Translations under genes and position numbers: made by a program | Notes under the pieces: model-generated | Told to the model about the DNA's origin: nothing | What the model saw: the letters and a program-made list of their open reading frames with translations, nothing else | Databases searched by the model: none | Source: Clostridiales bacterium | Lineage (GTDB): Bacteria; Bacillota; Clostridia; Saccharofermentanales; Saccharofermentanaceae | NCBI GenBank assembly: GCA_017561715.1 | Contig: JAFZBN010000015.1 | Location: forward strand, 434,001-498,000 | Length of the DNA stretch: 64,000 nucleotides | Direction of reading: 5' to 3' | In this document: piece by piece, positions 1 through 64,000 of the stretch | Numbering within the stretch: position 1 is the first letter of the stretch | How the letters are laid out: the number at the start of each line of letters is the position of its first letter

Positions 1-208
1 CCTCATAGGGAAGCTCCAGATCTGCCTGCGGCATCAGTTCACGCGCCGCGTTTACGTTCTTTACGAGGAAACGGTCGTCATAGATACCTCCGACGACCTT
101 GCCGTGATAGTAGATGATGAATTCACCCATCATGGCTCGATACGAAATATCATCCAAAACGGAAAGCTGTTCTAAAACAAAATCCAGATACTCTTTACTT
201 GATGCCAT
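1..208 (-). CDS. TfoX N-terminal domain protein (3' end cut by window)
   Basis: The visible 69 residues start MASSKEYLDFV and contain the RAMMGEFIIYYHGKVVGGIYDD segment pattern typical of the TfoX/Sxy N-terminal domain, a small fold found in competence regulators and in many stand-alone Firmicute proteins of unknown function. The start follows a good ribosome site (aaggag in the minus-strand leader, 8-10 bases upstream). The stop lies outside the window, so whether a C-terminal domain follows is unknown. In Clostridia such short TfoX-N proteins are usually single-domain. A role in competence is not shown here. Confidence 0.75.
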   Translation of the reverse strand, partial: MASSKEYLDFVLEQLSVLDDISYRAMMGEFIIYYHGKVVGGIYDDRFLVKNVNAARELMPQADLELPYE

Positions 209-241
209 TATCCCAGTCTCCTTATGTCATCACATGGGAAC

Positions 242-270
242 ATTATACTAAAGAAGCCCGTAAAGAACAA
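242..270 (-). promoter_or_regulatory. Putative sigma-A promoter of the TfoX-like gene
   Basis: On the minus strand a perfect -10 (TATAAT) lies 17 bases after a weak -35 (TTGTTC), about 35 bases upstream of the TfoX-like start. The -10 is strong and the -35 poor. Confidence 0.5.
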
Positions 271-406
271 AAAACCGGCGCTGTAAGAGGTCATTTCCTC
301 TTAATCAGTTACAAACCCGAAAACTACTTTTATTCCGCTATTTGTAACACTGTTATACGAAATATAAGGCGCAAAAACCCCTCTTCTTCCCCATCAAAAT
401 CGTCGA

Positions 407-1111
407 TTATTGCTTCATGGAATCGGAAAAAGCACGGAAGATCTTTTTGCTGTTCAGATTGACCTTATAGGAGAACTCAGGATGCCATTGCAGTGCCCAT
501 ACGAATTTCTTCGAAGGCAGATAAACCGCTTCGACAATACCGTCGTCCGCCTCGGCCATGACAACAAACTCCGGCGCGACATCCTTCACTGCCTGGTGAT
601 GGTAACTGTTAACGGAGATGCGTTCGGATCCCAAAAGCTCATACAGCGGGCTGTCCTTTCGGATGCTCACTTCATGGACGGGAACGTCATAAGGAGGCGT
701 CTGATGATGCTCGACAGAAGACGGATGCTGTGTCGGAAGATCCTGATATAAGGTTCCGCCCAGGATCGCGTTAAGAAACTGAATACCTCTGCAAATGCCC
801 AAAACAGGCTTATCCTGGCGCATGGCTTCTTCAAAGACCATTCTTTCCATCTCATCTCTTTCGAAAAGACAGACGCTCTTTCCTTCCAATGGCTCTTCGC
901 CGTAAATGCTTGGAGTGACATCATGTCCTCCGGGCAGAAGGATGCCATCGCACATACTAACAAGACGGGCGATCTCTTCTTTATCCTGCGTCATCGGGAA
1001 AATGATCGAGGACGCGCCTGCTTCTTTAAGGCCGTCCAGATATGCGGGCAGCATCCAGATGCTTTCCTTTTCATCGTCCCATAACGGGATCACACCTACC
1101 AGTGGTTTCAT
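407..1111 (-). CDS. Gamma-glutamyl-gamma-aminobutyrate hydrolase-like peptidase C26 (class-I glutamine amidotransferase fold)
   Basis: A 234-residue protein of the PuuD-like C26 family, which hydrolyse gamma-glutamyl amide bonds in the cytoplasm. Visible landmarks are the oxyanion strand GILLPGGHDVTP, the nucleophile elbow LGICRGIQ with the catalytic Cys, and the C-terminal WHPE motif that supplies the catalytic His and Glu. Length is normal for the family. The start has a GGGAGG ribosome site and overlaps the stop of the upstream tautomerase gene by four bases (ATGA), so the two are translationally coupled. The substrate is not evident. A polyamine or glutamyl-peptide role is inference from the family. 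Confidence 0.88.
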   Translation of the reverse strand: MKPLVGVIPLWDDEKESIWMLPAYLDGLKEAGASSIIFPMTQDKEEIARLVSMCDGILLPGGHDVTPSIYGEEPLEGKSVCLFERDEMERMVFEEAMRQDKPVLGICRGIQFLNAILGGTLYQDLPTQHPSSVEHHQTPPYDVPVHEVSIRKDSPLYELLGSERISVNSYHHQAVKDVAPEFVVMAEADDGIVEAVYLPSKKFVWALQWHPEFSYKVNLNSKKIFRAFSDSMKQ

Positions 1112-1464
1112 TTCTGTCTGCCTCCCATGCCCCAGTTCTCAAGCGCAGGCTCATGGATGACGATGAAAACATCCGTCGGCTCGATCTTCAGATTCTCCAC
1201 AAGTGAAGCCGTCAGACGCTCGATCAGGTCCTTCTTCTGCTCCTTCGTTCTTCCCGGGAACAGCGTGATCTCAATGATCATGAACCCGTCGGTCTTACCC
1301 GGAGCCGTCTCGAAATCTTCCTTTTCGATCTCCACGATCCTCTGGAAACGATCCCAGTCTTCGATCCCGAGCGTCTCCACCAAACTCTCGTGGATACAGT
1401 TAAGTAAAGTCTTCTTATATTCGGGACTCTTTCCCTTGATGATATCTACTCTTACAAGCGGCAT
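1108..1464 (-). CDS. Tautomerase family protein (4-oxalocrotonate tautomerase-like)
   Basis: A 118-residue protein beginning MPLVRVDIIKG. The Pro after the initiator Met is the catalytic base of the tautomerase superfamily. It is longer than the 60-residue 4-OT monomer, which fits the two-repeat tautomerases: a second beta-alpha-beta unit starts near FMIIEITLFPGRT, and the EPALENWGMGG ending is typical of this subgroup. It lies in an apparent operon between a membrane hypothetical (11 bases upstream) and the C26 peptidase (four-base overlap). The substrate is unknown. Confidence 0.85.
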   Translation of the reverse strand: MPLVRVDIIKGKSPEYKKTLLNCIHESLVETLGIEDWDRFQRIVEIEKEDFETAPGKTDGFMIIEITLFPGRTKEQKKDLIERLTASLVENLKIEPTDVFIVIHEPALENWGMGGRQK

Positions 1465-1475
1465 AGGTTTCTCCT

Positions 1476-2003
1476 TTATTCATTCACTACAAACAGTTTA
1501 TCTAAATCTTCCAGGTACGAAAACCACTTATCCGGATACTTCCAGGAATAAAAGACCGGGACGCGCCCGTGTTCATACTTCTCTTTGTTATTGAGCAGCA
1601 TCTGATTGACTTCCTCTTCGCACCCTTCCTCATAGTCCCCGTACGATTCAACCACCATCTTGACCCTTCGGATCCCGCCATCGAAAGCCTCGAAGCGGAT
1701 CATCGCAAAAACGATCGGAGCAAATTCCATGTCCTCCGTAAAGACTTCTTCCACATATCCCATCGAGACATCCCATTTCTTCACGCGATAATAGCTTCGA
1801 AAGAGGATATAGAGAATGAATAAAGCTGGGATCGAATACATGACGGCAACGGCCAGAAATACTTTTCTGACGACACCCGGAAGGATAAATGCCAAGGTCC
1901 AGCAAAGAACGGGGATCAAAACACATACCAAGAGGATCGGAATATCCTTCTTCCGATAGCGCCGTAAGACCTTCTCTCTGTACTTGTCATCATTTTGCAT
2001 CAT
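1476..2003 (-). CDS. Hypothetical membrane protein, two N-terminal helices
   Basis: A 175-residue protein I do not recognise. A basic N-terminus (KVLRRYRKKD) is followed by two hydrophobic helices at about residues 23-45 and 50-70, then a soluble domain of roughly 100 residues rich in Glu and Tyr. The likely topology is both termini inside. It is the first gene of the probable operon with the tautomerase and C26 peptidase. The ribosome site is weak and the gene starts ATG ATG, so the second Met is equally possible. Confidence 0.7.
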   Translation of the reverse strand: MMQNDDKYREKVLRRYRKKDIPILLVCVLIPVLCWTLAFILPGVVRKVFLAVAVMYSIPALFILYILFRSYYRVKKWDVSMGYVEEVFTEDMEFAPIVFAMIRFEAFDGGIRRVKMVVESYGDYEEGCEEEVNQMLLNNKEKYEHGRVPVFYSWKYPDKWFSYLEDLDKLFVVNE

Positions 2004-2052
2004 GAGAGTATTTTACACCTTAGGCTCTTTTTTCTGTTAGAGCGTTAGTTTA

Positions 2053-2901
2053 TTATCTCACTTCTTTTTCGAGTTCTTCGATCTTCGAAAGAAGGTCAGC
2101 ATTCGCATTTTTCAATGTCTCGATCTCTTCTTCCGTCATCAGCTTATCTTTTCCGCCGTCGGCCGAGTGTCTCCAGGCCGACTCATCCATAACGATCGAG
2201 CTTTCTTCTCCGTCCGAAAGCCATCTAAAAAAATGGGCGAGACCAAGAAAGATAAAGAGCATAGACACCAGCGAGAAAATAAACATTACAATGAAAGTAT
2301 CTCTATCGTAATGACCGTTTTCATCGGTGAATTTGAGCGCCAAAAAGAACGCCGCGACCACACCGAACACGCCCCATACCCACAGTCCTCCGGATTCATG
2401 GACGGCGTTTTTAAGAGAAGGAAGTTTCGCCATTTTCCCCTCTTTTTGCACCTTCTCGATCTGCCTCTTTTTCGCACGGTCACTCATTCCGGTAAGGATC
2501 GATATACTGTTTCTGCTATACTGATCGATCTTTTTGACAAGTACCTTCTTTTCCTCGGGAAGCTCCTCTTCAAGCTTCTTAAAAGATTCATGGTTCAATA
2601 TCTTCTCGAAATAACTCGTGTCTTTCGGATTTTTCGTGAGAAGCTCACTTAAGCTTTTACTTTGGAAACTACAGTAAGCAGAGCGAAGTGTAAGTTTCGG
2701 ATCCGGTTCATCCGAGAGTTTTCTCATCTCAACGACATAACGGGATGCCTTGCCGAACTGATCGTTTTCGATCGCCTGATCGATCATTTCGATCGTTACT
2801 TCATCTACCTCTTCCCGTCCGCAGAAAGGACAGACGATCTTCTTAGAAATAGGATCGAATTTGAGGTTCGCGCCACACTTCGCACAATTTAATTCCTGCA
2901 T
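2053..2901 (-). CDS. Zinc-ribbon membrane protein of unknown function
   Basis: From the chosen start the protein is 282 residues: MQELNCAKCGANL, a CxxC-(15)-CPFCG zinc ribbon in the first 30 residues, a helical region, two membrane helices near the middle (WVWGVFGVVAAFFLALKF and FIVMFIFSLVSMLFIFLGL), and a C-terminal coiled coil (LLSKIEELEKEV). An upstream in-frame ATG at 2949 has no ribosome site, whereas the ATG at 2901 is preceded by GGGGGAAG at correct spacing, so I use the latter. The ribbon resembles those of the zinc-ribbon/TPR proteins common in Clostridia, one of which also lies at 19.9-21.2 kb. Function is unknown. Confidence 0.75.
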   Translation of the reverse strand: MQELNCAKCGANLKFDPISKKIVCPFCGREEVDEVTIEMIDQAIENDQFGKASRYVVEMRKLSDEPDPKLTLRSAYCSFQSKSLSELLTKNPKDTSYFEKILNHESFKKLEEELPEEKKVLVKKIDQYSRNSISILTGMSDRAKKRQIEKVQKEGKMAKLPSLKNAVHESGGLWVWGVFGVVAAFFLALKFTDENGHYDRDTFIVMFIFSLVSMLFIFLGLAHFFRWLSDGEESSIVMDESAWRHSADGGKDKLMTEEEIETLKNANADLLSKIEELEKEVR

Positions 2902-2992
2902 TATCTTCCCCCGCTGTTCCCAATCATTCCACCATTTCACCTTCTTCATTATAACAAAACCAGAAGAACTTCAAACACCTCCGATTCCGCGC

Positions 2993-3038
2993 AAAAAGAA
3001 CCGCCCCGGGGTGGTGAAGCGAGTCCCCGGGGCAGTTC
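2993..3038 (-). terminator. Rho-independent terminator of the lipoprotein gene
   Basis: GC-rich 14-bp stem with one mismatch (arms 2998-3011 and 3025-3038) followed on the minus strand by TTCTTTTT. It lies 35 bases after the stop of the lipoprotein gene. Confidence 0.85.
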
Positions 3039-3072
3039 ATTTTCCTATATAAACGGTTTTAGGAGGGGTGTA

Positions 3073-4560
3073 TTAAGATGCGAAGTCTGATCTATCGTCC
3101 ATCAGGAATCCGAATCCTTCGCCGTCTGCGAGCAGATGAGCGTTATTTATGTAGCACCCGTAATTGAGATTTACGTTATACACGGATTCGTCGATATCTT
3201 GAAGAATGAGCCTTACAAATCCTTCGCCCAGCAAGAGAGTTCCTTCTTTGTAGAATGTCTCTCCCGGATCGATCACTCCGTTTCCGTTTGCGTCGTGCTC
3301 ATACGAAGTGTGGAATACTGCGGTGTCACCATCGATCCTGATCTCGGACCAATCCATGCAAACACCATCGCCCCTATAGAAGCAGACCCATATATAACCG
3401 TCTCTTACAGCATAAAGTCCCATATTGCTCCATGAGCCGTATTCTCTATATACTCCGTTGTAGACACTGTAATCGTCGATCTGTGTTTTCACCCGTTCAT
3501 AACTGTATCCTTCGTTATCGACAATACTGAACGTGTCCATGATCTGCCCGTCTGCCGGATACCTCAGATATAAAGCTTCCTGCGGGAGATTCCCGGACTG
3601 AAGATACGCTTTCATTGTGGCCGGATCGTCCTGACCCATAAGTACAAATCTCGGCGTATCGGAATCACAAGCGATATACTCTCCGCCCTGATGATAGATC
3701 ATGGAATCCATTGACTGCTGGAACACCGAAAATCTGTAAAGGCTGCCGTCATCATATCTCTGCGTTTGATAGTGTTCGATATAATATCCGTACGGTTCAT
3801 AGCAGAAGAATGAGTCGTATCCTGCGTCCGCGACCACGTGATCGAGCACGATCTGGATATGCTTATCTCTAAATGTATAGACCGTCAGGTCAAAGTCATT
3901 CGGCCGGTCATCCCAGAAGCGCGATACAACGAGCTCCGGAGTATCATCCCATCCGATATAAGCGATGGAGTATCTGACCTTATCCGCAGTAGTCTGGTCG
4001 AGGTCTTCGACGATCTTCAGATAGGCCTGCTCGTAGCAGTAGAAGACCTTATCCTTATAAGACGCTGTTTCCGTGTTTTCTTCTGCAGGTACTGCCGGAG
4101 CCTCAGCCGGTGTTTCTTCCTGTTTCGGCTCGGAATGCGCCGGTGTATTTTCCTTCGGTGCAGACGGTGTCTGTGCCGGTGTTTCCTTCGTCTGAGCAGG
4201 CATCGGGCCTGCGTCATTTTCAGGTGCAAATTCAGAAGGGGCAGGCATTGGACCCGCGTCGTTCTCAGGTGTGAATCCGGAAGGATCCGAGGCCGCGCCT
4301 GCGTTATCCGATGGGCGGATGACCTGCTGTCCTTCCGCATCCGAAGGCTGCTGTTCTCTAGTCGCGTTCATGACCTCGCCCTGCGCGTTCGTGTTTTCCT
4401 GTGTCTCGTCCGGTACGACCTGAACATTTTCAGCGAGACTGGAAAGAATGCTCTCGATCTGCTTGGTGTCTCCGTCGAACTTCAGTGTACATCCGGTACC
4501 GGCCAGAGCCATCGTTGCCGTAAGAGCTGTAAGTACCATCTTTATCTTCATCGATTTCAT
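3073..4560 (-). CDS. Lipoprotein sharing its sensor-like domain with the adjacent M56 protease
   Basis: A 495-residue lipoprotein. The signal peptide ends in the lipobox LAGTGC (Cys at residue 24). A long Pro/Glu/Ala-rich linker (about 60-165) contains two near-copies of APSEFAPENDAGPMPA. The C-terminal 330 residues are clearly homologous to residues 413-755 of the M56 protein encoded next door, sharing IGWDDTPEL, FWDDRP, FDL..YTFR, CYEP and NVNLNYG. Both end with a D-x-N-G-x-G/D-x-I-D-P-G-E-T-F-Y segment that looks like a calcium-binding loop. The promoter carries BlaI-type palindromes, so repression by the BlaI-like protein is likely. The product may be a surface ligand binder or decoy; no enzyme motif is visible. 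Confidence 0.85.
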   Translation of the reverse strand: MKSMKIKMVLTALTATMALAGTGCTLKFDGDTKQIESILSSLAENVQVVPDETQENTNAQGEVMNATREQQPSDAEGQQVIRPSDNAGAASDPSGFTPENDAGPMPAPSEFAPENDAGPMPAQTKETPAQTPSAPKENTPAHSEPKQEETPAEAPAVPAEENTETASYKDKVFYCYEQAYLKIVEDLDQTTADKVRYSIAYIGWDDTPELVVSRFWDDRPNDFDLTVYTFRDKHIQIVLDHVVADAGYDSFFCYEPYGYYIEHYQTQRYDDGSLYRFSVFQQSMDSMIYHQGGEYIACDSDTPRFVLMGQDDPATMKAYLQSGNLPQEALYLRYPADGQIMDTFSIVDNEGYSYERVKTQIDDYSVYNGVYREYGSWSNMGLYAVRDGYIWVCFYRGDGVCMDWSEIRIDGDTAVFHTSYEHDANGNGVIDPGETFYKEGTLLLGEGFVRLILQDIDESVYNVNLNYGCYINNAHLLADGEGFGFLMDDRSDFAS

Positions 4561-4631
4561 TGTATTTATCCTCCGATAAAACTAATCTCTTGCTTGTTTT
4601 TTGTAGATATCTTTTGCAACATTGCAAGGTC

Positions 4632-4660
4632 ATTCTACACATGTAGTACACCCGTGTCAA
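4632..4660 (-). promoter_or_regulatory. Promoter of the lipoprotein gene
   Basis: On the minus strand TTGACA (4660-4655) and TAGAAT (4637-4632) are separated by exactly 17 bases. The BlaI-type palindrome at 4635-4646 overlaps the -10, so binding would block RNA polymerase. The arrangement is the same as at the blaI promoter. Confidence 0.85.
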
Positions 4661-4702
4661 TAGATTTTTCTACATTTGTAGAAAAATTTTCTATATTTGT
4701 AG
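4635..4702. promoter_or_regulatory. Three BlaI/MecI-type operators
   Basis: Three 12-base sites with the dyad CTACA-NN-TGTAG: 4635-4646 (perfect), 4670-4681 (perfect) and 4691-4702 (one mismatch). They match the TACANNTGTA core known for BlaI/MecI operators. One covers the -10 and two lie upstream of the -35, which allows co-operative repression. Confidence 0.82.
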
Positions 4703-4735
4703 AATTTTACCAAACGAAAAGCACCTTCCGCCCAT

Positions 4736-4776
4736 AAAAACAGGCTGTCTCCCGATACTTCTTCGGAGGACAGCCC
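4736..4776 (-). terminator. Terminator of the BlaI-M56 operon
   Basis: Stem GGCTGTC/GACAGCC extended by a TCC/GGA pairing with one bulge, followed on the minus strand by TGTTTTT. It lies about 50 bases beyond the M56 stop. Confidence 0.7.
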
Positions 4777-4826
4777 ATTATTAATTTATTTAATATCCTA
4801 TCGGGAAGGCCAAGCTCGCACCCTTA

Positions 4827-7094
4827 CTAAAAAGGAGCCTTGCTATCCATACTGAAAGTGTAAAACTCCTCGTCCTCGATCAGATACGCCCCGTTGACTC
4901 TGACGCCGTAATTGAGGTTTACGTTATACTCGGATTCGTCGAGATTTTCAAATGTGAGCTTTACTTCTTCGTCGCCGAGCTCGAGAGTCATTTTTCTGTA
5001 GAAGGTCTCGCCGGGATCGATCGATCCGTTTCCGTCTACGTCGTAATCAAACGTAAAGTGAGACATGGCGACGTTATCTATCAGCCGGACCTCGGACCAC
5101 TCCATGGATATATCCTGGATCTTACTGAAACAGACCCAGATATAACCGTCTCTAGCGGTATAAAGTCCCAGTTCCATCATGGTATTGGAATTTGTATATA
5201 CCCCGTCGTACTTACTGAATGCATTGACGGTGGTGGCCGCAGGATCAGCATTTCCCGAATCGGTCGTTGTATCAGCAGGCGCCGTGACATCCGGAAGCGT
5301 TTCGTAGGTCTCGTTCGATGAAGACTGCGACGGATCATAAGAGTTCGGATAAAGATGCGGACGATCGATCCAATAATTTCCTTCATGCGGAAGTTCGCCG
5401 GACTGCAGATATCCGATCATGGTTTTGGCGCTGTCATACCCGGCAAGGACAATGTCCGGTGTTTCATATGAATAAGTGACATAATCTCCGCCCGAGTTAT
5501 AGAGCCATTCATCCATCGTCCTCTGACAAACATTATAGGGCTGCGTATCCGGTCCTTCGCTGTCCGTGACTATCCAGTATTCGCAGATATAATCACCATG
5601 CGGCTCATAGCAGTAGAACATCCTGGATCCGAAATCCGCGACCGCCTGATCGATGATCTTATAAACACGGTCGACCCGGAACGTATAGACAAACAGGTCG
5701 AAATCATCCGGTCTGTCGTCCCAGAACTGCGAAACGATGAGCTCCGGCGTATCGTCCCATCCGATATTCACGATCGAATACTTCACGTGATCGTTTTCCT
5801 CACCACCGAACGATTCAATGACACCCAGATACGCGTCTTCGAAGCAGGTGTAACGGTTTGCCCTTGTCGACTCCGTAGGCTCTTCTGTCTCACTCGGTGT
5901 CGTAGTCGCTTCTGTCGTCGGCTCCGTTGTCTCCGTCGTCTCCGAAGCTTCAGGCGCTACTTCTTCCACGGCTTCTTCCCTTTGTCCCGCGCGGTCGAGA
6001 TAATCCTCGACCATGGAGCCGTTACTTCTTGAAGATACTAAGAATACGACGCTGAAGGTAACGACGATAGAAAGGATCGTCATGACCTTTGAGATGTGCT
6101 TGCTCTTAAGAAGGTTCTTGATGCGAAGCTTGGTCTCCATGCCGCCGAATCCCAGGCCGCTGAACGCCGTATTCTGAAGGAACGACCCTCTTCTGTCAGC
6201 CTCCGCGTGCTTGACCAAAGACATGCAGTATTCCTTGATCATATCCAGATCAAAAAGCTCCGTGGTCTCTTCATCAACGCGCATCTCGATGTCCGCGCAC
6301 AGCATGATGAACGAAAGCCACACGAGCGGATTGAACCAGTGAATGCACAGTACGAAATAGCTGAACAGCTTGATCACGCCGTCTTTGTTCTTGATATGTG
6401 TCCACTCGTGATTGAGGATATATTCTTTTTCGTCATCGTCAAAATGGATCGGGATAAAGATCTTCGGGCTGATAAAGCCGATAACAAAAGGTGTCGCGAT
6501 CCTTGTCTCGAAGTACTTGCCGTCGTAGGACTTTGAGTCCCATCTTGCCTTAGAGTAGAACATCAGGTAGCGGACGGTAAAAAGGATCACGAGCCCCGCC
6601 ATGACAAGAAGCCAGATATCGGCAAGGATACGGATCGTAAGCGCCGCTTTACCGGTCAGCGGTCCCGAAGAAGCATCGGCAGTAACCACCGGTCTTCCCG
6701 CTTCCGCCGCGGCACCACCTTCCGAAGAAGAAGGCAGATCCGAAGAGACAGCGCCGCCATTATCGGAGATCGCGCCGTCCTGCCCGACGATTCCGCCGTC
6801 CTGCGGCAGTGTCACATTATCGATGTCTGTATTGGAAATAGTATCCCCCGCCTCATCAGAAACGACTTCGACCTTTTCGGTGTCGGAACCGGAGAACAGT
6901 TTCCCGACATTCATAAGGCTCGACGGGGATGTAAAGTTAAAAGGTATAACAAGTCGGACCGCGACCGCGATCCAGAATACGATCAGAACGCGCTTGGGAA
7001 GGTTTTTGAAGATGAGACGAAATAGCAGAACGGCAAGGATCGCAATGCTGCCGTAAAGGCTCATCTCAAGTATCTTGGCAAATATCACGTTCAT
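4827..7094 (-). CDS. M56 family (BlaR1-like) membrane metalloprotease with a novel C-terminal sensor domain
   Basis: A 755-residue protein. N-terminal helices (about 5-28 and 36-52) are followed by a low-complexity outside loop (about 60-145), a helix at 157-178, the zinc-protease motif HEWTH at 229-233, another hydrophobic segment (about 243-265) and a last helix at 336-354. This is the BlaR1/MecR1 M56 architecture. In place of the penicillin-binding sensor, a Thr/Glu-rich linker (371-412) leads to a 340-residue domain paralogous to the adjacent lipoprotein. By analogy with BlaR1, signal binding outside would trigger cytoplasmic proteolysis that inactivates the BlaI-like repressor encoded 16 bases upstream. 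No beta-lactamase or PBP2a gene is nearby, so the signal is probably not a beta-lactam. Confidence 0.88.
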   Translation of the reverse strand: MNVIFAKILEMSLYGSIAILAVLLFRLIFKNLPKRVLIVFWIAVAVRLVIPFNFTSPSSLMNVGKLFSGSDTEKVEVVSDEAGDTISNTDIDNVTLPQDGGIVGQDGAISDNGGAVSSDLPSSSEGGAAAEAGRPVVTADASSGPLTGKAALTIRILADIWLLVMAGLVILFTVRYLMFYSKARWDSKSYDGKYFETRIATPFVIGFISPKIFIPIHFDDDEKEYILNHEWTHIKNKDGVIKLFSYFVLCIHWFNPLVWLSFIMLCADIEMRVDEETTELFDLDMIKEYCMSLVKHAEADRRGSFLQNTAFSGLGFGGMETKLRIKNLLKSKHISKVMTILSIVVTFSVVFLVSSRSNGSMVEDYLDRAGQREEAVEEVAPEASETTETTEPTTEATTTPSETEEPTESTRANRYTCFEDAYLGVIESFGGEENDHVKYSIVNIGWDDTPELIVSQFWDDRPDDFDLFVYTFRVDRVYKIIDQAVADFGSRMFYCYEPHGDYICEYWIVTDSEGPDTQPYNVCQRTMDEWLYNSGGDYVTYSYETPDIVLAGYDSAKTMIGYLQSGELPHEGNYWIDRPHLYPNSYDPSQSSSNETYETLPDVTAPADTTTDSGNADPAATTVNAFSKYDGVYTNSNTMMELGLYTARDGYIWVCFSKIQDISMEWSEVRLIDNVAMSHFTFDYDVDGNGSIDPGETFYRKMTLELGDEEVKLTFENLDESEYNVNLNYGVRVNGAYLIEDEEFYTFSMDSKAPF

Positions 7095-7110
7095 TTTTCT
7101 TCGAAGTGCC

Positions 7111-7476
7111 TCAGTCCTTGGTATGCTTCTCGATCATCTCGATGAGCTTTTGCGCATCGTCGCGGCTTAAGTTCTTCTCGCCGCCCAGAAAAGCATTGAC
7201 GAAACTCGGAAGCGAGCCCTTAAAGCTTCTCTCCACGAGTTCATTGCTCTGCTGATGCTGTACCTCCTCGCGACGCACAAGATACGTGATCTTGGCCTTG
7301 TTATTCGCGATGAAGCCCTTATCGCAGAGCCTTTTGATCATGGTATAAACAGTCGTTTTCTTCCATCCGTGAACCTTTTCACAGATGTCCGAAAGCTCGC
7401 CGGAAGAGATCGGGGCATACTCCCAGATCAGCTCCATCAGTTTGTATTCACTTTCACCAATAGAATAGTCTTTCAC
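7111..7476 (-). CDS. BlaI/MecI family winged-helix repressor
   Basis: A 121-residue protein with the typical BlaI layout: an N-terminal winged helix containing ELMELIWEYAPIS-like and WKKTTVYTMIKRLCDKGFI segments, and a C-terminal dimerisation region. It binds DNA as a dimer and is cleaved when its M56 partner is activated (known for the family). The start is GTG at 7476 with AAGGAG seven bases upstream; no better ATG exists. Its promoter carries its own operators, so it is autorepressed. It is co-transcribed with the M56 gene. Confidence 0.93.
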   Translation of the reverse strand: MKDYSIGESEYKLMELIWEYAPISSGELSDICEKVHGWKKTTVYTMIKRLCDKGFIANNKAKITYLVRREEVQHQQSNELVERSFKGSLPSFVNAFLGGEKNLSRDDAQKLIEMIEKHTKD

Positions 7477-7511
7477 GAATTTGCTCCTTTCTTCCCTCTC
7501 TTCCCACGCTT

Positions 7512-7540
7512 ATTCTACATGTGTAGAGCAACATTGTCAA
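7512..7540 (-). promoter_or_regulatory. Promoter of the blaI-M56 operon
   Basis: On the minus strand TTGACA (7540-7535), a 17-base spacer and TAGAAT (7517-7512): the same boxes and spacing as the lipoprotein promoter, with an operator overlapping the -10. Confidence 0.88.
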
Positions 7541-7560
7541 CTCTTATTCTATTTATGTAG
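7515..7560. promoter_or_regulatory. BlaI/MecI-type operators upstream of blaI
   Basis: A perfect CTACA-NN-TGTAG dyad at 7515-7526 and a degenerate copy at 7549-7560 (two mismatches in one arm). The perfect site overlaps the -10 of the blaI promoter; the weaker one lies upstream of the -35. Confidence 0.82.
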
Positions 7561-7574
7561 AACGAAAAGGATGG

Positions 7575-8222
7575 TCAGAGGATACCAAGCAGTTCTTCCA
7601 TCGAGTCGATCACGAAGTCCGCGCCGGCCGAAAGAAGTTCTTCTCTATTCGAGTTTCCGTAAGTCACTCCGCATGCAAAAGCACCTGCCCTTTTTCCCAT
7701 AAGGATATCCACGGGCATATCGCCGACCACGAGCGCCTGATCTCCTGAAATGGAAAGAGCCTCGAGTGTCTTCAGGACCGGATCCGGGTTCGGCTTGACC
7801 TTCTCCGTATCCTCCGCGCAGAGGATGACGGCAAAATCATCGGTCATGCCCCAGTTCCCGACAAACTCATAAAGAGACTTCTTATTTCGGGACGTCGCGA
7901 TCGTACGCGCAATTCCTCTTTTCTTCAGTTCGGCAAAGACCGTATCCACACCGGCGAAAAGCTCCGGCGGCATAGTGGTCTTAAGTTCATCGAACTTGGC
8001 TCTATAAGTCTTTACGACCACTTCGATCTCCTCCGGGGAAAGCTCCGGGTAGTCTTTACCAAAAGCGTCATAAGCCGTAAGTCCGATCGTTGCGACGCAT
8101 GTCGCTTCGTCAAGAACCTTAAGCCCCAGCTGCTTCATCATCTCCTGCTTGGCGGCAACGATCAGTTTTCTCGTATCCGCCAGCGTTCCGTCAAAATCAA
8201 ATATCACCGCATTAAGATCCAT
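7575..8222 (-). CDS. HAD family hydrolase (phosphoglycolate phosphatase/Gph-like)
   Basis: A 215-residue cytoplasmic phosphatase of the HAD superfamily with an alpha-helical cap. Motif I is IFDFDGTLADT near the N-terminus, motif II Thr/Ser lies in ARTIATSRN, motif III Lys in EKVKPNPDP, and motif IV in VVGDMPVDILMGKRAG. The chosen ATG at 8222 has an AGGAGAAGG ribosome site and begins MDLNAVIFDFD. The open frame continues upstream but without homology. The substrate cannot be told from sequence; phosphoglycolate or a nucleotide monophosphate is usual for the subgroup. Confidence 0.9.
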   Translation of the reverse strand: MDLNAVIFDFDGTLADTRKLIVAAKQEMMKQLGLKVLDEATCVATIGLTAYDAFGKDYPELSPEEIEVVVKTYRAKFDELKTTMPPELFAGVDTVFAELKKRGIARTIATSRNKKSLYEFVGNWGMTDDFAVILCAEDTEKVKPNPDPVLKTLEALSISGDQALVVGDMPVDILMGKRAGAFACGVTYGNSNREELLSAGADFVIDSMEELLGIL

Positions 8223-8384
8223 CGGTTTCCTTCTCCTGTTCTCTTTCTCACTTTCACCAATTATACAGATATCCTTTCTCCGAAAAAAGAGAAAACGGAT
8301 GTACATTATCACTATATTCCAATGCGCTTCCTCATCTGATAAACTGAACTGGGGAGAAAATAAGGTATAACAGAGGCAAGGGGA

Positions 8385-9311
8385 ATGTTTGAATCCTGTT
8401 GGGATATACTCGGAATTGGCATAACGACCGATAAGCTGGAGATCAAGAAGGCCTTTGCGAAGCTTGCCCATCAGATCTCCCCGGAAGACGATCCCGACGG
8501 CTACAGACGTATCCATACCGCCTATAAGCAGGCTCTGGAATATGCTTCCCACGCGAAAGATCCGAAAAGAAGAAACGGCGAGATCCCCGGCGCGGGTATT
8601 ACGATTTCTCGTCGCGTCCTCCCATACCAAGGAACCAAATTCCCCAAACAGGAAGATGCGGCCGAAGAATCAGAAGCAGAGAAAGAAAATGAAGGCTTTG
8701 ACTTCACTTCTGTCGAAAAGCCGGATCTGAATAAGAAAAGCAAGAAGGCAAAAGTGCCCCCGCGTCCCTCTTCCCGCACGCAAGTCCCAAAAGAAGACGA
8801 CGAGAAAAAGCAGAGCTTTGACTTCTCCCCGATCGTTCAGGAAGAAAAGCAGTTCTCCGACGAAATCGAAAGGATCATCGAGCAGATCGTAACGTACAAG
8901 GAAGAAAACGGTATCGACACTCCCGAGAACGTCAAACGCTGGAAGGTCACGACACTCGACATGCACGGCATGAAGCTTCTTAAGCTCTATGGTTCACTCT
9001 TTATGAGATCCGGCGAGACCTCTACCTGGAATGTCTTTTTCAAAGAGCCTCTCATGAAGCAGATGCTCTATAACCAGGACTTCCGTCATAAGATCAGGAC
9101 ATACTTTCCTTCGGGCAGCGAATCGAGGACAAAGATCGAAGAACTGATCGAGGAATTCGAGGATCAGCTCGCGTTAGAAGAAGCCGAACGCGAAAAAACA
9201 TTGACTGAAAAAGATAAGAAAGAGCAGATCGTAATCGCGTGCCTCGTAGTCTTCGGCATATTCTTTATATTCGCGCTCGAATTATTCCTACAAATGATCC
9301 ACAGACACTAG
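8385..9311 (+). CDS. Degenerate J-domain protein with C-terminal membrane anchor
   Basis: A 308-residue protein. Residues 1-60 read like a DnaJ J-domain (WDILGIGITTDKLEIKKAFAK, then YRRIHTAYKQALEYA). The HPD tripeptide that stimulates Hsp70 is not intact; the loop reads HQISPEDDPDG. A charged, low-complexity middle (about 85-150) follows, then a helical domain and a terminal hydrophobic helix (about 284-302) ending in RH, giving a tail-anchored topology with the J-like domain in the cytoplasm. It lies 72 bases upstream of an Hsp70 gene on the same strand, which strongly suggests a dedicated co-chaperone pair. The client is unknown. Confidence 0.75.
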   Translation: MFESCWDILGIGITTDKLEIKKAFAKLAHQISPEDDPDGYRRIHTAYKQALEYASHAKDPKRRNGEIPGAGITISRRVLPYQGTKFPKQEDAAEESEAEKENEGFDFTSVEKPDLNKKSKKAKVPPRPSSRTQVPKEDDEKKQSFDFSPIVQEEKQFSDEIERIIEQIVTYKEENGIDTPENVKRWKVTTLDMHGMKLLKLYGSLFMRSGETSTWNVFFKEPLMKQMLYNQDFRHKIRTYFPSGSESRTKIEELIEEFEDQLALEEAEREKTLTEKDKKEQIVIACLVVFGIFFIFALELFLQMIHRH

Positions 9312-9383
9312 AAGCACAATGACACTTACGAACAGAACAATGTATAATCAGGAAAAGATGGCAAAAGTGATAAGGGGGTCCAT

Positions 9384-11054
9384 ATGGCGATCATAGGTAT
9401 CGATCTCGGAACAACAAACAGTCTGGCAGCACAGTACACAACAGAGGGTGTCAAGATCCTCCGCAATTCTTCGGGAAATGCACTGATCCCTTCCGTTGTC
9501 GGTCTGGATGACGACGGGAACATCATCGTCGGCGAAGTGGCAAAAGAAAGACTCATCACGCATCCGGATCTGACGGTTTCGGAATTCAAGCGCACCATGG
9601 GTACCGATCTTCTCTATGAACTCGGTACCCAGAAGTATACTTCCCAGCAGCTCTCCTCGATCCTTCTGAAGAAGATCGTCGCGGATGCAAAAGAGATCAT
9701 CGGCGAGGAGATCGAAGAAGTCATCATCAGCGTTCCCGCCTACTTTGACGAGCGCATGAGAACGGCCACGAAACAGGCGGCAGAGCTTGCGGGCATTAAG
9801 TGCGAGCGTCTCATCAACGAGCCTTCCGCGGCAGCTCTTGCCTATCTTCACAAGCACGAATGGAAAGACGGCACCTACATGGTCGTCGACTTCGGCGGCG
9901 GAACGCTCGACGTATCCATTATCGATTCTTTTGACAGTATCATGGAGATCATTGCCGTAGCCGGCAACAACCAGCTCGGTGGCAAGGATTTTAACGAAGC
10001 GATCTATAACCATTTCTGTGTGAGCAACGGACTTAACAGCGAAGATCTGACACCTGAACAGCAGGCGATCATCTACAGAATGGCAGAAGCTACGAAGATC
10101 GCCCTTTCCACAAACGCGATCGCGAATATGACCGTTGTCATCAACGAGGAAAAATACTCGCTGACGATGGATAACAACGAGCTCATCAAGATCGCGCACG
10201 ATGTCTTTGAAAAGATCGTCGTCCCTATCAAGAAAGTTCTGAAGGACAGCCGTCTGCACCCGTCCGACCTTGAGGCGATCGTTCTTGTCGGAGGCAGCTG
10301 CAAGATGCCGACCGTCGCGGCCTTTATCGAAGATGTGACCGGTGTAAAACCCAGTACGGACATCAACCCCGATACCGCCATCGCCATCGGCGCGGGCGTC
10401 TACACGGGCATTAAGGCCAAAAACCAGGAACTGAAGGATATCGTCATGACAGACATCTGCCCCTTCTCACTTGGTGTCAACTGCAGAGACGACAACAAAG
10501 AGATCACGATGTCCTTCATTATCGAGAGAAACTCCATGCTCCCATGCAGTGCCTCCCGTGATTACTATGCCGTTAAAGACCGCCAGACGGAAGTGACCTT
10601 TAAGATCTATCAGGGCGAGAGCATTATCCCCGAGAACAACATCTTCCTCGGCGAGATGAAGATCAGCTGTCCTCCGACCCGGGAACACGAATTCGTGGCC
10701 ACGGTCCGTATGACATATGACATCAACGGCATCCTGATCGTCGATATCACGAACAAAGAGAAAAAGACCGTAAGTAAGGTCATGCTCGATAAAAAAGTCC
10801 ATCTGTCGGAAAAGGAGATCGAGCAGATCAAAGGAAAACTCGATAAGCTTCGTTTCAGTGAAAACAAGGACGAAGAGGAGCAGCTCCTGATCTCGAAGAC
10901 CGAGCGTATGATCGAAGAGACCATGGGCTTTGACAGAGAGCGCTTCATCGAAGCACTTGAGCGCTTCAAGTTCATCATGAAAAACGGCAACACCATCGAG
11001 AAAAGAAAAGCCAAGGAGTTCCTAAGCAATCTCCTTGACCAGTACGAAGAGTGA
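9384..11054 (+). CDS. Hsp70 family chaperone, DnaK-like, shortened C-terminus
   Basis: A 556-residue Hsp70 homologue. The actin-like ATPase domain is complete: phosphate-1 loop GIDLGTTNSLAA near residue 5, phosphate-2 VVDFGGGTLDVSI near 170, and adenosine motif IVLVGGSCKMPTV near 300. A beta-sandwich substrate-binding domain and a short helical lid follow. It is 50-60 residues shorter than housekeeping DnaK and lacks the usual glycine-rich tail, so this is a specialised paralogue. Ribosome site AAGGGGG. The neighbouring J-like protein is its likely partner. No CIRCE element or grpE is present here. Confidence 0.92.
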   Translation: MAIIGIDLGTTNSLAAQYTTEGVKILRNSSGNALIPSVVGLDDDGNIIVGEVAKERLITHPDLTVSEFKRTMGTDLLYELGTQKYTSQQLSSILLKKIVADAKEIIGEEIEEVIISVPAYFDERMRTATKQAAELAGIKCERLINEPSAAALAYLHKHEWKDGTYMVVDFGGGTLDVSIIDSFDSIMEIIAVAGNNQLGGKDFNEAIYNHFCVSNGLNSEDLTPEQQAIIYRMAEATKIALSTNAIANMTVVINEEKYSLTMDNNELIKIAHDVFEKIVVPIKKVLKDSRLHPSDLEAIVLVGGSCKMPTVAAFIEDVTGVKPSTDINPDTAIAIGAGVYTGIKAKNQELKDIVMTDICPFSLGVNCRDDNKEITMSFIIERNSMLPCSASRDYYAVKDRQTEVTFKIYQGESIIPENNIFLGEMKISCPPTREHEFVATVRMTYDINGILIVDITNKEKKTVSKVMLDKKVHLSEKEIEQIKGKLDKLRFSENKDEEEQLLISKTERMIEETMGFDRERFIEALERFKFIMKNGNTIEKRKAKEFLSNLLDQYEE

Positions 11055-11060
11055 TCCCTG

Positions 11061-11855
11061 TTATCCCTTGTAATACTCTTCCGGGATAGTTTCTTTTCGA
11101 ATGACCAGATCGTGATCAGACCTTTCGAAAAGCACCTTCACCGTGTCCGTCATGCCAACGCAGTCACAGATATATACAAGCGCCGCACCGAGCTTTGCGT
11201 ATTTGACGCACCCGGTATATTCAAATGCTTCCTTATAGTTCGGATAGTATTCCGAGACACACTGGTCGGATGCCGCGCAGAAGTGTGACCGAAACGGCGG
11301 TGACTGAAGAAGGTTTCCGTCGTAGTCCTTGATGGTGATGACAAACGGATTCGGGTTTAGGCGGTCCGGGAGCCCGAGTCTTTCGTCCACCGCGTGAAGA
11401 TATGTATTTCTCTCATGTCCGACACCGATCAGAAGGACCTTACCGTGCTCCTCATAAAGTCGGCTCAGACAGGAGTTAACAGGAGCGGGCGAACCGCACA
11501 GTTCCTCGCCCTTCACAAACTCACGAGCGCCTTTACCGAATACCGTCACCGAGTGTGTCGGATGAAGTGATCTCACTCCGTCCTTTCGAAAAGCAGCGAC
11601 CTTGGCAAGCGTTCCGATGCACGGCACCGATGTTCTTACGTCGTAGAAAGGATGATCTCTTCCCACTTCGTCCCATGTATGTGTCGGTATGATCAGAAGT
11701 CCGGAGCTAAGGTACGAGCTCATCGCGTCGATCAGCCCGTCCGCTCCGCTCTCGATCTCCCCGATCGAACGAAGCGAAGCATGCACCGTCACCTTATCAC
11801 TCGGCACGATACCGTTCTCTTTCAGAAAATCTTGAATGTCCTTTTTTGTCAGCAT
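11061..11855 (-). CDS. AAC(3) family N-acetyltransferase
   Basis: A 264-residue member of the aminoglycoside 3-N-acetyltransferase family, which uses acetyl-CoA. Landmarks are VTVHASLRSIGEIESGAD, LLIIPTHTWDEVG, the conserved HPTHSVTVFGKGA block with the catalytic His, and VLLIGVGHERNTYLHAVD. Length is normal. Chromosomal relatives in Clostridia are often cryptic or act on other amines, so antibiotic resistance cannot be assumed. It converges with the Hsp70 gene, leaving only six bases between stops and no terminator hairpin. Confidence 0.9.
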   Translation of the reverse strand: MLTKKDIQDFLKENGIVPSDKVTVHASLRSIGEIESGADGLIDAMSSYLSSGLLIIPTHTWDEVGRDHPFYDVRTSVPCIGTLAKVAAFRKDGVRSLHPTHSVTVFGKGAREFVKGEELCGSPAPVNSCLSRLYEEHGKVLLIGVGHERNTYLHAVDERLGLPDRLNPNPFVITIKDYDGNLLQSPPFRSHFCAASDQCVSEYYPNYKEAFEYTGCVKYAKLGAALVYICDCVGMTDTVKVLFERSDHDLVIRKETIPEEYYKG

Positions 11856-11872
11856 CTGTCAATACTCCATTG

Positions 11873-12415
11873 TTATTTCAGTTTGTTGTATTTCTCATAG
11901 TCGAAATTGTCGGCCAGGAACTCTCTCCAGTGCTGGAGCTGCTCCTCCGAGAGCGTTTCAAACTTGACCAGAAACCATTCCTTCAGGCTCTTCTCGCTCG
12001 CTTCCGAAGTCAGGTACACCGTCATCCACGCCTTCAATTTCGCCGGCGCAAGCTCCTTGAAATCCTCCGCCGTGAAATGCACCGGTTCTTTCGCTTCTTT
12101 CTTCTTACTCGGCTTTCGGATATAGTTCAGATCCCCGTCAACGAACCCGTACGCGATCGAATCGAAATGCTCATACATCTTCTTATTCGACTTGATGCAC
12201 TTCTCCAGAGCCTTCCCGACCTTCTTCTCCACTTTCTTCCATGGAGTATCCGACACGCAGATCACATAAGGATTCTCGCGCCCGATCACCAGCGCATCCT
12301 CATCGAAACACGCCTCGATCGAAAACGAATCCGCATCCTCATACACATTAAAAAGCACCGAGGAAAAACCACTCAGATCCTTACTTCCAATAGCATCAAA
12401 AAACGACTCCAGCAT
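11873..12415 (-). CDS. Hypothetical protein, 180 residues
   Basis: I do not recognise this family. The chosen ATG at 12415 has GGAG eight bases upstream; an in-frame ATG at 12436 lacks a ribosome site. The sequence is soluble, with an alpha/beta N-terminal half (LNVYEDADSFSIEACF-like strands), a Lys-rich linker near residue 105 (KPSKKKEAKEP) and a helical C-terminal half rich in Trp and Lys. It is 17 bases upstream of the AAC(3)-type gene on the same strand and may be co-transcribed with it. Confidence 0.7.
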   Translation of the reverse strand: MLESFFDAIGSKDLSGFSSVLFNVYEDADSFSIEACFDEDALVIGRENPYVICVSDTPWKKVEKKVGKALEKCIKSNKKMYEHFDSIAYGFVDGDLNYIRKPSKKKEAKEPVHFTAEDFKELAPAKLKAWMTVYLTSEASEKSLKEWFLVKFETLSEEQLQHWREFLADNFDYEKYNKLK

Positions 12416-12509
12416 ACACTCAACTCCACGCTTCAAGGCCGACGAACTAACAACATTATACCAGCGATACTTGGCAAGTAATTATACGTATGGTTTATCG
12501 CGATATGAA

Positions 12510-13460
12510 TCAATAATTTACTTCAGTTTCCTCATCACAAATAATAATGAATGGAGGCATGGTCGTTGTTGTGTAAGCTCTAATCCCATTGTTCACGTAA
12601 CCTTCACCCAAAGAGAGAGCATATCTAACCTTACAATTGCGTATATCTAATTCCCCTATTTTGTTATTCATACAAGCAAGCGTGTATAGATCTGGGTTCT
12701 TTCGTAAATCAAGGCCAGTTAATTGATTATCCGAACAAGTTAACATAGCGAGTTCTGGACATTTTGTAACATCAAGGTAGGTAATCTGATTGCCTGCGCA
12801 ACTCAGCAAATAAAGCTCTGTACACTTTGAAACATCAATAGAAGTCAGTTGATTATAATCACAGCTAAAATGCGTTAATTCTGTATTCTTGCTTACATCG
12901 AGTTTAGTAAGTTCATTGTCCGAACAATCCAACGAGGAAAGATTACTATATTTGCCTACGGATAATCTTTCTATGTAATTGCCATTACAACTCACTCTTG
13001 AGAGTTTGCTACTATTATTGGGCAATATCAATTCATCGATAGAATTCTCAGAACAATCCAGGGAAACTAATTCGTTGTTTTCTGCTAGATCCAGTTCTAT
13101 CAGTCTGTTTTCGGAACAATCCAAATTATGCAACTCAGTATTTTCACTCACATCAAGTTCTTTCAAATAACAGTTTTTACAATCAAGGTCTGTAAGATTT
13201 TTGAAGTACGCTATTCCTTGTAACGATTTAATTGAAGAGTCATTTACTCTGATGTATTTAACATCCAAACGTTCTTTTTCCGACAGTTTTCCATCGTTAT
13301 TCTTATCAAAAGACTCCACTTCTTCACGGAAAACCGGATCAGGAAAATTACTTTCATTGATCTTGACATATTTCTCCCAATCAATGCTGTAGTATACTGC
13401 AAGACCAATAACAATAAGTGCGACTATTCCAAGTGTAATGTACACTACTCTCTGTTTCAT
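12510..13460 (-). CDS. Membrane-anchored leucine-rich-repeat protein
   Basis: A 316-residue protein with an N-terminal membrane helix (about residues 5-25). A short acidic segment with DKNNDGKLSEKE looks like an EF-hand loop. About eight leucine-rich repeats of 20-22 residues follow, of the form L-x-x-L-D-C-S-x-N-x-L-x-x-L-D-V, as in internalin-like and bacteroidal LRR proteins. The repeated Cys at the turn is notable. It likely faces outside and binds a protein or glycan. The gene is visibly AT-richer than its neighbours, which suggests transfer. Ribosome site GGGGGAA. Confidence 0.85.
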   Translation of the reverse strand: MKQRVVYITLGIVALIVIGLAVYYSIDWEKYVKINESNFPDPVFREEVESFDKNNDGKLSEKERLDVKYIRVNDSSIKSLQGIAYFKNLTDLDCKNCYLKELDVSENTELHNLDCSENRLIELDLAENNELVSLDCSENSIDELILPNNSSKLSRVSCNGNYIERLSVGKYSNLSSLDCSDNELTKLDVSKNTELTHFSCDYNQLTSIDVSKCTELYLLSCAGNQITYLDVTKCPELAMLTCSDNQLTGLDLRKNPDLYTLACMNNKIGELDIRNCKVRYALSLGEGYVNNGIRAYTTTTMPPFIIICDEETEVNY

Positions 13461-13591
13461 ATTGATTCCCCCTAAAGCAGCAATCTGACTACTATATTGA
13501 CAGTATAATTCAGATTATCTTGGACGTAATGCAATTCTGTTATTGTTTAACGATTGTTCACAGGAGAATATTAAATTGCTTAATATTTTTC

Positions 13592-14437
13592 TCAGCCCAG
13601 CAGTCCTTCCAACCACTTCAAACACAGCGGAACCCACTGACTTGCACTTGCATCGATATCATTCTCTGGATCCACAAGTTTATTATTCACGGACATCCCA
13701 TGACGACCGGATCCGAAGATGTGCATCTCAAACGGCACCTTGTTCTGGTCAAGTTTCTCAGCCAGTTTCAAAGAATTAGATACAGGAACAAACTCATCCG
13801 TAATGCTCTGGAAGAAGAATGTCGGAACAGTATCTTTAGTGACGTAGTTGACAACATTCACTTCTTGGGTGAGATTGGCAACGATCTGTCCCAGCGTGAA
13901 CCCCATCTTCATCCCCTGCTCAATGGCTACTTTCTTCGGGATCGATGCTAGATCAACGCCACTGAAGATCGTGGACATATCGTATACACCATAAGCCAGA
14001 ACAGCTGCATTCGGTCGATACAGAGAACTCTCACCACCAAGAGCCTCAACTATACGGGCATCCATCCACTGTGTGGCAGACAATGCAGCAACAGTTGCTC
14101 CGGCACTGAAACCGGAAATAACAATCTTATCTGGATCGATGTGCCACTCCGAAGCATGTTCACGGACAGTTTTAATCGCCCAGGAGATCTCCACCAAAGG
14201 ATTCGGGAACGATGCATGTTCACCGAGAGAATAGTTCAGAACAAAACCTGCATAGCCTTCTTCTACAAAAGTAAGAGCTACACCTTCGCCCTCAGCAATG
14301 CCGTGGAATTCCCATCCGCCACCCGGACAAGCGATCATGGCAGGCCTCAAAGGAATATCCTCCCGATAAACATCCGGGATATATGTCTGCAGATTCACTC
14401 TGCCGTCCTCTGTGAAGTTAATCGTCTCGTGTATCAT
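13592..14437 (-). CDS. Alpha/beta hydrolase (BD-FAE/xylan esterase-like)
   Basis: A 281-residue serine esterase. It has the oxyanion strand IACPGGGWEFHG, the nucleophile elbow VISGFSAGATVA (Ser in GFSAG), an Asp region at FFQSITDEFVPVSNS and the catalytic His in FGSGRHGMS. There is no signal peptide, so it is cytoplasmic and may act on imported acetylated or acylated oligosaccharides, as family members often do. Ribosome site GGAGG. The hicB gene lies 23 bases upstream on the same strand, so both may share one transcript. Confidence 0.9.
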   Translation of the reverse strand: MIHETINFTEDGRVNLQTYIPDVYREDIPLRPAMIACPGGGWEFHGIAEGEGVALTFVEEGYAGFVLNYSLGEHASFPNPLVEISWAIKTVREHASEWHIDPDKIVISGFSAGATVAALSATQWMDARIVEALGGESSLYRPNAAVLAYGVYDMSTIFSGVDLASIPKKVAIEQGMKMGFTLGQIVANLTQEVNVVNYVTKDTVPTFFFQSITDEFVPVSNSLKLAEKLDQNKVPFEMHIFGSGRHGMSVNNKLVDPENDIDASASQWVPLCLKWLEGLLG

Positions 14438-14460
14438 ATTCGAACCTCCGTGGTTTCTGT

Positions 14461-14808
14461 TCAGTGATTCTGAGAAAGAAGATAGACACAGTACTGATTC
14501 ATACTGACTCCCTCTTCTTTCGAACGTTCCGCCAGTCTTCTGTGCAGACTTTTGGGAATACGCAATTTGAATTGACCTGAATACTCATCAAGATTGACAG
14601 GTTCTGCTATATCGATCTTATCTTCAATCGCTGCTCCGAGCCATTCTCTTTTGGCATCTTCTGCATTACGAATAGCATCTTCGATCGTTTCACCCATCGT
14701 TAAACATCCGGGAAGATCAGGATAGTTTGCAACGTATCCTCCCTCATCCGGATCCGGAAAGATTTCAAGTTTATAAGGAAGCTTCATGTAATACTCAATT
14801 GTCTTCAT
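14461..14808 (-). CDS. HicB family antitoxin-like protein, no HicA neighbour
   Basis: A 115-residue protein with the HicB fold (YKLEIFPDPDEGGYVANYPDLPGC, then a GETIEDAIRNAEDAKREW helix) followed by a ribbon-helix-helix DNA-binding segment (LRIPKSLHRRLAERSKEEGVSMNQY). Classical hicAB loci encode a toxin of about 60 residues next to hicB. Neither side has room for one: the esterase is 23 bases downstream and 113 bases separate the start from the divergent YdcF-like gene. It may be an orphan regulator. Its promoter is well formed and carries a direct repeat likely to be its operator. Confidence 0.9.
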   Translation of the reverse strand: MKTIEYYMKLPYKLEIFPDPDEGGYVANYPDLPGCLTMGETIEDAIRNAEDAKREWLGAAIEDKIDIAEPVNLDEYSGQFKLRIPKSLHRRLAERSKEEGVSMNQYCVYLLSQNH

Positions 14809-14832
14809 TCTGCATCTCCTCCTCTAACTCCC

Positions 14833-14861
14833 ATAATAATTGGTGTCGTATATGGTGTCAA
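14833..14861 (-). promoter_or_regulatory. Promoter of hicB-like gene with internal direct repeat
   Basis: On the minus strand TTGACA (14861-14856), a 17-base spacer and TATTAT (14838-14833). Two copies of TGGTGTC (plus strand 14841-14847 and 14853-14859) lie within the spacer and -35 box, one helical turn apart: a plausible autoregulatory operator. Confidence 0.72.
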
Positions 14862-14921
14862 CCAATCAGAACACGAATTGCGCTATCTGTGCTAAAATAC
14901 AATCAAGTGAGGGGAATCAAC

Positions 14922-16385
14922 ATGGATCTTAGACGTCGCACATTATGGATACTCGGAGCATTTCTGCTTCTGATCAGTTTCTTTGTATTACTGCTGTTCG
15001 GAAACTCCTATACATTCAAGCTCGATATCCCGGAAGGAACAGATGTAAGCGACTATCACATCACCGTCGACGAGGGGGACAAGGTCGTCTCCGTCAAAGA
15101 CATGAAGATCAAAGACGGAAAACTCGAGCTCACTTTTCAGTCCGAAAGCCGCGGCAAAGTCTTCTTCGAGGTCGAAGGACCGAATGACTTCTTCTACATG
15201 GATGTCATCTATGTACATCGCTTCAACATCATGACGATCAATTCCTATATGGGCTATACCCGAGGCTCTCGGGTCATCCCGATCACCGGGCTTCTCTTCC
15301 TTCTTACGCTCCTTGTATTCAACATCACCGAGTACAGGAAACGCATGAAGGAGTCGATGTATCAGTATGAGAACGTCAGAGCCCTCAGCTGGATCATCTT
15401 CGATACTATGCTCATCACAAACCAGGTCATGTTTGTTTTCTCGGACCAGGCACTCACGCAGAGTTTAAAGGGCGCGATGTCATCCGCCTCCTCGATCGCG
15501 ATGGCCGTATTCCCACTGGCCTTTATCCTCTCGATCCTCGTGTGCATCAGCAACATCCGGCTCATGATGAAGGAAGGCAGGACCTGGAGAAACATGTTAG
15601 GCGTCATCATGGGCGCCGCGATCTGTATCGGCACGATCATCCCGCAGGTCTTAAGTGCCTGGCTCAACAGCAATCTCTTTTCCGAGATGCATAACGAGAA
15701 GTCCGCCTGGCTCTATGTGGAAATGCTGATCACGAATCTCGTTTTAGTCATGGTCTCTTACCTCGAGTGTATCCTCATCGGCACGATCATCATGACCGTT
15801 AAGGCCGCGCGAAAAGTACCTGCCTTCGACAAGGATTATATCCTGATTTTAGGCTGTCAGATCCGAAAGGACGGAACGCTCACGAAGCTCCTTCAGGGCC
15901 GTGCGGACAGAGCGCTCGAGTTTGCCAAGATGCAAAGCGATAATACTTCCAAACCGCTCACCTTCGTCCCCTCAGGCGGCAAAGGCAGCGATGAAGTCAT
16001 CTCCGAATCCCAGGCGATCCATAACTATCTGGTCGAAAAGGGTATCCCCGAAGACAAGATCATCGTTGAAGACAGTTCCACTTCCACTGAAGAAAACATG
16101 AGAAAATCTTTTGCCCTGATCGAGCAGCAGAGTTCAGACCCGAAGGTAGCATTTGCCACGACAAACTACCACGTCTTCAGGTCCGGTGTCCTTGCCTATA
16201 GAGAGGGTATTAACGCCGAAGGTATCGGCTCCAAAACGCGCACGTATTTCTGGGTCAATGCATTTGTCCGGGAGTTTATTGCGACACTTTACGCCGAAAG
16301 GATCAAGCACCATCGCGTTATCCGCGCGTTGTCTCTTACCGTCACCTTATCCGTCGTACTCGTTTACTACGCGGCGATACTGTAA
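14922..16385 (+). CDS. YdcF-like (DUF218) membrane protein
   Basis: A 487-residue protein starting MDLRRRTLWILG after GAGGGGAATCAAC. A first helix (about 8-28) is followed by an extracytoplasmic domain of about 80 residues, then five or six membrane helices (about 120-300). A C-terminal DUF218/ElyC-SanA-YdcF domain reads YILILGCQIRKDGTLTKLLQ, VPSGGKGSDE, SQAIHNYLVEKGIP, EDSSTSTEENM and FATTNYHVFRSG. Family members are linked to cell-envelope precursor metabolism, but their chemistry is poorly defined. A last hydrophobic helix ends the protein. The open frame extends upstream, without a ribosome site. Confidence 0.87.
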   Translation: MDLRRRTLWILGAFLLLISFFVLLLFGNSYTFKLDIPEGTDVSDYHITVDEGDKVVSVKDMKIKDGKLELTFQSESRGKVFFEVEGPNDFFYMDVIYVHRFNIMTINSYMGYTRGSRVIPITGLLFLLTLLVFNITEYRKRMKESMYQYENVRALSWIIFDTMLITNQVMFVFSDQALTQSLKGAMSSASSIAMAVFPLAFILSILVCISNIRLMMKEGRTWRNMLGVIMGAAICIGTIIPQVLSAWLNSNLFSEMHNEKSAWLYVEMLITNLVLVMVSYLECILIGTIIMTVKAARKVPAFDKDYILILGCQIRKDGTLTKLLQGRADRALEFAKMQSDNTSKPLTFVPSGGKGSDEVISESQAIHNYLVEKGIPEDKIIVEDSSTSTEENMRKSFALIEQQSSDPKVAFATTNYHVFRSGVLAYREGINAEGIGSKTRTYFWVNAFVREFIATLYAERIKHHRVIRALSLTVTLSVVLVYYAAIL

Positions 16386-16386
16386 G

Positions 16387-16992
16387 TTATTTACTTAAGA
16401 TCTCCAGCAGGAACTTGGACCCGTGGACCGGTAGATGCAGGATCCAGCTCTTATACAAAGACTGATTCGCGTGCATGTATCCGAAAGAATACAGAAAATC
16501 GATCACCATGACCGAAAGTACGGAAACCAGAACCACATGGCTTGGGTACGAGTCGTGGATTTTCACCGTATTCATAAGAGGCGTAAAACAGTAATAGAAA
16601 AAGAGCGTGATGATCGTCGAGAATCCGAGGCTCGTAAAGAGGCTCGTATATCTCGTAAAGTGCAGCGGAAGCAATGTATAGTCCCAGTAATGGAATCCGC
16701 ACAGCTTCTCTACGGAATATCCAAGTGCGATCTCTCCAAGAGAGACGATAAAGAAACAAGCGCAAAAGAAGAACGCCAGATTCTCTTTTTCCGGAACTCC
16801 TAAGAGGAAGTAAATGAACAGGATCGCGATACCGTATCCGATGAGGAACGGGAAGTTCATGTTTCGGTTGTCGATCTGTCCCTTACGGCATAGCATCCAT
16901 ATATTTTCCAGGCAAAAGCCCAGGAACGAAACTACGATCACTAACGCGATGTAGTCGTAAACTGAGTAGTCAGATTGCAGAATACGATCCAT
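16387..16992 (-). CDS. Putative ABC-transporter permease-like membrane protein (CmpB/PF06541 type)
   Basis: A 201-residue protein with five hydrophobic segments and the conserved ENIW, GEIALGYSVEKLCGFHYWDYTLLPLHF pattern of the family annotated as putative ABC transporter permease. The family is small and its transport role is unproven. No ATPase gene is adjacent. Ribosome site AGGAGG seven bases from the ATG. It is divergent from a TetR regulator and likely controlled by it. Confidence 0.8.
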   Translation of the reverse strand: MDRILQSDYSVYDYIALVIVVSFLGFCLENIWMLCRKGQIDNRNMNFPFLIGYGIAILFIYFLLGVPEKENLAFFFCACFFIVSLGEIALGYSVEKLCGFHYWDYTLLPLHFTRYTSLFTSLGFSTIITLFFYYCFTPLMNTVKIHDSYPSHVVLVSVLSVMVIDFLYSFGYMHANQSLYKSWILHLPVHGSKFLLEILSK

Positions 16993-17023
16993 TCCCGGGC
17001 CTCCTTGCCTGTAGAGGGTGTAC

Positions 17024-17058
17024 GATGTTACAATTGATTTGATGTTACAATCGTAACA
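17024..17058. promoter_or_regulatory. Likely TetR operator in a divergent promoter region
   Basis: A perfect dyad TGTTAC-AATC-GTAACA at 17043-17058, plus a direct copy of its left part (GATGTTACAAT at 17024-17034 and 17041-17051). It lies between the CmpB-like gene and the tetR-type gene, the usual place for an operator serving both. Confidence 0.65.
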
Positions 17059-17104
17059 CCACCTCGAATGGGTTTCAATTTAATTGGATTAGGAGTTAAC
17101 ACAT

Positions 17105-17692
17105 ATGGCCAAAACTGTTAAGTCAGAACAAAAAGCAGACAAATTGCAAACCGAACTTGCCAAGCGCGACGTTCTCCGACTGAATAATCAGCAGTCCAAC
17201 GAGCTGACCCGCGAATGCATCGACATGGCCATGATGTATCTCATGAGTGAAAAACCCTATGAATCGATCAGCATCTCGGAACTGACCAAACGCGCCGGTG
17301 TTTCCCGTACCGCCTTCTACCGCAATTACGAGTCGAAGGACGATGTCTTAAAGGAGATCGGAAAGATCGTGATCAACAGCCTTTCTGAGATCCTGAATAA
17401 AGTAAAATCACCGGATGATGTACATGACACGCTGGTCGAGTTTTTCACGCAGATCAAAAAACAGCGGAATTATGTCGAGCTTCTTGCCAAAGCAGATGTC
17501 TCCATGAAGCTTCTCTTCCCGAATGCCCATATGCTGGAAAATGTATTTAAGGCCGCCACGCAGAAAGACCACTACCGCATGGTCGCCGTAGACGCCGCCC
17601 TCGCAGGACTAATCCGAGAATGGATCTCCAACGACTATGATCTTTCCCCGGAAGAAATGGCCAACGTCATGGAACTCGGAGTATCGATATGA
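17105..17692 (+). CDS. TetR/AcrR family transcriptional regulator
   Basis: A 195-residue regulator with the HTH at about residues 56-88 (ISISELTKRAGVSRTAFYRNY). A 35-residue charged N-terminal extension precedes it. The C-terminal ligand domain belongs to the short Firmicute type (TetR_C-like, IREWISNDYDLSPEEMA). Ribosome site AGGAG nine bases upstream of ATG. The divergent CmpB-like membrane gene and the dyad between them suggest local control. Confidence 0.9.
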   Translation: MAKTVKSEQKADKLQTELAKRDVLRLNNQQSNELTRECIDMAMMYLMSEKPYESISISELTKRAGVSRTAFYRNYESKDDVLKEIGKIVINSLSEILNKVKSPDDVHDTLVEFFTQIKKQRNYVELLAKADVSMKLLFPNAHMLENVFKAATQKDHYRMVAVDAALAGLIREWISNDYDLSPEEMANVMELGVSI

Positions 17693-17695
17693 GGA

Positions 17696-18220
17696 TCACT
17701 GCGTGATCTGTCCCTTCCTATACCGCCCGAAAAGAACTCCATCATCGACATATTTGTCTGCCTGGGATACCCACATCGGAAACTTCCCTGTCGCTAAGGC
17801 CGTCTGTCCATTCAGCATTCCTGTATGAAATGAGATATGTCGGAACTGCCTAAGAACAAGTTCCAGTCGTGTACGATCGCAGTCCTTCGGACACTCATAG
17901 AGCATGTCATCTGTGAGCGAATCCAGGTAATCGTAGGTCTTCTTCTCGATCGCATCCAGATACGAAAGAAGCTGCTCATCCGAAAGCACCACTGTTGTCG
18001 GCTTATCCGGATTATCCAGCCCTTCCACATGGAAAGAAGGCTCTTCGAAATCAGCCGGATTAATGAACCACTTATCTGCAGAATGAAGCGCATGATACGC
18101 CCATCTCCAGCACGGAGCACCACAACACAATGCATCTCTGTCATATGCCTGGATCGAAGTCCGGATATTCAGAAAATTCGGAATCACCATATCCTTAATG
18201 ATCTTACACAATTCATTCAT
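17696..18220 (-). CDS. DinB superfamily protein
   Basis: A 174-residue four-helix-bundle protein. The metal-binding histidines are visible at YHALHSADKW and RQFRHISFHTGML, the usual H-x(3)-H arrangement of DinB-like proteins, which act as thiol- or metal-dependent transferases or hydrolases. The substrate is unknown. I use the ATG at 18220, which has GGAGG eight bases upstream; the in-frame ATG at 18235 would overlap that ribosome site. Its stop is three bases from the stop of the convergent tetR-type gene. Its promoter may lie within the dyad at 18239-18276. Confidence 0.85.
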   Translation of the reverse strand: MNELCKIIKDMVIPNFLNIRTSIQAYDRDALCCGAPCWRWAYHALHSADKWFINPADFEEPSFHVEGLDNPDKPTTVVLSDEQLLSYLDAIEKKTYDYLDSLTDDMLYECPKDCDRTRLELVLRQFRHISFHTGMLNGQTALATGKFPMWVSQADKYVDDGVLFGRYRKGQITQ

Positions 18221-18238
18221 AGAAGAATCCTCCAAACA

Positions 18239-18276
18239 AAAGCCATCTTGAAGTCATTATACTTCAAGATGGCTTT
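18239..18276 (-). promoter_or_regulatory. 16-bp perfect dyad centred on a -10 box
   Basis: Arms 18239-18254 and 18261-18276 are perfect inverted repeats with a six-base centre. On the minus strand a consensus TATAAT occupies 18261-18256, at the centre. Transcription from it would start inside the second arm, so the RNA would not contain the hairpin. That favours an operator over a terminator, although the minus-strand tail TTTTGTTT could also serve as a terminator for upstream transcripts. Confidence 0.55.
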
Positions 18277-18449
18277 GACAAGCGGTTATTAGAGGAGCGG
18301 TATAAAGAATTCCTTAATTACTCTATTTCTACGAATATTGAAAGTGATCTTTTCACCTCAAACAATCGAAGAATTGATAGTTCTACAATCTGTTGAAATC
18401 TGATTGGATTCAAGATTGAGGAGAGGTCCTTTTCTGCTCCTCTCTTATT

Positions 18450-19763
18450 TCATTCAATCAGTCTGTATTCTGTCTTATGTTTCTTTAATTTGTGCAACCT
18501 ACTGCTGGAATCAAATTCCGTAGTCCATCTTGTCTCATTCGCAGACACCCCCAAATAGTATTTTTCGCATGTTGCTTGAACAGTAATATAATCACTCGCA
18601 AAGGTATTCTCTACTAACAGGAAACGCCGTTCATCTTCATGATCCCAAATTCCTGATTTAGTGAAAACGCATTCAACCACAAATGAGAATAGGTCTTGAC
18701 CTGTATATTTCGCCTTGTTAATATCAGTCGCATATTTCACATTCCCATAGATAAATATATAGTTACTACGTTCCTTTTCCACTCCGTTTTTGATACTTGA
18801 TGCACGAAACCCTCCACACACGCCGCTACCACTTTCAGCATAATATCCCCACATAAGAATATCGTCATAATGAGGCGTCAAGCATAGAACCCTAAAACTA
18901 TCTTTTATATTCAAGTATCGATTGACAACCTCTTCCGGATAATCCCCCGTAAAATACAGTGAGTAAATGTTCTTCAAAGCTTTTTCCTGAGGATCAGACG
19001 CGTCTTCCTCGAGATATTGTTTGAACAAACTTGAATAGTGCTCAAAAACATCTTCAAAGGAAGGGTTTTTCCCTTCGCTATTCTTAATAATTCGAGAATT
19101 ATATAAGCGCCACAAATGTTTCAACACCAGATGCGGTATCTCACAATCACTATCAAATGGGTCATTAAACTTTCTGGGATTTACAAACGTTAATTCACCA
19201 TCTATGAACTTCTTCAAATACCCGCTAGCCTTCACATATTCTTCCTTTTCAAACCGTGTATCTGGCATTTGCTTGTACTTAAATAACAACTCCTCCGTTT
19301 CATATCTGATATAGTCATTATTGTATTCCTGAAGCAAGGCTATGACTGGATCATTTGAAAGAGCAGTTCTACTCCCGTAGTCTGTTGAGACACTCTCAAC
19401 CGTATTCAGGATGTGCTGTAATGGATTTGCAGAATACTTTCGATATACAGTCGCAAATCCATCTTGAACTTTTTTGTCATATGTGTCATCGCCATTATAG
19501 TTCGGACGCGTAATTCTGTAAGAAACTTGACTTAGACTTGCAACCCCGTAACTCGTTTTCTGCGGATCCGATAATCCCTTATTGGTAAAAAGACTAACCA
19601 CAACCCTTTTAGGAGAATTATTTATTCGCATTTCGGCTTCGAAGTAATAACCCTTTATGTATCTGATATAGTGTACTTCAGGATGCATCCGTAAAAACAG
19701 TGCGATTACATATCTGTTTTCAAACTCCAGTATTTTGTCGAATCGGACATATAGTCTTCCCAA
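18450..19763 (-). CDS. DUF2971 domain protein with unknown N-terminal domain
   Basis: A 437-residue protein. The C-terminal half matches the DUF2971 pattern: LTFVNPRKFNDPFDSDC, CLTPHYDDILMWGYYA, SGVCGGF and WDHEDERRFL. The first 165 residues are unfamiliar. I use the TTG at 19763, eight bases after a strong AAGGAGG. The in-frame ATG at 19793 has its only GGAG one base away, so it is less likely. DUF2971 proteins are often found among phage-defence genes, but the activity is not established. The gene is AT-rich and belongs to the 18.4-26 kb block. Confidence 0.78.
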   Translation of the reverse strand: MGRLYVRFDKILEFENRYVIALFLRMHPEVHYIRYIKGYYFEAEMRINNSPKRVVVSLFTNKGLSDPQKTSYGVASLSQVSYRITRPNYNGDDTYDKKVQDGFATVYRKYSANPLQHILNTVESVSTDYGSRTALSNDPVIALLQEYNNDYIRYETEELLFKYKQMPDTRFEKEEYVKASGYLKKFIDGELTFVNPRKFNDPFDSDCEIPHLVLKHLWRLYNSRIIKNSEGKNPSFEDVFEHYSSLFKQYLEEDASDPQEKALKNIYSLYFTGDYPEEVVNRYLNIKDSFRVLCLTPHYDDILMWGYYAESGSGVCGGFRASSIKNGVEKERSNYIFIYGNVKYATDINKAKYTGQDLFSFVVECVFTKSGIWDHEDERRFLLVENTFASDYITVQATCEKYYLGVSANETRWTTEFDSSSRLHKLKKHKTEYRLIE

Positions 19764-19918
19764 ATTCTCTTCCTCCTTTTTTGAGAACTGCATTCTCCAG
19801 TTTCACATAATCATAAGCGAATTGTCTACTATTTTTCAATATTCTACTTTGAATAGAAAAAGCCTCTATGCAAGGAAAAAGTACAAACAAAAGAACTCTG
19901 CGAGACGAATTAAAAGCA

Positions 19919-21178
19919 TCAACTTGTTTTGTCGCAATATGGAGTTTCTTCAATTCCGTTTTTCTTTAAACGAGCAACCTTATCATCGAGAATCTTTTTC
20001 CAAACGAACTTAAACCAAGTTGTTTTCCCGAACATCCGCACTATGAAAGGACTTACTCTATAGTACTCGCGGATAAAGAGCCTTCCATGCCATGTCTTAG
20101 CCAGTACAGTGTCACGATACCTGCGCAATGTCCATACTTCCGGACAATCGTATGATCCATAGACACACGTTGCAACATAGCATGCTCCACTGCTTGGTCG
20201 TTTAGGAATTACATAATTAGGGTCTAACTCTTTAATCTTGTTATGATACTCCATAATCCTATCGATGTTAGATTCTTTTTCTTCTTTAGAAAGACTTTTG
20301 TCTATGACCCATGTATATCCAGTCTTGTTTGCAATTCTTTTCCAAGAACAAGCATTGCTTATCTCTTGTGTTATTTGAATCATTTTTCTGTATCTTGGAA
20401 TATTCTGTTCAGGTGCATCCTTATTCACAGTAATTGCCATTTTCAGAAGCGAAATGCACTCCTCACACGACTTCGTAAATGCTTCGTATTCGTATTCACT
20501 TGCGTGTCCATCGGAACCGTTATACGCTTTCCATATACTAAGCCATGCATTTTTCACAGCTTGTTCAATTAAGTCTGCCATAGCCTCGCCGAATCCAGTC
20601 GGATCCACTTGACATTTCCTTATCAATTGAATAGCGTTGCGTTGTAACAGCACAGTGTTGTGGGCTAAATCGTTAGCATTGTCCGAACTCGGCCTTTCCA
20701 CATAATGTCTGCAACATAATGCAAACCATGCAAAAGCCAGTTCCTTAAACTCACAATTTATGTTCATACGCAGTTCTTCAAGTTTATCCTTCGGAGCACA
20801 GCCAACCGCTTTGGAAAAACACTGGACACTTTCTTCCATTCTCTCTCGAGCGAGTGTTGATTGCCATCCTGCAGACTTTCCTTTCATAAACCACGCTTTA
20901 TAATTCTCAGGATCAATTTCGATAACTTTGGTACTATACTTTTCTGTTTCTTCATAATTTTTTGCATAAATGGCGCTTTCGGCCATCATGAAATAATTCT
21001 TAGCAGCAGCGGAGTTATCCACTTTAACGGTACTGCCAGAAACATCTACTGATCCTTCAATCATCATTTTTTTTGCTTCTTCGACGGAGTATTTCGTTCC
21101 GCACACTTGGCACACAAACAGACCATTTTGCTTCAAAATATCATTGCTTGCGCACATTTCACATGTTAGTGGTTTCAT
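19919..21178 (-). CDS. Zinc-ribbon, TPR-like and CFI-box C-terminal domain protein
   Basis: A 419-residue protein. The N-terminal ribbon has CEMCASND and CQVCGTKYSVEEAKKM, as in many Clostridial zinc-ribbon/TPR proteins. A helical region with at least one TPR-like repeat (YEETEKYSTKVIEIDPENYKAW) spans about 60-130. The C-terminus carries the CFI-box domain (CYVATCVYGSYDCPEVWTLR, then FIREYYRVSP), known as a small C-terminal module of unknown role on diverse proteins. Ribosome site GAGGTAAGAAT. A structural or scaffold role in the cytoplasm is inference. Confidence 0.82.
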   Translation of the reverse strand: MKPLTCEMCASNDILKQNGLFVCQVCGTKYSVEEAKKMMIEGSVDVSGSTVKVDNSAAAKNYFMMAESAIYAKNYEETEKYSTKVIEIDPENYKAWFMKGKSAGWQSTLARERMEESVQCFSKAVGCAPKDKLEELRMNINCEFKELAFAWFALCCRHYVERPSSDNANDLAHNTVLLQRNAIQLIRKCQVDPTGFGEAMADLIEQAVKNAWLSIWKAYNGSDGHASEYEYEAFTKSCEECISLLKMAITVNKDAPEQNIPRYRKMIQITQEISNACSWKRIANKTGYTWVIDKSLSKEEKESNIDRIMEYHNKIKELDPNYVIPKRPSSGACYVATCVYGSYDCPEVWTLRRYRDTVLAKTWHGRLFIREYYRVSPFIVRMFGKTTWFKFVWKKILDDKVARLKKNGIEETPYCDKTS

Positions 21179-21248
21179 ATTCTTACCTCACTAGCATATT
21201 AGCAAATTCACATTTCATATCGGTACAATTCTGAAAACGAATTTGCTC

Positions 21249-21569
21249 TTATAGTTTGCTGTACTTATCACTCTTTCCTCTTGCTTTTTCAGCAGGATAC
21301 TTTGCCTCGTTCTGATCCATCTTCATATTTACTATTTCATCTTCATCGAGCCCCAGTTTATCAAGCAGATCTCTGCAATATACAAGAACGTCTGCTAGTT
21401 CTTCTTTCACATGCTGCAAATCATAGTCAATATCACTCCACTGAAAACACTCAAGAAGTTCATTTGCTTCAATCGAAATTGATTTTGCAAGATTAGCCGG
21501 TGAATGGAACTTATCCCAATCTCTATCTTCAGTAAACTGTCTTATTCTTGCTATTGTCTGATCATTCAT
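21249..21569 (-). CDS. MazG-like nucleotide pyrophosphohydrolase
   Basis: A 106-residue all-alpha NTP pyrophosphatase of the MazG-like/dCTPase type. The metal-binding acidic helices are EANELLECFQW and EELADVLVYCRDLLDKLGLDEDEIV, the E-x-x-E and E-x-x-D pattern. It would hydrolyse a (d)NTP to the monophosphate and pyrophosphate. I use the ATG at 21569, just downstream of GGGAAGG; an in-frame ATG at 21590 would overlap the upstream gene. Only four bases separate it from the stop of the nuclease-helicase gene, so the two are almost certainly co-expressed. Confidence 0.9.
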   Translation of the reverse strand: MNDQTIARIRQFTEDRDWDKFHSPANLAKSISIEANELLECFQWSDIDYDLQHVKEELADVLVYCRDLLDKLGLDEDEIVNMKMDQNEAKYPAEKARGKSDKYSKL

Positions 21570-21573
21570 AGAT

Positions 21574-23460
21574 TTATACCTTCCCTGCATGGTATGATTT
21601 CAGTCTGTCCTTCAGATATCGTTCCAATTCCGAATCAACACAATAGATATAGCAACCTTTCATGCCTCTAGATAAAAGGGTGCGGTATGTATTTCGGATG
21701 ATTTCATCTGCTCTTTTCTTAGCCTGCTCCGGATTCTCATTATTCAGTTTCTTAATGCCTCGTAGCGACTGGTCTGTTTGTGCTCGTTTTGTAAAATCGG
21801 TCACCACTTTACCATCTTCAAATCTGATATCTTCGCCAATAATGACGCCAACATAATCAAATTCAAGGCCTTGCGAAGTGTGAATGCATCCAATCTCATT
21901 GACCGAAGTGTCAGAAACAGCGAATGGTTCGCCACCATTGAGATTCCAGCTCATTTCAAAATTGCCAATCTTAATGTCATGGTGATTCGTGTTATTGGCT
22001 ACTTTTTTATCCCAATCCCAGCAGTAGCCCGCCAGAATCCTCGCGCGATTTGTCGTTCGGTTTTTCTCAACTATAATATCTCTCACCTCACTAGGCGTAT
22101 CACAAATGCGAATATCAAAATCAATGCCCTCGAGATCATAGTTTGCAGTTTCCCGAATCTGAAGAACATCATCAAGCCAAGCAAGGTACCCATTGGAGCC
22201 GTTACATCTGAATTGTGAGACTAGTTCCATCTCATAGATTTGAGATCCTTCCTCACGAGCCCATCGCTTAATCTGGTCAACACTTCCGATGTCATCCATG
22301 GTTACGCGTTGATCCTCATCTATAAAGAAAACACTACACAAAGAAGCGCTTATGATTTCCTTAATCTGATTCTCCCCCTGATTATGAAACAATCCAGACT
22401 TTTCATTCAAACGATGTGCCTCGTCAACAAGCAGTGTCCCTGCCATATTCTCGGGTGCATCAACAAAGCTACCCGAACTCTTAAACATGTTATCCACACT
22501 ACTTTTCTTAAACGAACCCTTAAGTTTCTTTAGGTAAACCTGTCTTGGGGCACTATTCTTTGAAACGTATTGAACAAGCTGATTTCTCTGTGTCAATTCC
22601 GCAAGAAGATTAACTGCGATAACGGTTTTACCCGTACCAGGACCACCCTGACAGATAATCGTTCTCTTGTTCCTGTCCTTCTGACAAAGACTGGATAATC
22701 GCAACACTTCCTCATAGACAACTTTCTGTTCATCAATCATGATGAACTCCGGATTGTGGTTTAGCATCTTAGATATAGAATCCTGAAGACTTTTGGATGG
22801 TCGGATCTTTCCGTTCTCGACAAAATACAGAACCTCCTTGTCATCACCGAAAACAATGCTTGTCTTAATGTATTCTCGAAGTCTATTATTATCCTTCTTT
22901 GTGAATGCAGGGGCCTCTTCCAAATATTCTGAGTACCAGGACTGATCTATAGGATCGTCCTCATGTCTTTCATAGTTATGTAAATACGCACATGGTCGAA
23001 TCTGTATTTCACGATCCTGAACCGTAGAGTTATAGTCCTTTATGAGTTGTGCGTATGACCATGCCTGATAAGAAGGGTGAACAACGCGTCTCATTGCTCC
23101 ACCTGTATATGTTTCAACGATGGCATCGACACCTTCAACAGCAGTTAATGATTCCCACTGTTTCAATTCGATAATCACAATAGAAGGCTGATTCTGTCCA
23201 TCGTATCCGGAGACTATAAAATCAACTCGCTTGGCTGTCTGCGGAATGTTGTATTCGATGGCTACGCCTGCGTTACCCGGAATATGAGCATCATTCATTA
23301 CAACATACATACTGGTGAGTGAATTCTCCCACGATTTAAACTCACTCTCCGACGTTCTTCTTCCAAGTTTGTCAATGATAGTTTGGCGTATCTCTTCCGC
23401 TAGTGTTCCCCCTTCAACACTATGAAGAAAATCTGTTTTTACACCAGAATAAACCAGCAT
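21574..23460 (-). CDS. DUF2075 helicase with N-terminal nuclease-like domain
   Basis: A 628-residue protein. Residues 1-170 resemble a PD-(D/E)xK or NERD-like nuclease fold (KRVDFIVSGYDG, then VIIELKQWESL: acidic residue followed by E-L-K). Residues about 275-620 form a DUF2075 superfamily-1 ATPase with Walker A GGPGTGKTVIAVNLL, Walker B LLVDEAHRL, a sensor FFIDEDQRVT, an arginine-finger region VSQFRCNGSNGY and a C-terminal HTSQGLEFDYVGVIIG motif. It is cytoplasmic and probably acts on DNA or RNA. Coupling to a MazG-like enzyme is seen in other Firmicutes and suggests phage defence or nucleic-acid quality control; this is inference. Confidence 0.88.
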   Translation of the reverse strand: MLVYSGVKTDFLHSVEGGTLAEEIRQTIIDKLGRRTSESEFKSWENSLTSMYVVMNDAHIPGNAGVAIEYNIPQTAKRVDFIVSGYDGQNQPSIVIIELKQWESLTAVEGVDAIVETYTGGAMRRVVHPSYQAWSYAQLIKDYNSTVQDREIQIRPCAYLHNYERHEDDPIDQSWYSEYLEEAPAFTKKDNNRLREYIKTSIVFGDDKEVLYFVENGKIRPSKSLQDSISKMLNHNPEFIMIDEQKVVYEEVLRLSSLCQKDRNKRTIICQGGPGTGKTVIAVNLLAELTQRNQLVQYVSKNSAPRQVYLKKLKGSFKKSSVDNMFKSSGSFVDAPENMAGTLLVDEAHRLNEKSGLFHNQGENQIKEIISASLCSVFFIDEDQRVTMDDIGSVDQIKRWAREEGSQIYEMELVSQFRCNGSNGYLAWLDDVLQIRETANYDLEGIDFDIRICDTPSEVRDIIVEKNRTTNRARILAGYCWDWDKKVANNTNHHDIKIGNFEMSWNLNGGEPFAVSDTSVNEIGCIHTSQGLEFDYVGVIIGEDIRFEDGKVVTDFTKRAQTDQSLRGIKKLNNENPEQAKKRADEIIRNTYRTLLSRGMKGCYIYCVDSELERYLKDRLKSYHAGKV

Positions 23461-23591
23461 TTCTATTTCCTCACTTCAAAGCAAGACTATCAATCATTAC
23501 CCGATTCATTCTTTTACAAATGGGGATCATGTGACTTGAGATTGTAAACAGAGCAGGCCATACACTACGGTCTGCTCTGATACCAATCTGA

Positions 23592-24029
23592 TTATAATAC
23601 ATTTAGCAATTGACAGGATGATCGCAATTGATTAATCAACTCGACACTTTGACTGTTTAGCCTTGGATAGTAAAACTCCAATTCCGAAAAGAATTTCTCA
23701 GCTTTTTTCTTTTTCCCAGAGTTTGTTGACAACTTAGCAGCATCGCGTTGCATTCTGTCATATCCTCTTGTAATAATGTCCTTTTCTATCCTTGGAATTT
23801 CAGCACAAATCTGGGAATGTATTTTTCGCGGTGATACATTGAACTTTATGCGCTGATCCTCATAGTATTCAAGAATATGCTCTTCAGATAAATACTTATC
23901 CCATTCAGTAAAATACTTATCGATGGAATCTAGCGATTCTAATCGTCTGCAACAAGTCATAGATCTTGATAAGGCCGCCTCAATTTCTCTCTTTTGCGCC
24001 GGCGTTGGTTTTTTATGAAATAGTCCCAT
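23592..24029 (-). CDS. Hypothetical protein, 145 residues
   Basis: Not recognised. A soluble, basic and helical protein starting MGLFHKKPTPAQKRE, with several Arg/Lys-rich helices and no clear motif. I chose the ATG at 24029 because GGAGG lies five bases upstream; the ATG six codons earlier has none. It lies in the AT-rich block with intergenic gaps of 131 and 81 bases on its sides, so it may be its own transcription unit. Confidence 0.65.
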   Translation of the reverse strand: MGLFHKKPTPAQKREIEAALSRSMTCCRRLESLDSIDKYFTEWDKYLSEEHILEYYEDQRIKFNVSPRKIHSQICAEIPRIEKDIITRGYDRMQRDAAKLSTNSGKKKKAEKFFSELEFYYPRLNSQSVELINQLRSSCQLLNVL

Positions 24030-24110
24030 AAGCACCTCCATTGACAAAAAAACTATAGTATCATTATAGTCGAAACGAACAGTACGTTAAACATATATAA
24101 TTTCCTTAGT

Positions 24111-24872
24111 TCAACCTTGTTCGTCAGTGTCTTTCGCACTATCCACTTTCCTTTGGTTCTGTAGTTCATCCATAAAACCAGAAGTAATTATACCTGCCGG
24201 TAAAGCAATAATAGCTATGCCCATGATCGACGAAATCATCGTAACAACTCTGCCAGCTGTAGTCACTGGATAGATATCTCCATACCCCATCGTTGTTAGT
24301 GAAACTGTAGCCCAATATACTGCATCGAAATAATTCCCAAAACTATCTGGTTCTACATTGAAAACAATCAGCGCAGAAACAAGCACATATGCAAAAGCCA
24401 TAACGCAAACAACCAACAAAGACTCTTTCTGCTTTTTAAACACGCATATGACTGTTTTTATGCTTTTTGAATAACGAACTGCCTTAAACACTCTGAAAGC
24501 TCTAAACGTGCGCAATAGACGAACCAACTTGAACAATTTAAAACTATTACTAACCAAAGAGAGTGATGGCAAAATAGTTAGCAAATCAAAAATCGCCATT
24601 GGTGTCAGTGGATATATCAAGAACGAAGCAACACCTTTTTTGAGTCTTAAATCTGAAACAAACCATCTGAGCAGATAATCCAGGATAAAAACCGTAACAG
24701 TCGCTTTATCAATAATCTCAAAGGTCAAAGTGTGATGCTTGAAAGCTAATGGCACCAAACTCAAAAGAATAGCTACCATCATTGCAATATCATACCAATC
24801 CAACGATGTATTTTCATCGTTTTCCTCTTCAGGAGATTCGACAATATACAGTATTTTTCTCCGAAAATCCAT
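24111..24872 (-). CDS. Voltage-gated-type potassium channel (six helices)
   Basis: A 253-residue channel subunit. It shows S1-S3 hydrophobic helices, an S4-like segment with regularly spaced arginines (LFKLVRLLRTFRAFRVFKAVR, about 110-130), a pore loop with selectivity filter TMGYGDIYP near residue 200, and a final helix S6 (MISSIMGIAIIALPAGIITSGF). It would form a tetramer in the membrane and conduct K+. The cytoplasmic tail is short (about 25 residues) with no RCK domain. Its start overlaps the stop of the small basic protein gene by one base (TGATG), so the two are translationally coupled. Confidence 0.93.
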   Translation of the reverse strand: MDFRRKILYIVESPEEENDENTSLDWYDIAMMVAILLSLVPLAFKHHTLTFEIIDKATVTVFILDYLLRWFVSDLRLKKGVASFLIYPLTPMAIFDLLTILPSLSLVSNSFKLFKLVRLLRTFRAFRVFKAVRYSKSIKTVICVFKKQKESLLVVCVMAFAYVLVSALIVFNVEPDSFGNYFDAVYWATVSLTTMGYGDIYPVTTAGRVVTMISSIMGIAIIALPAGIITSGFMDELQNQRKVDSAKDTDEQG

Positions 24873-25120
24873 CAGCGCCTCTTCTTTCTCTTGAAGATTT
24901 TGAATATATCACTTAACCCAAAAGTGGTTTTTTTGTATACTTTATTCCGAATTGATCGTCTTGGGTTCTTAATAAACCCCATTCCTTTTTTCCCGTAAAA
25001 AGGATTTACTGCTCGCTTCATTCGTCTCTTATATTTCCCCGTCGTTCGAGCGCGAAAAGACTTCTTCAGCGATGGTTTACGAAATCCAACCTTTATTCCT
25101 TTTTTTCTCCGTCCAGACAT
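24872..25120 (-). CDS. Small, very basic protein coupled to the K+ channel
   Basis: An 82-residue protein, about one third Lys and Arg, starting MSGRRKKGIKVGFRKPSLKK and ending in KIFKRKKRR. It contains ARTTGKYKRRMKRAVNPFYGKKG, a pattern I associate with a small Firmicute family of unknown function. It would bind nucleic acid or anionic phospholipid; neither is shown. Start ATG at 25120 after GAGGTGTGT. Its stop shares one base with the channel start, which implies balanced expression with the channel. Confidence 0.75.
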   Translation of the reverse strand: MSGRRKKGIKVGFRKPSLKKSFRARTTGKYKRRMKRAVNPFYGKKGMGFIKNPRRSIRNKVYKKTTFGLSDIFKIFKRKKRR

Positions 25121-25144
25121 ACACACCTCACATCAAAAAGAGGC

Positions 25145-25948
25145 TTACGGATTGCATTTCTTACACGGTATATATCCTGAATTGATCAGTTCTTCTCGCT
25201 TGCAATGCTTATCCGATCTATTTTTTTGACTTATATCATCCACCGAATCACACCAAGTATGGTGGAATTTCTTTGAACTTGTATTCAAAACATAATCTTG
25301 TGCTTCAGACGCAGGATCAACTGCTACTGTAGTTGCTTCCGGAGCCGTATCGACAACTGCAGCTGGAGTTTCAGAAGGAGCCGAAGTCTCTTTGAGTGCC
25401 TCAGTAGTGGTTGCTACTGCCGTCGTTGTCGTCTGAATAGTAGATTTAGTCTCTTTGGTTGTCTCTTTAGTAGTTTCTTTAATTGTTTCCTTTGTCGTTT
25501 CGGTTGGTGTAGGTTCTGGTGTTGGCGTCGGTTCCGGTGTTGGTGTTGGTGTTTCAGTCGGAAGCGGAGTTGGTATCATCGAGGAAGTAGCAGTTGTATC
25601 TTCAGTAGTTACATCCTGAACAGAATCTGACACTTCTGTCGTCTGTTCCGAGAATATGTTCTCTTTCTTTTTATCTTTCGTATCAACAGATGCCATACAC
25701 GTACTAAACAAAAGCGGAACAGATACCGCTACGGCCGGCAAAGCAATCCACTTCTTACCAGTTCCTCTATTGCATATAACATAATCTCTGATCAATTGAG
25801 CTGGGTATATAAAACAAACTATGGCCAACACTATTCCAAATATTCCTGAGCCGACAGAACCATGGACAATGAGATTAATGCCGACAGCAAGAAGCAGCGT
25901 TCCTAGAATAAAGAGAACTATCGCGCCTATCTTCTTCATCTTATTCAT
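25145..25948 (-). CDS. Membrane protein with Thr/Pro-rich linker and Ada-like zinc-binding C-terminus
   Basis: A 267-residue protein. Two N-terminal helices (about 5-25 and 32-50) and a third hydrophobic segment (about 70-88) are followed by a long outside linker of Thr, Pro and Glu (TPTPEPTPTPEPTPTE and several KETTKETT copies). The C-terminal 45 residues read YVLNTSSKKFHHTWC, then KHCKREELINSGYIPCKKCNP. This is the Ada-type metal-binding domain found at the C-terminus of secreted nucleases and lipoproteins of Firmicutes; the C, H and CxxC residues could hold one zinc. It lies 24 bases upstream of the small basic protein gene. Confidence 0.82.
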   Translation of the reverse strand: MNKMKKIGAIVLFILGTLLLAVGINLIVHGSVGSGIFGIVLAIVCFIYPAQLIRDYVICNRGTGKKWIALPAVAVSVPLLFSTCMASVDTKDKKKENIFSEQTTEVSDSVQDVTTEDTTATSSMIPTPLPTETPTPTPEPTPTPEPTPTETTKETIKETTKETTKETKSTIQTTTTAVATTTEALKETSAPSETPAAVVDTAPEATTVAVDPASEAQDYVLNTSSKKFHHTWCDSVDDISQKNRSDKHCKREELINSGYIPCKKCNP

Positions 25949-26251
25949 TCAGACCACCACCCTTTAGTCGAAAGATATCATATTCAGTTTATCAGCACGC
26001 AAAGTGTTAGTAAACTCTACAAGCAGTCTGAAAGAATGAAAAACCAATGTAATTTTCACATCTTTATATGATTATTCACAGTTCATTTACATCATTTTAT
26101 GATTCAGGAATAATTAGGCAGGTTCACCTTTTTCCTGTGTAACAATGTTACAACTTACCGGTTTTTTCCAAAGAAAAGAGGTAACCCTCGCGTTGGCGAA
26201 AGTCACCTCTCGGTTTATCCGATACTATACATCCTTTTCAAAGGAATTTCA
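25949..26251. other. 303-base intergenic region
   Basis: No ORF that I can support. It holds the leader of the Ada-like gene (a possible minus-strand -10, TATGAT, without a good -35), a 15-base dyad TGTAACA-A-TGTTACA at 26138-26152, and the terminator at 26171-26210. Confidence 0.6.
26171..26210 (-). terminator. Terminator after the large secreted protein and 32-residue ORF
   Basis: Stem AGAGGTAAC / GTCACCTCT (26177-26185 with 26202-26210, one mismatch), followed on the minus strand by TTTTCTTT. Confidence 0.72.
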
Positions 26252-26350
26252 TTAGAAGGGGTTGTCGCCCTCCGGACTTGTGACAATGATATCTTCGCAA
26301 TTAAAGAAGATGGTTTCCATTTCCAGATATTCGTAAGACTCTTTTTCCAT
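26252..26350 (-). CDS. 32-residue acidic peptide ORF downstream of the large secreted protein
   Basis: Begins MEKESYEYLEMETIFFNCED and ends SPEGDNPF. The ATG has an excellent GAGGAGAAATACAA leader. It begins 29 bases after the stop of the 1335-residue protein gene and lies before the shared terminator, so it is in the same transcript. The pattern Y-E-x-x-E-x-x-x-(I/V)-x-F-x-x-x-D-(I/V)-I-x-T-S resembles short acidic proteins I recall as common in gut Clostridia; their role is unknown. The strong ribosome site supports a real gene. Confidence 0.6.
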   Translation of the reverse strand: MEKESYEYLEMETIFFNCEDIIVTSPEGDNPF

Positions 26351-26378
26351 TTGTATTTCTCCTCCAAAGAACTTCTCT

Positions 26379-29300
26379 TTAAGCTGTGTAATTGATCGAT
26401 GCGTCGTAATACATATAGAATGCAGCCGCAAGGTTTAACATATCCTGGCTCATGTTCCCCTTCGAATTCCGGAGAACTGCGTAGATATAATCCAGAACAG
26501 CGAAGTCAGTTTCGTAATTCGTGTTATTGCACTCAATTGTAACACGGATATCCTTACCTGCGTCAAGAATATTTATGACATCTGTCGCAATATAGACCTG
26601 ACCTCCGGATGCGGCAACCGGTTCTACGCGATTACCGTCAATATAGAAGTTCACCTCCGTGCCCGGGTCGATGATAAAGTAATGCTTGATCATGCTTCCT
26701 GCGAGGAATGTGACAGTGGAGCCCTTGTAGGTTACGCCAGCCGGAAGATTTTGAGTGAAATCACCGATCTTACCGATCGTAACAGTCGGAACTCCAATAT
26801 TGTCCTCCTCGAAAATATCGGTGTTCGGAGCAAACTTCTTCTGCGAATAGTATCCGTAATTCAGAAGTGCTTTTGCGAGATTGGATGTCTCATCATTAGG
26901 ATCATCGTTAACGAAGTGCATCGCATAATCCCTTACAGTGAATGTCGGGAATGTGACTTCTACCATTTCTCCCTTGAGGGTGGCCGTGATCGGTTGCGTG
27001 AGATCCGCGGAGCAGACATCGCATGTGTATACGTAGTACCACTTTCCGCCCTCTTTTCGGCATTCGCAATCCCAGTAAGAAACTTCCTGCTTTTTATACA
27101 TGCCGGATGCGCTGTTCAGCTCGAAGGTAACCGTAGGATACTCGGCTGCGATCTCATCGGGAATACTGATATAGTAGTCAACGCTGATGGAGTCTGCCAG
27201 TCTGACCTTGAATCCTTCCAGAACAGCGATGTTGTCAAGATCGTAGAACTCGGCATCTAACGCATAGGCATCTCCCGCTTTTACACCACTCTTCCAGTAG
27301 TTTCTCAAGAAATCTCCAAAACTGTATTGGAACACCTGATCCGGCTGATCAGGTTTGATCTGGTAACCGTTTATGGAGAATCTTCTTGTTACGCAGTGGC
27401 CCTCCGAATTCGGGACAGCCTCCAATACTATGTCATACTGGTCCTGAGGACGGAAATAATACTCCCTCTTCTTACCCGTGCTTGTTTTTGCTACGACCAG
27501 ATTTTCATTTGCGATCCTTACGTCGCCCGGACCGTCCCGTTCAACGATGATACGGAACTGTTCATTCGGGATGACCTGGCCTTCTGGTTCGGTAGTGATT
27601 TCAAGATTGAGTTTCTTTCCCCAGCCTTCTTCCGGTCTGTCGATATGGATATGCGTGATGGAAGTGTTTTCATAAGAAGTTGAATATGAAGAACCGCTAT
27701 AATTCGCATAACTGACGATATACCCTTGAATCGGTGAGAAATAAAGATCGAGGGTGTCGGCAGACTGCAGATCTTCGGCGCAGATATTATCGCCCATAAG
27801 GCCTCTTACGTCACCATTCTCATTGATTTCGAAAGTAATGGCGACTTCGCCCGGATCGTAGGTGATATTCATTCCTTCACCGAGGTATTCTCTGACATAG
27901 ATATCGTAGATATTTTCCCATTCCTCGCCTTCAAATATCCAGAATGTGAACCACATTCCTGCTTTTTCTACCGTCTGGAAGATGAGCTCATTGTTTTCGT
28001 TGAAAAAGTCGACCGTATATTCAACATCCCTTGCTCCTTCCATGGGAGCGAATACCAACTGGAAACCATAGGCATCTTCAAATTCGGACTTCGCGATAAA
28101 GGCACCCCGCTGGAAGTCTGCGTAGTAGGGATTGGATGAATCCGAGAAGAAAGAGATCGATCCGGCGGAGAATACCGGGTTGTTTTCGTCCTGATGAATA
28201 TAGATACCAGGCTCTCTCGGGTCATTCGAGTGATCTACACCGATGCCGATGTTGTATACAGTCGGCCAGTCGCTGGCGCTGCCTTTATTGATCGTAAGAA
28301 TACCATTCTCGTAAGTGTAGACGCCGCTGTCTCTATCGATCAACTGATCGTTTTCATCTCGAACGTCGATCGTGAGATCTCTTTCTGTGTCCACGATGTC
28401 AAAAGTGATCGTGATGAACTCAGCATCTTCATATACACTCTTTGCGATATAGTTATCTGATACATCGCCGGAATTACCACCTGCTGAGTATTCAGCTCCG
28501 CGGATCGGCGGTTGCTGATGATCATAGTAGAAGTGGATGCCATATGGTACCAGCTGAACTTCGTAGGAGGAGAACCACTGGGCGCCTTCTCCCTGGCCTT
28601 TGTAAATGGTGAGTACCGTACCATCAAACGAATAGAGGTCAGTACTGATCCGTTCACGAGGGTCTGCATCATCGAAGACTTCGATAACGAATGGTGCGCC
28701 ATAAGCCAAAGTGATCTCGATCGAGTCGGCATTGTCATACACACTTCTTTCGATGAAGCCCTGCTGATCGACAGTGCCTGTAGCGATCTCGTCATCTCCG
28801 GCCTTGGCTACATATGAAGCGCCAGAAAACAGATTGAACATGGGCGAGCCGATATAAATGCCATCTACGCGCGGATCTCCGGAATGATCGACACCGACCT
28901 GAACCTCGAAGAAGAGTTCCCATTCCGCGCCCTCGCTGTTGTCTTTGCAGATCGTAAGGATACTGTTCTCACGGTCGAAATTGTAACGGGACGAATCAAA
29001 ATCTCTGCCGATCTCATCACGGACATCGATCGTCAGTGCACGGTCCGGATCCATTTTTGTAAATGTGATGGTGATCTGATCCTTATCCGCGAAGACGTCC
29101 CTCGGGATGAAGCCATTGCTGACAGTTTCTGATACCGCGTCGGGTCCTTCTCCGGCGACATAAGAAGCGGATGAAAATGCCGGGTCTTCGTTGTTCTGCA
29201 TCAGGTAGATGCCCAGAGCGTATGCGTCGATCTCGTAGATCGGCAGCCATCCTTCTTGCGGTTTGGTCAGGGTGACGGTGTTTCCTTCGATCGTGTAGAA

Positions 29301-30386
29301 CGCAGGATTGACCCACCCGCCTTGGTCACCGCGGACGGCAAATGTTAAGCTTGTATTCTCTTGAGGCGTGAATGTGATCGTAACAGAATCCGCATTCTCG
29401 AAGTCTTCTTTTCGGATGATACGATCGTCTGGCATAGTATATGTAGTGCCACCGATGGTATAGGTTGCGGAAGCAAAGCACGGGTTCTGATCGTCCTGAC
29501 GGAGGTAGATTCCTTCTGCCCGTTCATATTGAGCAGGCACAAAATTATTCTCAGTAGGATCCCACATGTATTCTCCGGGATCAATATCCAGGTTATCCAT
29601 CCTGCTATGAACACTTAAAACGGTGCCCTCTGCGAATGATAAGTTGGCATTCTCATCGATTACTAAGGTAGCCCCATCCATGAACTCCAGGCTGTCCGGA
29701 TTACCGGATGCCGGGGCGAATACCAGAGAACCATAGACCGTCAGATCGTTCCAGATGCGTAAGCAAAGATGGTCAAACTCAGGCCCGTCGAGACGCTGGA
29801 TCGTTAAGGTACCGTTTGGATCGATCACCAGATAGGAATAATCCATGGGCATATTGAGCGTCTGACTTCCGGTGATGTGTGTAACGATCGTAGGACCGAT
29901 TTTCGAATCGTAATTAGCCTGCATAAAACTCTGATAAGCTGCCATGGTCTGGGCGGCATCATCCGGGGTGAAACCTCCAAAACTGTATTCAGATTCTGAA
30001 GAAGTATAAGCATTCCAACCCTCATAATCGATCCTGGACGTGCCAAGCAGTATGAAGTCCTGATAAATGCTGGCATTTTCTACTTTTGCGTTATTCAGGA
30101 TAAGCTGCGTCCGCGGATCTAATCCGGTCGCATCAAAAGCGTTCGCAGTTCCATTCGCGCCGTCAATGTACATCGCGACCCAGGAGGAGTCGTCGCCCGG
30201 ATCATCTGCGGTTTCGTAGATCGCAAATTCGTTATCATTGTCGATGTTCGGTGTGCGATCAAAGATGTAGTAGATCGTGGGCTCGTTGTCTGCAATGACA
30301 AGCTTTGCGATCGGAATGCAGGTCAGAAACATGCTGACCGTGATCAATACAGAAAAGAATCTTCGAATCGTCTGATGAGTTCTCAT
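26379..30386 (-). CDS. Large secreted repeat protein (1335 residues)
   Basis: Signal peptide at 1-32 (MRTHQTIRRFFSVLITVSMF, cleavage near IADNEP). Residues 60-280 form a beta-rich region with NGTLTIQRLD-type rungs. Then five repeats of roughly 100-115 residues start near 292, 392, 509, 616 and 727 with GIYL or GIYI, each holding (A/S)SY, an (I)xxxxF/VYxxAxxITITF strand and a Y-x-x-x-x-x-x-LTI strand. A further domain covers about 860-1060. The C-terminal part (about 1060-1335) has a CxC/CxxC cluster (WDCECRKEG, YTCDVCS) and a helical end. There is no LPXTG or membrane anchor. It may be an adhesin or glycan binder; the function is unknown. Ribosome site GAGG. Confidence 0.85.
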   Translation of the reverse strand: MRTHQTIRRFFSVLITVSMFLTCIPIAKLVIADNEPTIYYIFDRTPNIDNDNEFAIYETADDPGDDSSWVAMYIDGANGTANAFDATGLDPRTQLILNNAKVENASIYQDFILLGTSRIDYEGWNAYTSSESEYSFGGFTPDDAAQTMAAYQSFMQANYDSKIGPTIVTHITGSQTLNMPMDYSYLVIDPNGTLTIQRLDGPEFDHLCLRIWNDLTVYGSLVFAPASGNPDSLEFMDGATLVIDENANLSFAEGTVLSVHSRMDNLDIDPGEYMWDPTENNFVPAQYERAEGIYLRQDDQNPCFASATYTIGGTTYTMPDDRIIRKEDFENADSVTITFTPQENTSLTFAVRGDQGGWVNPAFYTIEGNTVTLTKPQEGWLPIYEIDAYALGIYLMQNNEDPAFSSASYVAGEGPDAVSETVSNGFIPRDVFADKDQITITFTKMDPDRALTIDVRDEIGRDFDSSRYNFDRENSILTICKDNSEGAEWELFFEVQVGVDHSGDPRVDGIYIGSPMFNLFSGASYVAKAGDDEIATGTVDQQGFIERSVYDNADSIEITLAYGAPFVIEVFDDADPRERISTDLYSFDGTVLTIYKGQGEGAQWFSSYEVQLVPYGIHFYYDHQQPPIRGAEYSAGGNSGDVSDNYIAKSVYEDAEFITITFDIVDTERDLTIDVRDENDQLIDRDSGVYTYENGILTINKGSASDWPTVYNIGIGVDHSNDPREPGIYIHQDENNPVFSAGSISFFSDSSNPYYADFQRGAFIAKSEFEDAYGFQLVFAPMEGARDVEYTVDFFNENNELIFQTVEKAGMWFTFWIFEGEEWENIYDIYVREYLGEGMNITYDPGEVAITFEINENGDVRGLMGDNICAEDLQSADTLDLYFSPIQGYIVSYANYSGSSYSTSYENTSITHIHIDRPEEGWGKKLNLEITTEPEGQVIPNEQFRIIVERDGPGDVRIANENLVVAKTSTGKKREYYFRPQDQYDIVLEAVPNSEGHCVTRRFSINGYQIKPDQPDQVFQYSFGDFLRNYWKSGVKAGDAYALDAEFYDLDNIAVLEGFKVRLADSISVDYYISIPDEIAAEYPTVTFELNSASGMYKKQEVSYWDCECRKEGGKWYYVYTCDVCSADLTQPITATLKGEMVEVTFPTFTVRDYAMHFVNDDPNDETSNLAKALLNYGYYSQKKFAPNTDIFEEDNIGVPTVTIGKIGDFTQNLPAGVTYKGSTVTFLAGSMIKHYFIIDPGTEVNFYIDGNRVEPVAASGGQVYIATDVINILDAGKDIRVTIECNNTNYETDFAVLDYIYAVLRNSKGNMSQDMLNLAAAFYMYYDASINYTA

Positions 30387-30526
30387 GTCCGTCTACCTCG
30401 TTTCTGTCTAAGTATATCTAGAATATCAATAATTAATTACAAGTTTATATCCTCTATAATAACAGAAATGAGACGGCATGTATTCCCTGACGGGACTTTA
30501 TTGTGTGAATTTTTAGTAAACTGAAG

Positions 30527-30559
30527 AACTCCCACCCTCTAATAAAGCGAGTGGGAGTT
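30527..30559 (-). terminator. Possible terminator of the 30.6-kb gene
   Basis: Nine-base perfect stem AACTCCCAC / GTGGGAGTT. The minus-strand tail (TTCTTCAG) is only weakly U-rich. Confidence 0.5.
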
Positions 30560-30610
30560 GAGGTTTCAATATTGAATTCAAGTTGAACTTGAGTCAGTTG
30601 TTGTGCGACT

Positions 30611-31234
30611 TTAAGGTCTGATCCAATGCTTCGGATCGATACGTAGTCTTTCATCTGCTCTTGTATAACGGAATACATCCTGAGTGTAAAGAAGGAACGG
30701 GCTTGCCTGACGGTTGCGCCAGAAGATCTCTTCGGCGATCTTGATCAGTTTTTTCACCAGTTTCTTATCGTTTGCCTTTGTGAAGATGATCATGTCCTTT
30801 GCGGGAGCGCAAATAAGAAGATCATCGCCCAACCTTTCGGCCTGTCCTTTCCAGATCGTCGTAAGAAGGGTCTCTGCTTCGAAATCACCGCCACAGGCAA
30901 CCCCGTATAAGCCCGGGATATTCATTTCGCAGATGCGGATTTGAATGTCGCGGAAGAGATTCTGAAAGGCAGCCTCCTGCAGCTGTTCAGGAGTTACCCC
31001 TTCCGGCAGCATGTCGAATGTCAGATAGAGAAAACCCTGCCCCATGTCCTGCATGAAAAGTTCGACATACTTATTCTCCAGGCATTTATACATGACCATA
31101 TTCGACGGCCAATTTGGCGCACTTCCATCAGGCGCAAGCAAAGATATCTCGTTTAGAGGATCCTTTGCCCAATTCTTCTTAAGTCTTGGAAAGACCTTGG
31201 AAATATCAAAGACATACTCGTTTTTTTCCGACAT
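30611..31234 (-). CDS. Hypothetical cytoplasmic protein, 207 residues
   Basis: Not recognised. It begins MSEKNEYVFDISKVFPRL and contains aromatic-rich alpha/beta segments (GFLYLTFDMLPEGVTPEQL) and a helical end (KKLVKKLIKIAEEIFW). No signal peptide, membrane helix or catalytic motif. Start ATG at 31234 has AGGAAGG at suitable distance. The next gene upstream ends 15 bases away and is probably co-transcribed. Confidence 0.68.
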   Translation of the reverse strand: MSEKNEYVFDISKVFPRLKKNWAKDPLNEISLLAPDGSAPNWPSNMVMYKCLENKYVELFMQDMGQGFLYLTFDMLPEGVTPEQLQEAAFQNLFRDIQIRICEMNIPGLYGVACGGDFEAETLLTTIWKGQAERLGDDLLICAPAKDMIIFTKANDKKLVKKLIKIAEEIFWRNRQASPFLLYTQDVFRYTRADERLRIDPKHWIRP

Positions 31235-31249
31235 AAACCCCACCCTTCC

Positions 31250-31627
31250 TCACACCATTTTGCCGTCTTTTACGGAGACGGCGATCTGCCATTCGTCTTC
31301 GTAGACGATCGTGCCGACGAAGTTTGTGTAGACGATATCGTAGGGCTTGCCGTACTTATCGAGAAGGTCGATCGCGGGCTGGATCTTCTGCTGCATCTCT
31401 TCTGTGGTCTCGCATTTAAAGAAGGTAATGACGCACTCGTGATTCTTACATGGATCCGGCTCGGGGAGATTTTCCTTAAACCAGTCGTCGATGGAGACGA
31501 AGAGTTTTTCGTCTTCTTCGGACATCGCCTTATCTCGTATGAGGTTCCAGCATAAGCTGAAAATACCCTTCGGATATTTCGTGACGTACGAGTCTTCTCT
31601 TCCCTGGATACGCATGTATTTATACAT
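31250..31627 (-). CDS. Hypothetical protein, 125 residues
   Basis: Not recognised. A soluble, acidic protein starting MYKYMRIQGREDSYVTKYPK with a central helix (SEEDEKLFVSIDDWFKENLP) and a DPCKNHEC segment. GGAGGTAGACCCCCA precedes the ATG. It is the first gene of a two-gene unit with the 207-residue hypothetical. Confidence 0.65.
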   Translation of the reverse strand: MYKYMRIQGREDSYVTKYPKGIFSLCWNLIRDKAMSEEDEKLFVSIDDWFKENLPEPDPCKNHECVITFFKCETTEEMQQKIQPAIDLLDKYGKPYDIVYTNFVGTIVYEDEWQIAVSVKDGKMV

Positions 31628-31682
31628 TGGGGGTCTACCTCCGGCATTTTTCTTCTTTTATAGTAGCGAAGGATCCGGAAAA

Positions 31683-31722
31683 AGTAAAACACCTGCCGGT
31701 ATAATCCACGGCAGGTGCTTTT
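31683..31722 (-). terminator. Terminator of the propeller lipoprotein gene
   Basis: Nine-base perfect stem CACCTGCCG / CGGCAGGTG (31690-31698 and 31709-31717), with TTTTAC on the minus-strand 3' side. Confidence 0.75.
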
Positions 31723-31737
31723 GGCGAGGAATAAATA

Positions 31738-32994
31738 TCAATACCTGTCGAGCGTGACACAGAAGCATGCTTCCGGATGATGCCTGGTCGTTGTGTATCT
31801 GGTACTGAAAGCGGGATTCTCCGACATGACATAGATCCACTTGCCGACGATGACGACACCGTACGCGATATCACTTCCGGGCTCTTCGTCAGGTTCGGCG
31901 ATCTGGTAACGGTTCAATCCGTCTATGATCGAGAACCGGTTATCGGAAAGCATATAGAGTGTTCCGTTTAAGTAGTTGAACTTCGCGTTTACATCATCGA
32001 CGCAGTAGATGAACAGATCACTTCCGTCCACTTTCACGCTCAACGGTCCGTTATATTCCGTTCCGTCGTCATAATATGTTCTTCCGATATAGTAGAGTCT
32101 GCCTCCGTCAGTGATGAGGGTATCGTTATTTCGCACATCTGCCTCAGCGGGGATCTCGGTTTTATCACTTCCGTCAAGATTCATCACGAAAAGTTTTCCG
32201 TAGAAAGTGCCGTCATCGGACTTTTCCTGCGGATCGCAGAAGTAGATCTTCGCTCCGAAAATGCAGAAGGATACATTGACCGGACCGTCCTGCACCTTTG
32301 ATTCGAAAAGCACTTCTTCGTTGCTTCCGTCCGGATCGGCTCTTCGGATCGATCCTTCGAGAGAATAGTAGAGTTTTTCCTGATGCAAGGTCAGAAGATG
32401 TACTTCTCCCTCAAGGACCGTGGTCAGTTTGTGATCTTGTAAATTGAGCTTTTTGACCACGGAACTGTTCTCACGGAAATAAAGATCATCGCCGTCGAGA
32501 ATCAGGGAATCGAGCGAGTTTTCCGCATCCGGCCGCGGGGTGACCTGGTAGACGTAATATTCCTCTTTCGTGCTGCAGTCCTCCATGGCGATCGCCGAGA
32601 TGTGTCTCTCGGGGTGAACGACATAGAACTGGAAATCTTCGTTACCCGTTGCATACCCGCCGTTATTCATATTTCCCGCGCCGAGCTGACCGGGAAGTCT
32701 GTCGCATTCCGGAACATCGGTTCCGTCATCAAGCTTTAACGGCGAATCAAACATGCCCTTCTGGATATCCGAAAGATGCTGGTCGATCGGCTCGAAATAA
32801 TCAAGCTCGATTACCGGCGGGAGGGATTCTTCTTCGTCTTCGGTCTCGTCGATACTCTCCTCTTCGGAGGAAACGACATCTTCTTGGGATCTCTTCTTGG
32901 ATCGTTTGTTACCGGTGCTTTTCCCGCATGCGGATAAAACGATGCCCGACACTAACGTTACTGCCAATAAACCGGTGATCTTTTTATTCTTCAT
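31738..32994 (-). CDS. Lipoprotein with DUF5050-type beta-propeller
   Basis: A 418-residue lipoprotein with lipobox LSAC (Cys 23). A charged Ser/Glu linker (about 30-60) precedes a propeller-like domain whose blades carry YFCDPQEKSDDG, KLFVMNLDGSDKTEI, DGGRLYYIG and GTLYMLSDNRF, the DUF5050 pattern. It is a paralogue of the plus-strand lipoprotein at 38798-40012: both have LGA(G/A)N-x-x-NGG(Y/F)ATG right after the linker and the same blade order. Likely bound to the outer face of the membrane as a sensor or ligand binder. Ribosome site GGGAGG. Confidence 0.85.
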   Translation of the reverse strand: MKNKKITGLLAVTLVSGIVLSACGKSTGNKRSKKRSQEDVVSSEEESIDETEDEEESLPPVIELDYFEPIDQHLSDIQKGMFDSPLKLDDGTDVPECDRLPGQLGAGNMNNGGYATGNEDFQFYVVHPERHISAIAMEDCSTKEEYYVYQVTPRPDAENSLDSLILDGDDLYFRENSSVVKKLNLQDHKLTTVLEGEVHLLTLHQEKLYYSLEGSIRRADPDGSNEEVLFESKVQDGPVNVSFCIFGAKIYFCDPQEKSDDGTFYGKLFVMNLDGSDKTEIPAEADVRNNDTLITDGGRLYYIGRTYYDDGTEYNGPLSVKVDGSDLFIYCVDDVNAKFNYLNGTLYMLSDNRFSIIDGLNRYQIAEPDEEPGSDIAYGVVIVGKWIYVMSENPAFSTRYTTTRHHPEACFCVTLDRY

Positions 32995-33089
32995 AAGAAA
33001 CCTCCCAAAACCCTTTCAACTGCTAAACACTGCCATCTTTAACTAAATAGTAGCATCGGGAAGGCTGTCACTAAGTGAAGGTTTAGTCA

Positions 33090-34229
33090 TTAATCGGAAA
33101 CATCTACGTCGGTTACGATAAGAAGTTCGTAGTCCGGGTATTTCTCTTTGACCTCTTTGGTTAAGATCTCGACCGCTTCTTTTCTTTCGATATCGAAACT
33201 GAGGACTACATCGAAACGGACGGTCTTCTTTTCCGTGTCGGCGTAAAAGCCGTGAAGCTGAAGTGCCCAGTCATGGGTAAGGACGAGCTTCTGGATCGTG
33301 TTTCTCATCTGTGCGGCTTCGTCATTTGATGTGTTAAAGGAATATACACCGATACCGGTCAGGATGACGCCGGTCTTTTTGAAGACATCGGTCTGGATCC
33401 TTCGGGTGATCTTATCGACGTCATCTACGCTCAGATTGTCGGGAAGCTCGATATGTACAGAACCGTAGTTCTTGCTCGGGCCGTAGTTGAAAAGCGTGAC
33501 ATCGTACGCGCCGAGAACGGCTTCTTCCGCGCAGATGATCTCTTTGAGTTCCTGGATCGTTTCGGCATCTTCGCGCTTGCCGATGATGTCGTTTAAAGTC
33601 TCGACCATCATCTCGATACCGGCCTTGATGATGAAGCAGGCAATGATGACACCGACATAGGCTTCGAGGGAGATATCCCATACGAGGAAGATGATGGCAG
33701 ATGCAAGGACCGAGGTGGAAAGGATCGCGTCAAAGAGCGCGTCGGAACCGGACGCGGTCAGGGCTCCTGAATTGACTTTCTTGCCCTGCTTCTTTACGTA
33801 CATGCCGAGAATGAGCTTTACAATGATGGCCACGGAGATGATGATCAGGGATACGGTACTGTAGTCCGCTTCCTCCGGGTGGATGATCTTCTTTACCGAC
33901 TCGACAAGCGAGGTAAGACCAGCGTACAGAACGAGCGCGGCGACCATCATGGAACTAAGATATTCGATACGGCCGTAGCCGAGCGGGTGCTTCTTATCCG
34001 GCTGCTTGGCGCCGAGCTTCGCACCGATGATCGTGATGACTGAAGAAAGTGCGTCCGAGAGATTGTTTACCGCATCAAGGATAACGGCGATGGAATTTGA
34101 TACCAGTCCGACAAAGGCCTTAAAGCCCACGAGGAAGAGATTCGTTACGATTCCGATGATGCTGGTTTTTACGATCGTCTTTTCCCTGTTTTCCGTAAGT
34201 ACGGCGATGTCATTACTATGCTCACTCAA
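33090..34229 (-). CDS. Cation diffusion facilitator family transporter
   Basis: A 379-residue CDF protein: six membrane helices (about 20-220) and a C-terminal cytoplasmic domain. The metal-site segment in helix 2 reads ILDAVNNLSDALSS and that in helix 5 GSDALFDAILS; the Asn/Asp pattern suggests Mn2+ or Fe2+ rather than Zn2+ (inference). It would export a divalent cation in exchange for protons. The start is TTG at 34229, with GGAGGG eight bases upstream. The C-terminal domain carries an extra regulatory segment (VRFDVVLSFDIERKEAVEIL) as in MamM/FieF types. Confidence 0.92.
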   Translation of the reverse strand: MSEHSNDIAVLTENREKTIVKTSIIGIVTNLFLVGFKAFVGLVSNSIAVILDAVNNLSDALSSVITIIGAKLGAKQPDKKHPLGYGRIEYLSSMMVAALVLYAGLTSLVESVKKIIHPEEADYSTVSLIIISVAIIVKLILGMYVKKQGKKVNSGALTASGSDALFDAILSTSVLASAIIFLVWDISLEAYVGVIIACFIIKAGIEMMVETLNDIIGKREDAETIQELKEIICAEEAVLGAYDVTLFNYGPSKNYGSVHIELPDNLSVDDVDKITRRIQTDVFKKTGVILTGIGVYSFNTSNDEAAQMRNTIQKLVLTHDWALQLHGFYADTEKKTVRFDVVLSFDIERKEAVEILTKEVKEKYPDYELLIVTDVDVSD

Positions 34230-34305
34230 GGTAGTTTCCCTCCAGAACCTCTATTGCTTTCATATATCTCTACGAGTCATTAGTATTATATCACTCTGAG
34301 GGTCA

Positions 34306-35592
34306 TCAAGCGGCGAGCCACTGCCAAAGGGAGAGATCTCCTTCGGTGCATTCGTTATTGAAGAAATAGATCCAGGAAAAATGGCCGAGATACTCGTAAG
34401 GAGCTCCGTCTTTACTGTACTTTCCGGAAGTATCTCTGACATTGTCAAAGACCGAAACGTGGAGATCGGAGGCACCTGCGCTTCTTAATCTTTCGAGGAG
34501 CGGTTCCTCGTATTTTTCCGTCGGGACGGTCATATCGTTCTTGGCATAAACAAACCACATCGGGACGTCCTTGATGGCGGAAAGCTCCTCATCGGAAACC
34601 ACCTCCGGATCGAAGATCTCACAGACCGGGAAGGCCTTGGCAAAGTAGTCCGGATAAGCAAGGATAAGGTCGACCGTCATGTAGCCGCCATTGGAGCAGC
34701 CGCCGACATAGATGCGGCTCTTATCGACATCATGGGAAGAAGCAAACTGATCGATCAATTCTTTCAGATCGTGAAGATACGCAGAGTGATACGAATCACC
34801 GGTATCGATCCAGGCAGTCGGACACTGGGGGATAAGAACGAATGCCCCGCCCATCGTTTTCTGGAAATCCTCACCGAAGAGAGCGACGGTCTTATTTCCG
34901 TAGCATGTGATCCTCGGGTCCGTGCCGCCTTCTCCGCCGCCGTGCAGCCAGATGACAAGCGGACGAAGATTTTCGCTTGCCGCATTATCCGGAGTATAGA
35001 ATGCATACGCCATTGTATGACCTTCCGAGCCTTCGGTAAAGTTTTCTTCTTTCACCTTCTCAAGCTCGGGATAGGTGACATCTTCCTTTGAAAACTTGAT
35101 CGTTTTTCCGTTCGAGAGAGTGGCTTCGAGAGAATAATCGGAGAACCACTGATTGGAGTACTTGTAATTGTCGTAATAGAGGAACGCGCCTTCCTCCGGG
35201 CCGACCTGAAGCTCTACTGTGAGATAGAGATCTCCCGTGAAAGAACTCTTGTCTTCTACTTCATTTCCGGAAGCATCGGAATAATAGACTTTTTCCACCT
35301 TTCTATCTTCCGTTTTGGACGAGGAGTTGTCCTCCTTCTCTTCTACTGCCGAAAACGCGGTTGGCGAAAGATCGGTAAACGGACCGTACTGCGAATCGGA
35401 TACGATCACTTTATCGATGGACGGACCCCAGTCATAGCCATGGAGCTGAATACTCGCTCCGGTGACTTTCGGCGTCGGGGATCCGGAAGTTTCTTTTTCA
35501 TCGGAACCGCTGCTGCATGCGGTAAAAAGGGATGCCGCAAGTAAACCTAAGGCAAGGATCAGGGATAAGTGCTTTTTGATTTGGATTTTCAT
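34306..35592 (-). CDS. Lipoprotein esterase, alpha/beta hydrolase (PHB depolymerase/prolyl-oligopeptidase-like)
   Basis: A 428-residue secreted lipoprotein. Lipobox LFTAC near residue 25, Ser/Thr linker, then a beta-rich N-terminal domain (about 40-175) and an alpha/beta hydrolase with oxyanion strand VIWLHGGGEGGTD, nucleophile elbow YVGGCSNGGYM (Ser in GCSNGG), an Asp region at FVYAKNDMTVP and a C-terminal His in EYLGHFSW. This matches large secreted esterases acting on polymer or polysaccharide esters. ATG at 35592 has GGAAG at correct distance; the ATG four codons earlier has none. Confidence 0.88.
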   Translation of the reverse strand: MKIQIKKHLSLILALGLLAASLFTACSSGSDEKETSGSPTPKVTGASIQLHGYDWGPSIDKVIVSDSQYGPFTDLSPTAFSAVEEKEDNSSSKTEDRKVEKVYYSDASGNEVEDKSSFTGDLYLTVELQVGPEEGAFLYYDNYKYSNQWFSDYSLEATLSNGKTIKFSKEDVTYPELEKVKEENFTEGSEGHTMAYAFYTPDNAASENLRPLVIWLHGGGEGGTDPRITCYGNKTVALFGEDFQKTMGGAFVLIPQCPTAWIDTGDSYHSAYLHDLKELIDQFASSHDVDKSRIYVGGCSNGGYMTVDLILAYPDYFAKAFPVCEIFDPEVVSDEELSAIKDVPMWFVYAKNDMTVPTEKYEEPLLERLRSAGASDLHVSVFDNVRDTSGKYSKDGAPYEYLGHFSWIYFFNNECTEGDLSLWQWLAA

Positions 35593-35771
35593 CTTTTCTT
35601 CCATCCTGTTACTGAAAATTTGCCATATACATAAGTATAATCAAACTGAAAGCAGAAAACAGTCATTTTATATTTTCAGTAGAAGTATTCTTTTTTCCGA
35701 AAATGTGAGAATATGGCAACGTGATTCGTTTAATGTTTGAGATCTCAAAACGATCAGGGAGGCAAAAACCT

Positions 35772-36251
35772 TTGAAAAACGAAGACGTTATCAGTTTATT
35801 CGATTCCTACGCGGACGATCTTTACCGGTTTGCCGTATCGTTTGTGCAGTCGAAGCACGATGCGGAGGATGTGGTCCAGGAGGTATTCCTCAAGTTACTT
35901 TCTAAGAAGGTGCTTTTGGATAAGAGATTCGAGAAAGCGTACCTTATGACCATGACAGCAAATAAGTGCCGGGATCTTCTTAGATCGTCTGCAAGAAAGA
36001 CGAGCGTGGATCTGGAATCGAATGAATGGCAGCTGCAGTACTACGAAGGGTTTTCCGACCACAATAAGGAAGTCTTTGACGAGCTGATGCGCTTGGAGGA
36101 TACCTACCGCGTGCCGATCTATCTGGCCTATTATGAAGGATATTCATATAAGGAGATCAGTAAGATCCTGGATATTTCGGAATCCGCCGTGGGCATGCGA
36201 ATCAAGCGCGGCAAGGAGCAGCTGAAGATCAAACTGGAGGAAGAATCATGA
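35772..36251 (+). CDS. ECF-type RNA polymerase sigma factor
   Basis: A 159-residue sigma-70 family member. Region 2 is LYRFAVSFVQSKHDAEDVVQ, region 4 is YKEISKILDISESAVGMRIK. I use the TTG at 35772, nine bases after AGGGAGG; a GTG at 35721 and ATG at 35733 are in frame but lack ribosome sites. The next gene starts within its stop codon (ATGA), the usual arrangement of a sigma and its membrane partner. Its regulon is unknown. Its promoter should lie in the 180 bases shared with the divergent esterase gene. Confidence 0.9.
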   Translation: MKNEDVISLFDSYADDLYRFAVSFVQSKHDAEDVVQEVFLKLLSKKVLLDKRFEKAYLMTMTANKCRDLLRSSARKTSVDLESNEWQLQYYEGFSDHNKEVFDELMRLEDTYRVPIYLAYYEGYSYKEISKILDISESAVGMRIKRGKEQLKIKLEEES

Positions 36252-37000
36252 AAGATACATTTGACAAAGTAGTTATGGATGAAGAAAGAAAGGAAGAAAT
36301 GCGGAAGATGCTCGGCGCGCAGAAGGTCAAAAAGTCCAAGCGCCGTACATGGATCCCGGCCTTGGCTGCCGTTGCCGCGCTGGTCGCTGTCCTTGTGGCG
36401 GTTCCGTTTACAAGGAACATGATCGTTTCCGCCGCCGAGGCGCTCGGATTTAAGAGAACGAAGAGCGGTATGGAAATCTCCGCCACCTCTTCGGTCGATA
36501 CGGAAAACAGCATCTATTTTTACGAAAAAACGATCGTAGCACCGGATGAAGCGGACAATTACGCGCAGACCAAAGACGGCAAGCTCTACTACGTGATCGA
36601 TGGTGAATGGAACGATGTCACGGATCAGTGCAGCGAAACCGAATACTACCGCAAAGAAATCACTGACCAGGATGGAGATAAGGTCGTGGTCTATGTCGGC
36701 GGTACACCGGATTGCAAGGGTTCACTTGAATTCACATATGACAAGGACGGAAAGCTGTTCTGCCTCTATGGCAGCGTTGATTCCTACGCATCTTCCTGGA
36801 TCGAGGCCGCTTTTGCCGAGGAAGGACTTTCGTTCTATGACGCGCCTGTCGGATATGTCATGTTTAAGGATGACGAAGGTGTCGGCGGAGGCATCATGAT
36901 GTTCCGTACCGATGATATGGATCCGACGGACGGGACCTACGAAACAGTAGACGGTGCCACTGTCGTCCACGTCGACGATGATGCTACGGCATCCACATAA
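36248..37000 (+). CDS. Membrane partner of the ECF sigma factor (putative anti-sigma factor)
   Basis: A 250-residue protein. An acidic and basic N-terminal cytoplasmic part of about 38 residues (DEERKEEMRKMLGAQK) is followed by one membrane helix (about 36-62) and an outside domain of about 185 residues, rich in Asp, Tyr and Gly. The four-base overlap with the sigma gene and single-pass layout fit an anti-sigma factor (DUF4179-like arrangement). There is no zinc-binding HxxxCxxC motif, so the inhibitory mechanism would differ from ZAS proteins. The outside domain is not recognised. Confidence 0.78.
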   Translation: MKDTFDKVVMDEERKEEMRKMLGAQKVKKSKRRTWIPALAAVAALVAVLVAVPFTRNMIVSAAEALGFKRTKSGMEISATSSVDTENSIYFYEKTIVAPDEADNYAQTKDGKLYYVIDGEWNDVTDQCSETEYYRKEITDQDGDKVVVYVGGTPDCKGSLEFTYDKDGKLFCLYGSVDSYASSWIEAAFAEEGLSFYDAPVGYVMFKDDEGVGGGIMMFRTDDMDPTDGTYETVDGATVVHVDDDATAST

Positions 37001-37038
37001 CGAATAGACATCACCTGTGGTGCAGCGAAATACGCTGG

Positions 37039-37080
37039 GAGCACCTCCTCGATGGGTTACGGGGAGGTGCTCTTTTCTTT
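37039..37080 (+). terminator. Terminator of the sigma operon
   Basis: Ten-base perfect stem GAGCACCTCC / GGAGGTGCTC (37039-37048 and 37063-37072) followed by TTTTCTTT. Confidence 0.88.
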
Positions 37081-37097
37081 CTTATCGTTCGCATGTT

Positions 37098-38561
37098 TTA
37101 TTTCTTGTCGGGGCCGCCCTTCGGAGGATCTCCCTCCGGTCGTTCTCCAGATGGCGGATCGCCGGGTTTACCATCGGGTGAACCGGATGGCGGATCGCCG
37201 GGCATCCCGTCCGGTGAACCGCTTCTTCCGGAAGACTCCGAGATGATCTCGATCGCTTCTCCCGAAGAAGTCGTCCCTTGTGTATACTCGACACCGTTTA
37301 CGTATAACGTATGTCCGTTAAGCTCGATACCGTCCGCGTCACATGTCAGGGATGTGATGTAGGAATCTTCTGTCAGTACCCATTTGGATCCTGATTCGAT
37401 CTCGACATAGATCTGTCCTTCGCTGTTATCCGCATTGATCGCACCCGAATAGGTCGTGCCGGAAGAAAGATACATATTCAAAGTAGAGATATCGTCAACG
37501 ATCATATCGCCGATGAGATCCTGGTCTTTCAGATAAAGATTGACTTTGCCGCCGTTTGCTCCGGAAGAACCCCATCCTGCTGCCGCAGCCCGAAGAAATA
37601 CGCCGTCTGCATCACGGTTTACGATCTGCACATCTTCCAAAGTGATCGTAGTCGCTGTATTGTTCACAAAGAAAACATCACCGTTTGCGTTTGTCAGAGA
37701 TCCGCCCGTCATATTAAATGTGGCAAGGCCTTCCGCCGCGTCACCGGACATGGACTGATAGATCATGACAGCCTGGTAGTATTCGGACTTATCGGAATTC
37801 TTCGTATTGTTATCCGCGATCAGTTCCACGTTATTGAGCGTTACCGAGTTTTTGCCTTCCACGACAACACCCTGCGAAGAGGTAGACTCCATAACTGCGT
37901 TACTCACTGTGATATCCGCCGTTGAATAGATGACAGGAGAGCCTTTTCCGTCAGTAGTATAAGAGCCGCCGTCCACGTTGACGGTGCCGCCTCCTCTGTC
38001 AGATCTTATCGCCGCGGAAGAGTTGCCCGTCGTATGGATCGTCAGATCCGTGGCATTCATGGTTCCGCCACCTGTCGTCATCAGTCCGCCGGAGCAGTTT
38101 CCGGTCGTTGTGATCACGGAGTTACTGATATTCACGGTCGTTCCGTCGCCATAGGAGAAAACCGCGTTGGCATGTGTACCGTCCGTATCCACCACGATAT
38201 CGGAAAGCGTAAGTATCGCTCCGTTCGTTGCGAATATCGCGGAATTGTCTCCGTAAAAATCTGCCTCGTCACCGGAATCCGAATCGCCGGTCTTCGTCAC
38301 TTTTAAATGCGAATACTCAGATGTCTCGCCATCTGCTTCGATCGCGTGTGCGCCGTCTTCATCATTGGAGATCTCCTTGGAGATCTCGATATCGTCTGAA
38401 CCTGATACTTCACGTGAAGACTTGTCGGACACCGTTGCTTTTTCCGAAGAAGCGGAAGATGCTTCTGTTCCGCTATTGCTTTTCGAACACGAGGCTACAG
38501 ACATCATAAGCGCTGCCGCGGTGATGAAAGAGAATGTTTTAATGTGTTTTCTGTTGATCAT
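37098..38561 (-). CDS. Beta-helix lipoprotein with Pro/Gly-rich tail
   Basis: A 487-residue lipoprotein with lipobox SVASC (Cys about 24). After a Ser/Asp/Glu-rich linker come rungs typical of a right-handed parallel beta-helix (GAILTLSDIVVDTDGTHANA, GTVNVDGGSYTTDG, NSVTLNNVELIADNN, ATFNMTGGSLTNANG). The last 45 residues are imperfect copies of GSPDG-x-PGDPPSG ending PDKK. It is probably cell-surface and structural or adhesive. The ATG at 38561 has AAGGAGG nine bases upstream; an upstream in-frame start has no ribosome site. The promoter region is shared with the divergent propeller lipoprotein. Confidence 0.8.
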   Translation of the reverse strand: MINRKHIKTFSFITAAALMMSVASCSKSNSGTEASSASSEKATVSDKSSREVSGSDDIEISKEISNDEDGAHAIEADGETSEYSHLKVTKTGDSDSGDEADFYGDNSAIFATNGAILTLSDIVVDTDGTHANAVFSYGDGTTVNISNSVITTTGNCSGGLMTTGGGTMNATDLTIHTTGNSSAAIRSDRGGGTVNVDGGSYTTDGKGSPVIYSTADITVSNAVMESTSSQGVVVEGKNSVTLNNVELIADNNTKNSDKSEYYQAVMIYQSMSGDAAEGLATFNMTGGSLTNANGDVFFVNNTATTITLEDVQIVNRDADGVFLRAAAAGWGSSGANGGKVNLYLKDQDLIGDMIVDDISTLNMYLSSGTTYSGAINADNSEGQIYVEIESGSKWVLTEDSYITSLTCDADGIELNGHTLYVNGVEYTQGTTSSGEAIEIISESSGRSGSPDGMPGDPPSGSPDGKPGDPPSGERPEGDPPKGGPDKK

Positions 38562-38716
38562 TGTCGTGTTCCTCCTTTTCATTGTCTGACTTAAGTTTAG
38601 ACGACGAACCTTAAATGAAACTGAAAAAGAATGTGACAAATCCCTTATCTAAAACGCCCGGAAGTGACGGATACCTTATGAAAATGCCGATTTTTACGTG
38701 CTACCATTTAATCAGA

Positions 38717-38775
38717 CGGAGCGAAAAGGTTGGGCTCCGGAAAGATGGCGACCGGGTCATGTGTCGTACCCGGTC
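38717..38775 (+). other. Two-hairpin 5' leader of the 38.8-kb lipoprotein gene
   Basis: Two stems, CGGAGC/GCTCCG (38717-38739) and GACCGGGT/ACCCGGTC (38750-38775), the second ending about 10 bases before the ribosome site (AAGGAGG). No U-run follows. This could be a structured regulatory leader; I cannot match it to a known riboswitch. Confidence 0.45.
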
Positions 38776-38797
38776 TTAAGGAATAAGGAGGCATTTT

Positions 38798-40012
38798 ATG
38801 AAACAGAATGCATATACTAAATTGATCGTGGCAATGATCGCGATTTCGTGTCTTTGCTGCTCATGTACAAAGGGACCGGCGAACGAACCGGGACTGGAAA
38901 GTGAACCGATCGAAAGTTCCTCGATCGAAGATGAAGATGATCTTTCGAAGATCACTTCCGATGAATCCAGTTCCGACACCGAGACTTGGATCTCCGAAAC
39001 TACGGATGACAGTGATGTAGTCGCTCCGTCAGATGACGTCCTGACACTTACGGATCCGCAGACGCCTGTTTCCGATACATCGAAACTCGGCGCCGCAAAC
39101 GTCAGTAACGGCGGCTTCGCGACAGGCGACGGCAAGTTCGTTTATTACGCGACTCGTCCTTCCGCAGACCGCGCGGCAGTCATTCAGGAAGATCGCGCAA
39201 CAGGTATGACAAGTCAGGTCTACCTTTCCGTACCGAAGCTCGAGCCGACGATCAACTACCTTTGTGTATCCGGAGACTATCTGTTCTTCTGTGAGAAGAT
39301 CGCGGACTCCGAAAGCTTTGACATCGTCAAGGTCAACCTCACTGACGGAAACGCGGAAGTGATCGCGAGCGGCGAACTCGCTTCCCTGACGATCTATAAG
39401 GACCGTCTGTACTTCGCGGACCACTGCAGTCTGGTAACCACTGACTTTAACGGAGAGAACAAGGAAGTTCTTTACCAGGCCGATCATGATGCCACACCGG
39501 CAGAACTCGCTTACTGCTTCGCTAACGGCAAGATCTACTTCGCATCGCCGGCCGATTACGACAAGGACGGTTACTTCTTCGGTCAGCTCTACTGCATGGA
39601 TCTCGACGGGCAGAACCAGACTAAGATCAAAGTGAAGGCGAACGTCTGCAACAGCGGAGTATTCATGAGCGACGGCGACAGCCTCTACTTCTTCGGCGAG
39701 TCCGAAGCAGAGGGCATGGGCCTTTACACCTGCAGACTCGACGGTTCTGAACTGACAGCTCTGGATAAGGATACACCGCGTTCCATGAACTTCGTATCCG
39801 GTAACTACTTCATGGCAACCGGCTCTGAGCTCTACATGAAGAAAGACGCTTCCGGTTATCAGCTGATCGATAACGCTGACTACCGCTGGGCAAACATCTG
39901 CATCGTCGGTGACGATCTGTACTACATCTCTCAGGACGCAAAGGATCCGGACGCTCTTCCTGTCATGAACAGACTTCCGATCTACGGCGGCAGTGCCGAG
40001 AAACTGGGATAA
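38798..40012 (+). CDS. Lipoprotein with DUF5050-type beta-propeller (paralogue of 31.7-kb gene)
   Basis: A 404-residue lipoprotein with lipobox LCCSC (Cys about 25), an acidic Ser-rich linker (about 30-85) and a propeller domain: YLCVSGDYLFFCEKI, GQLYCMDLDGQNQTKI, DGDSLYFFGESE and ICIVGDDLYYIS. It shares the LGAANVSNGGFATG start of the domain with the 31738-32994 protein. Ribosome site AAGGAGG after a possible structured leader. The role is unknown; a surface sensor or binding protein is likely. Confidence 0.85.
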   Translation: MKQNAYTKLIVAMIAISCLCCSCTKGPANEPGLESEPIESSSIEDEDDLSKITSDESSSDTETWISETTDDSDVVAPSDDVLTLTDPQTPVSDTSKLGAANVSNGGFATGDGKFVYYATRPSADRAAVIQEDRATGMTSQVYLSVPKLEPTINYLCVSGDYLFFCEKIADSESFDIVKVNLTDGNAEVIASGELASLTIYKDRLYFADHCSLVTTDFNGENKEVLYQADHDATPAELAYCFANGKIYFASPADYDKDGYFFGQLYCMDLDGQNQTKIKVKANVCNSGVFMSDGDSLYFFGESEAEGMGLYTCRLDGSELTALDKDTPRSMNFVSGNYFMATGSELYMKKDASGYQLIDNADYRWANICIVGDDLYYISQDAKDPDALPVMNRLPIYGGSAEKLG

Positions 40013-40093
40013 ATCATACTGATTTCTACGGCGACGAGCCGAGAAATATAAAAAAGCATTACTACATTAACCTTCGTAATGAATCGCAAATAG

Positions 40094-40130
40094 AAAATTA
40101 CCAATGGACGATGTCCATTGGTAATTTTTT
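40094..40130 (+). terminator. Terminator of the 38.8-kb lipoprotein gene
   Basis: Sixteen-base perfect stem with a three-base loop (40094-40109 and 40113-40128) followed by TTTTTTC. The stem contains ACCAATGG, which recurs in the adjoining repeat. Confidence 0.9.
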
Positions 40131-40330
40131 CTTTTTGAGTCTGCAAAATGTCGAACGAGCATGCTCAAAAGGCGTGGTTAAGTGTGCTATTCTCCATTTC
40201 GTTCGATTTTTTGCAGAAAAATCAAACAAAACGGAAAATACGGTGCTTTTTGAGCGGGAAAAGAGTTTTAATTAGTCATTTTCATCTTTGAAGAAGAAGA
40301 ATTTACCAATGAAGCTGTCGGATTTTTCAT
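40131..40330 (+). repeat. Dispersed intergenic repeat, copy A
   Basis: The gap 40013-40443 has no gene. It holds a terminator, this repeat and the SBP upstream region. The core (about 40190-40260) is closely similar to 54895-54968: both read CTCCATTT...GTTCGATTTTTTG, then CAAAC, then AATACGGTGCTTTT and GAGCGG. Both copies lie next to a hairpin containing CCAATGG, and the motif TTACCAATG occurs again at the far side (about 40301). The core has an internal inverted-repeat tendency (TTCTCCATTT against AACGGAAAAT). Confidence 0.7.
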
Positions 40331-40352
40331 TTTCCCGTGAATAATGACGCAA

Positions 40353-40443
40353 ACGTCACACGAAGGGCACACATCTCTGCTAGATTTAAGGTAGGGTTGT
40401 TTAAAGAATTGCTTTGGCTTTTTGGTTACGGGGGTTATGTTAT
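40353..40443 (+). promoter_or_regulatory. Conserved upstream region of the first SBP gene
   Basis: ACGTCACACGAAGGGCACA at 40353-40371, AGGGTTGTT at 40393 and TTTTTGGTTACGGGGGTTATGT before the ATG match the region upstream of the paralogue at 46045-46133 in order and spacing (91 and 89 bases to the start). This indicates shared control. Confidence 0.6.
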
Positions 40444-42882
40444 ATGAAACGCCATCCTTTTACACAAAAGATCTTTGCCGCTTCGCTGTGCTTTTCGATC
40501 ATTATCGGCTGTACGGCCTGTAAGAAAAAAACGGCTTCGGACAAAAGAAAACGCGAGATCCTGGAGTCTGATACTTTTTTCGAGTCCGAGGTACACGAGC
40601 TGAAGCTTCCGATCGACGAGACAAAAAAGATCGAGTACAAGTCTGTCGACAATGTAAAATTCCTGGGCGACATCATCATCGCCAACTATACTCTTACTTA
40701 TGAGCTTCCGCAAAGTGCCTTTAATCCGGATAGTTGGGAGGAGATCGACTGGGATGCTTACAACCGCTCCGGTATCGCCAAGTTTTCTTTAGACGGCGAA
40801 TACCTCGGCGATTTTCGGTCGGGCTCAGACCCATCCTTGATTCTCACCATCGATAACGACGGTAACCTTGCCATGCTGGAAACGACTTACGACGAAAAGA
40901 CGTTTATGGTCAACGGCGCAAATATCACTTTCCAGGACGAGTCCGGAAATAAGATCAAAGAGATCTCCCTGGAAATGCCGAGTAATCCTAATTTATCGTA
41001 TGTGTCCCAGATGCAGATCCTTCCGGACGGAAGGATCGCCGTTCAGTACGGATTTGGCGGACCCTTGCTCATTTACGACGAGACCGGAAAACACATATCC
41101 GATATCGACGGTATCGATCGCGGCATCATCGGCGACATTTTCGAATATAACGGAAAATATTACGCATTCAGCATACCGAACGGCAGTTTGACGGATATCG
41201 ACTATTACATCCACGAGATCGATCTGAAGACCGGCGAAATGAAACCGGGAAAACTTACATATGCCGTCACGGATCCATATGCGCTGGCATTTTCGGAAGA
41301 CGGTGCTTACACGACGACTCCGAACGGGATCAGCAAGTTCGATCCGGTTTCCGGAGAAACGGAAGAGATCTTAAACTGGAACCAGACGGATGTAAATCAC
41401 AGCCTCCTGAATTCCGTTACGAGTTCTCCGAAAAACGAAAATGAGATCAACGCGATCGCCAGAGAATTCAGCAGCAATTTTATCGATGACAAATATTACT
41501 CGATCCGTCTGAAACGGGCCGAAAAGAACCCGCACGCGGGAAAGAAGATCATGTACGTCGGCGGTATCGACCTAAGCGGCGGATTCTACGATTACATGTA
41601 TGAATACAACGCAAACACCAATAACAAGACGCGCATCGAAGCGATCGATTATGCTTATTCTCTTGAAGACGGTACTTCGTTAGATAAGAAATTCCAGACG
41701 AATCTCACAAGCAGGATCAACCTCATGATCTTAAGCGGCGAGGCGCCGGATATCCTTGTCAATTTCGCGGGATTTGACCAGTACGCCAACGACAATATGC
41801 TTGTCGATCTGAATACCTACATCGACGGCAAAAACGGGCTGGATCGGTCGGAGTATTTCGATAACATCTTCCGTTCGATGGAGGTAAACGGAAAGCTCTA
41901 CTACGCGCCGATGAGTTTCAATCTTCGAGGGTATATGGCCAATTCCGAATACATCCAGGCGGAATCGGACTGGACTTTTGAGGATCTGGATAAAGCGGCA
42001 TCTTCCCTTCCCGACGGCGTTGAGCTTATGCCGCCGGAAGAAAGCTCTAAACTTCTGGAATTCTACATGGGCTCCGATCTTACAACCTACATGGACTATG
42101 CCAATAAGAAAGTCAACTTCAACTCCGAGGGAATGGTCAAAGTCCTTGAAGAAGCAAAGAAATATGGCGCGAAAGAGGATCTTTCGGACCGCGAATTCTT
42201 GTCCGGAATCTCAACGACATCTTCTTATGGCGGATTGGATGTCTATGACACAGAGGATCTGAATGCGATCGTCGACGGTGTCAAGCCTATCGTTAAGACC
42301 GCGGACTATTTAAGACAGGGTACGGCCGCGATGATCTACGCGAGGATCGACAGTCTTAATGATTACACTCTTTTTAAAGGAATCCCTTACGGAAAAGGCA
42401 AGTATTTAGGATTCCCGACGCTTCAGGGAAACGGCATCCTGGCTTATGCGGTCGAATCCATGGCGATCGTCGCGGATTCTCCTTATAAAGACGAGGCCTG
42501 GGAAATCATCCGAAGTTTCTACAGTTCCGAAGCACAGAGCACTATAACAACGAAAGGATTAAGTTCCTTCCCGCTGAAAACTTCTGTTTTTGACGATAAC
42601 ATGACCGCCGAACAGGACAAGATCACGAAAGCATTTGACGCGATCCAGGAAGAGTTTTCTATGGGCGGGGAAAGCACATGGCTCATTTTCCCGGTAACCG
42701 ACGAGGATATCGATGAGCTTCGAAAGATCATCGAGGGCGTGAAATGCAGCTACCATACAGACGCGGCGGTAATGGACGTCATCATGGAAGAAGCACCCGG
42801 ATATTTCACGGGGTCCAGATCGGCCGAAGAAGTCCTGAAAAACATCGACAACCGCGCGCTTCTGATCGTGCAGGAAAGATAA
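40444..42882 (+). CDS. Large lipoprotein: N-terminal propeller-like domain fused to an ABC solute-binding domain (paralogue 1)
   Basis: An 812-residue protein. Lipobox IIGCTAC near residue 23, then KKKTASDKRKREIL. Residues about 50-370 contain beta-propeller-like blades (FSLDGEYLGDF, DGRIAVQYG, YDETGKHISDI). Residues about 380-800 match family-1 extracellular solute-binding proteins (RINLMILSGEAPDILV, DLNTYIDG, FDNIFRSMEVNGKLYYAP, YKDEAWEIIRSF, GLSSFPLK). No permease or ATPase genes are adjacent, so it is an orphan binding protein. Start ATG at 40444 after GGGGG; an upstream in-frame start has no ribosome site. The closest relative is the gene at 46134-48560. Confidence 0.87.
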   Translation: MKRHPFTQKIFAASLCFSIIIGCTACKKKTASDKRKREILESDTFFESEVHELKLPIDETKKIEYKSVDNVKFLGDIIIANYTLTYELPQSAFNPDSWEEIDWDAYNRSGIAKFSLDGEYLGDFRSGSDPSLILTIDNDGNLAMLETTYDEKTFMVNGANITFQDESGNKIKEISLEMPSNPNLSYVSQMQILPDGRIAVQYGFGGPLLIYDETGKHISDIDGIDRGIIGDIFEYNGKYYAFSIPNGSLTDIDYYIHEIDLKTGEMKPGKLTYAVTDPYALAFSEDGAYTTTPNGISKFDPVSGETEEILNWNQTDVNHSLLNSVTSSPKNENEINAIAREFSSNFIDDKYYSIRLKRAEKNPHAGKKIMYVGGIDLSGGFYDYMYEYNANTNNKTRIEAIDYAYSLEDGTSLDKKFQTNLTSRINLMILSGEAPDILVNFAGFDQYANDNMLVDLNTYIDGKNGLDRSEYFDNIFRSMEVNGKLYYAPMSFNLRGYMANSEYIQAESDWTFEDLDKAASSLPDGVELMPPEESSKLLEFYMGSDLTTYMDYANKKVNFNSEGMVKVLEEAKKYGAKEDLSDREFLSGISTTSSYGGLDVYDTEDLNAIVDGVKPIVKTADYLRQGTAAMIYARIDSLNDYTLFKGIPYGKGKYLGFPTLQGNGILAYAVESMAIVADSPYKDEAWEIIRSFYSSEAQSTITTKGLSSFPLKTSVFDDNMTAEQDKITKAFDAIQEEFSMGGESTWLIFPVTDEDIDELRKIIEGVKCSYHTDAAVMDVIMEEAPGYFTGSRSAEEVLKNIDNRALLIVQER

Positions 42883-42920
42883 GACTAAAAACTTCTAAAG
42901 CATAGCTTCCTTCGTAAATG

Positions 42921-42958
42921 CCCCCAAAGTTTCTTTCAACTTTGGGGGTTCATTTCCT
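42921..42958. terminator. Terminator between SBP gene and AbiE operon
   Basis: Eleven-base perfect stem CCCCCAAAGTT / AACTTTGGGGG (42921-42931 and 42938-42948) followed by TTCATTTCCTTTT on the plus strand. It lies between two convergent genes and may serve both. Confidence 0.85.
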
Positions 42959-43879
42959 TTTGTATACAAAAATATCCATATCTGCCACAAGCGCTATACC
43001 ATTCTTGATTGCTTCTTCATACGTTACATCATCGTATAGCAGTTTCCTGGTTATATTGTTGTAATCGGATTCATAAAACCGTGACTTGATTATCTCTTTA
43101 AGCATCTTCGGAATATCATATTGGAGTTGTGCCGCCGGGCTGTTCTTTGACTTCATGCGTTCCTCTCGAACATCATCTACCAGAGCATCGAGTTCGGGTG
43201 TTATTCGGATCCTCGTCAGAAGTTTTGCCACATCGTACAAATGACGCGAATCTCTGTCCTGCATGTTCTGCAGCCTATAATCACAAATCGCGAAAACCTT
43301 ATCGATAAATGTTCTCTCCATTGATTGTACAGGCATACTTACTTCTGCAGCATCAAAAGGCACCGGCAAAGTGATCCCTTTTTCCTCGCAAAACTTCCCG
43401 ACAAAGCATCCAACTGTATGAACATCAGCAGGATATCCAGCTTGGTAGAAATTCGTTTCAACAATTAGTTCGAGAGGTATTTCGCTGAATAGTGATTGAT
43501 ACTCGAACACATACTTGTTGTAACTGTACTTTGAACGAACGCTTTCGGGATTCGCTAGTGCGAGATTCATATTCTCCGCAATGTCGAGAATTATACTGTT
43601 ACTCTTTCTCTTCTCCTGTTCGGTCGGTTTACGATTCAATGACAGATCCAAATCCTCCGAGAATCTATCAATCAGGTTAAATGCTTTTGAAAGTGAGGTT
43701 CCACCTTTGAACACAAAAGGAATGTCGCTTCTCGAAAGTTGCAATAGGATCATAGATTGAATTGTGTCTTTTTCAATCATCAACGTTGTTCGATGTTCTT
43801 CCGCAGCAACAGTTTCTATGATTTCTTTCCACTGATCCCTGTGTTCGCTATACCAGTTCACCCATAAGCCCTCCATCAT
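42950..43879 (-). CDS. abiEii: AbiEii-type nucleotidyltransferase toxin
   Basis: A 309-residue protein of the AbiEii/AbiGii family (DUF1814). The nucleotidyltransferase motif is FVFKGGTSLSKAFNLI with RFSEDLDLSL, giving the GS-type and D-x-D residues. AbiEii homologues transfer nucleotides to tRNA 3' ends and cause growth arrest or abortive infection (known for the family). The ORF overlaps the antitoxin gene by 32 bases; ATG at 43879 has AGGA six bases upstream, while a GTG at 43861 follows GGAGGG and is a real alternative. AT-rich relative to the flanking genes. Confidence 0.88.
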   Translation of the reverse strand: MMEGLWVNWYSEHRDQWKEIIETVAAEEHRTTLMIEKDTIQSMILLQLSRSDIPFVFKGGTSLSKAFNLIDRFSEDLDLSLNRKPTEQEKRKSNSIILDIAENMNLALANPESVRSKYSYNKYVFEYQSLFSEIPLELIVETNFYQAGYPADVHTVGCFVGKFCEEKGITLPVPFDAAEVSMPVQSMERTFIDKVFAICDYRLQNMQDRDSRHLYDVAKLLTRIRITPELDALVDDVREERMKSKNSPAAQLQYDIPKMLKEIIKSRFYESDYNNITRKLLYDDVTYEEAIKNGIALVADMDIFVYKRK

Positions 43880-44465
43880 AGATATTCCTGTATGCCCTAT
43901 CCGGGAACATCGGAAGATATTCCTTGACCACCTTAAAATCCAACTTTACGGTTTCCACGTATTTATGGAGTTTTTTGTTACGCTCTCCTCCCGTTATCTC
44001 ACTGTACTTATCAATAACAGACATAAGATCTAAGAACTGCAGAGCTGTCTTATTCTTGTCAGTTATTGTAACTACAGGTTTATAGACGATAATGGTATTT
44101 CCGTCGACTTCCAACTTCCTTTGCTTTGTAGTTGCTTCATTACTGCATAGTTCATAACATGAAGGATGCTGCGTAGTAAATCCGAACTTATTTGCCAGTA
44201 ACAACCCGGTGATATAACCACTTGCTTCTCCATTTACAGACAGATATTTCTTCTCAATATACTTATCCATTGAGACCTTGCCTTTTGTCCCCAGAATAGT
44301 AATGTATGAAAGATAGTAAACACCTTTATACAAACGTTCCAGTTTGCCATCATCCACGAGTCTCTTCATTTCCTGTCGGAGATAGTCAGGTGACTCACCT
44401 GGCAACTCGCTCATGAAAATAGGTTCGCCCACTTCATAATTATCAATAATGTAGTCGTATATCAT
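43848..44465 (-). CDS. abiEi: AbiEi-type antitoxin and transcriptional autoregulator
   Basis: A 205-residue protein with an N-terminal winged helix (EPIFMSELPGESPDYLRQEMKRLV, LERLYKGVYYL), in the layout of AbiEi/DUF6088 antitoxins, and a C-terminal antitoxin domain (NKTALQFLDLMSVIDKYSEITG). It would bind promoter inverted repeats and neutralise AbiEii. Ribosome site GAGG seven bases from ATG. The position ahead of the overlapping toxin gene is canonical for type IV AbiE systems. Just upstream of the ATG lies the inverted sequence GTTGAAA-TTATCA-TTTTCAAC, a possible operator. Confidence 0.83.
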   Translation of the reverse strand: MIYDYIIDNYEVGEPIFMSELPGESPDYLRQEMKRLVDDGKLERLYKGVYYLSYITILGTKGKVSMDKYIEKKYLSVNGEASGYITGLLLANKFGFTTQHPSCYELCSNEATTKQRKLEVDGNTIIVYKPVVTITDKNKTALQFLDLMSVIDKYSEITGGERNKKLHKYVETVKLDFKVVKEYLPMFPDRAYRNIYDGGLMGELV

Positions 44466-44534
44466 ACTGAAACCTCACAATGTTGAAATTATCATTTTCA
44501 ACTTAATGATACACCTGAACGAGTCTGTTTTCAA

Positions 44535-44568
44535 CAGAAAAAAGCGGCGTCACAACGGATCGCCGCTT
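44535..44568 (-). terminator. Terminator of the TipA-like regulator gene
   Basis: Eight-base perfect stem AAGCGGCG / CGCCGCTT (44542-44549 and 44561-44568), followed on the minus strand by TTTTCTG. Confidence 0.82.
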
Positions 44569-44590
44569 GAAAAAAACGAGGTGTGATTTT

Positions 44591-45316
44591 TTATTTTGTG
44601 TAGATCTGGATCGCTTCGTTGATGAAAGACGCGGCTCCGTCGCCTGCTGCGGCGTCGATGTTCTTCGTAAAGTCACCGCCTGCGGCATACATCTTGCCAA
44701 GGCCGGAAAGCGTCTCCTTCGTGCAGGAATAGTAGTTCTCCGAGATGAAGTCCTGAAGCTTTTTGACCTGCGCCTGAACGGCTGCGTCGGACGGATGTTT
44801 TTCACGAAGCGGCGCGAAATCAGAGATAATCGCCATCAGACCTTCGGCGGCTTTCTTGGAATCAGATGAAGATCTCTTTCCGTGCTTTGCCTCGTACTCC
44901 TTGTATTCCTTTGTTTCGCCCCAGGAGGCCTTCGCCTTCTCGGTGTATTCGTCGATTTTGCTTGTATCAAAAGCCTTAAAGTCCATATTGTTTTCTCCCT
45001 TTCTTTGTAATTGCCGAGCGAGTTTCAGAAGATCATCCAGGTGCTTCCTTCTCAGCGTGAGCAGATCGATCTGCTGGGATAGTGCTTTTGCCTGATCAAA
45101 ATCCGGATTCTCCATGATCCTTCTGATCTCTTTTAAAGGAAACTCGAGTTCACGAAACAGCAGGATCTGCTGAAGCCGCTTCAGGTCCGTATCGTCATAC
45201 AGCCTGTACCCCGAATCGGTGTATCCTGCCGGATGCAGGAGCCCGATCGTGTCATAATACTGCAGAGTGCGTATACTCACTCCCGCCAGTTTGCTTACTT
45301 CATGTACTGTCATCAT
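44591..45316 (-). CDS. MerR family regulator, TipA-like
   Basis: A 241-residue regulator: winged-helix MerR head (TVHEVSKLAGVSIRTLQYYD and the GYRLYDDTDLKRLQQI wing), dimerisation coiled coil (about 75-110) and a C-terminal TipAS-like all-helical domain (AEGLMAIISDFAPLREKHPSD, ENYYSCTKETLSGLG). TipAS domains bind drug-like or peptide ligands, and family members activate multidrug transporters or themselves. An ATG at 45001 region (MDFKAFDTSK) could give the short ligand-binding form known in TipA. Start at 45316 has GGGAGG eight bases upstream. Confidence 0.9.
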   Translation of the reverse strand: MMTVHEVSKLAGVSIRTLQYYDTIGLLHPAGYTDSGYRLYDDTDLKRLQQILLFRELEFPLKEIRRIMENPDFDQAKALSQQIDLLTLRRKHLDDLLKLARQLQRKGENNMDFKAFDTSKIDEYTEKAKASWGETKEYKEYEAKHGKRSSSDSKKAAEGLMAIISDFAPLREKHPSDAAVQAQVKKLQDFISENYYSCTKETLSGLGKMYAAGGDFTKNIDAAAGDGAASFINEAIQIYTK

Positions 45317-45341
45317 GGTCATTTCCTCCCTCGGTAGTTAC

Positions 45342-45372
45342 ACTATAAACTATAACGTAACGTAAGAGTCAA
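45342..45372 (-). promoter_or_regulatory. MerR-type promoter with 19-bp spacer
   Basis: On the minus strand TTGACT (45372-45367), 19 bases, then TATAGT (45347-45342). The elongated spacer with inverted and repeated GTTA/TATAGTT elements is diagnostic of MerR-activated promoters and indicates autoactivation. Confidence 0.8.
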
Positions 45373-45472
45373 TAGAAACATCTATCTTTTCCCAAAAGTT
45401 TTTCGCAGGAATACTTATAGGGAGTCGAATCGGGCAATGATATAATCGTATCTGATAAAGGAAGGATCGATA

Positions 45473-45943
45473 ATGAGAGTAAGAATTGCTTCACGAGAAG
45501 ATGCAGATATAGTCGGCAAGGTGCATTCCGATGCATGGAAGTCCGCATACCGCGGCATCTTTTCTGATGAATATATCGACAGCGATACGGCTTCAAAGCG
45601 AAGAAACGAGTTTTTGGATTCCGTTCAGGATGATACCTGCACATACTTCCTTCTGGAAGAATCTGATCAGGCCGCCGGGATCGTTAAGACGCATGAAAGC
45701 AATAACACTATTGAGATCGAAAGCATCTACATTCTGAGCGAATTTCGAGGGACGGGCATCGGGCGTCAGTTTATCGACTTCATCAAGGAAGAAAGAGCCG
45801 GGAATATCTTTCTTTGGGTACTGGAAGCAAATACAAACGCACGAAGATTCTATGAGAAAAACGGATTTGTTCCGACCGGCGACACCAGAACGATCACCCG
45901 TGGAGGCGAATTCAAGCAGCTTCGATATGAGTTGAGACGCTGA
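45473..45943 (+). CDS. GNAT family N-acetyltransferase
   Basis: A 156-residue GNAT: N-terminal RIASREDADIVGKVHSDAWKSAYRGIF (typical of the YitH/RimI-like branch), acetyl-CoA loop RGTGIGRQFIDFI and the C-terminal NARRFYEKNGFV motif. Acceptor unknown. Ribosome site GGAAGG. Single gene, divergent from the TipA-like regulator. Confidence 0.9.
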   Translation: MRVRIASREDADIVGKVHSDAWKSAYRGIFSDEYIDSDTASKRRNEFLDSVQDDTCTYFLLEESDQAAGIVKTHESNNTIEIESIYILSEFRGTGIGRQFIDFIKEERAGNIFLWVLEANTNARRFYEKNGFVPTGDTRTITRGGEFKQLRYELRR

Positions 45944-46044
45944 TCGCGCCGTATCGGAATCCGTGTTCGATCACAAGGACAGATGATCCACGTTTCAGTT
46001 ACGAACAATTATATCATTTCGAAATCTGCGTAAAAATGTCATAT

Positions 46045-46133
46045 ACGTCACACAATGGGCACATACGACTGATAGAGTATAGTCAGGGTTGTTGAATACA
46101 CACTTAAGTTTTTGGTTTCGGGGGTTATGTACT
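46045..46133 (+). promoter_or_regulatory. Conserved upstream region of the second SBP gene
   Basis: ACGTCACACAATGGGCACATA, then AGGGTTGTTG and TTTTTGGTTTCGGGGGTTATGT, matching the region before the first SBP gene with almost the same spacing to the start. Confidence 0.6.
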
Positions 46134-48560
46134 ATGAAACACCATTTTATTTCTCGAAAACTCTTTGCCACCGCACTGTGCTTTTCGCTCATTCTCGGAA
46201 GTACGGCCTGTAAGAAAAAGACAGTCCAGGATAAACGAAAACGTGAGATCCTGGAGACCGATACTTTCTTCGAGTCCGAGATTTTTGAGCTGGCGCTTCC
46301 GATCGACGAGACAAAAACGATCGATTACAAGTCGTTCGACAGTATCCAGTTTCTGGGCGACATCATCTTGGCCAATTATACGATCCAGTATGCAATGCCG
46401 GATGAGCCTATGACACCGGAATCCTATGAGTCGTTCGATTGGGAGTCATACTATCTGTCCGGCACCGCAAAGTTTTCTTTGACCGGCGAGTATCTCGGTG
46501 ATCTAAGTACCGGCAACGGCACGACCGAGATCATCGCGCTTGATAACGACGGAAACCTCGCTAAGCTTGAATCAGTCTACAATGACAATTATGAACTGAG
46601 CGGATTCAAAGTTCTTTTCCAGGATGACTCCGGAAATACGATCAAAGAACTTCCTTTGGAAATGCCGGCGGATCGCCATATGGATTATGTCTTCAGCATG
46701 CAGTTCCTGCCGGATGGGAAGATCGGTATCCAGGACAATTACAGCGCTCCTATCTGCGTATACGATCAAAACGGAAAATACCTGTTCGAGATCAACAGTA
46801 TGGAACGCGGTATTATCGGAAAGATCTTCGAAACCCAGGGGAAGTACTATGCATTCAGCATACCGGTGAACTTTTTCGACTCATTCGACATTCTCCTTCA
46901 CGAGATCGATCTGAAGACCGGAGAAGTGAAACCCGGAACAAAAGCAAACGCCATAAACGATCCGTCTATGCTGACCTTCGGAGACGACGGGGTTTACACG
47001 ACTACTCCGAACGGGATCTCCAAGTACGATCCGGTTTCGGGAGAAATAAAAGAGATCCTGGACTGGAACCAGACGGATGTGAGTCACAGTTATCTGGGCT
47101 CCGTAATGAGTTTCCCGGAAAACGAAAATGAGATCCACGCCATCGCAAGACAATACAGTTCAGATTTTATCGATGATAAATTCTATGTGATCAATCTGAA
47201 ACGTGCCGAAAAGAACCCGCACGCGGGAAAGAAGATCATGTACGTCGGCGGTATCGGACTCTCTAGTGGATTCTATGATTTCATTTATGAATATAATGCA
47301 GACGAGAATAACAAGACCCGCATCGAAGCGACCGACTACTGCTATTCTCTCGAAGACGGTACCTCGAATGATGAGCATTTCTTAACGAATCTCACAAGCA
47401 GGATCAACCTCATGATCTTAAGCGGCGAGGCACCGGACATCCTCGTCAACTTCGCGGGATATGACCAGTATGCCAACGATGATATGCTTGTCGATCTGAA
47501 TGAATATATCGACGGTAAGGAAGGTCTGGACCGGTCGGAGTATTTCGATAACATCTTCCGTTCGATGGAGGTAAACGGAAAGCTTTACTACGCGCCGATG
47601 ACTTTCTATCTCCAAGGCTACATGGCCAACGGCAAATACATCCAGCCGGACACGAACTGGACGTTCGATGACATGGATAAAGCGGCCGCTTCTCTTCCCG
47701 ACGGCACTGAGCTCATCCCCCCTGTGGAAAGCACCGACCTTCTGAAATTGTTTATGGGCTCGGATCTGTCGAAGTATATGGACTACGCCAACAAAAAAGT
47801 CAGCTTCAACTCCGAGGATATGATCAAAGTCCTTGAAGAAGTCAAGAAATATGCCTCGAAAGAGGATCTGTCAGATCGCACCTTCTTGCTCGGCACCATG
47901 TCAAGTTCTGCGTACAAAGGAATCGTGTGTTATGACACATCCGGTATCGATATAGGAACAAAGCCGATCATACAATACGGTGATTATCTGAGAAACGGTA
48001 CAAGCGCGATGATCGAGTCGACACTTTATAATCTGAATGACTACAGTCTCTTTCAGGGACTCGCGGATGGAAACGGAAAGTATGTAGGATATCCGACACT
48101 TCAGGGAAACGGAATCCTGTCTCAACCGGTCGAGTCCATGGCCATCGTAGCGGATTCCCCGTATAGAGACGAGGCATGGGATGTTATCCGGAATTTCTAC
48201 AGTTCCGAGGCACAAATCGCCATGACCCAAGGCGTATTAGGCGGGTTCCCTATGAGACTCGATGTTTTCGAAGATAATATGAAAGCAGAAAAAGAAACGA
48301 TCGATACGGCGTTTAAGAAGTATCAGAAAGACTTGTCGAAAGGTGAGACTTTCGGAACGATCGTTTTCCCCACAGAAGACGGTCAGATCGATGAGCTTCG
48401 AGAACTCATCAAGAGCGTTACACACAGCTACCATACAGACGAGGCTGTCATGGACGTCATCATCGAAGAAGTGCCCGGATATTTCTCGGATTCCAGATCG
48501 GCACAGGAAGTCCTGAAAAACATCGACAACCGCGCGCTCCTGATCGTGCAGGAAAGATAA
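46134..48560 (+). CDS. Large lipoprotein: N-terminal propeller-like domain fused to an ABC solute-binding domain (paralogue 2)
   Basis: An 808-residue paralogue of the 40444-42882 protein, collinear over its whole length. Lipobox LGSTAC, the same basic KKKTVQDKRKREIL stretch, propeller-like region (about 50-370), and solute-binding domain with RINLMILSGEAPDILVNFAG, DLNEYIDGKEGLDRSEYFDN and EVNGKLYYAPMTFYLQG. The two diverge most in the propeller and in the ligand-facing segment around residues 560-650. Start at 46134 after GGGGG. No transporter partner nearby. Confidence 0.87.
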   Translation: MKHHFISRKLFATALCFSLILGSTACKKKTVQDKRKREILETDTFFESEIFELALPIDETKTIDYKSFDSIQFLGDIILANYTIQYAMPDEPMTPESYESFDWESYYLSGTAKFSLTGEYLGDLSTGNGTTEIIALDNDGNLAKLESVYNDNYELSGFKVLFQDDSGNTIKELPLEMPADRHMDYVFSMQFLPDGKIGIQDNYSAPICVYDQNGKYLFEINSMERGIIGKIFETQGKYYAFSIPVNFFDSFDILLHEIDLKTGEVKPGTKANAINDPSMLTFGDDGVYTTTPNGISKYDPVSGEIKEILDWNQTDVSHSYLGSVMSFPENENEIHAIARQYSSDFIDDKFYVINLKRAEKNPHAGKKIMYVGGIGLSSGFYDFIYEYNADENNKTRIEATDYCYSLEDGTSNDEHFLTNLTSRINLMILSGEAPDILVNFAGYDQYANDDMLVDLNEYIDGKEGLDRSEYFDNIFRSMEVNGKLYYAPMTFYLQGYMANGKYIQPDTNWTFDDMDKAAASLPDGTELIPPVESTDLLKLFMGSDLSKYMDYANKKVSFNSEDMIKVLEEVKKYASKEDLSDRTFLLGTMSSSAYKGIVCYDTSGIDIGTKPIIQYGDYLRNGTSAMIESTLYNLNDYSLFQGLADGNGKYVGYPTLQGNGILSQPVESMAIVADSPYRDEAWDVIRNFYSSEAQIAMTQGVLGGFPMRLDVFEDNMKAEKETIDTAFKKYQKDLSKGETFGTIVFPTEDGQIDELRELIKSVTHSYHTDEAVMDVIIEEVPGYFSDSRSAQEVLKNIDNRALLIVQER

Positions 48561-48626
48561 ATAAGTTTGAATGATACTCTCTTGGGCTTAGCTTTGGGGA
48601 GTTCACCGAAAGTATCAGGCAAATAG

Positions 48627-48663
48627 AAGCACCCTGTATCAGAGATGATACAGGGTGCTTTGC
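48627..48663. terminator. Bidirectional terminator between SBP2 and GNAT genes
   Basis: Fifteen-base perfect stem (48627-48641 and 48646-48660) with GAGA loop. It lies between convergent genes; plus-strand tail TTTGCC is weak. Confidence 0.8.
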
Positions 48664-48686
48664 CATATGTGTCTTGCTGCAAAAAA

Positions 48687-49184
48687 TCAGTTTTTCACAT
48701 ATCGGATCTCACGCTTATTCCAGCGCTTGAAGATCTTGTCTTTCCCGTCGAGCACGTAGTTATTCTTCTCATAGAACTTCCTTCCCATCTCGTTTTCTTC
48801 CAGGACCCAGATCACGAATTCCGAAAAGCCCTGCTCTTTTCCTTCGGCTTCAAAGAACTTCAGCATCTCAGTACCGATGCCCATTCTCACATAATCCGGA
48901 TCGAGATAGATGAAATGCAGTTCAAAGGCATTCGTCTTGTCTTCGTCTTCACATCTGCCAATGCCCATCATGCCCTTGATCTCACCGGTATCGGAATCTT
49001 CATATACATACAAAGCGAATCTCTTTTCAGAGATCCATCTCTGGTAAACGGGGATACGATTCTCAATTGTCAGATCTTTGAATAAACACTCATCGGAAAC
49101 AACTCCCATGTACGCATAACGACTGCTGATGACCTCGATCTCGGCCGTTCTGGCTGAATCATTCACTGTTGCTTCACGAATCAT
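48687..49184 (-). CDS. GNAT family N-acetyltransferase
   Basis: A 165-residue GNAT starting MIREATVNDSARTAEIEVIS. Acetyl-CoA loop VRMGIGTEMLKFF and C-terminal EMGRKFYEKNNYVLDG. It ends in a Lys/Arg-rich tail. Acceptor unknown. It is not close to the GNAT at 45.5 kb. The stop is about 25 bases from the bidirectional terminator. Confidence 0.9.
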   Translation of the reverse strand: MIREATVNDSARTAEIEVISSRYAYMGVVSDECLFKDLTIENRIPVYQRWISEKRFALYVYEDSDTGEIKGMMGIGRCEDEDKTNAFELHFIYLDPDYVRMGIGTEMLKFFEAEGKEQGFSEFVIWVLEENEMGRKFYEKNNYVLDGKDKIFKRWNKREIRYVKN

Positions 49185-49366
49185 ATTCCATTCACCTCAC
49201 TATGAAAATCTCATGCAGCCAGTTGTCCTGACTACATAATTCAATTGTAGTCCAAGGCAAGAAGCAGACCAATAGAGTGATAGTATAAATGTCTGCAACC
49301 ATGCCGAAAAACTTGTTATTTAATCCTTATCTTGAATGACTCTTTTGTCATTGTTCTCATATGCTG

Positions 49367-49393
49367 TTGACTTCTATTTCTTCCCTATATTAT
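49367..49393 (+). promoter_or_regulatory. Possible promoter of the small secreted protein array
   Basis: TTGACT at 49367-49372 with AT-rich TATTAT at 49388-49393 (15-base spacing), about 70 bases before the first array gene. The spacing is short, so this is tentative. Confidence 0.4.
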
Positions 49394-49460
49394 TGTGTAA
49401 TTGGCAAGCTTGTCGGAATAGGAAATCGTTCCGAAACGGAAAAAATTGGAGGTTACGAAT

Positions 49461-49793
49461 ATGAGAAAAGCCAGAGTCATTTCATTGGCGTTTGTTGTCA
49501 TGCTGTTTTTCTCACTTACAGCATTTACAGCGCCGTTCAAACCCGCTAAAACCGGCATTTTAAGTGCACGATATCCCGTTCATCAGGAAGTAGAATGTCA
49601 ACACAACTATATTGTCTTGAGCTATGGAGATTGGACACTGATTTCCTCTGAATGGATACACGGCAACCCGTTTATGACTGCGAACACATATGAACGCACG
49701 GTTTACGAGAAATGCACATACTGCGGCAAAACAAGAACTCGCACAGAAACCAAAAAAACCACGAGTTTTTTCTTCGGTCTTATTGAAGGCTGA
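49461..49793 (+). CDS. Small secreted protein with Cys/His cluster, array member 1
   Basis: A 110-residue protein, not a known family to me. Signal peptide 1-27 (MRKARVISLAFVVMLFFSL, ending TAFTAP). The mature part has ECQHNY, SYGDW-x-LISS, NTYERTVYEKCTYCGKTRTRTET. The C-x-H pair plus CxxC could form a zinc site. Start at 49461 has GGAGG eight bases upstream. It is the first of three tandem paralogues on the same strand; 56 bases follow before the next. Confidence 0.78.
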   Translation: MRKARVISLAFVVMLFFSLTAFTAPFKPAKTGILSARYPVHQEVECQHNYIVLSYGDWTLISSEWIHGNPFMTANTYERTVYEKCTYCGKTRTRTETKKTTSFFFGLIEG

Positions 49794-49849
49794 ATAAAGA
49801 GAAATGCTATTTGTTTGAACTCATCGATTATAGTTAGGAGGAAACTATT

Positions 49850-50194
49850 ATGAGAAAAGCCAAAGTCATTTCATTGGCGTTTGTTGTCATGCTGTTTTTC
49901 TCACTTACAGCATTTGCGCCGGCATCAAAGCCTGCAAAGAACGTCAACAATTCAAGTGCACAGGGTCCCGTTACGGATCCGATAATCTGTAAACATCACT
50001 ACCAAGTCACGAGTTATGGAGATTGGAAACTGATTTCCTCACGCGCGGTTATGAGTTCCGGTGGCGTATGCGAAAATACATATGAACGCACGGTTAACGA
50101 GAAATGCAAATTCTGCGGTCGAACAAGGACTCGTACAGAAACCAAACAAACCGTGAGTTATCTTTTTGGTATATATGAATATGACGTCAATTAA
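49850..50194 (+). CDS. Small secreted protein with Cys/His cluster, array member 2
   Basis: A 114-residue paralogue of the preceding gene, with an almost identical signal peptide at both protein and DNA level. It keeps CKHHY, SYGDWKLISS and NTYERTVNEKCKFCGRTRTRTET, while the stretch before the first Cys and the C-terminal tail differ. Own ribosome site AGGAGG. The nearly unchanged signal-peptide DNA indicates a recent duplication. Confidence 0.78.
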   Translation: MRKAKVISLAFVVMLFFSLTAFAPASKPAKNVNNSSAQGPVTDPIICKHHYQVTSYGDWKLISSRAVMSSGGVCENTYERTVNEKCKFCGRTRTRTETKQTVSYLFGIYEYDVN

Positions 50195-50249
50195 GCGAAG
50201 AGGGAATTTATACGTATCCATCTGAAATGTAAAACTGGAGGTAACTATT

Positions 50250-50594
50250 ATGAGAAAAAGAAGAATCATCGCATTGGCACTTATTGCCATGATGTCCGTT
50301 TCACTGGCTGCTTTTAACCAGGCAACCAAGCCTGCTGCAAAAGTTACCACATTAAGCACACATATTTGTCTTAAGGCAGGAACATCAACATGCAAACATA
50401 ACACCAGCTTTACAAAGGAGTATGGTGAATGGGTACTGGTTTCTTCCGAAAAAATACCGGGATCCTCGAGCATTTATTTCAAAACATATGAACGCACGGT
50501 AACAGAAACATGCAAGAAGTGCGGTAATGTAAAAACATATAAAGAAACAAAATGCTGTTTAAGTGGTTTTTGCGGACTTTGGGATATCGAATAA
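50250..50594 (+). CDS. Small secreted protein with Cys/His cluster, array member 3
   Basis: A 114-residue, more diverged paralogue. Signal peptide MRKRRIIALALIAMMSVSL. The mature part has TCKHNTSF, EYGEWVLVSSEK, KTYERTVTETCKKCGNVKTYKETK and an extra CC and C near the end (KCCLSGFCGLW), so a second metal site or disulfide is possible. GGAGG precedes the ATG. A strong terminator follows. Confidence 0.78.
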   Translation: MRKRRIIALALIAMMSVSLAAFNQATKPAAKVTTLSTHICLKAGTSTCKHNTSFTKEYGEWVLVSSEKIPGSSSIYFKTYERTVTETCKKCGNVKTYKETKCCLSGFCGLWDIE

Positions 50595-50630
50595 ACGAGA
50601 GTCTTATCACTAATTGAACTAAACTGAGAA

Positions 50631-50663
50631 GGCCTCGGAAGTGTATCACTTCCGAGGTCTTTT
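50631..50663. terminator. Terminator of the small secreted protein array
   Basis: Thirteen-base stem GGCCTCGGAAGTG / CACTTCCGAGGTC (one G-T pair) with a three-base loop and TTTTC tail. It overlaps the 3' end of the convergent kinase-acetyltransferase gene. Confidence 0.85.
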
Positions 50664-52235
50664 CATGTTGAGAAGCTGTACCATTTTCCATCCGAAGCGG
50701 TTCCGGATCAGGCTCTCCTTTTCAGGTTGAAAACCAAGGTCGGAATATACTTTGCATGCCAGCCATGTATTCGTCTGTGTATGGATCTTCGTTCGGGTGT
50801 AGCCGAGATCCTTCATGATGTTCAGTGTATGCGTGATCAGCGGCTTGGAAAGGCCCTTGCCCTGCTCTTCTTTCTTTATGCCTACCCAGTGAAGTTGTCC
50901 TTCGCCGGGAACGGTATTTCCGTGTATATCGTAAAACGCCGTGGCGGTGGCGATCTTTTCACCGGCTTCATTTTCGATAAAGATCATTCGGTCAGGAAGC
51001 TCGGTTTCTTTTCCTGCATAGTAACGCGCCCAGCACTGTTCTCCATGGTCTTTACTTAAGACCTCTCCGCAGGATAATTCTATGTCGATCCATGCGGCTT
51101 TATCCCCTTCACTGTAGTTCACGAAACGGTATCCCTTCGGAAGTTCATACTCGGGGATGTTTTCAAGTTCACCTTCGAATACAAGATCGATATAGCAGAG
51201 GTTGTCATCGTGGGTTTCGTACTTGGTCGGATCCGGATCGGGAAGATCTGCCAGTGCTTTTCGAACATCATCTTCGATGTCGTGAAGATAACGGATCCTT
51301 CCGATCGTATTTCGCACTTCATCTTCTCCAAGGCGGATCTCCTCGTTCCGATCGCTCTCCATACCGAGCGCGCGGCGGATGTTATATTCCAGCCACTCCA
51401 CCCATGCATAGGCGATCCCGAAAAGATCCTCATACGAACGGAAACCGTTGTCGTAAGCTCTTAAATACCCTTCGAAAAACGCCTTCAGGTTTTCACCAAT
51501 GAAGTTCTGATCTACTGTTCCTGACCACTGAAGACCGAGGTCCAGACAGGTCGCGATCGGATTACCGCGGCTCAGGCATTCCAGATCGATCACATGGGCT
51601 TCTCCGTTGTGCCACATGATGTTCTTCGGATCCATATCGCCGTTGTCGATCGCGCGCATGGACGGAAGACTTGCTCTTGCCGCATTTAACGCTTCCTGCG
51701 CGTTTTCCAGAAGGTCCAGGTTCTCTTTCAGAAGCGGCGCGATAGAGCTGTTCTTCTCTTCCGCCTGCTTGAGAAAAGCGCGAAAATCGATCTCGCTTTT
51801 TTCGGGTTCTTCCGGCTCGACATTTTGCGCATCGATGCCATGGATGCGACCAAGGATCTCACCTGCCTTAAAGGCCTGCTCCTTTTTGATTGCGCGCGAA
51901 TCGGTGATCTTTCCTTCCTGCCACTTATAGAGGTAGAAATACCTTCCATCTAGCGTGAGCATTTTCTTCCCGTCAAAAGAAATCGCGGGAACGATCGGAA
52001 GCTGGTTCTCTTCCAGTATGCGTTCCAGATCTTCCGCGACAGCGTAGTTTTCAAGAACTCCGGGACGCTTCATGATCTCCGGATTTAAACACTTTAGGGC
52101 ATAAGTAGCCGTAGCTGTCTGCACCTTATACATCTTGTGCATCAGGCCTCCGGACACGGGCTCGATCGTTCCTTGGATCTCGCCTAAACCGTATTTTTCA
52201 AATATTGCAGCTGCAGCTTTATATTCTTCGTTCAA
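50646..52235 (-). CDS. Aminoglycoside phosphotransferase-like kinase fused to a GNAT acetyltransferase
   Basis: A 529-residue two-domain enzyme. Residues 1-330 are an APH/choline-kinase-like fold: ATP-site strands VSGGLMHKMYKVQ and YALKCLNP, catalytic loop IDNGDMDPKNIMW (the usual HxD is NGDMD, so the first His is replaced) and metal Asp in HVIDLE. Residues about 345-529 are a GNAT domain: WVGIKKEEQGKGLSKPLI and NTWLACKVYSDLGFQ. The start is TTG at 52235 with AAGGAG seven bases upstream. The order resembles a kinase-acetyltransferase bifunctional enzyme with domains reversed relative to AAC(6')-APH(2''). Substrate not known; resistance is not implied. Confidence 0.87.
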   Translation of the reverse strand: MNEEYKAAAAIFEKYGLGEIQGTIEPVSGGLMHKMYKVQTATATYALKCLNPEIMKRPGVLENYAVAEDLERILEENQLPIVPAISFDGKKMLTLDGRYFYLYKWQEGKITDSRAIKKEQAFKAGEILGRIHGIDAQNVEPEEPEKSEIDFRAFLKQAEEKNSSIAPLLKENLDLLENAQEALNAARASLPSMRAIDNGDMDPKNIMWHNGEAHVIDLECLSRGNPIATCLDLGLQWSGTVDQNFIGENLKAFFEGYLRAYDNGFRSYEDLFGIAYAWVEWLEYNIRRALGMESDRNEEIRLGEDEVRNTIGRIRYLHDIEDDVRKALADLPDPDPTKYETHDDNLCYIDLVFEGELENIPEYELPKGYRFVNYSEGDKAAWIDIELSCGEVLSKDHGEQCWARYYAGKETELPDRMIFIENEAGEKIATATAFYDIHGNTVPGEGQLHWVGIKKEEQGKGLSKPLITHTLNIMKDLGYTRTKIHTQTNTWLACKVYSDLGFQPEKESLIRNRFGWKMVQLLNMKRPRK

Positions 52236-52261
52236 TTGTTTTCTCCTTTTCCGGTATCTAC

Positions 52262-53011
52262 TTAAATATACCGCCAGATGGTGATACCGGTCTTTCCTTT
52301 TTTCGTCATTCGCTCTTCCCCGTGATATTCCAGTTTCCCGTAGCCGCGGACGGCGACACTGCTGTTTTCCTTGAGGATGGTCTCGGGGTTTTTGCAGATG
52401 CGTCCGTTGAGGATCACTTTTTCCATATCGAAAAGCTCCTTGGCGTCGGTTCGGGACAGGTGATACACCTTTGCTAAGATGGCATCGAGTCTTGGTGATG
52501 TGACCGTGATGCTCTCTTCTTTCAGCTTCGGAAGAAAGTCCCCGGGGACTTCATCGACGATCTTGCAGCGGACGGCAGTGTGTTTGACGCGTTCGAGATC
52601 ACTGCAGAAAACGTCAGCGAGCTTTTCGAGCACGAAACAATAGGCGGAATTATTCTGCACGAGGATATCCCCGACCATGTCGCGTTCGATGCCGAGATTA
52701 AGAATCGCGCCGAGAAAATCACGGTGCGTCAGGATCTCGGAATATTTCGCCTGCTTGGGTTCGATGAAAAGGATCCTGATCGGAAAGTCTTCTTCAAAGC
52801 CGATCTCCTCCGGATCTCCGAAACGGACGACGACACGCTCACTGTTTTCCATACCGCCCCAGATCTTCAGTTCGTTTTCTTTCGCGACGTCAAAGGCAAG
52901 ACTCGACGTTTCTTGCGAATGAAAGGTCGAATACGTATAAAAACCGGACCGGCGGGCACGGTCCGCCAGTTCAGAATAACGATTCAGATTCTGCTGCTGA
53001 TGTTCGTTCAT
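52262..53011 (-). CDS. YlmH-like S4-domain RNA-binding protein
   Basis: A 249-residue protein of the YlmH family, with a central domain (GDPEEIGFEEDFPIRILFIEP, HRDFLGAILNLGIERDMVGDI) and a C-terminal S4 domain (RLDAILAKVYHLSRTDAKELF, EKVILNGRICKNPETIL). In other Firmicutes ylmH lies in the division-septum cluster, and its product helps rescue stalled ribosomes. Here it stands outside the ylm cluster, 26 bases upstream of the kinase-GNAT gene. Confidence 0.93.
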   Translation of the reverse strand: MNEHQQQNLNRYSELADRARRSGFYTYSTFHSQETSSLAFDVAKENELKIWGGMENSERVVVRFGDPEEIGFEEDFPIRILFIEPKQAKYSEILTHRDFLGAILNLGIERDMVGDILVQNNSAYCFVLEKLADVFCSDLERVKHTAVRCKIVDEVPGDFLPKLKEESITVTSPRLDAILAKVYHLSRTDAKELFDMEKVILNGRICKNPETILKENSSVAVRGYGKLEYHGEERMTKKGKTGITIWRYI

Positions 53012-53185
53012 CGAAAAACCTCTGTTTCTTTAGCAAGCCTTTACTGGAATCTATAATCTCATTTTACAGGCAGATGGTAAATACACCGTTAAGTTAAAGA
53101 AAGCATCTGGTCAACAAGGAGTTTCCTTGATTTCTCCTCTTAAATACCTCATACTTTTTATAGACTCTTAAGTTGACGGTTAAGT

Positions 53186-53575
53186 ATGGACAAAGAACGA
53201 ACAGGACAACTGATCACTGAACTTCGTAAGGAAAAAGGGCTCACCCAGAAGCAGCTCGCCGAGGCATTGAATGTCACGGACAAGGCGGTCTCGAAATGGG
53301 AGCGAGGGCTCAGTTTTCCTGATATCTCCATGCTCGAACCGATCTCCCAGATACTGGATATATCGATCATGGAGCTTCTCGCCGGCGAAAGAAAGGGCGA
53401 AGATGAGCCGCTGACCCGGGAGGAAGCCCAGAAGATCGTAAAAGAATCGGTCGAACTAAGCGACGAAGAGCTACGGCACAAACGAGAACGAAGCCGACTT
53501 CTGATCATCATACTGATCGTACTGGTCCTTCTGATGATATCCCTGACACTGAACGTAATCAGCCTGACGAAGTAA
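53186..53575 (+). CDS. Xre family regulator with C-terminal membrane helix
   Basis: A 129-residue protein. The N-terminal HTH_3 (LITELRKEKGLTQKQLAEAL, DKAVSKWERGLSFPD) is followed by a charged helix and a terminal hydrophobic helix (about 104-125, LLIIILIVLVLLMISLTLNVI). The layout suggests a membrane-attached regulator. No strong ribosome site is visible, so expression may be low or leaderless. It lies 15 bases upstream of the acyltransferase gene and probably forms an operon with it. Confidence 0.88.
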   Translation: MDKERTGQLITELRKEKGLTQKQLAEALNVTDKAVSKWERGLSFPDISMLEPISQILDISIMELLAGERKGEDEPLTREEAQKIVKESVELSDEELRHKRERSRLLIIILIVLVLLMISLTLNVISLTK

Positions 53576-53590
53576 TAAGGAGAAGCCAAA

Positions 53591-54760
53591 GTGAATTTTA
53601 CGAGTATCTTTTATATCAGCTTAGCTCTCCTTGGAGCGATACTGATCTTAAACACAAAAAGAAGACCTTCGGAGGAAGGACCTTTCTTCGACCGGATCGT
53701 AAGCAAAGAGATCCAGGGCTTCCTTGCGCTCTTCATTATCTTCCACCAGACAGTCGTCACGCTGATTCACTTCGAAGTGCTGGATACGGAAATGAAGGAG
53801 TTCTTCCACTACTTCTTCTACGGCATTCTTGCGGTCGCTTTCTTCTTCTTCTGTTCCGGATTCGGTCTTGTGAAGAGATGGATGACCGATGAGAACTACA
53901 CCAAAGGCTTCATGAAACGAAGGATCTTTACGGTACTCGTGCCCCTCTTTATCTGTAACTACATCTACCTTACTGACGCGCTTCTGAATAACATCCGCTA
54001 CGGCAACCACTTCACCTTCGTGGAAGTCATCTGCGCGTTCTTCGGATTGTTCCTGGTAAATAACCAGATGTGGTTTGCCGTCGAGATCATGATCCTCTAC
54101 GTTTCCTTCAGGATCGTTTTCGCCCGCGTGAAAAGCGCCCGTACGGGAATCATTATCATGACAGGCATCGTTTTCGTGCTGATCGCGATCGGTCTTTCTG
54201 CGGGTCATTCCGATTCACCGCTGATGTCCTACTGGTTCAAAGGCGAATGGTGGTACAACACGATCCTGATGTTCCCGCTCGGCATGCTTTACGCGTATAA
54301 GGAAGAGCGCGTCAACGCCATCATCAAGAAGGCCTATACCGCGATCCTTCTGTCCTCGTTCGCGCTCGTGATCATCCTGGACTTTATCCACAGAGGAATG
54401 ATCGCGGATCAGGTCTACTATTCGGACAGCTATTCAAAGTACCCGCTTCTCGATAAACTCCATGGCCTTTCCGTGGAGACGATCTACGAGATCGTATTCA
54501 TCATTCTCGTGCTGACGCTGCTCTCCCGCTTCAAACTCGACAACCCTGTCCTGAAGTTCCTCGGAAAGATCTCGCTGGAGACCATCATGCTCAATTACTT
54601 AATGAACTACCGCCTCTTCTTCCTCTACACCAGATACGGTATCGCGGTGTATCTGCCGGCCGTGATCGTCAGTACGATCGCCGCCGCGTCGGTCGTGTAC
54701 CTTCTGAAGAACCTGGTCCTCGAAAGAAGATCGGGACTGTTCGATGGAGATGTGAGGTAG
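53591..54760 (+). CDS. Acyltransferase 3 family membrane protein
   Basis: A 389-residue integral membrane acyltransferase with about ten helices. The family start is at SKEIQGFLALFIIFHQTVV (conserved His), then FFFFCSGFGLVKRWM and MKRRIFTVLVPLFICNYIY. Such proteins O-acylate cell-wall or exported glycans. The start is GTG at 53591 with AAGGAG seven bases upstream. It is closely similar to the first acyltransferase domain of the 1217-residue protein on the other strand. Confidence 0.9.
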   Translation: MNFTSIFYISLALLGAILILNTKRRPSEEGPFFDRIVSKEIQGFLALFIIFHQTVVTLIHFEVLDTEMKEFFHYFFYGILAVAFFFFCSGFGLVKRWMTDENYTKGFMKRRIFTVLVPLFICNYIYLTDALLNNIRYGNHFTFVEVICAFFGLFLVNNQMWFAVEIMILYVSFRIVFARVKSARTGIIIMTGIVFVLIAIGLSAGHSDSPLMSYWFKGEWWYNTILMFPLGMLYAYKEERVNAIIKKAYTAILLSSFALVIILDFIHRGMIADQVYYSDSYSKYPLLDKLHGLSVETIYEIVFIILVLTLLSRFKLDNPVLKFLGKISLETIMLNYLMNYRLFFLYTRYGIAVYLPAVIVSTIAAASVVYLLKNLVLERRSGLFDGDVR

Positions 54761-54804
54761 GTTCAGTTTTCTTTTCATTTGATGTTTTATGTGTATCCGA
54801 GATC

Positions 54805-54842
54805 AAAATGTCCAATGGTGGGCTTCCATTGGACATTTTCTG
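54805..54842 (+). terminator. Hairpin after the acyltransferase gene
   Basis: Fourteen-base perfect stem AAAATGTCCAATGG / CCATTGGACATTTT (54805-54818 and 54826-54839) with TTTC at the end. It shares CCAATGG with the hairpin at 40094. Confidence 0.75.
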
Positions 54843-55080
54843 TCTCGCGGGCTTGATTATTACCAATGAATCTGAGCAAAAAGCACTGTGGGGGCTCCAT
54901 TTTCCGTTCTGTTCGATTTTTTGAAAATTTTACAAACAAAATGGAGAATACGGTGCTTTTCGAGCGGAATCAGAGATTCTATTCTCCATTTTCCTTCTCT
55001 AAAATCTCGAAACGTCAAATGACGAAGTCGGATTAGACATTTACGTGCGAAAAGCACTTGAGATTACCAATGGGCTTTTC
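54843..55080 (+). repeat. Dispersed intergenic repeat, copy B
   Basis: The gap 54761-55182 has no gene. It holds the hairpin, this repeat and the terminator of the opposite gene. The core 54895-54968 matches copy A at 40190-40260. TTACCAATG occurs at about 54870 and again near 55065, bracketing the unit. Within the core CTCCATTTT (about 54895) and AAAATGGAG (about 54938) form an inverted repeat. Confidence 0.7.
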
Positions 55081-55116
55081 AATAAACTTAACAACCAATT
55101 CGATCAGTCCTCTCTC

Positions 55117-55160
55117 AAAAGAAAAAGGAACCATCTCATGGTTTTGAGATGGTTCCTTTT
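55117..55160 (-). terminator. Terminator of the 1217-residue acyltransferase gene
   Basis: Sixteen-base perfect stem (55123-55138 and 55145-55160), followed on the minus strand by TTCTTTTGAG. Confidence 0.85.
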
Positions 55161-55182
55161 CACACGCATGGAAACCAGGAGG

Positions 55183-58100
55183 TTAAGCCGTTGTCTTTTC
55201 TCTTGTGGAAAGAGCGGCTTTTTTAATGCTCACGTACGCGGCGCAGATCGCGGCTGTGACTGCGTAGATGATGAATGCGCCTACCTGACCGAAGAACTTG
55301 TCGTTATTGGTCATGAGGCAAACCTGAATGAGCGCGATGTGCATGATGTAGATCGGAAGCGAGCATTCTCTGCCGAACTTCTCGGCGAAGGTGTTGACGC
55401 CGAAATTCGGGAATCTCAAGCAAAGAAGCACGATCACATAGGTCATGATCTCCGCGCCGATGAACGGAACGGCGGTGCCCTGCTTATAGTGATTCAGTTC
55501 GTAGATGGAAGCAAACGAACATGCCGCGAAAAGAACCAGAAGGATCAGTCCGATGTGCTTGATGGAAAGGATCTTCTTTTCGTACTTTCGGATCAGCATA
55601 CCCATCATGGTGTAGCCGAGGCCGATGAAGATCGCATTTCGAAGCTGATAGAATTCACCGACACCCATGTGTGCCAGAACAACATAGGCGGCAACGAGAG
55701 CCGGAGCCAGATACATAGCGTACTTTAAAACCTTCAGCTTGTTCAGGAGCATGAGGATCAAAAGTGCGTACAGAAGCGATCCCAGATACCACAGATGCTC
55801 GGAGTACAGCGGGAAGTTATAAAGCAGGAAGTTCATGATCGCCTTGGTCTTAAAGCAGTCTTTGAAATCTGTCCAGGAACCACTCATCTTATGAGAATAA
55901 AGCGCGTACATCCCGATGTAGAAGACATTCGCCAGGACAAAGAAGATCAATATCCTCTTCGTCTGTTTCTTCAGGCGCTGCATCATCTCGTCGCTGTTTT
56001 CTCTGAAGAGGAGATACCCGCAGACGACAAGGAAGAATGGGACAGCTGCTTTTCCGAAGGTGATAAAGACCTGACCGGCCTTTCCTCCGAACGGCCAGTG
56101 GATCGCAACGACCAGGAAGGCCATGATGGCGCGCATGACATCGATGGAGGCAATGCGTTTTGGCGTCGTTTCGGGAAGCTTCAGATCGTCTCTTTTCTTT
56201 CCCGTGATCAGAGCGATCACATACTTATCGAAGCCACTGACAACGGTCGCGAGGCCAATCGCCATAAGGACCGTAAGGAGCATGTACATACTCGGGCTCG
56301 GAACACGGAAGATCGAGCCGTCGCTAAGGCCAACGAGGAAGAGGTTATGGAGAAGGTAGAGTTCCAGGGAAATGGAGCCTAAGAATTTCAGGACAGGATT
56401 TCCGAAGCGGACCTTCATCATCACAAGAAGAAGGAAGATCACGAAGCAGATGATCCACGGAAGCTGGACGGACAAACAGCGGAGCTTGTCGTCAAGCTGC
56501 CTGTCCACACCCGGGATCTCACTCCAGTAAGAATAGGTATGCAGCGCATCTCTCGTCTTCGTGCCGAGGAACCATGTAAGAACACCGAAGGCCGGAAGGA
56601 GGACGACGTATGCTTTTCGAGCGATCTTACGAAGAAGATCGGCATGTTTAGAAACAAGGATACCTACGATAAAGAGGAAGGAGGCATTGTACCACCATTC
56701 ACCCATGAACCAGTATTTGCAGGCAAAATCACTGCCGTGGCAGAGCCAGAGGCTTCCGCCCATCATGGCAAGAACGAAGACCGTCATCAGGATCGTCGCG
56801 ATCGTTCTGTTCTTGATCAGACGGTAAAGGATATAGAAAACGAGGTAGAGGATCGCGATCTCAACGATGTACCACATGTGGGTGTTGATCAGCGACCATC
56901 CGGAAAGCACATAGAAGATCTGCTTGCCTTTGATCTTCGCGCCACAGGCACAGACACCCATCGTAAAGACGAGGATACACACATAGAAAGGTATGAGGAT
57001 CGTGACGAAGCGTTTCTTGAGGAATGTCTTCAGGTAGTTCTCCTTATTCTTCAGGCTCGTATAAAGGCCATAGCCCGAGAAGAAAAAGAAGATACCGACG
57101 AAGAGGACACCGCATTCGGAAAGGAATTCCAGCGGGCCGGATTTCTCCGCGAGTTCCTGCGTCAGGTGGTGGAGAATGATCGCCACCGCGGCAAAGCCCT
57201 GAATACCCTTGGAGGTCTCAAGGGAGAAAGGCTCTTCCTGCCATTCATGGCGCTTGCTGACCTTCGCTCCGAGGAAAAGGAGGAGCATCATGCCACAGGC
57301 AAGAAGCCAGATCGGGAACGCGAAGGTTGTAAAGCTCTGGAAGAAAGTCTTCTTTGGCTTTTTCGCAGTGCTCTGTGCCGCGGGCTCTGTGGTCGTGTTT
57401 TCGGTCTGCGCGGGCTCTTCTTTAGTTTCAGAAGTGTCTCCGTTATTTCCGGAAACCGTTCCCATAGGCTCGCCTGTGATCACGCGGAAAGGCTCCGCCT
57501 CCGGAGCGATGGTACCGCCCGCATAAGAGATGCTTTCGAATACATATTCAGCGAGGGCGTCGTGCTGCGCGATATCTTCCTCAGTAAACGGAATCGGCTC
57601 ATCGTGATTTGCAGGGTTACTGACGAGGAGAACGTCGATCCTGTGCATTTCCCCCGAATCGGAGATCAGTGTATACTCGTAGAATCTGACTCGATAATCG
57701 CTCCTGACTTGACTGGTAACCTTGAATAAGGTATATCCTCCGATCTCTACTTTTCCGTATCCCAGCTGTTCTTCCACAGGGTCACCGTCGTAACCGCCCG
57801 CGACCGAACTGACAAGCATTTCATCCCGGAAGGTATAAAAGGCATCGAGAAGTGCTTCTTCATCAGGAGTTGCCGGAGTATCCGTTTCATGTATGAAAAC
57901 GAACGGGAACTGACCATTATCAGGGCCTTCCGGCTCTCCCTGCGCCTGAAGTTCCAATCCGTTTTGCGTATACATCTGCGAAATGATGTCCATGGTCATT
58001 TCGGGGTATTTGTCAAACAACGGATCGTCTTCACTTATTCCGTTCCAGAAAACTTCTATATCAGAAGGGAGTTTTATGGTCAGACCGCTTAAGGTCGTGT

Positions 58101-58836
58101 AGGACTTTCCTTCTTCTCTGGACATAGTGTCTGAATCGAACGACTCGCCACTGATAATCACGGTCTTTCCGTCAAGTTGAACAGATCCGATGATATAGTT
58201 TTCGAGATCATCCAGGTGAGAAAGATCTTCGTCTGTAAAGGCGGCATCCGGTTTCTCCGGATCTGTTACGATTTCTATTTCGATCTCGTAGAGTTTTCCC
58301 GCTTCGGAAACAAACGAATACTTATTTGACCTGAGCTTATATCTGGCATGACCATCATAATTGATCGTCATATCACTGCAGGTCTTATAAATAGCCTTGT
58401 CACCGACATGGATCACGCCATTTTTCAGGACCTCCAGGCTCTCCAGATTCTCCTGGCTATCGATCTCATTTGCCGAAACATTTTCGATAAAGGTGTTTTC
58501 GCTTAAGTCAGAAGGCGCATCTTTCACATGAACCATGACAAAGAATGTCTGCCCGTCATCTGCTCCAACCGCCGGCGCTTCACCTAGAAGGGCTAATCCT
58601 TCTTCTTCATATGAATCCAGTATCGGATCCAGACCATACTGCGCAGTAAACTCCGAATCGCTCTCACTCATGCCGACCCACTGAACATCTGAAAATTCAT
58701 TCGGCAAAGAAACCGTCAATCCCTCAGGCAGTTCAAAGGTGCGTCCCTCTTCATCGGCCGCAAAAGTGACGGCGGAATATGACGCGACGAGCATGAACAA
58801 CGTAATTAAGATACTAATCAATTTTCGTGATCTCAT
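55183..58836 (-). CDS. Two-acyltransferase fusion with duplicated extracellular N-terminal domain
   Basis: A 1217-residue protein. Signal peptide 1-26, then two related outside domains (about 30-230 and 240-440), each opening with G-L-T-(V/I)-x-L-P and W-x-G-(M/I)-S-E. After a Thr/Glu linker and a helix (507-525), a first acyltransferase-3 domain spans about 540-860 (TSKGIQGFAAVAIILHH, FFFFSGYGLYTS) and a second about 895-1210 (KRIASIDVMRAIMAFLVVAIH, FFLVVCGYLLF). Both keep the conserved His. Acyl transfer to cell-surface glycans at the membrane is likely. The first enzyme domain is close to the separate acyltransferase at 53.6-54.8 kb. Ribosome site AGGAGG. Confidence 0.88.
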   Translation of the reverse strand: MRSRKLISILITLFMLVASYSAVTFAADEEGRTFELPEGLTVSLPNEFSDVQWVGMSESDSEFTAQYGLDPILDSYEEEGLALLGEAPAVGADDGQTFFVMVHVKDAPSDLSENTFIENVSANEIDSQENLESLEVLKNGVIHVGDKAIYKTCSDMTINYDGHARYKLRSNKYSFVSEAGKLYEIEIEIVTDPEKPDAAFTDEDLSHLDDLENYIIGSVQLDGKTVIISGESFDSDTMSREEGKSYTTLSGLTIKLPSDIEVFWNGISEDDPLFDKYPEMTMDIISQMYTQNGLELQAQGEPEGPDNGQFPFVFIHETDTPATPDEEALLDAFYTFRDEMLVSSVAGGYDGDPVEEQLGYGKVEIGGYTLFKVTSQVRSDYRVRFYEYTLISDSGEMHRIDVLLVSNPANHDEPIPFTEEDIAQHDALAEYVFESISYAGGTIAPEAEPFRVITGEPMGTVSGNNGDTSETKEEPAQTENTTTEPAAQSTAKKPKKTFFQSFTTFAFPIWLLACGMMLLLFLGAKVSKRHEWQEEPFSLETSKGIQGFAAVAIILHHLTQELAEKSGPLEFLSECGVLFVGIFFFFSGYGLYTSLKNKENYLKTFLKKRFVTILIPFYVCILVFTMGVCACGAKIKGKQIFYVLSGWSLINTHMWYIVEIAILYLVFYILYRLIKNRTIATILMTVFVLAMMGGSLWLCHGSDFACKYWFMGEWWYNASFLFIVGILVSKHADLLRKIARKAYVVLLPAFGVLTWFLGTKTRDALHTYSYWSEIPGVDRQLDDKLRCLSVQLPWIICFVIFLLLVMMKVRFGNPVLKFLGSISLELYLLHNLFLVGLSDGSIFRVPSPSMYMLLTVLMAIGLATVVSGFDKYVIALITGKKRDDLKLPETTPKRIASIDVMRAIMAFLVVAIHWPFGGKAGQVFITFGKAAVPFFLVVCGYLLFRENSDEMMQRLKKQTKRILIFFVLANVFYIGMYALYSHKMSGSWTDFKDCFKTKAIMNFLLYNFPLYSEHLWYLGSLLYALLILMLLNKLKVLKYAMYLAPALVAAYVVLAHMGVGEFYQLRNAIFIGLGYTMMGMLIRKYEKKILSIKHIGLILLVLFAACSFASIYELNHYKQGTAVPFIGAEIMTYVIVLLCLRFPNFGVNTFAEKFGRECSLPIYIMHIALIQVCLMTNNDKFFGQVGAFIIYAVTAAICAAYVSIKKAALSTREKTTA

Positions 58837-58949
58837 GAGGCATCCTCCTAGGATTTTTCTACTCTAAACCTAGCAGCAAACCTCTAAAACCACAACCGAC
58901 TGTTAGTAGAGTTCCCTGTTTTCAGGGGTTTTCGGGTTCAATTGCAACC

Positions 58950-60002
58950 TCAGCCGAGCTTGCCTCCGCCCCACTCTACGAGGACGAATCCTTCTCTTTC
59001 GTTAAGTGACGGGTTCATCTCGGAAAGATCCTGTGCCTCCATTTTCACATATTCATCGGATCCGTAGAAGAGCATGTTCACGCGGACGACCGTATCCGGA
59101 AGCGGGTCGACATTAAGTTTCGCCACTTCTTCGTAAGTGTCGGTCTGGAACGCGATCACGTTATACGGATTCTCCTCAAGGTCCGGGAGCCAGTACATAA
59201 TGAAAGCATTTGCTTCCGTATCAGAAAGACCCAGGTCGGAAAGTGCTTTTTCCAGGAAAACGGCGGAATCTTCACCACGAACGCAGAAGCCCTTCGAGAA
59301 ATCCGGTACCATATCCACATCTGCTTCCCAGTAGAGATACTCATACTGACGGCCTGCTTTATCGGTCAGAACGCCGTCGGCAGATGTCTTCACGGTCCAG
59401 CCGTTCGACTCATCATACTTCGGATAGGTGCAGGTCAGCTCGCCATTGAGGTCGAGTTTTACATTCGCCTCGCGCTCCTGCTCGTCGTAAAGGTAGATGA
59501 TCGGGGCATTGTAATGGACTTCTCTGATCTCGCCCGGTTCGCCGACATATTTGAACACGCGATACCAACCATATCCTGCACCAAATATATAAACGATCAA
59601 AACAAGTGAAAGACTTGAACTCCTCCACATTTGTCTATTTTCAAGAGTGGCTACTATAAAATATAGGATGAACGCAATTCCGACCATTGCAAGGTTAATG
59701 TACAAGAGCATCTCTATGATGATATCTAGATCACTTGTAGTTTGCTTACCTTCCTCAAGCGAGGGTTCGCGATTAGCTGTCTCGAAGTAAACATCATCCG
59801 AGACGGGTTGGACGTTACCGGACCCAAAGATTTCATCTTCGCTATATATAATCGATATGGTATCACAAGGATAGACCAAATTATACGTTCTGTTGCACTT
59901 GATAATCTTGTCGGCATCAATTTGCAGGGCACTGAAGGCAACCAGATTTACGATCAGTGCGGCACAGAGCCAGATCTTGATGTATGTTCTTGTTTCACTC
60001 AT
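58950..60002 (-). CDS. Membrane protein with conserved C-terminal domain, tandem paralogue 3 of 3
   Basis: A 350-residue protein, last gene of a three-gene operon. Three hydrophobic helices (about 8-28, 86-108 and 117-137) precede a C-terminal domain of about 185 residues that starts IIYLYDEQEREANVKLDLNG and ends FVLVEWGGGKLG. The domain has GWTVKTSADGVLTD, YLYWEADVDM, FSKGFCV and AFIMYWLPDLEENPYNVIAF. I recall the domain in Clostridial proteins of unknown function. The start at 60002 overlaps the previous stop by four bases (ATGA); an ATG seven codons earlier lies inside the preceding gene. Confidence 0.8.
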   Translation of the reverse strand: MSETRTYIKIWLCAALIVNLVAFSALQIDADKIIKCNRTYNLVYPCDTISIIYSEDEIFGSGNVQPVSDDVYFETANREPSLEEGKQTTSDLDIIIEMLLYINLAMVGIAFILYFIVATLENRQMWRSSSLSLVLIVYIFGAGYGWYRVFKYVGEPGEIREVHYNAPIIYLYDEQEREANVKLDLNGELTCTYPKYDESNGWTVKTSADGVLTDKAGRQYEYLYWEADVDMVPDFSKGFCVRGEDSAVFLEKALSDLGLSDTEANAFIMYWLPDLEENPYNVIAFQTDTYEEVAKLNVDPLPDTVVRVNMLFYGSDEYVKMEAQDLSEMNPSLNEREGFVLVEWGGGKLG

Positions 60003-61054
60003 CCGAGCTTGCCTCCTCCCCACTCAACAAGGACGAAGCCTTCTCTTTCTTCAAGTGACGGATTCATCGCGGAAAGCTCCTGTGCTTCCATTTCCACATA
60101 TTCATCGGATCCGTAGAAGAGCATGTTCACACGTACGACCGTATCCGGGAGCGGGTCGACATTAAGTTTCGCCACTTCCTCGTAAGTGTCGGTCTGGAAC
60201 GCGATCACGTTATACGGATTCTCCTCAAGGTCCGGGAGCCAGTACATAATGAAAGCATTTGCTTCCGTGTCCGAAAGACCCAGGTCGGAAAGTGCTTTTT
60301 CCAAGAAAGCGGCGGAATCTTCACCCTTCACGCAGAAGCCCTTCGAGAAATCCGGATCCATATCTACATCTGCTTCCCAGTAGAGATATTCATACTGACG
60401 GCCTGCTTTATCGGTCAGAACGCCGTCCGCAGATGTCTTCACGGTCCAGCCGTTTGACTCATCATATTTCGGATAGGTGCAGGTCAGCTCGCCATTGAGG
60501 TCGAGTTTCACATTTGCCTCGCGCTCCTGCTCGTCGTAAAGGTAGATGATCGGTGCATTAAAATGGATCTCTTCACCGAGACCGCCCGGTTCGGAGATAT
60601 GAATGTTTATGAGAGACCAACCATATCCTGAACCGAACATAAACACGATCAAAACAAATGTGAGACCCGAACTCCTCCACATTTGTCTATTTTCAAGAGT
60701 GGCTACAATAAAATAAAGGATGCACGCCATTCCGGCCATCGCGAGATCAATGTAGACAAGAATCTCAAAGATGATCAGCAAATCGCTTTTCGTCTTCTTG
60801 CCGGGAACGAGCGAAGGTTCGTGATTAGGTGGTTCATATTCATAATCATCCGAGATGGGTACAATATTGCCGGGATCACCGTCGGGAATTACGCTGTATA
60901 CAACCGGATTAGTATTACAAGGATAGACCAAGTTGTACGTTCTATTGCACTTGATAATATAGTCGGCGCCCAATCCCAGGACACAGAAGGCAACAAAATC
61001 TACGATCAGTATGGCCCAGAGCCATATCTTTACGTATGTTCTTTCTTCACTCAT
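59999..61054 (-). CDS. Membrane protein with conserved C-terminal domain, tandem paralogue 2 of 3
   Basis: A 351-residue paralogue. The N-terminal half (about 1-165) is recognisably related to that of the downstream gene, with the same helix positions, but diverged. The C-terminal domain is nearly identical to both neighbours at protein and DNA level. Start at 61054, four-base overlap with the upstream stop. The ribosome site GGAGGAGG lies in the last codons of the preceding gene. Confidence 0.8.
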   Translation of the reverse strand: MSEERTYVKIWLWAILIVDFVAFCVLGLGADYIIKCNRTYNLVYPCNTNPVVYSVIPDGDPGNIVPISDDYEYEPPNHEPSLVPGKKTKSDLLIIFEILVYIDLAMAGMACILYFIVATLENRQMWRSSGLTFVLIVFMFGSGYGWSLINIHISEPGGLGEEIHFNAPIIYLYDEQEREANVKLDLNGELTCTYPKYDESNGWTVKTSADGVLTDKAGRQYEYLYWEADVDMDPDFSKGFCVKGEDSAAFLEKALSDLGLSDTEANAFIMYWLPDLEENPYNVIAFQTDTYEEVAKLNVDPLPDTVVRVNMLFYGSDEYVEMEAQELSAMNPSLEEREGFVLVEWGGGKLG

Positions 61055-62094
61055 CCGAGCTTGCCTCCTCCCCACTCAACAAGGACGAAGCCTTCTCTTT
61101 CTTCAAGAGACGGATTCATCGCGGAAAGATCCTGTGCCTCCATTTCCACATATTCATCAGATCCGTAGAAGAGCATGTTCACACGTACGACCGTATCCGG
61201 GAGCGGATCGACATTAAGTTTCGCCACTTCCTCGTATGCGTCGGTCTGGAACGCGATCACGTTATACGGATTCTCCTCCAGGTCCGGGAGCCAGTACATA
61301 ATGAAAGCATTTGCTTCCGTGTCCGAAAGACCCAGGTCGGAAAGTGCTTTTTCCAAGAACGCGGCGGAATCTTCACCCTTCACGCAGAAGCCCTTCGAGA
61401 AATCCGGATCCATATCCACATCTGCTTCCCAGTAGAGATATTCATACTGACGGCCGTTCCTATCTGTCAGAACACCGTCGGCAGATGTCTTCACGGTCCA
61501 GCCGTTCGTTTCGTCATACTTCGGATAGGTGCAGGTCAGCTCGCCATTAAGGTCAAGCTTGACATTCGCTTCGCGCTCCTGCTCATCGTAAAGATAGATG
61601 ATCGGCGCGTTAAAATGGTATTCGGTGACTTTCGCGGGGCGGCTGATAATATAGTACAAACTCTTAGAGGCATATCCGGTACCGATTATAAGACCAATCA
61701 TAACCATCGATAAAAGTGTGCCCAGAAGCGGCTTTCTATCTTCCATACTTGAAATGACATAATAAAGAAGGATCGCTGTTACGGCAATCAGGAGATCAAC
61801 GACGAAAAGAATCTCAATGATGGAAGTTAGATCACTGCTTAATAATTCATCTTCCACAAGGCTGGGCTCGTTATCAACAGGCTTGGAATAATCAGCCCAG
61901 GGCTTCGTTCTGGTTCTATTGGTTTCGTAGTCATTAATATCAGACACAACTATATCGATCGTATGGCAGGGATAGATTTTTTTGTAGGATCTGTTGCATT
62001 TGAAAATATCTTCGCGCATGACAGAAAGGACCCCGAAGACAGCCATATCTACGATCAGTGTGATGATGACCCAGATCTTGATGTATGTTTTCAT
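61051..62094 (-). CDS. Membrane protein with conserved C-terminal domain, tandem paralogue 1 of 3
   Basis: A 347-residue paralogue and first gene of the operon. The N-terminal half is the most diverged of the three (MKTYIKIWVIITLIVDMAVF and helices near 88-130), yet the C-terminal 185 residues are almost the same, with small changes such as DRNGRQ for DKAGRQ. ATG at 62094 follows GAGGGG by eleven bases; an in-frame start 12 codons earlier has no ribosome site. Confidence 0.8.
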   Translation of the reverse strand: MKTYIKIWVIITLIVDMAVFGVLSVMREDIFKCNRSYKKIYPCHTIDIVVSDINDYETNRTRTKPWADYSKPVDNEPSLVEDELLSSDLTSIIEILFVVDLLIAVTAILLYYVISSMEDRKPLLGTLLSMVMIGLIIGTGYASKSLYYIISRPAKVTEYHFNAPIIYLYDEQEREANVKLDLNGELTCTYPKYDETNGWTVKTSADGVLTDRNGRQYEYLYWEADVDMDPDFSKGFCVKGEDSAAFLEKALSDLGLSDTEANAFIMYWLPDLEENPYNVIAFQTDAYEEVAKLNVDPLPDTVVRVNMLFYGSDEYVEMEAQDLSAMNPSLEEREGFVLVEWGGGKLG

Positions 62095-62161
62095 GCAATC
62101 CACCCCTCTCTTACCTGAAAAACTCTTCACCTATAAGACGAGTATACTACGGATTTTGTTG

Positions 62162-62192
62162 CAAAGAAAAGACCTCGATTGCTCAAGGTCTC
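62162..62192 (-). terminator. Terminator of the Pr6Pr-like gene
   Basis: Short stem AGACCT / AGGTCT followed on the minus strand by TTTTCTTT. Confidence 0.65.
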
Positions 62193-62226
62193 AGGATGAT
62201 CACTCTTTCTCATGGGAAGAGAATCG

Positions 62227-62877
62227 TCATAGGCAGGTCTCTGATACTATTTTCCTTTTGTTGCCGACTTTCCTGTTTATCTCGAAGAGCAGACAGGCGA
62301 TCCCGAAAGAGATAAGGACGATCCCGGCAAAGATCAGGAGCGCCACGCCCCATCCCCAGCGGAGGAACAGATAAAAGTCATTATAATTCGGATATCTTTC
62401 ACCCACTCCGTTGATCAGGATATTCAGAACGTAGACCACCCCATATACCAGAGTCGGCACAGCCGAAAGCACTTTCCACTTCCATTTCTTCGGCACATCG
62501 GAAAGAAGGACAAATTCGATCATAGACAGAAGCGGCACGATCAGATGGAAGAAAAGATTCGCACGCTTGTACATCCGCCAGTGTCCATAAAGCGGACCGA
62601 GGAAGAATAGAACAACGGCAAATGTCAGTCCCGTTGCTGTCGCCGACATCAGTTTTAAGACCTTCGTTGCTTTTCCCTGATAGAAAAGCGCCATCAGGGC
62701 AACGATCCCTGCAAAGAGATTCGACTGCACCGTATAGTAGCGAAGACTTATCGTCCCTCGCATCTGAAACTCCATGTATTCGGAACGGTAGGTCATCGTC
62801 ATATAAAGACCGACCGCGACCAGGATCACGATGATGATATTGATCACACTATGCAGGATCTTTTCTCGTTTTTCCAT
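62227..62877 (-). CDS. Pr6Pr family membrane protein
   Basis: A 216-residue protein with six membrane helices. The RYYTVQSNLF and WRMYKRANLFFHLIVPLLS motifs, with the conserved His, and the PNYNDFYLF segment are typical of the Pr6Pr/FAR-17a-like family of unknown function. Ribosome site GAGG eight bases from ATG. No obvious functional link to its neighbours. Confidence 0.83.
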   Translation of the reverse strand: MEKREKILHSVINIIIVILVAVGLYMTMTYRSEYMEFQMRGTISLRYYTVQSNLFAGIVALMALFYQGKATKVLKLMSATATGLTFAVVLFFLGPLYGHWRMYKRANLFFHLIVPLLSMIEFVLLSDVPKKWKWKVLSAVPTLVYGVVYVLNILINGVGERYPNYNDFYLFLRWGWGVALLIFAGIVLISFGIACLLFEINRKVGNKRKIVSETCL

Positions 62878-62907
62878 TCTGATTACCTCGTATAGAACGA
62901 AAGTTGA

Positions 62908-63525
62908 TCATTTACCATAACCTAGGTCCCTGACCCAATTTCTGACAGTCTCCTCGGATCCGGCGACCTTGCCGCCTCGGATCGAAAGGGCGTCGTCAGT
63001 TTTCACATCCGCGCCTTCTGCCAGTCTCTTGATCGTATCCAGGCTGCTCGCGCCGGTCGAAGAACCTTCGTGTGAAAAGAACGGGATCACCGTTTTACCT
63101 TCCAGATCTACACTCTCGAGGAATGTCCACATCGGCATCGGAAGGTCATACCACCATACCGGGAATCCCAAAAAGATCGTATCATATTTCGCGATCTCTT
63201 CCGCGGTCAGATCAATAGTGATCGCGGGGCGGATCCCTTCGTCTTTTTCTTTTTTCGCACGATCAGCTGTCTCGTCGTAGTCTTCCGGATATGGATCACT
63301 TGCCAGGACCCGGATGATGTCTCCGCCTGTTTCTTCCGCGATCCAATGACTCATCTTCTGAAGATTTCCGGACCACGAGAAATAGACCACGAGCACCTTT
63401 GTATCACCGGACAGTGCTATTTCATCGTTCTGGGCAACCGCGCTCGGCTTTTTCCTGCAGCCGGCAAGCACCGAAATACAAAGTGTCATCGCGACGATCA
63501 TCGCCATAATCCTTATCTTTCTCAT
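62908..63525 (-). CDS. Flavodoxin-like lipoprotein
   Basis: A 205-residue secreted lipoprotein with lipobox SVLAGC. The flavodoxin fold shows the FMN phosphate loop VVYFSWSGNLQKM, FLGFPVWWYDLPMPMWTFL around the isoalloxazine, and IPFFSHEGSSTGASS. Such outside flavodoxins may serve in extracellular flavin electron transfer. ATG at 63525 after GGGAGG; an in-frame ATG ten codons earlier lacks a ribosome site. A flavin reductase gene lies 36 bases upstream, consistent with a shared redox role. Confidence 0.88.
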   Translation of the reverse strand: MRKIRIMAMIVAMTLCISVLAGCRKKPSAVAQNDEIALSGDTKVLVVYFSWSGNLQKMSHWIAEETGGDIIRVLASDPYPEDYDETADRAKKEKDEGIRPAITIDLTAEEIAKYDTIFLGFPVWWYDLPMPMWTFLESVDLEGKTVIPFFSHEGSSTGASSLDTIKRLAEGADVKTDDALSIRGGKVAGSEETVRNWVRDLGYGK

Positions 63526-63561
63526 TCTCTTTCCTCCCGAATAGTCAGTTCTCACCCGGCA

Positions 63562-64000
63562 TTATTTCAATGCCATTCCATCGGCAAAAGCACTGCCGAC
63601 CTTCTCTCCGATGCCATAGTATGCGTTTCCGAACGGATCGAAACTAATAGGCTTGACCATGCGGATATCGACTTTCCCGTCGACAACGACACGATCATCC
63701 GCGGAAACATTTACGATCTCTCCGATCAGGATGCCATCCTCAAAGCTCTTCACCTTACACTCCATGGCCAGCGGAAGCTCATCGATCAGCGGGGCATCTA
63801 CAAATTCACTCTTTGTCGCGTGGAAACCTGCTTTTTCAAACTTGTCCGGGACTTTATTTGCAGATACAACACCCACGTAATCACAGGGAACGACCTGGTC
63901 CTCCGTTGCCATACTTACGGTAAAAGCACCTCTCGCGCGAAGGTTTTCCGTCGTCTTATGTTCAGAAAGGCTGATGGTGATCTCTCTAAAATCCGTGGTG
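63562..64000 (-). CDS. Flavin reductase family protein (5' end cut by window)
   Basis: The open frame continues without a stop to the window edge, giving at least 146 residues. Visible motifs are ENLRARGAFTVSMA, CDYVGVVSANKVPDKFEKAG, the LAMECKV strand and KPISFDPFGNAYYGIG, the flavin reductase/FMN-binding split-barrel pattern. The true start lies beyond 64000. It would bind FMN in the cytoplasm. It is probably the first visible gene of an operon with the flavodoxin lipoprotein. Confidence 0.88.
   Translation of the reverse strand, partial: TTDFREITISLSEHKTTENLRARGAFTVSMATEDQVVPCDYVGVVSANKVPDKFEKAGFHATKSEFVDAPLIDELPLAMECKVKSFEDGILIGEIVNVSADDRVVVDGKVDIRMVKPISFDPFGNAYYGIGEKVGSAFADGMALK

Follow-up and report, generated by a model that had tools for sequence, protein, structure and literature searches.

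In this study, we describe a BlaI-M56 gene pair that appears to watch the cell surface and to control a small set of lipoproteins, and whose sensor carries, as its outer part, a copy of the module that these lipoproteins display. Judged by sequence, the homology of sensor and lipoprotein and their predicted regulatory coupling are near certain, and a surface-recognition switch with exchangeable modules is the likely function. On balance, we favor the reading that this signaling unit controls surface lipoproteins displaying the sensor's module, with the lipoprotein acting both as the response and as the brake.

The stretch of DNA analyzed here, called the window, comprises 64,000 nucleotides and belongs to a draft genome of 2.47 Mb (C18:434001-498000); the genomes of relatives used for comparison are mostly drafts too. 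Among the loci found, the closest relative was sampled from water-buffalo rumen: a Clostridiales metagenome-assembled genome, in which a contig scan led to one locus. The genes and protein features of the window locus are as follows:

7111..7476, minus strand: blaI, encoding a BlaI/MecI-type repressor (121 aa, GTG start; PF03965).
4827..7094, minus strand: M56 (BlaR1-like) membrane protease-sensor (755 aa; PF05569, E 1.5e-34).
6396..6410, minus strand: HEWTH zinc motif of the M56 sensor (aa 229-233).
5355..5855, minus strand: sensor ectodomain part 1 (aa 414-580), of the WDDTPEL type.
4830..5246, minus strand: sensor ectodomain part 2 (aa 617-755), containing an EF-hand-like loop.
3073..4560, minus strand: lipoprotein (495 aa) with a lipobox at Cys24, a long Pro/Glu/Thr-rich linker, and the sensor-shared domain at aa 172-493.
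4744..4776, minus strand: candidate hairpin plus T run between the M56 and lipoprotein genes, seen by eye.

The hairpin is probably a terminator; an automated hairpin scan gave no confirmation of it, as its loop exceeds the length used in the scan. Elsewhere in the window (8385-11054), a putative J-domain-like membrane protein is directly followed by a putative Hsp70-like protein of 556 aa.

The repressor belongs to the Penicillinase_R family (PF03965; E 3e-24, 86 bits against a cut-off of 22.6) and matches the MecI structure PDB 1okr (E 4e-10), and all its NCBIfam scores as a named BlaI, MecI, or CopY equivalog lie below cut-off (the best being 53.7 vs. 180). BlaI of S. aureus is cleaved before Phe102 (PMC9834060). 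The surrounding motif (..LP.FV(N/S)AFLG..) is conserved here, and the Phe at the predicted cut position is kept in 11 BlaI proteins. The catalytic motifs of the sensor are intact, with EMRVD (EXXXD) at aa 270-274 accompanying the HEWTH motif, in line with the HEXXH/EXXXD definition reported for S. aureus BlaR1 (PMC9834060). Its hydrophobic segments, as judged from hydropathy, are positioned as in M56 proteins: 11-29, 36-54, 156-174, (247-265), and 337-355. The lipoprotein has a predicted signal peptide with the lipobox TATMALAGTGC, and this PS51257-like pattern occurs in 18 of the 18 lipoproteins checked.

A first-pass annotation of the window had proposed that the C-terminal domain of the sensor is homologous to the neighboring lipoprotein, and had named a lack of similarity in a proper alignment as grounds for giving up the idea. 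BLASTP bears the proposal out: the M56 ectodomain and the C-terminal part of the lipoprotein share 144 of 339 residues (42%, E=3e-87), and the alignment includes all the motifs listed there (IGWDDTPEL, FWDDRP, CYEP, and NVNLNYG) and a DxDxNGxIDPGE loop. The latter had been called calcium-loop-like. The loop itself stands, but its calcium reading draws only on EF-hand matches below threshold (PF13499; E 0.008, 16.9 bits, cut-off 30), which fall short of assigning the domain to the EF-hand family. In this genome, the shared domain is limited to two genes, those of the M56 sensor and the lipoprotein; the WDDTPEL-type domain of ectodomain part 1 is present in many other clostridial open reading frames as well. 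Searches of the shared domain against Pfam, NCBIfam, and PDB returned zero accepted matches, and its predicted structures were unusable (pLDDT 34 from one sequence and 35 from 4 sequences).

With BlaI, an M56 protease, and this operator type present, the locus might be taken for an ordinary beta-lactam-inducible BlaRI system. This explanation is scarcely credible: after aa 365 the sensor contains no SXXK and no KTG/KSG motif, it gives no transpeptidase Pfam match that would indicate a class D-like penicillin-binding domain, its score for the BlaR1 equivalog of NCBIfam (blaR1_generic) reaches 74.3 bits where the cut-off is 400, and no regulated gene was recognized as a beta-lactamase or PBP. 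The earlier statement that the sensor domain differs from the penicillin-binding domain of BlaR1/MecR1 is thus upheld. What the locus shares with the BlaR1-BlaI and MecR1-MecI systems of staphylococci and bacilli is the gene pair, the M56 gluzincin motifs, the winged-helix repressor, predicted dyad operators at the promoters of both the repressor and the target, and an outer C-terminal sensor domain. Unlike BlaR1 and MecR1, however, the window sensor has an outer domain that is neither penicillin-binding nor of class D and so lacks the defining sensor feature of that family, and the targets are surface lipoproteins with the sensor's module rather than a beta-lactamase or PBP2a.

The blaI and lipoprotein promoters each read TTGACA-17-TAGAAT, with a CTACANNNGTAG dyad across the spacer and the -10 box. 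The following elements are predicted:

7512..7540, minus strand: blaI promoter TTGACA-N8-CTACACATGTAGAAT, with the predicted operator dyad overlapping the -10 box.
7549..7560, minus strand: second, weaker predicted blaI operator box CTACATAAATAG (2 mismatches).
4632..4660, minus strand: lipoprotein promoter TTGACA-N8-CTACATGTGTAGAAT, with the predicted operator over the spacer and -10 box.
4670..4681, minus strand: second predicted lipoprotein operator CTACAAATGTAG, a BlaI-type box.
4691..4702, minus strand: third predicted lipoprotein operator CTACAAATATAG (1 mismatch).

These dyads (three boxes upstream of the lipoprotein and two upstream of blaI) are conserved in the relatives examined, and the weaker blaI box has an unchanged position in the same-genus relatives read. 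Across the genome, TTGACA-N8-CTACANNNGTAGAAT occurs in exactly 2 places, namely the blaI-M56 and lipoprotein promoters, with the next best sites having 3 mismatches; a reversed-pattern control over the whole genome gave 0. One more exact operator place, the third in the genome (C20), falls within a coding sequence and was set aside as chance. Judged by sequence, then, dyads are present at both promoters, as is characteristic of the BlaI/MecI family and as had been suggested for the lipoprotein promoter. That the sensor's BlaI probably controls the lipoprotein, another suggestion made at the outset, gains support from these operators, their genome-wide exclusivity, the family distribution, and the regulon content.

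Of 115 genomes in the family, 30 have this M56 clade; the operator-promoter was found in every one of these vs. 1 of the 85 others (Fisher p 8e-27, uncorrected for relatedness). Regulon content was read as the gene behind 72 operator-promoter sites in 29 genomes. Switch genes follow 26 of these sites (24 blaI and 2 M56). Another 29 lead to lipoproteins or exported proteins that bear a domain of a sensor type (8 of the window type and 21 of a second-genus type). Other lipoproteins account for 11 sites, 5 of them belonging to a third domain family; the remainder consists of 2 exported proteins of about 190 aa, 1 palindromic site read in reverse, and 3 sites without a readable gene. Apart from the switch genes, the regulon thus consists of surface lipoproteins. 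In one genome (G016), the sensor is present, and neither a lipoprotein gene nor an operator adjoins it.

Some regulons and loci have further peculiarities. Two genomes, G089 and G137 (L296-L306), have enlarged BlaI regulons of 7-8 operator-promoters over several contigs, nearly all upstream of lipoproteins. In G119 and G120 (L313:6488-10500 and L314:6629-14000), an operator-controlled lipoprotein adjoins an apparent sortase/pilin cluster, which in G120 lies between the sensor and its lipoprotein.

A paralog next door is common in this clade. A neighboring non-M56 paralog of the sensor was found in 20 of its 25 readable loci vs. 4 of 81 sensors in a class-wide control (Fisher p 2e-13, uncorrected for relatedness), which drew on 79 loci sampled across the class and was limited to M56 sensors whose ectodomain spans 100 aa or more. 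A general rule that such a paralog accompanies all clostridial M56 sensors was accordingly rejected. The five loci scored as negative are those of G016, G013, G089, G137, and G107; in the last, sensor and lipoprotein do have the domain in common but are located on different contigs. The clearest exception in the control (L242:6666-9604) comes from an unrelated clostridium, where an M56 ectodomain of 230 aa is paralogous to the adjacent lipoprotein (E 3e-67), with no matching operator upstream of that lipoprotein. Elsewhere (L247:4957-10766), two M56 genes in tandem have a common 516-residue ectodomain, which in the gene scanned matches DUF6034 (PF19499); L095 has a similar tandem with a different ectodomain.

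The same chassis carries other domains. Each of 12 loci from a second genus pairs an M56 gene with a neighboring lipoprotein that has a domain in common with it, and operator-promoters are present in the locus. The M56 protease part there has about 57-61% identity, and the shared domain of 230 residues, as a rule present in two copies in the lipoprotein and one at the sensor C-terminus, is unrelated to the window domain by profile comparison (hhalign 0.2%). A third domain, unrelated to both, forms the outer part of the G013 sensor and recurs, in five genomes of the other genus, in lipoproteins behind operator sites; in G013 itself, none of the operator sites precedes a gene with the sensor's domain type. 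Its resemblance by eye to RsiV (DUF3298) was unsupported by Pfam and PDB profiles and was dropped. In PDB profile searches, two of the three domain types gave no matches and the third only chance-level ones.

Two sensors of the same clade (G137 and G089) have a C-type lectin ectodomain (PF00059; 25.3 and 24.4 bits, cut-off 22.6), a recognized family, whereas the window's own domain falls into none:

L296:6471-8054: C-type lectin M56 sensor, PF00059 above cut-off.
L301:3816-5369: C-type lectin M56 sensor, PF00059 above cut-off.

The regulated lipoproteins of these two genomes lack the sensor's lectin domain. Three other genomes encode proteins that join the window-type ectodomain part 1 to a C-type lectin domain. 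Given such varied domains at the sensor C-terminus, the distal domain seems to be a recognition module open to exchange.

The feedback design had initially been thought to have no counterpart in described systems, which was too strong a statement. In C. thermocellum, the GH10 module of RsgI6 is 57% identical to the xylanase Xyn10D and binds xylan, and the sigma factor of RsgI6 activates the Xyn10D promoter (PMC4711584); class D beta-lactamases are in turn relatives of the BlaR1 sensor domain (PMC9834060). As in the SigI-RsgI pair RsgI6/Xyn10D (PMC4711584), the window encodes a membrane regulator whose outer domain has a paralog in an exported protein that it controls, the control here being deduced from operators. 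Unlike SigI-RsgI, it uses an M56 protease and a repressor instead of an anti-sigma and a sigma factor: a Pfam scan found no RsgI domain in the sensor, whose N-terminus is M56, which sets it apart from the anti-sigma/SigI class. The SigI-RsgI targets differ as well, being many cellulosomal enzymes elsewhere in the genome. Both precedents, together with the C-type lectin variant of the sensor, would fit RsgI-like substrate sensing, in which the lipoprotein is an effector that binds or processes a substrate and the sensor is an old copy serving as its detector, with no competition or brake. We hold this to be unlikely, as an enzyme family was recognized in none of the lipoproteins tested.

Small regulons also have a precedent. 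The BlaI regulons of C. thermocellum are very small, comprising blaI-blaR1 operons and hypothetical proteins with paired operators (DAP-seq, PMC8457756). The regulon described here is comparably tiny; the operator half-site is GTCTAT/GACTAT in C. thermocellum vs. TCTACA here. In the literature covered, with most subscription papers outside its scope, we found no description of a BlaI-M56 regulon whose lipoproteins have a module in common with the sensor.

Within the genus, identity is 75-80% in the protease part and 22-33% in the outer domains. The lipoprotein of the window has a mosaic structure: promoter and leader at the 5' end are 70-75% identical to the common lipoprotein type, and the domain clusters with that of its own sensor (support 100/99). 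AU tests reject one clade comprising all lipoproteins (p 5e-7) and likewise one clade of sensor domains in the second genus (p 2e-4). Compared with the closest relative, the distal tract of the sensor gene (about 4800-5250) has 78-82% nucleotide identity and a dS of 0.48, vs. mostly 95-99% and 0.03-0.14 in its flanks, which points to replacement by a divergent allele and not to selection on point mutations. Apart from this tract, 150 nt within the gene of a downstream zinc-ribbon-like 298-aa protein (window 2251-2400) are only 65% identical to the closest relative, most surrounding stretches being about 90-100% identical.

Gene conversion is common among neighboring genes. The mosaic could thus reflect a neutral history of local duplication and later conversion between neighbors, leaving a shared domain without functional meaning. 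Such a history is very unlikely: the pairing is retained in two genera with unrelated domains, domain-bearing regulated lipoproteins are found on other contigs as well, and a local paralog is rare among the other clostridial M56 sensors of the control.

Were every pair adapted to a ligand of its own, the lipoprotein most similar to a given sensor would as a rule be the one from the same genome. Sensor-lipoprotein identity in the second genus is 31.4% within the own genome vs. 30.3% with other genomes (permutation p 0.12), and a general rule of individual tuning is unsupported. The only exceptions are the window lineage (45% for its own pair vs. 29% or less), G060, and G129. In short, sharing of the domain type is conserved, and individual matching is not, except in these three. 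Since own pairs are usually no closer than cross-genome pairs, there is no general sign of a shared ligand with a fine match.

These figures also bear on a homotypic feedback without an outside ligand, in which the lipoprotein domain would bind the sensor domain, so that the sensor gauges the lipoprotein on the surface and switches off when there is enough. It would account for a regulon made up almost only of blaI-M56 and lipoproteins of the sensor's own domain types, as well as for a paired domain type that persists despite sequence drift. On the other hand, same-genome pairs are not specially similar, and the lectin domain of the G089 and G137 sensors is missing from the lipoproteins that they regulate; we regard this feedback as rather unlikely.

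Our favored reading, a ligand-responsive switch with the lipoprotein as response and brake, would operate as follows. In the resting state, BlaI would occupy the dyads that cover the -10 boxes, keeping both blaI-M56 and the lipoprotein gene off. Binding of an extracellular ligand to the outer domain of the sensor would activate the inner zinc protease, BlaI would be destroyed, and both units would be expressed. The induced lipoprotein would then offer the same type of module, in more copies and detached from the sensor, and would bind or handle the ligand, thereby responding to the signal and damping it. Gene order, homology, motifs, operators, regulon content, and the repeated exchange of outer modules can be read from the DNA; BlaI cleavage, activation by a ligand, a shared ligand, and the brake are what we infer. 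The competition of lipoprotein and sensor for one ligand, as proposed in the first-pass annotation, is possible. Four genomes weigh against the favored reading: G016, whose sensor has no lipoprotein neighbor, and G013, G089, and G137, whose operator sites do not precede lipoproteins with the sensor's domain. As a C-type lectin occupies the same place in two relatives, our best guess for the ligand is a glycan or a surface protein. More tentatively, recognition modules may be swapped as cassettes between the sensor and its controlled lipoproteins, giving on-demand display of the sensing domain, with a shared ligand or mutual binding closing the loop outside the cell.

The nearly closed regulon and the exact operator make it possible to list regulated surface proteins of uncultured bacteria from their DNA alone, and the paired domains make it directly testable whether a sensor has the same ligand as the product that it induces. 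If the favored reading is true, BlaR1-type sensing would no longer be a matter of antibiotics only. The protease-repressor core would rather be a general chassis, on which Clostridia of the rumen and gut mount fast-changing recognition domains.
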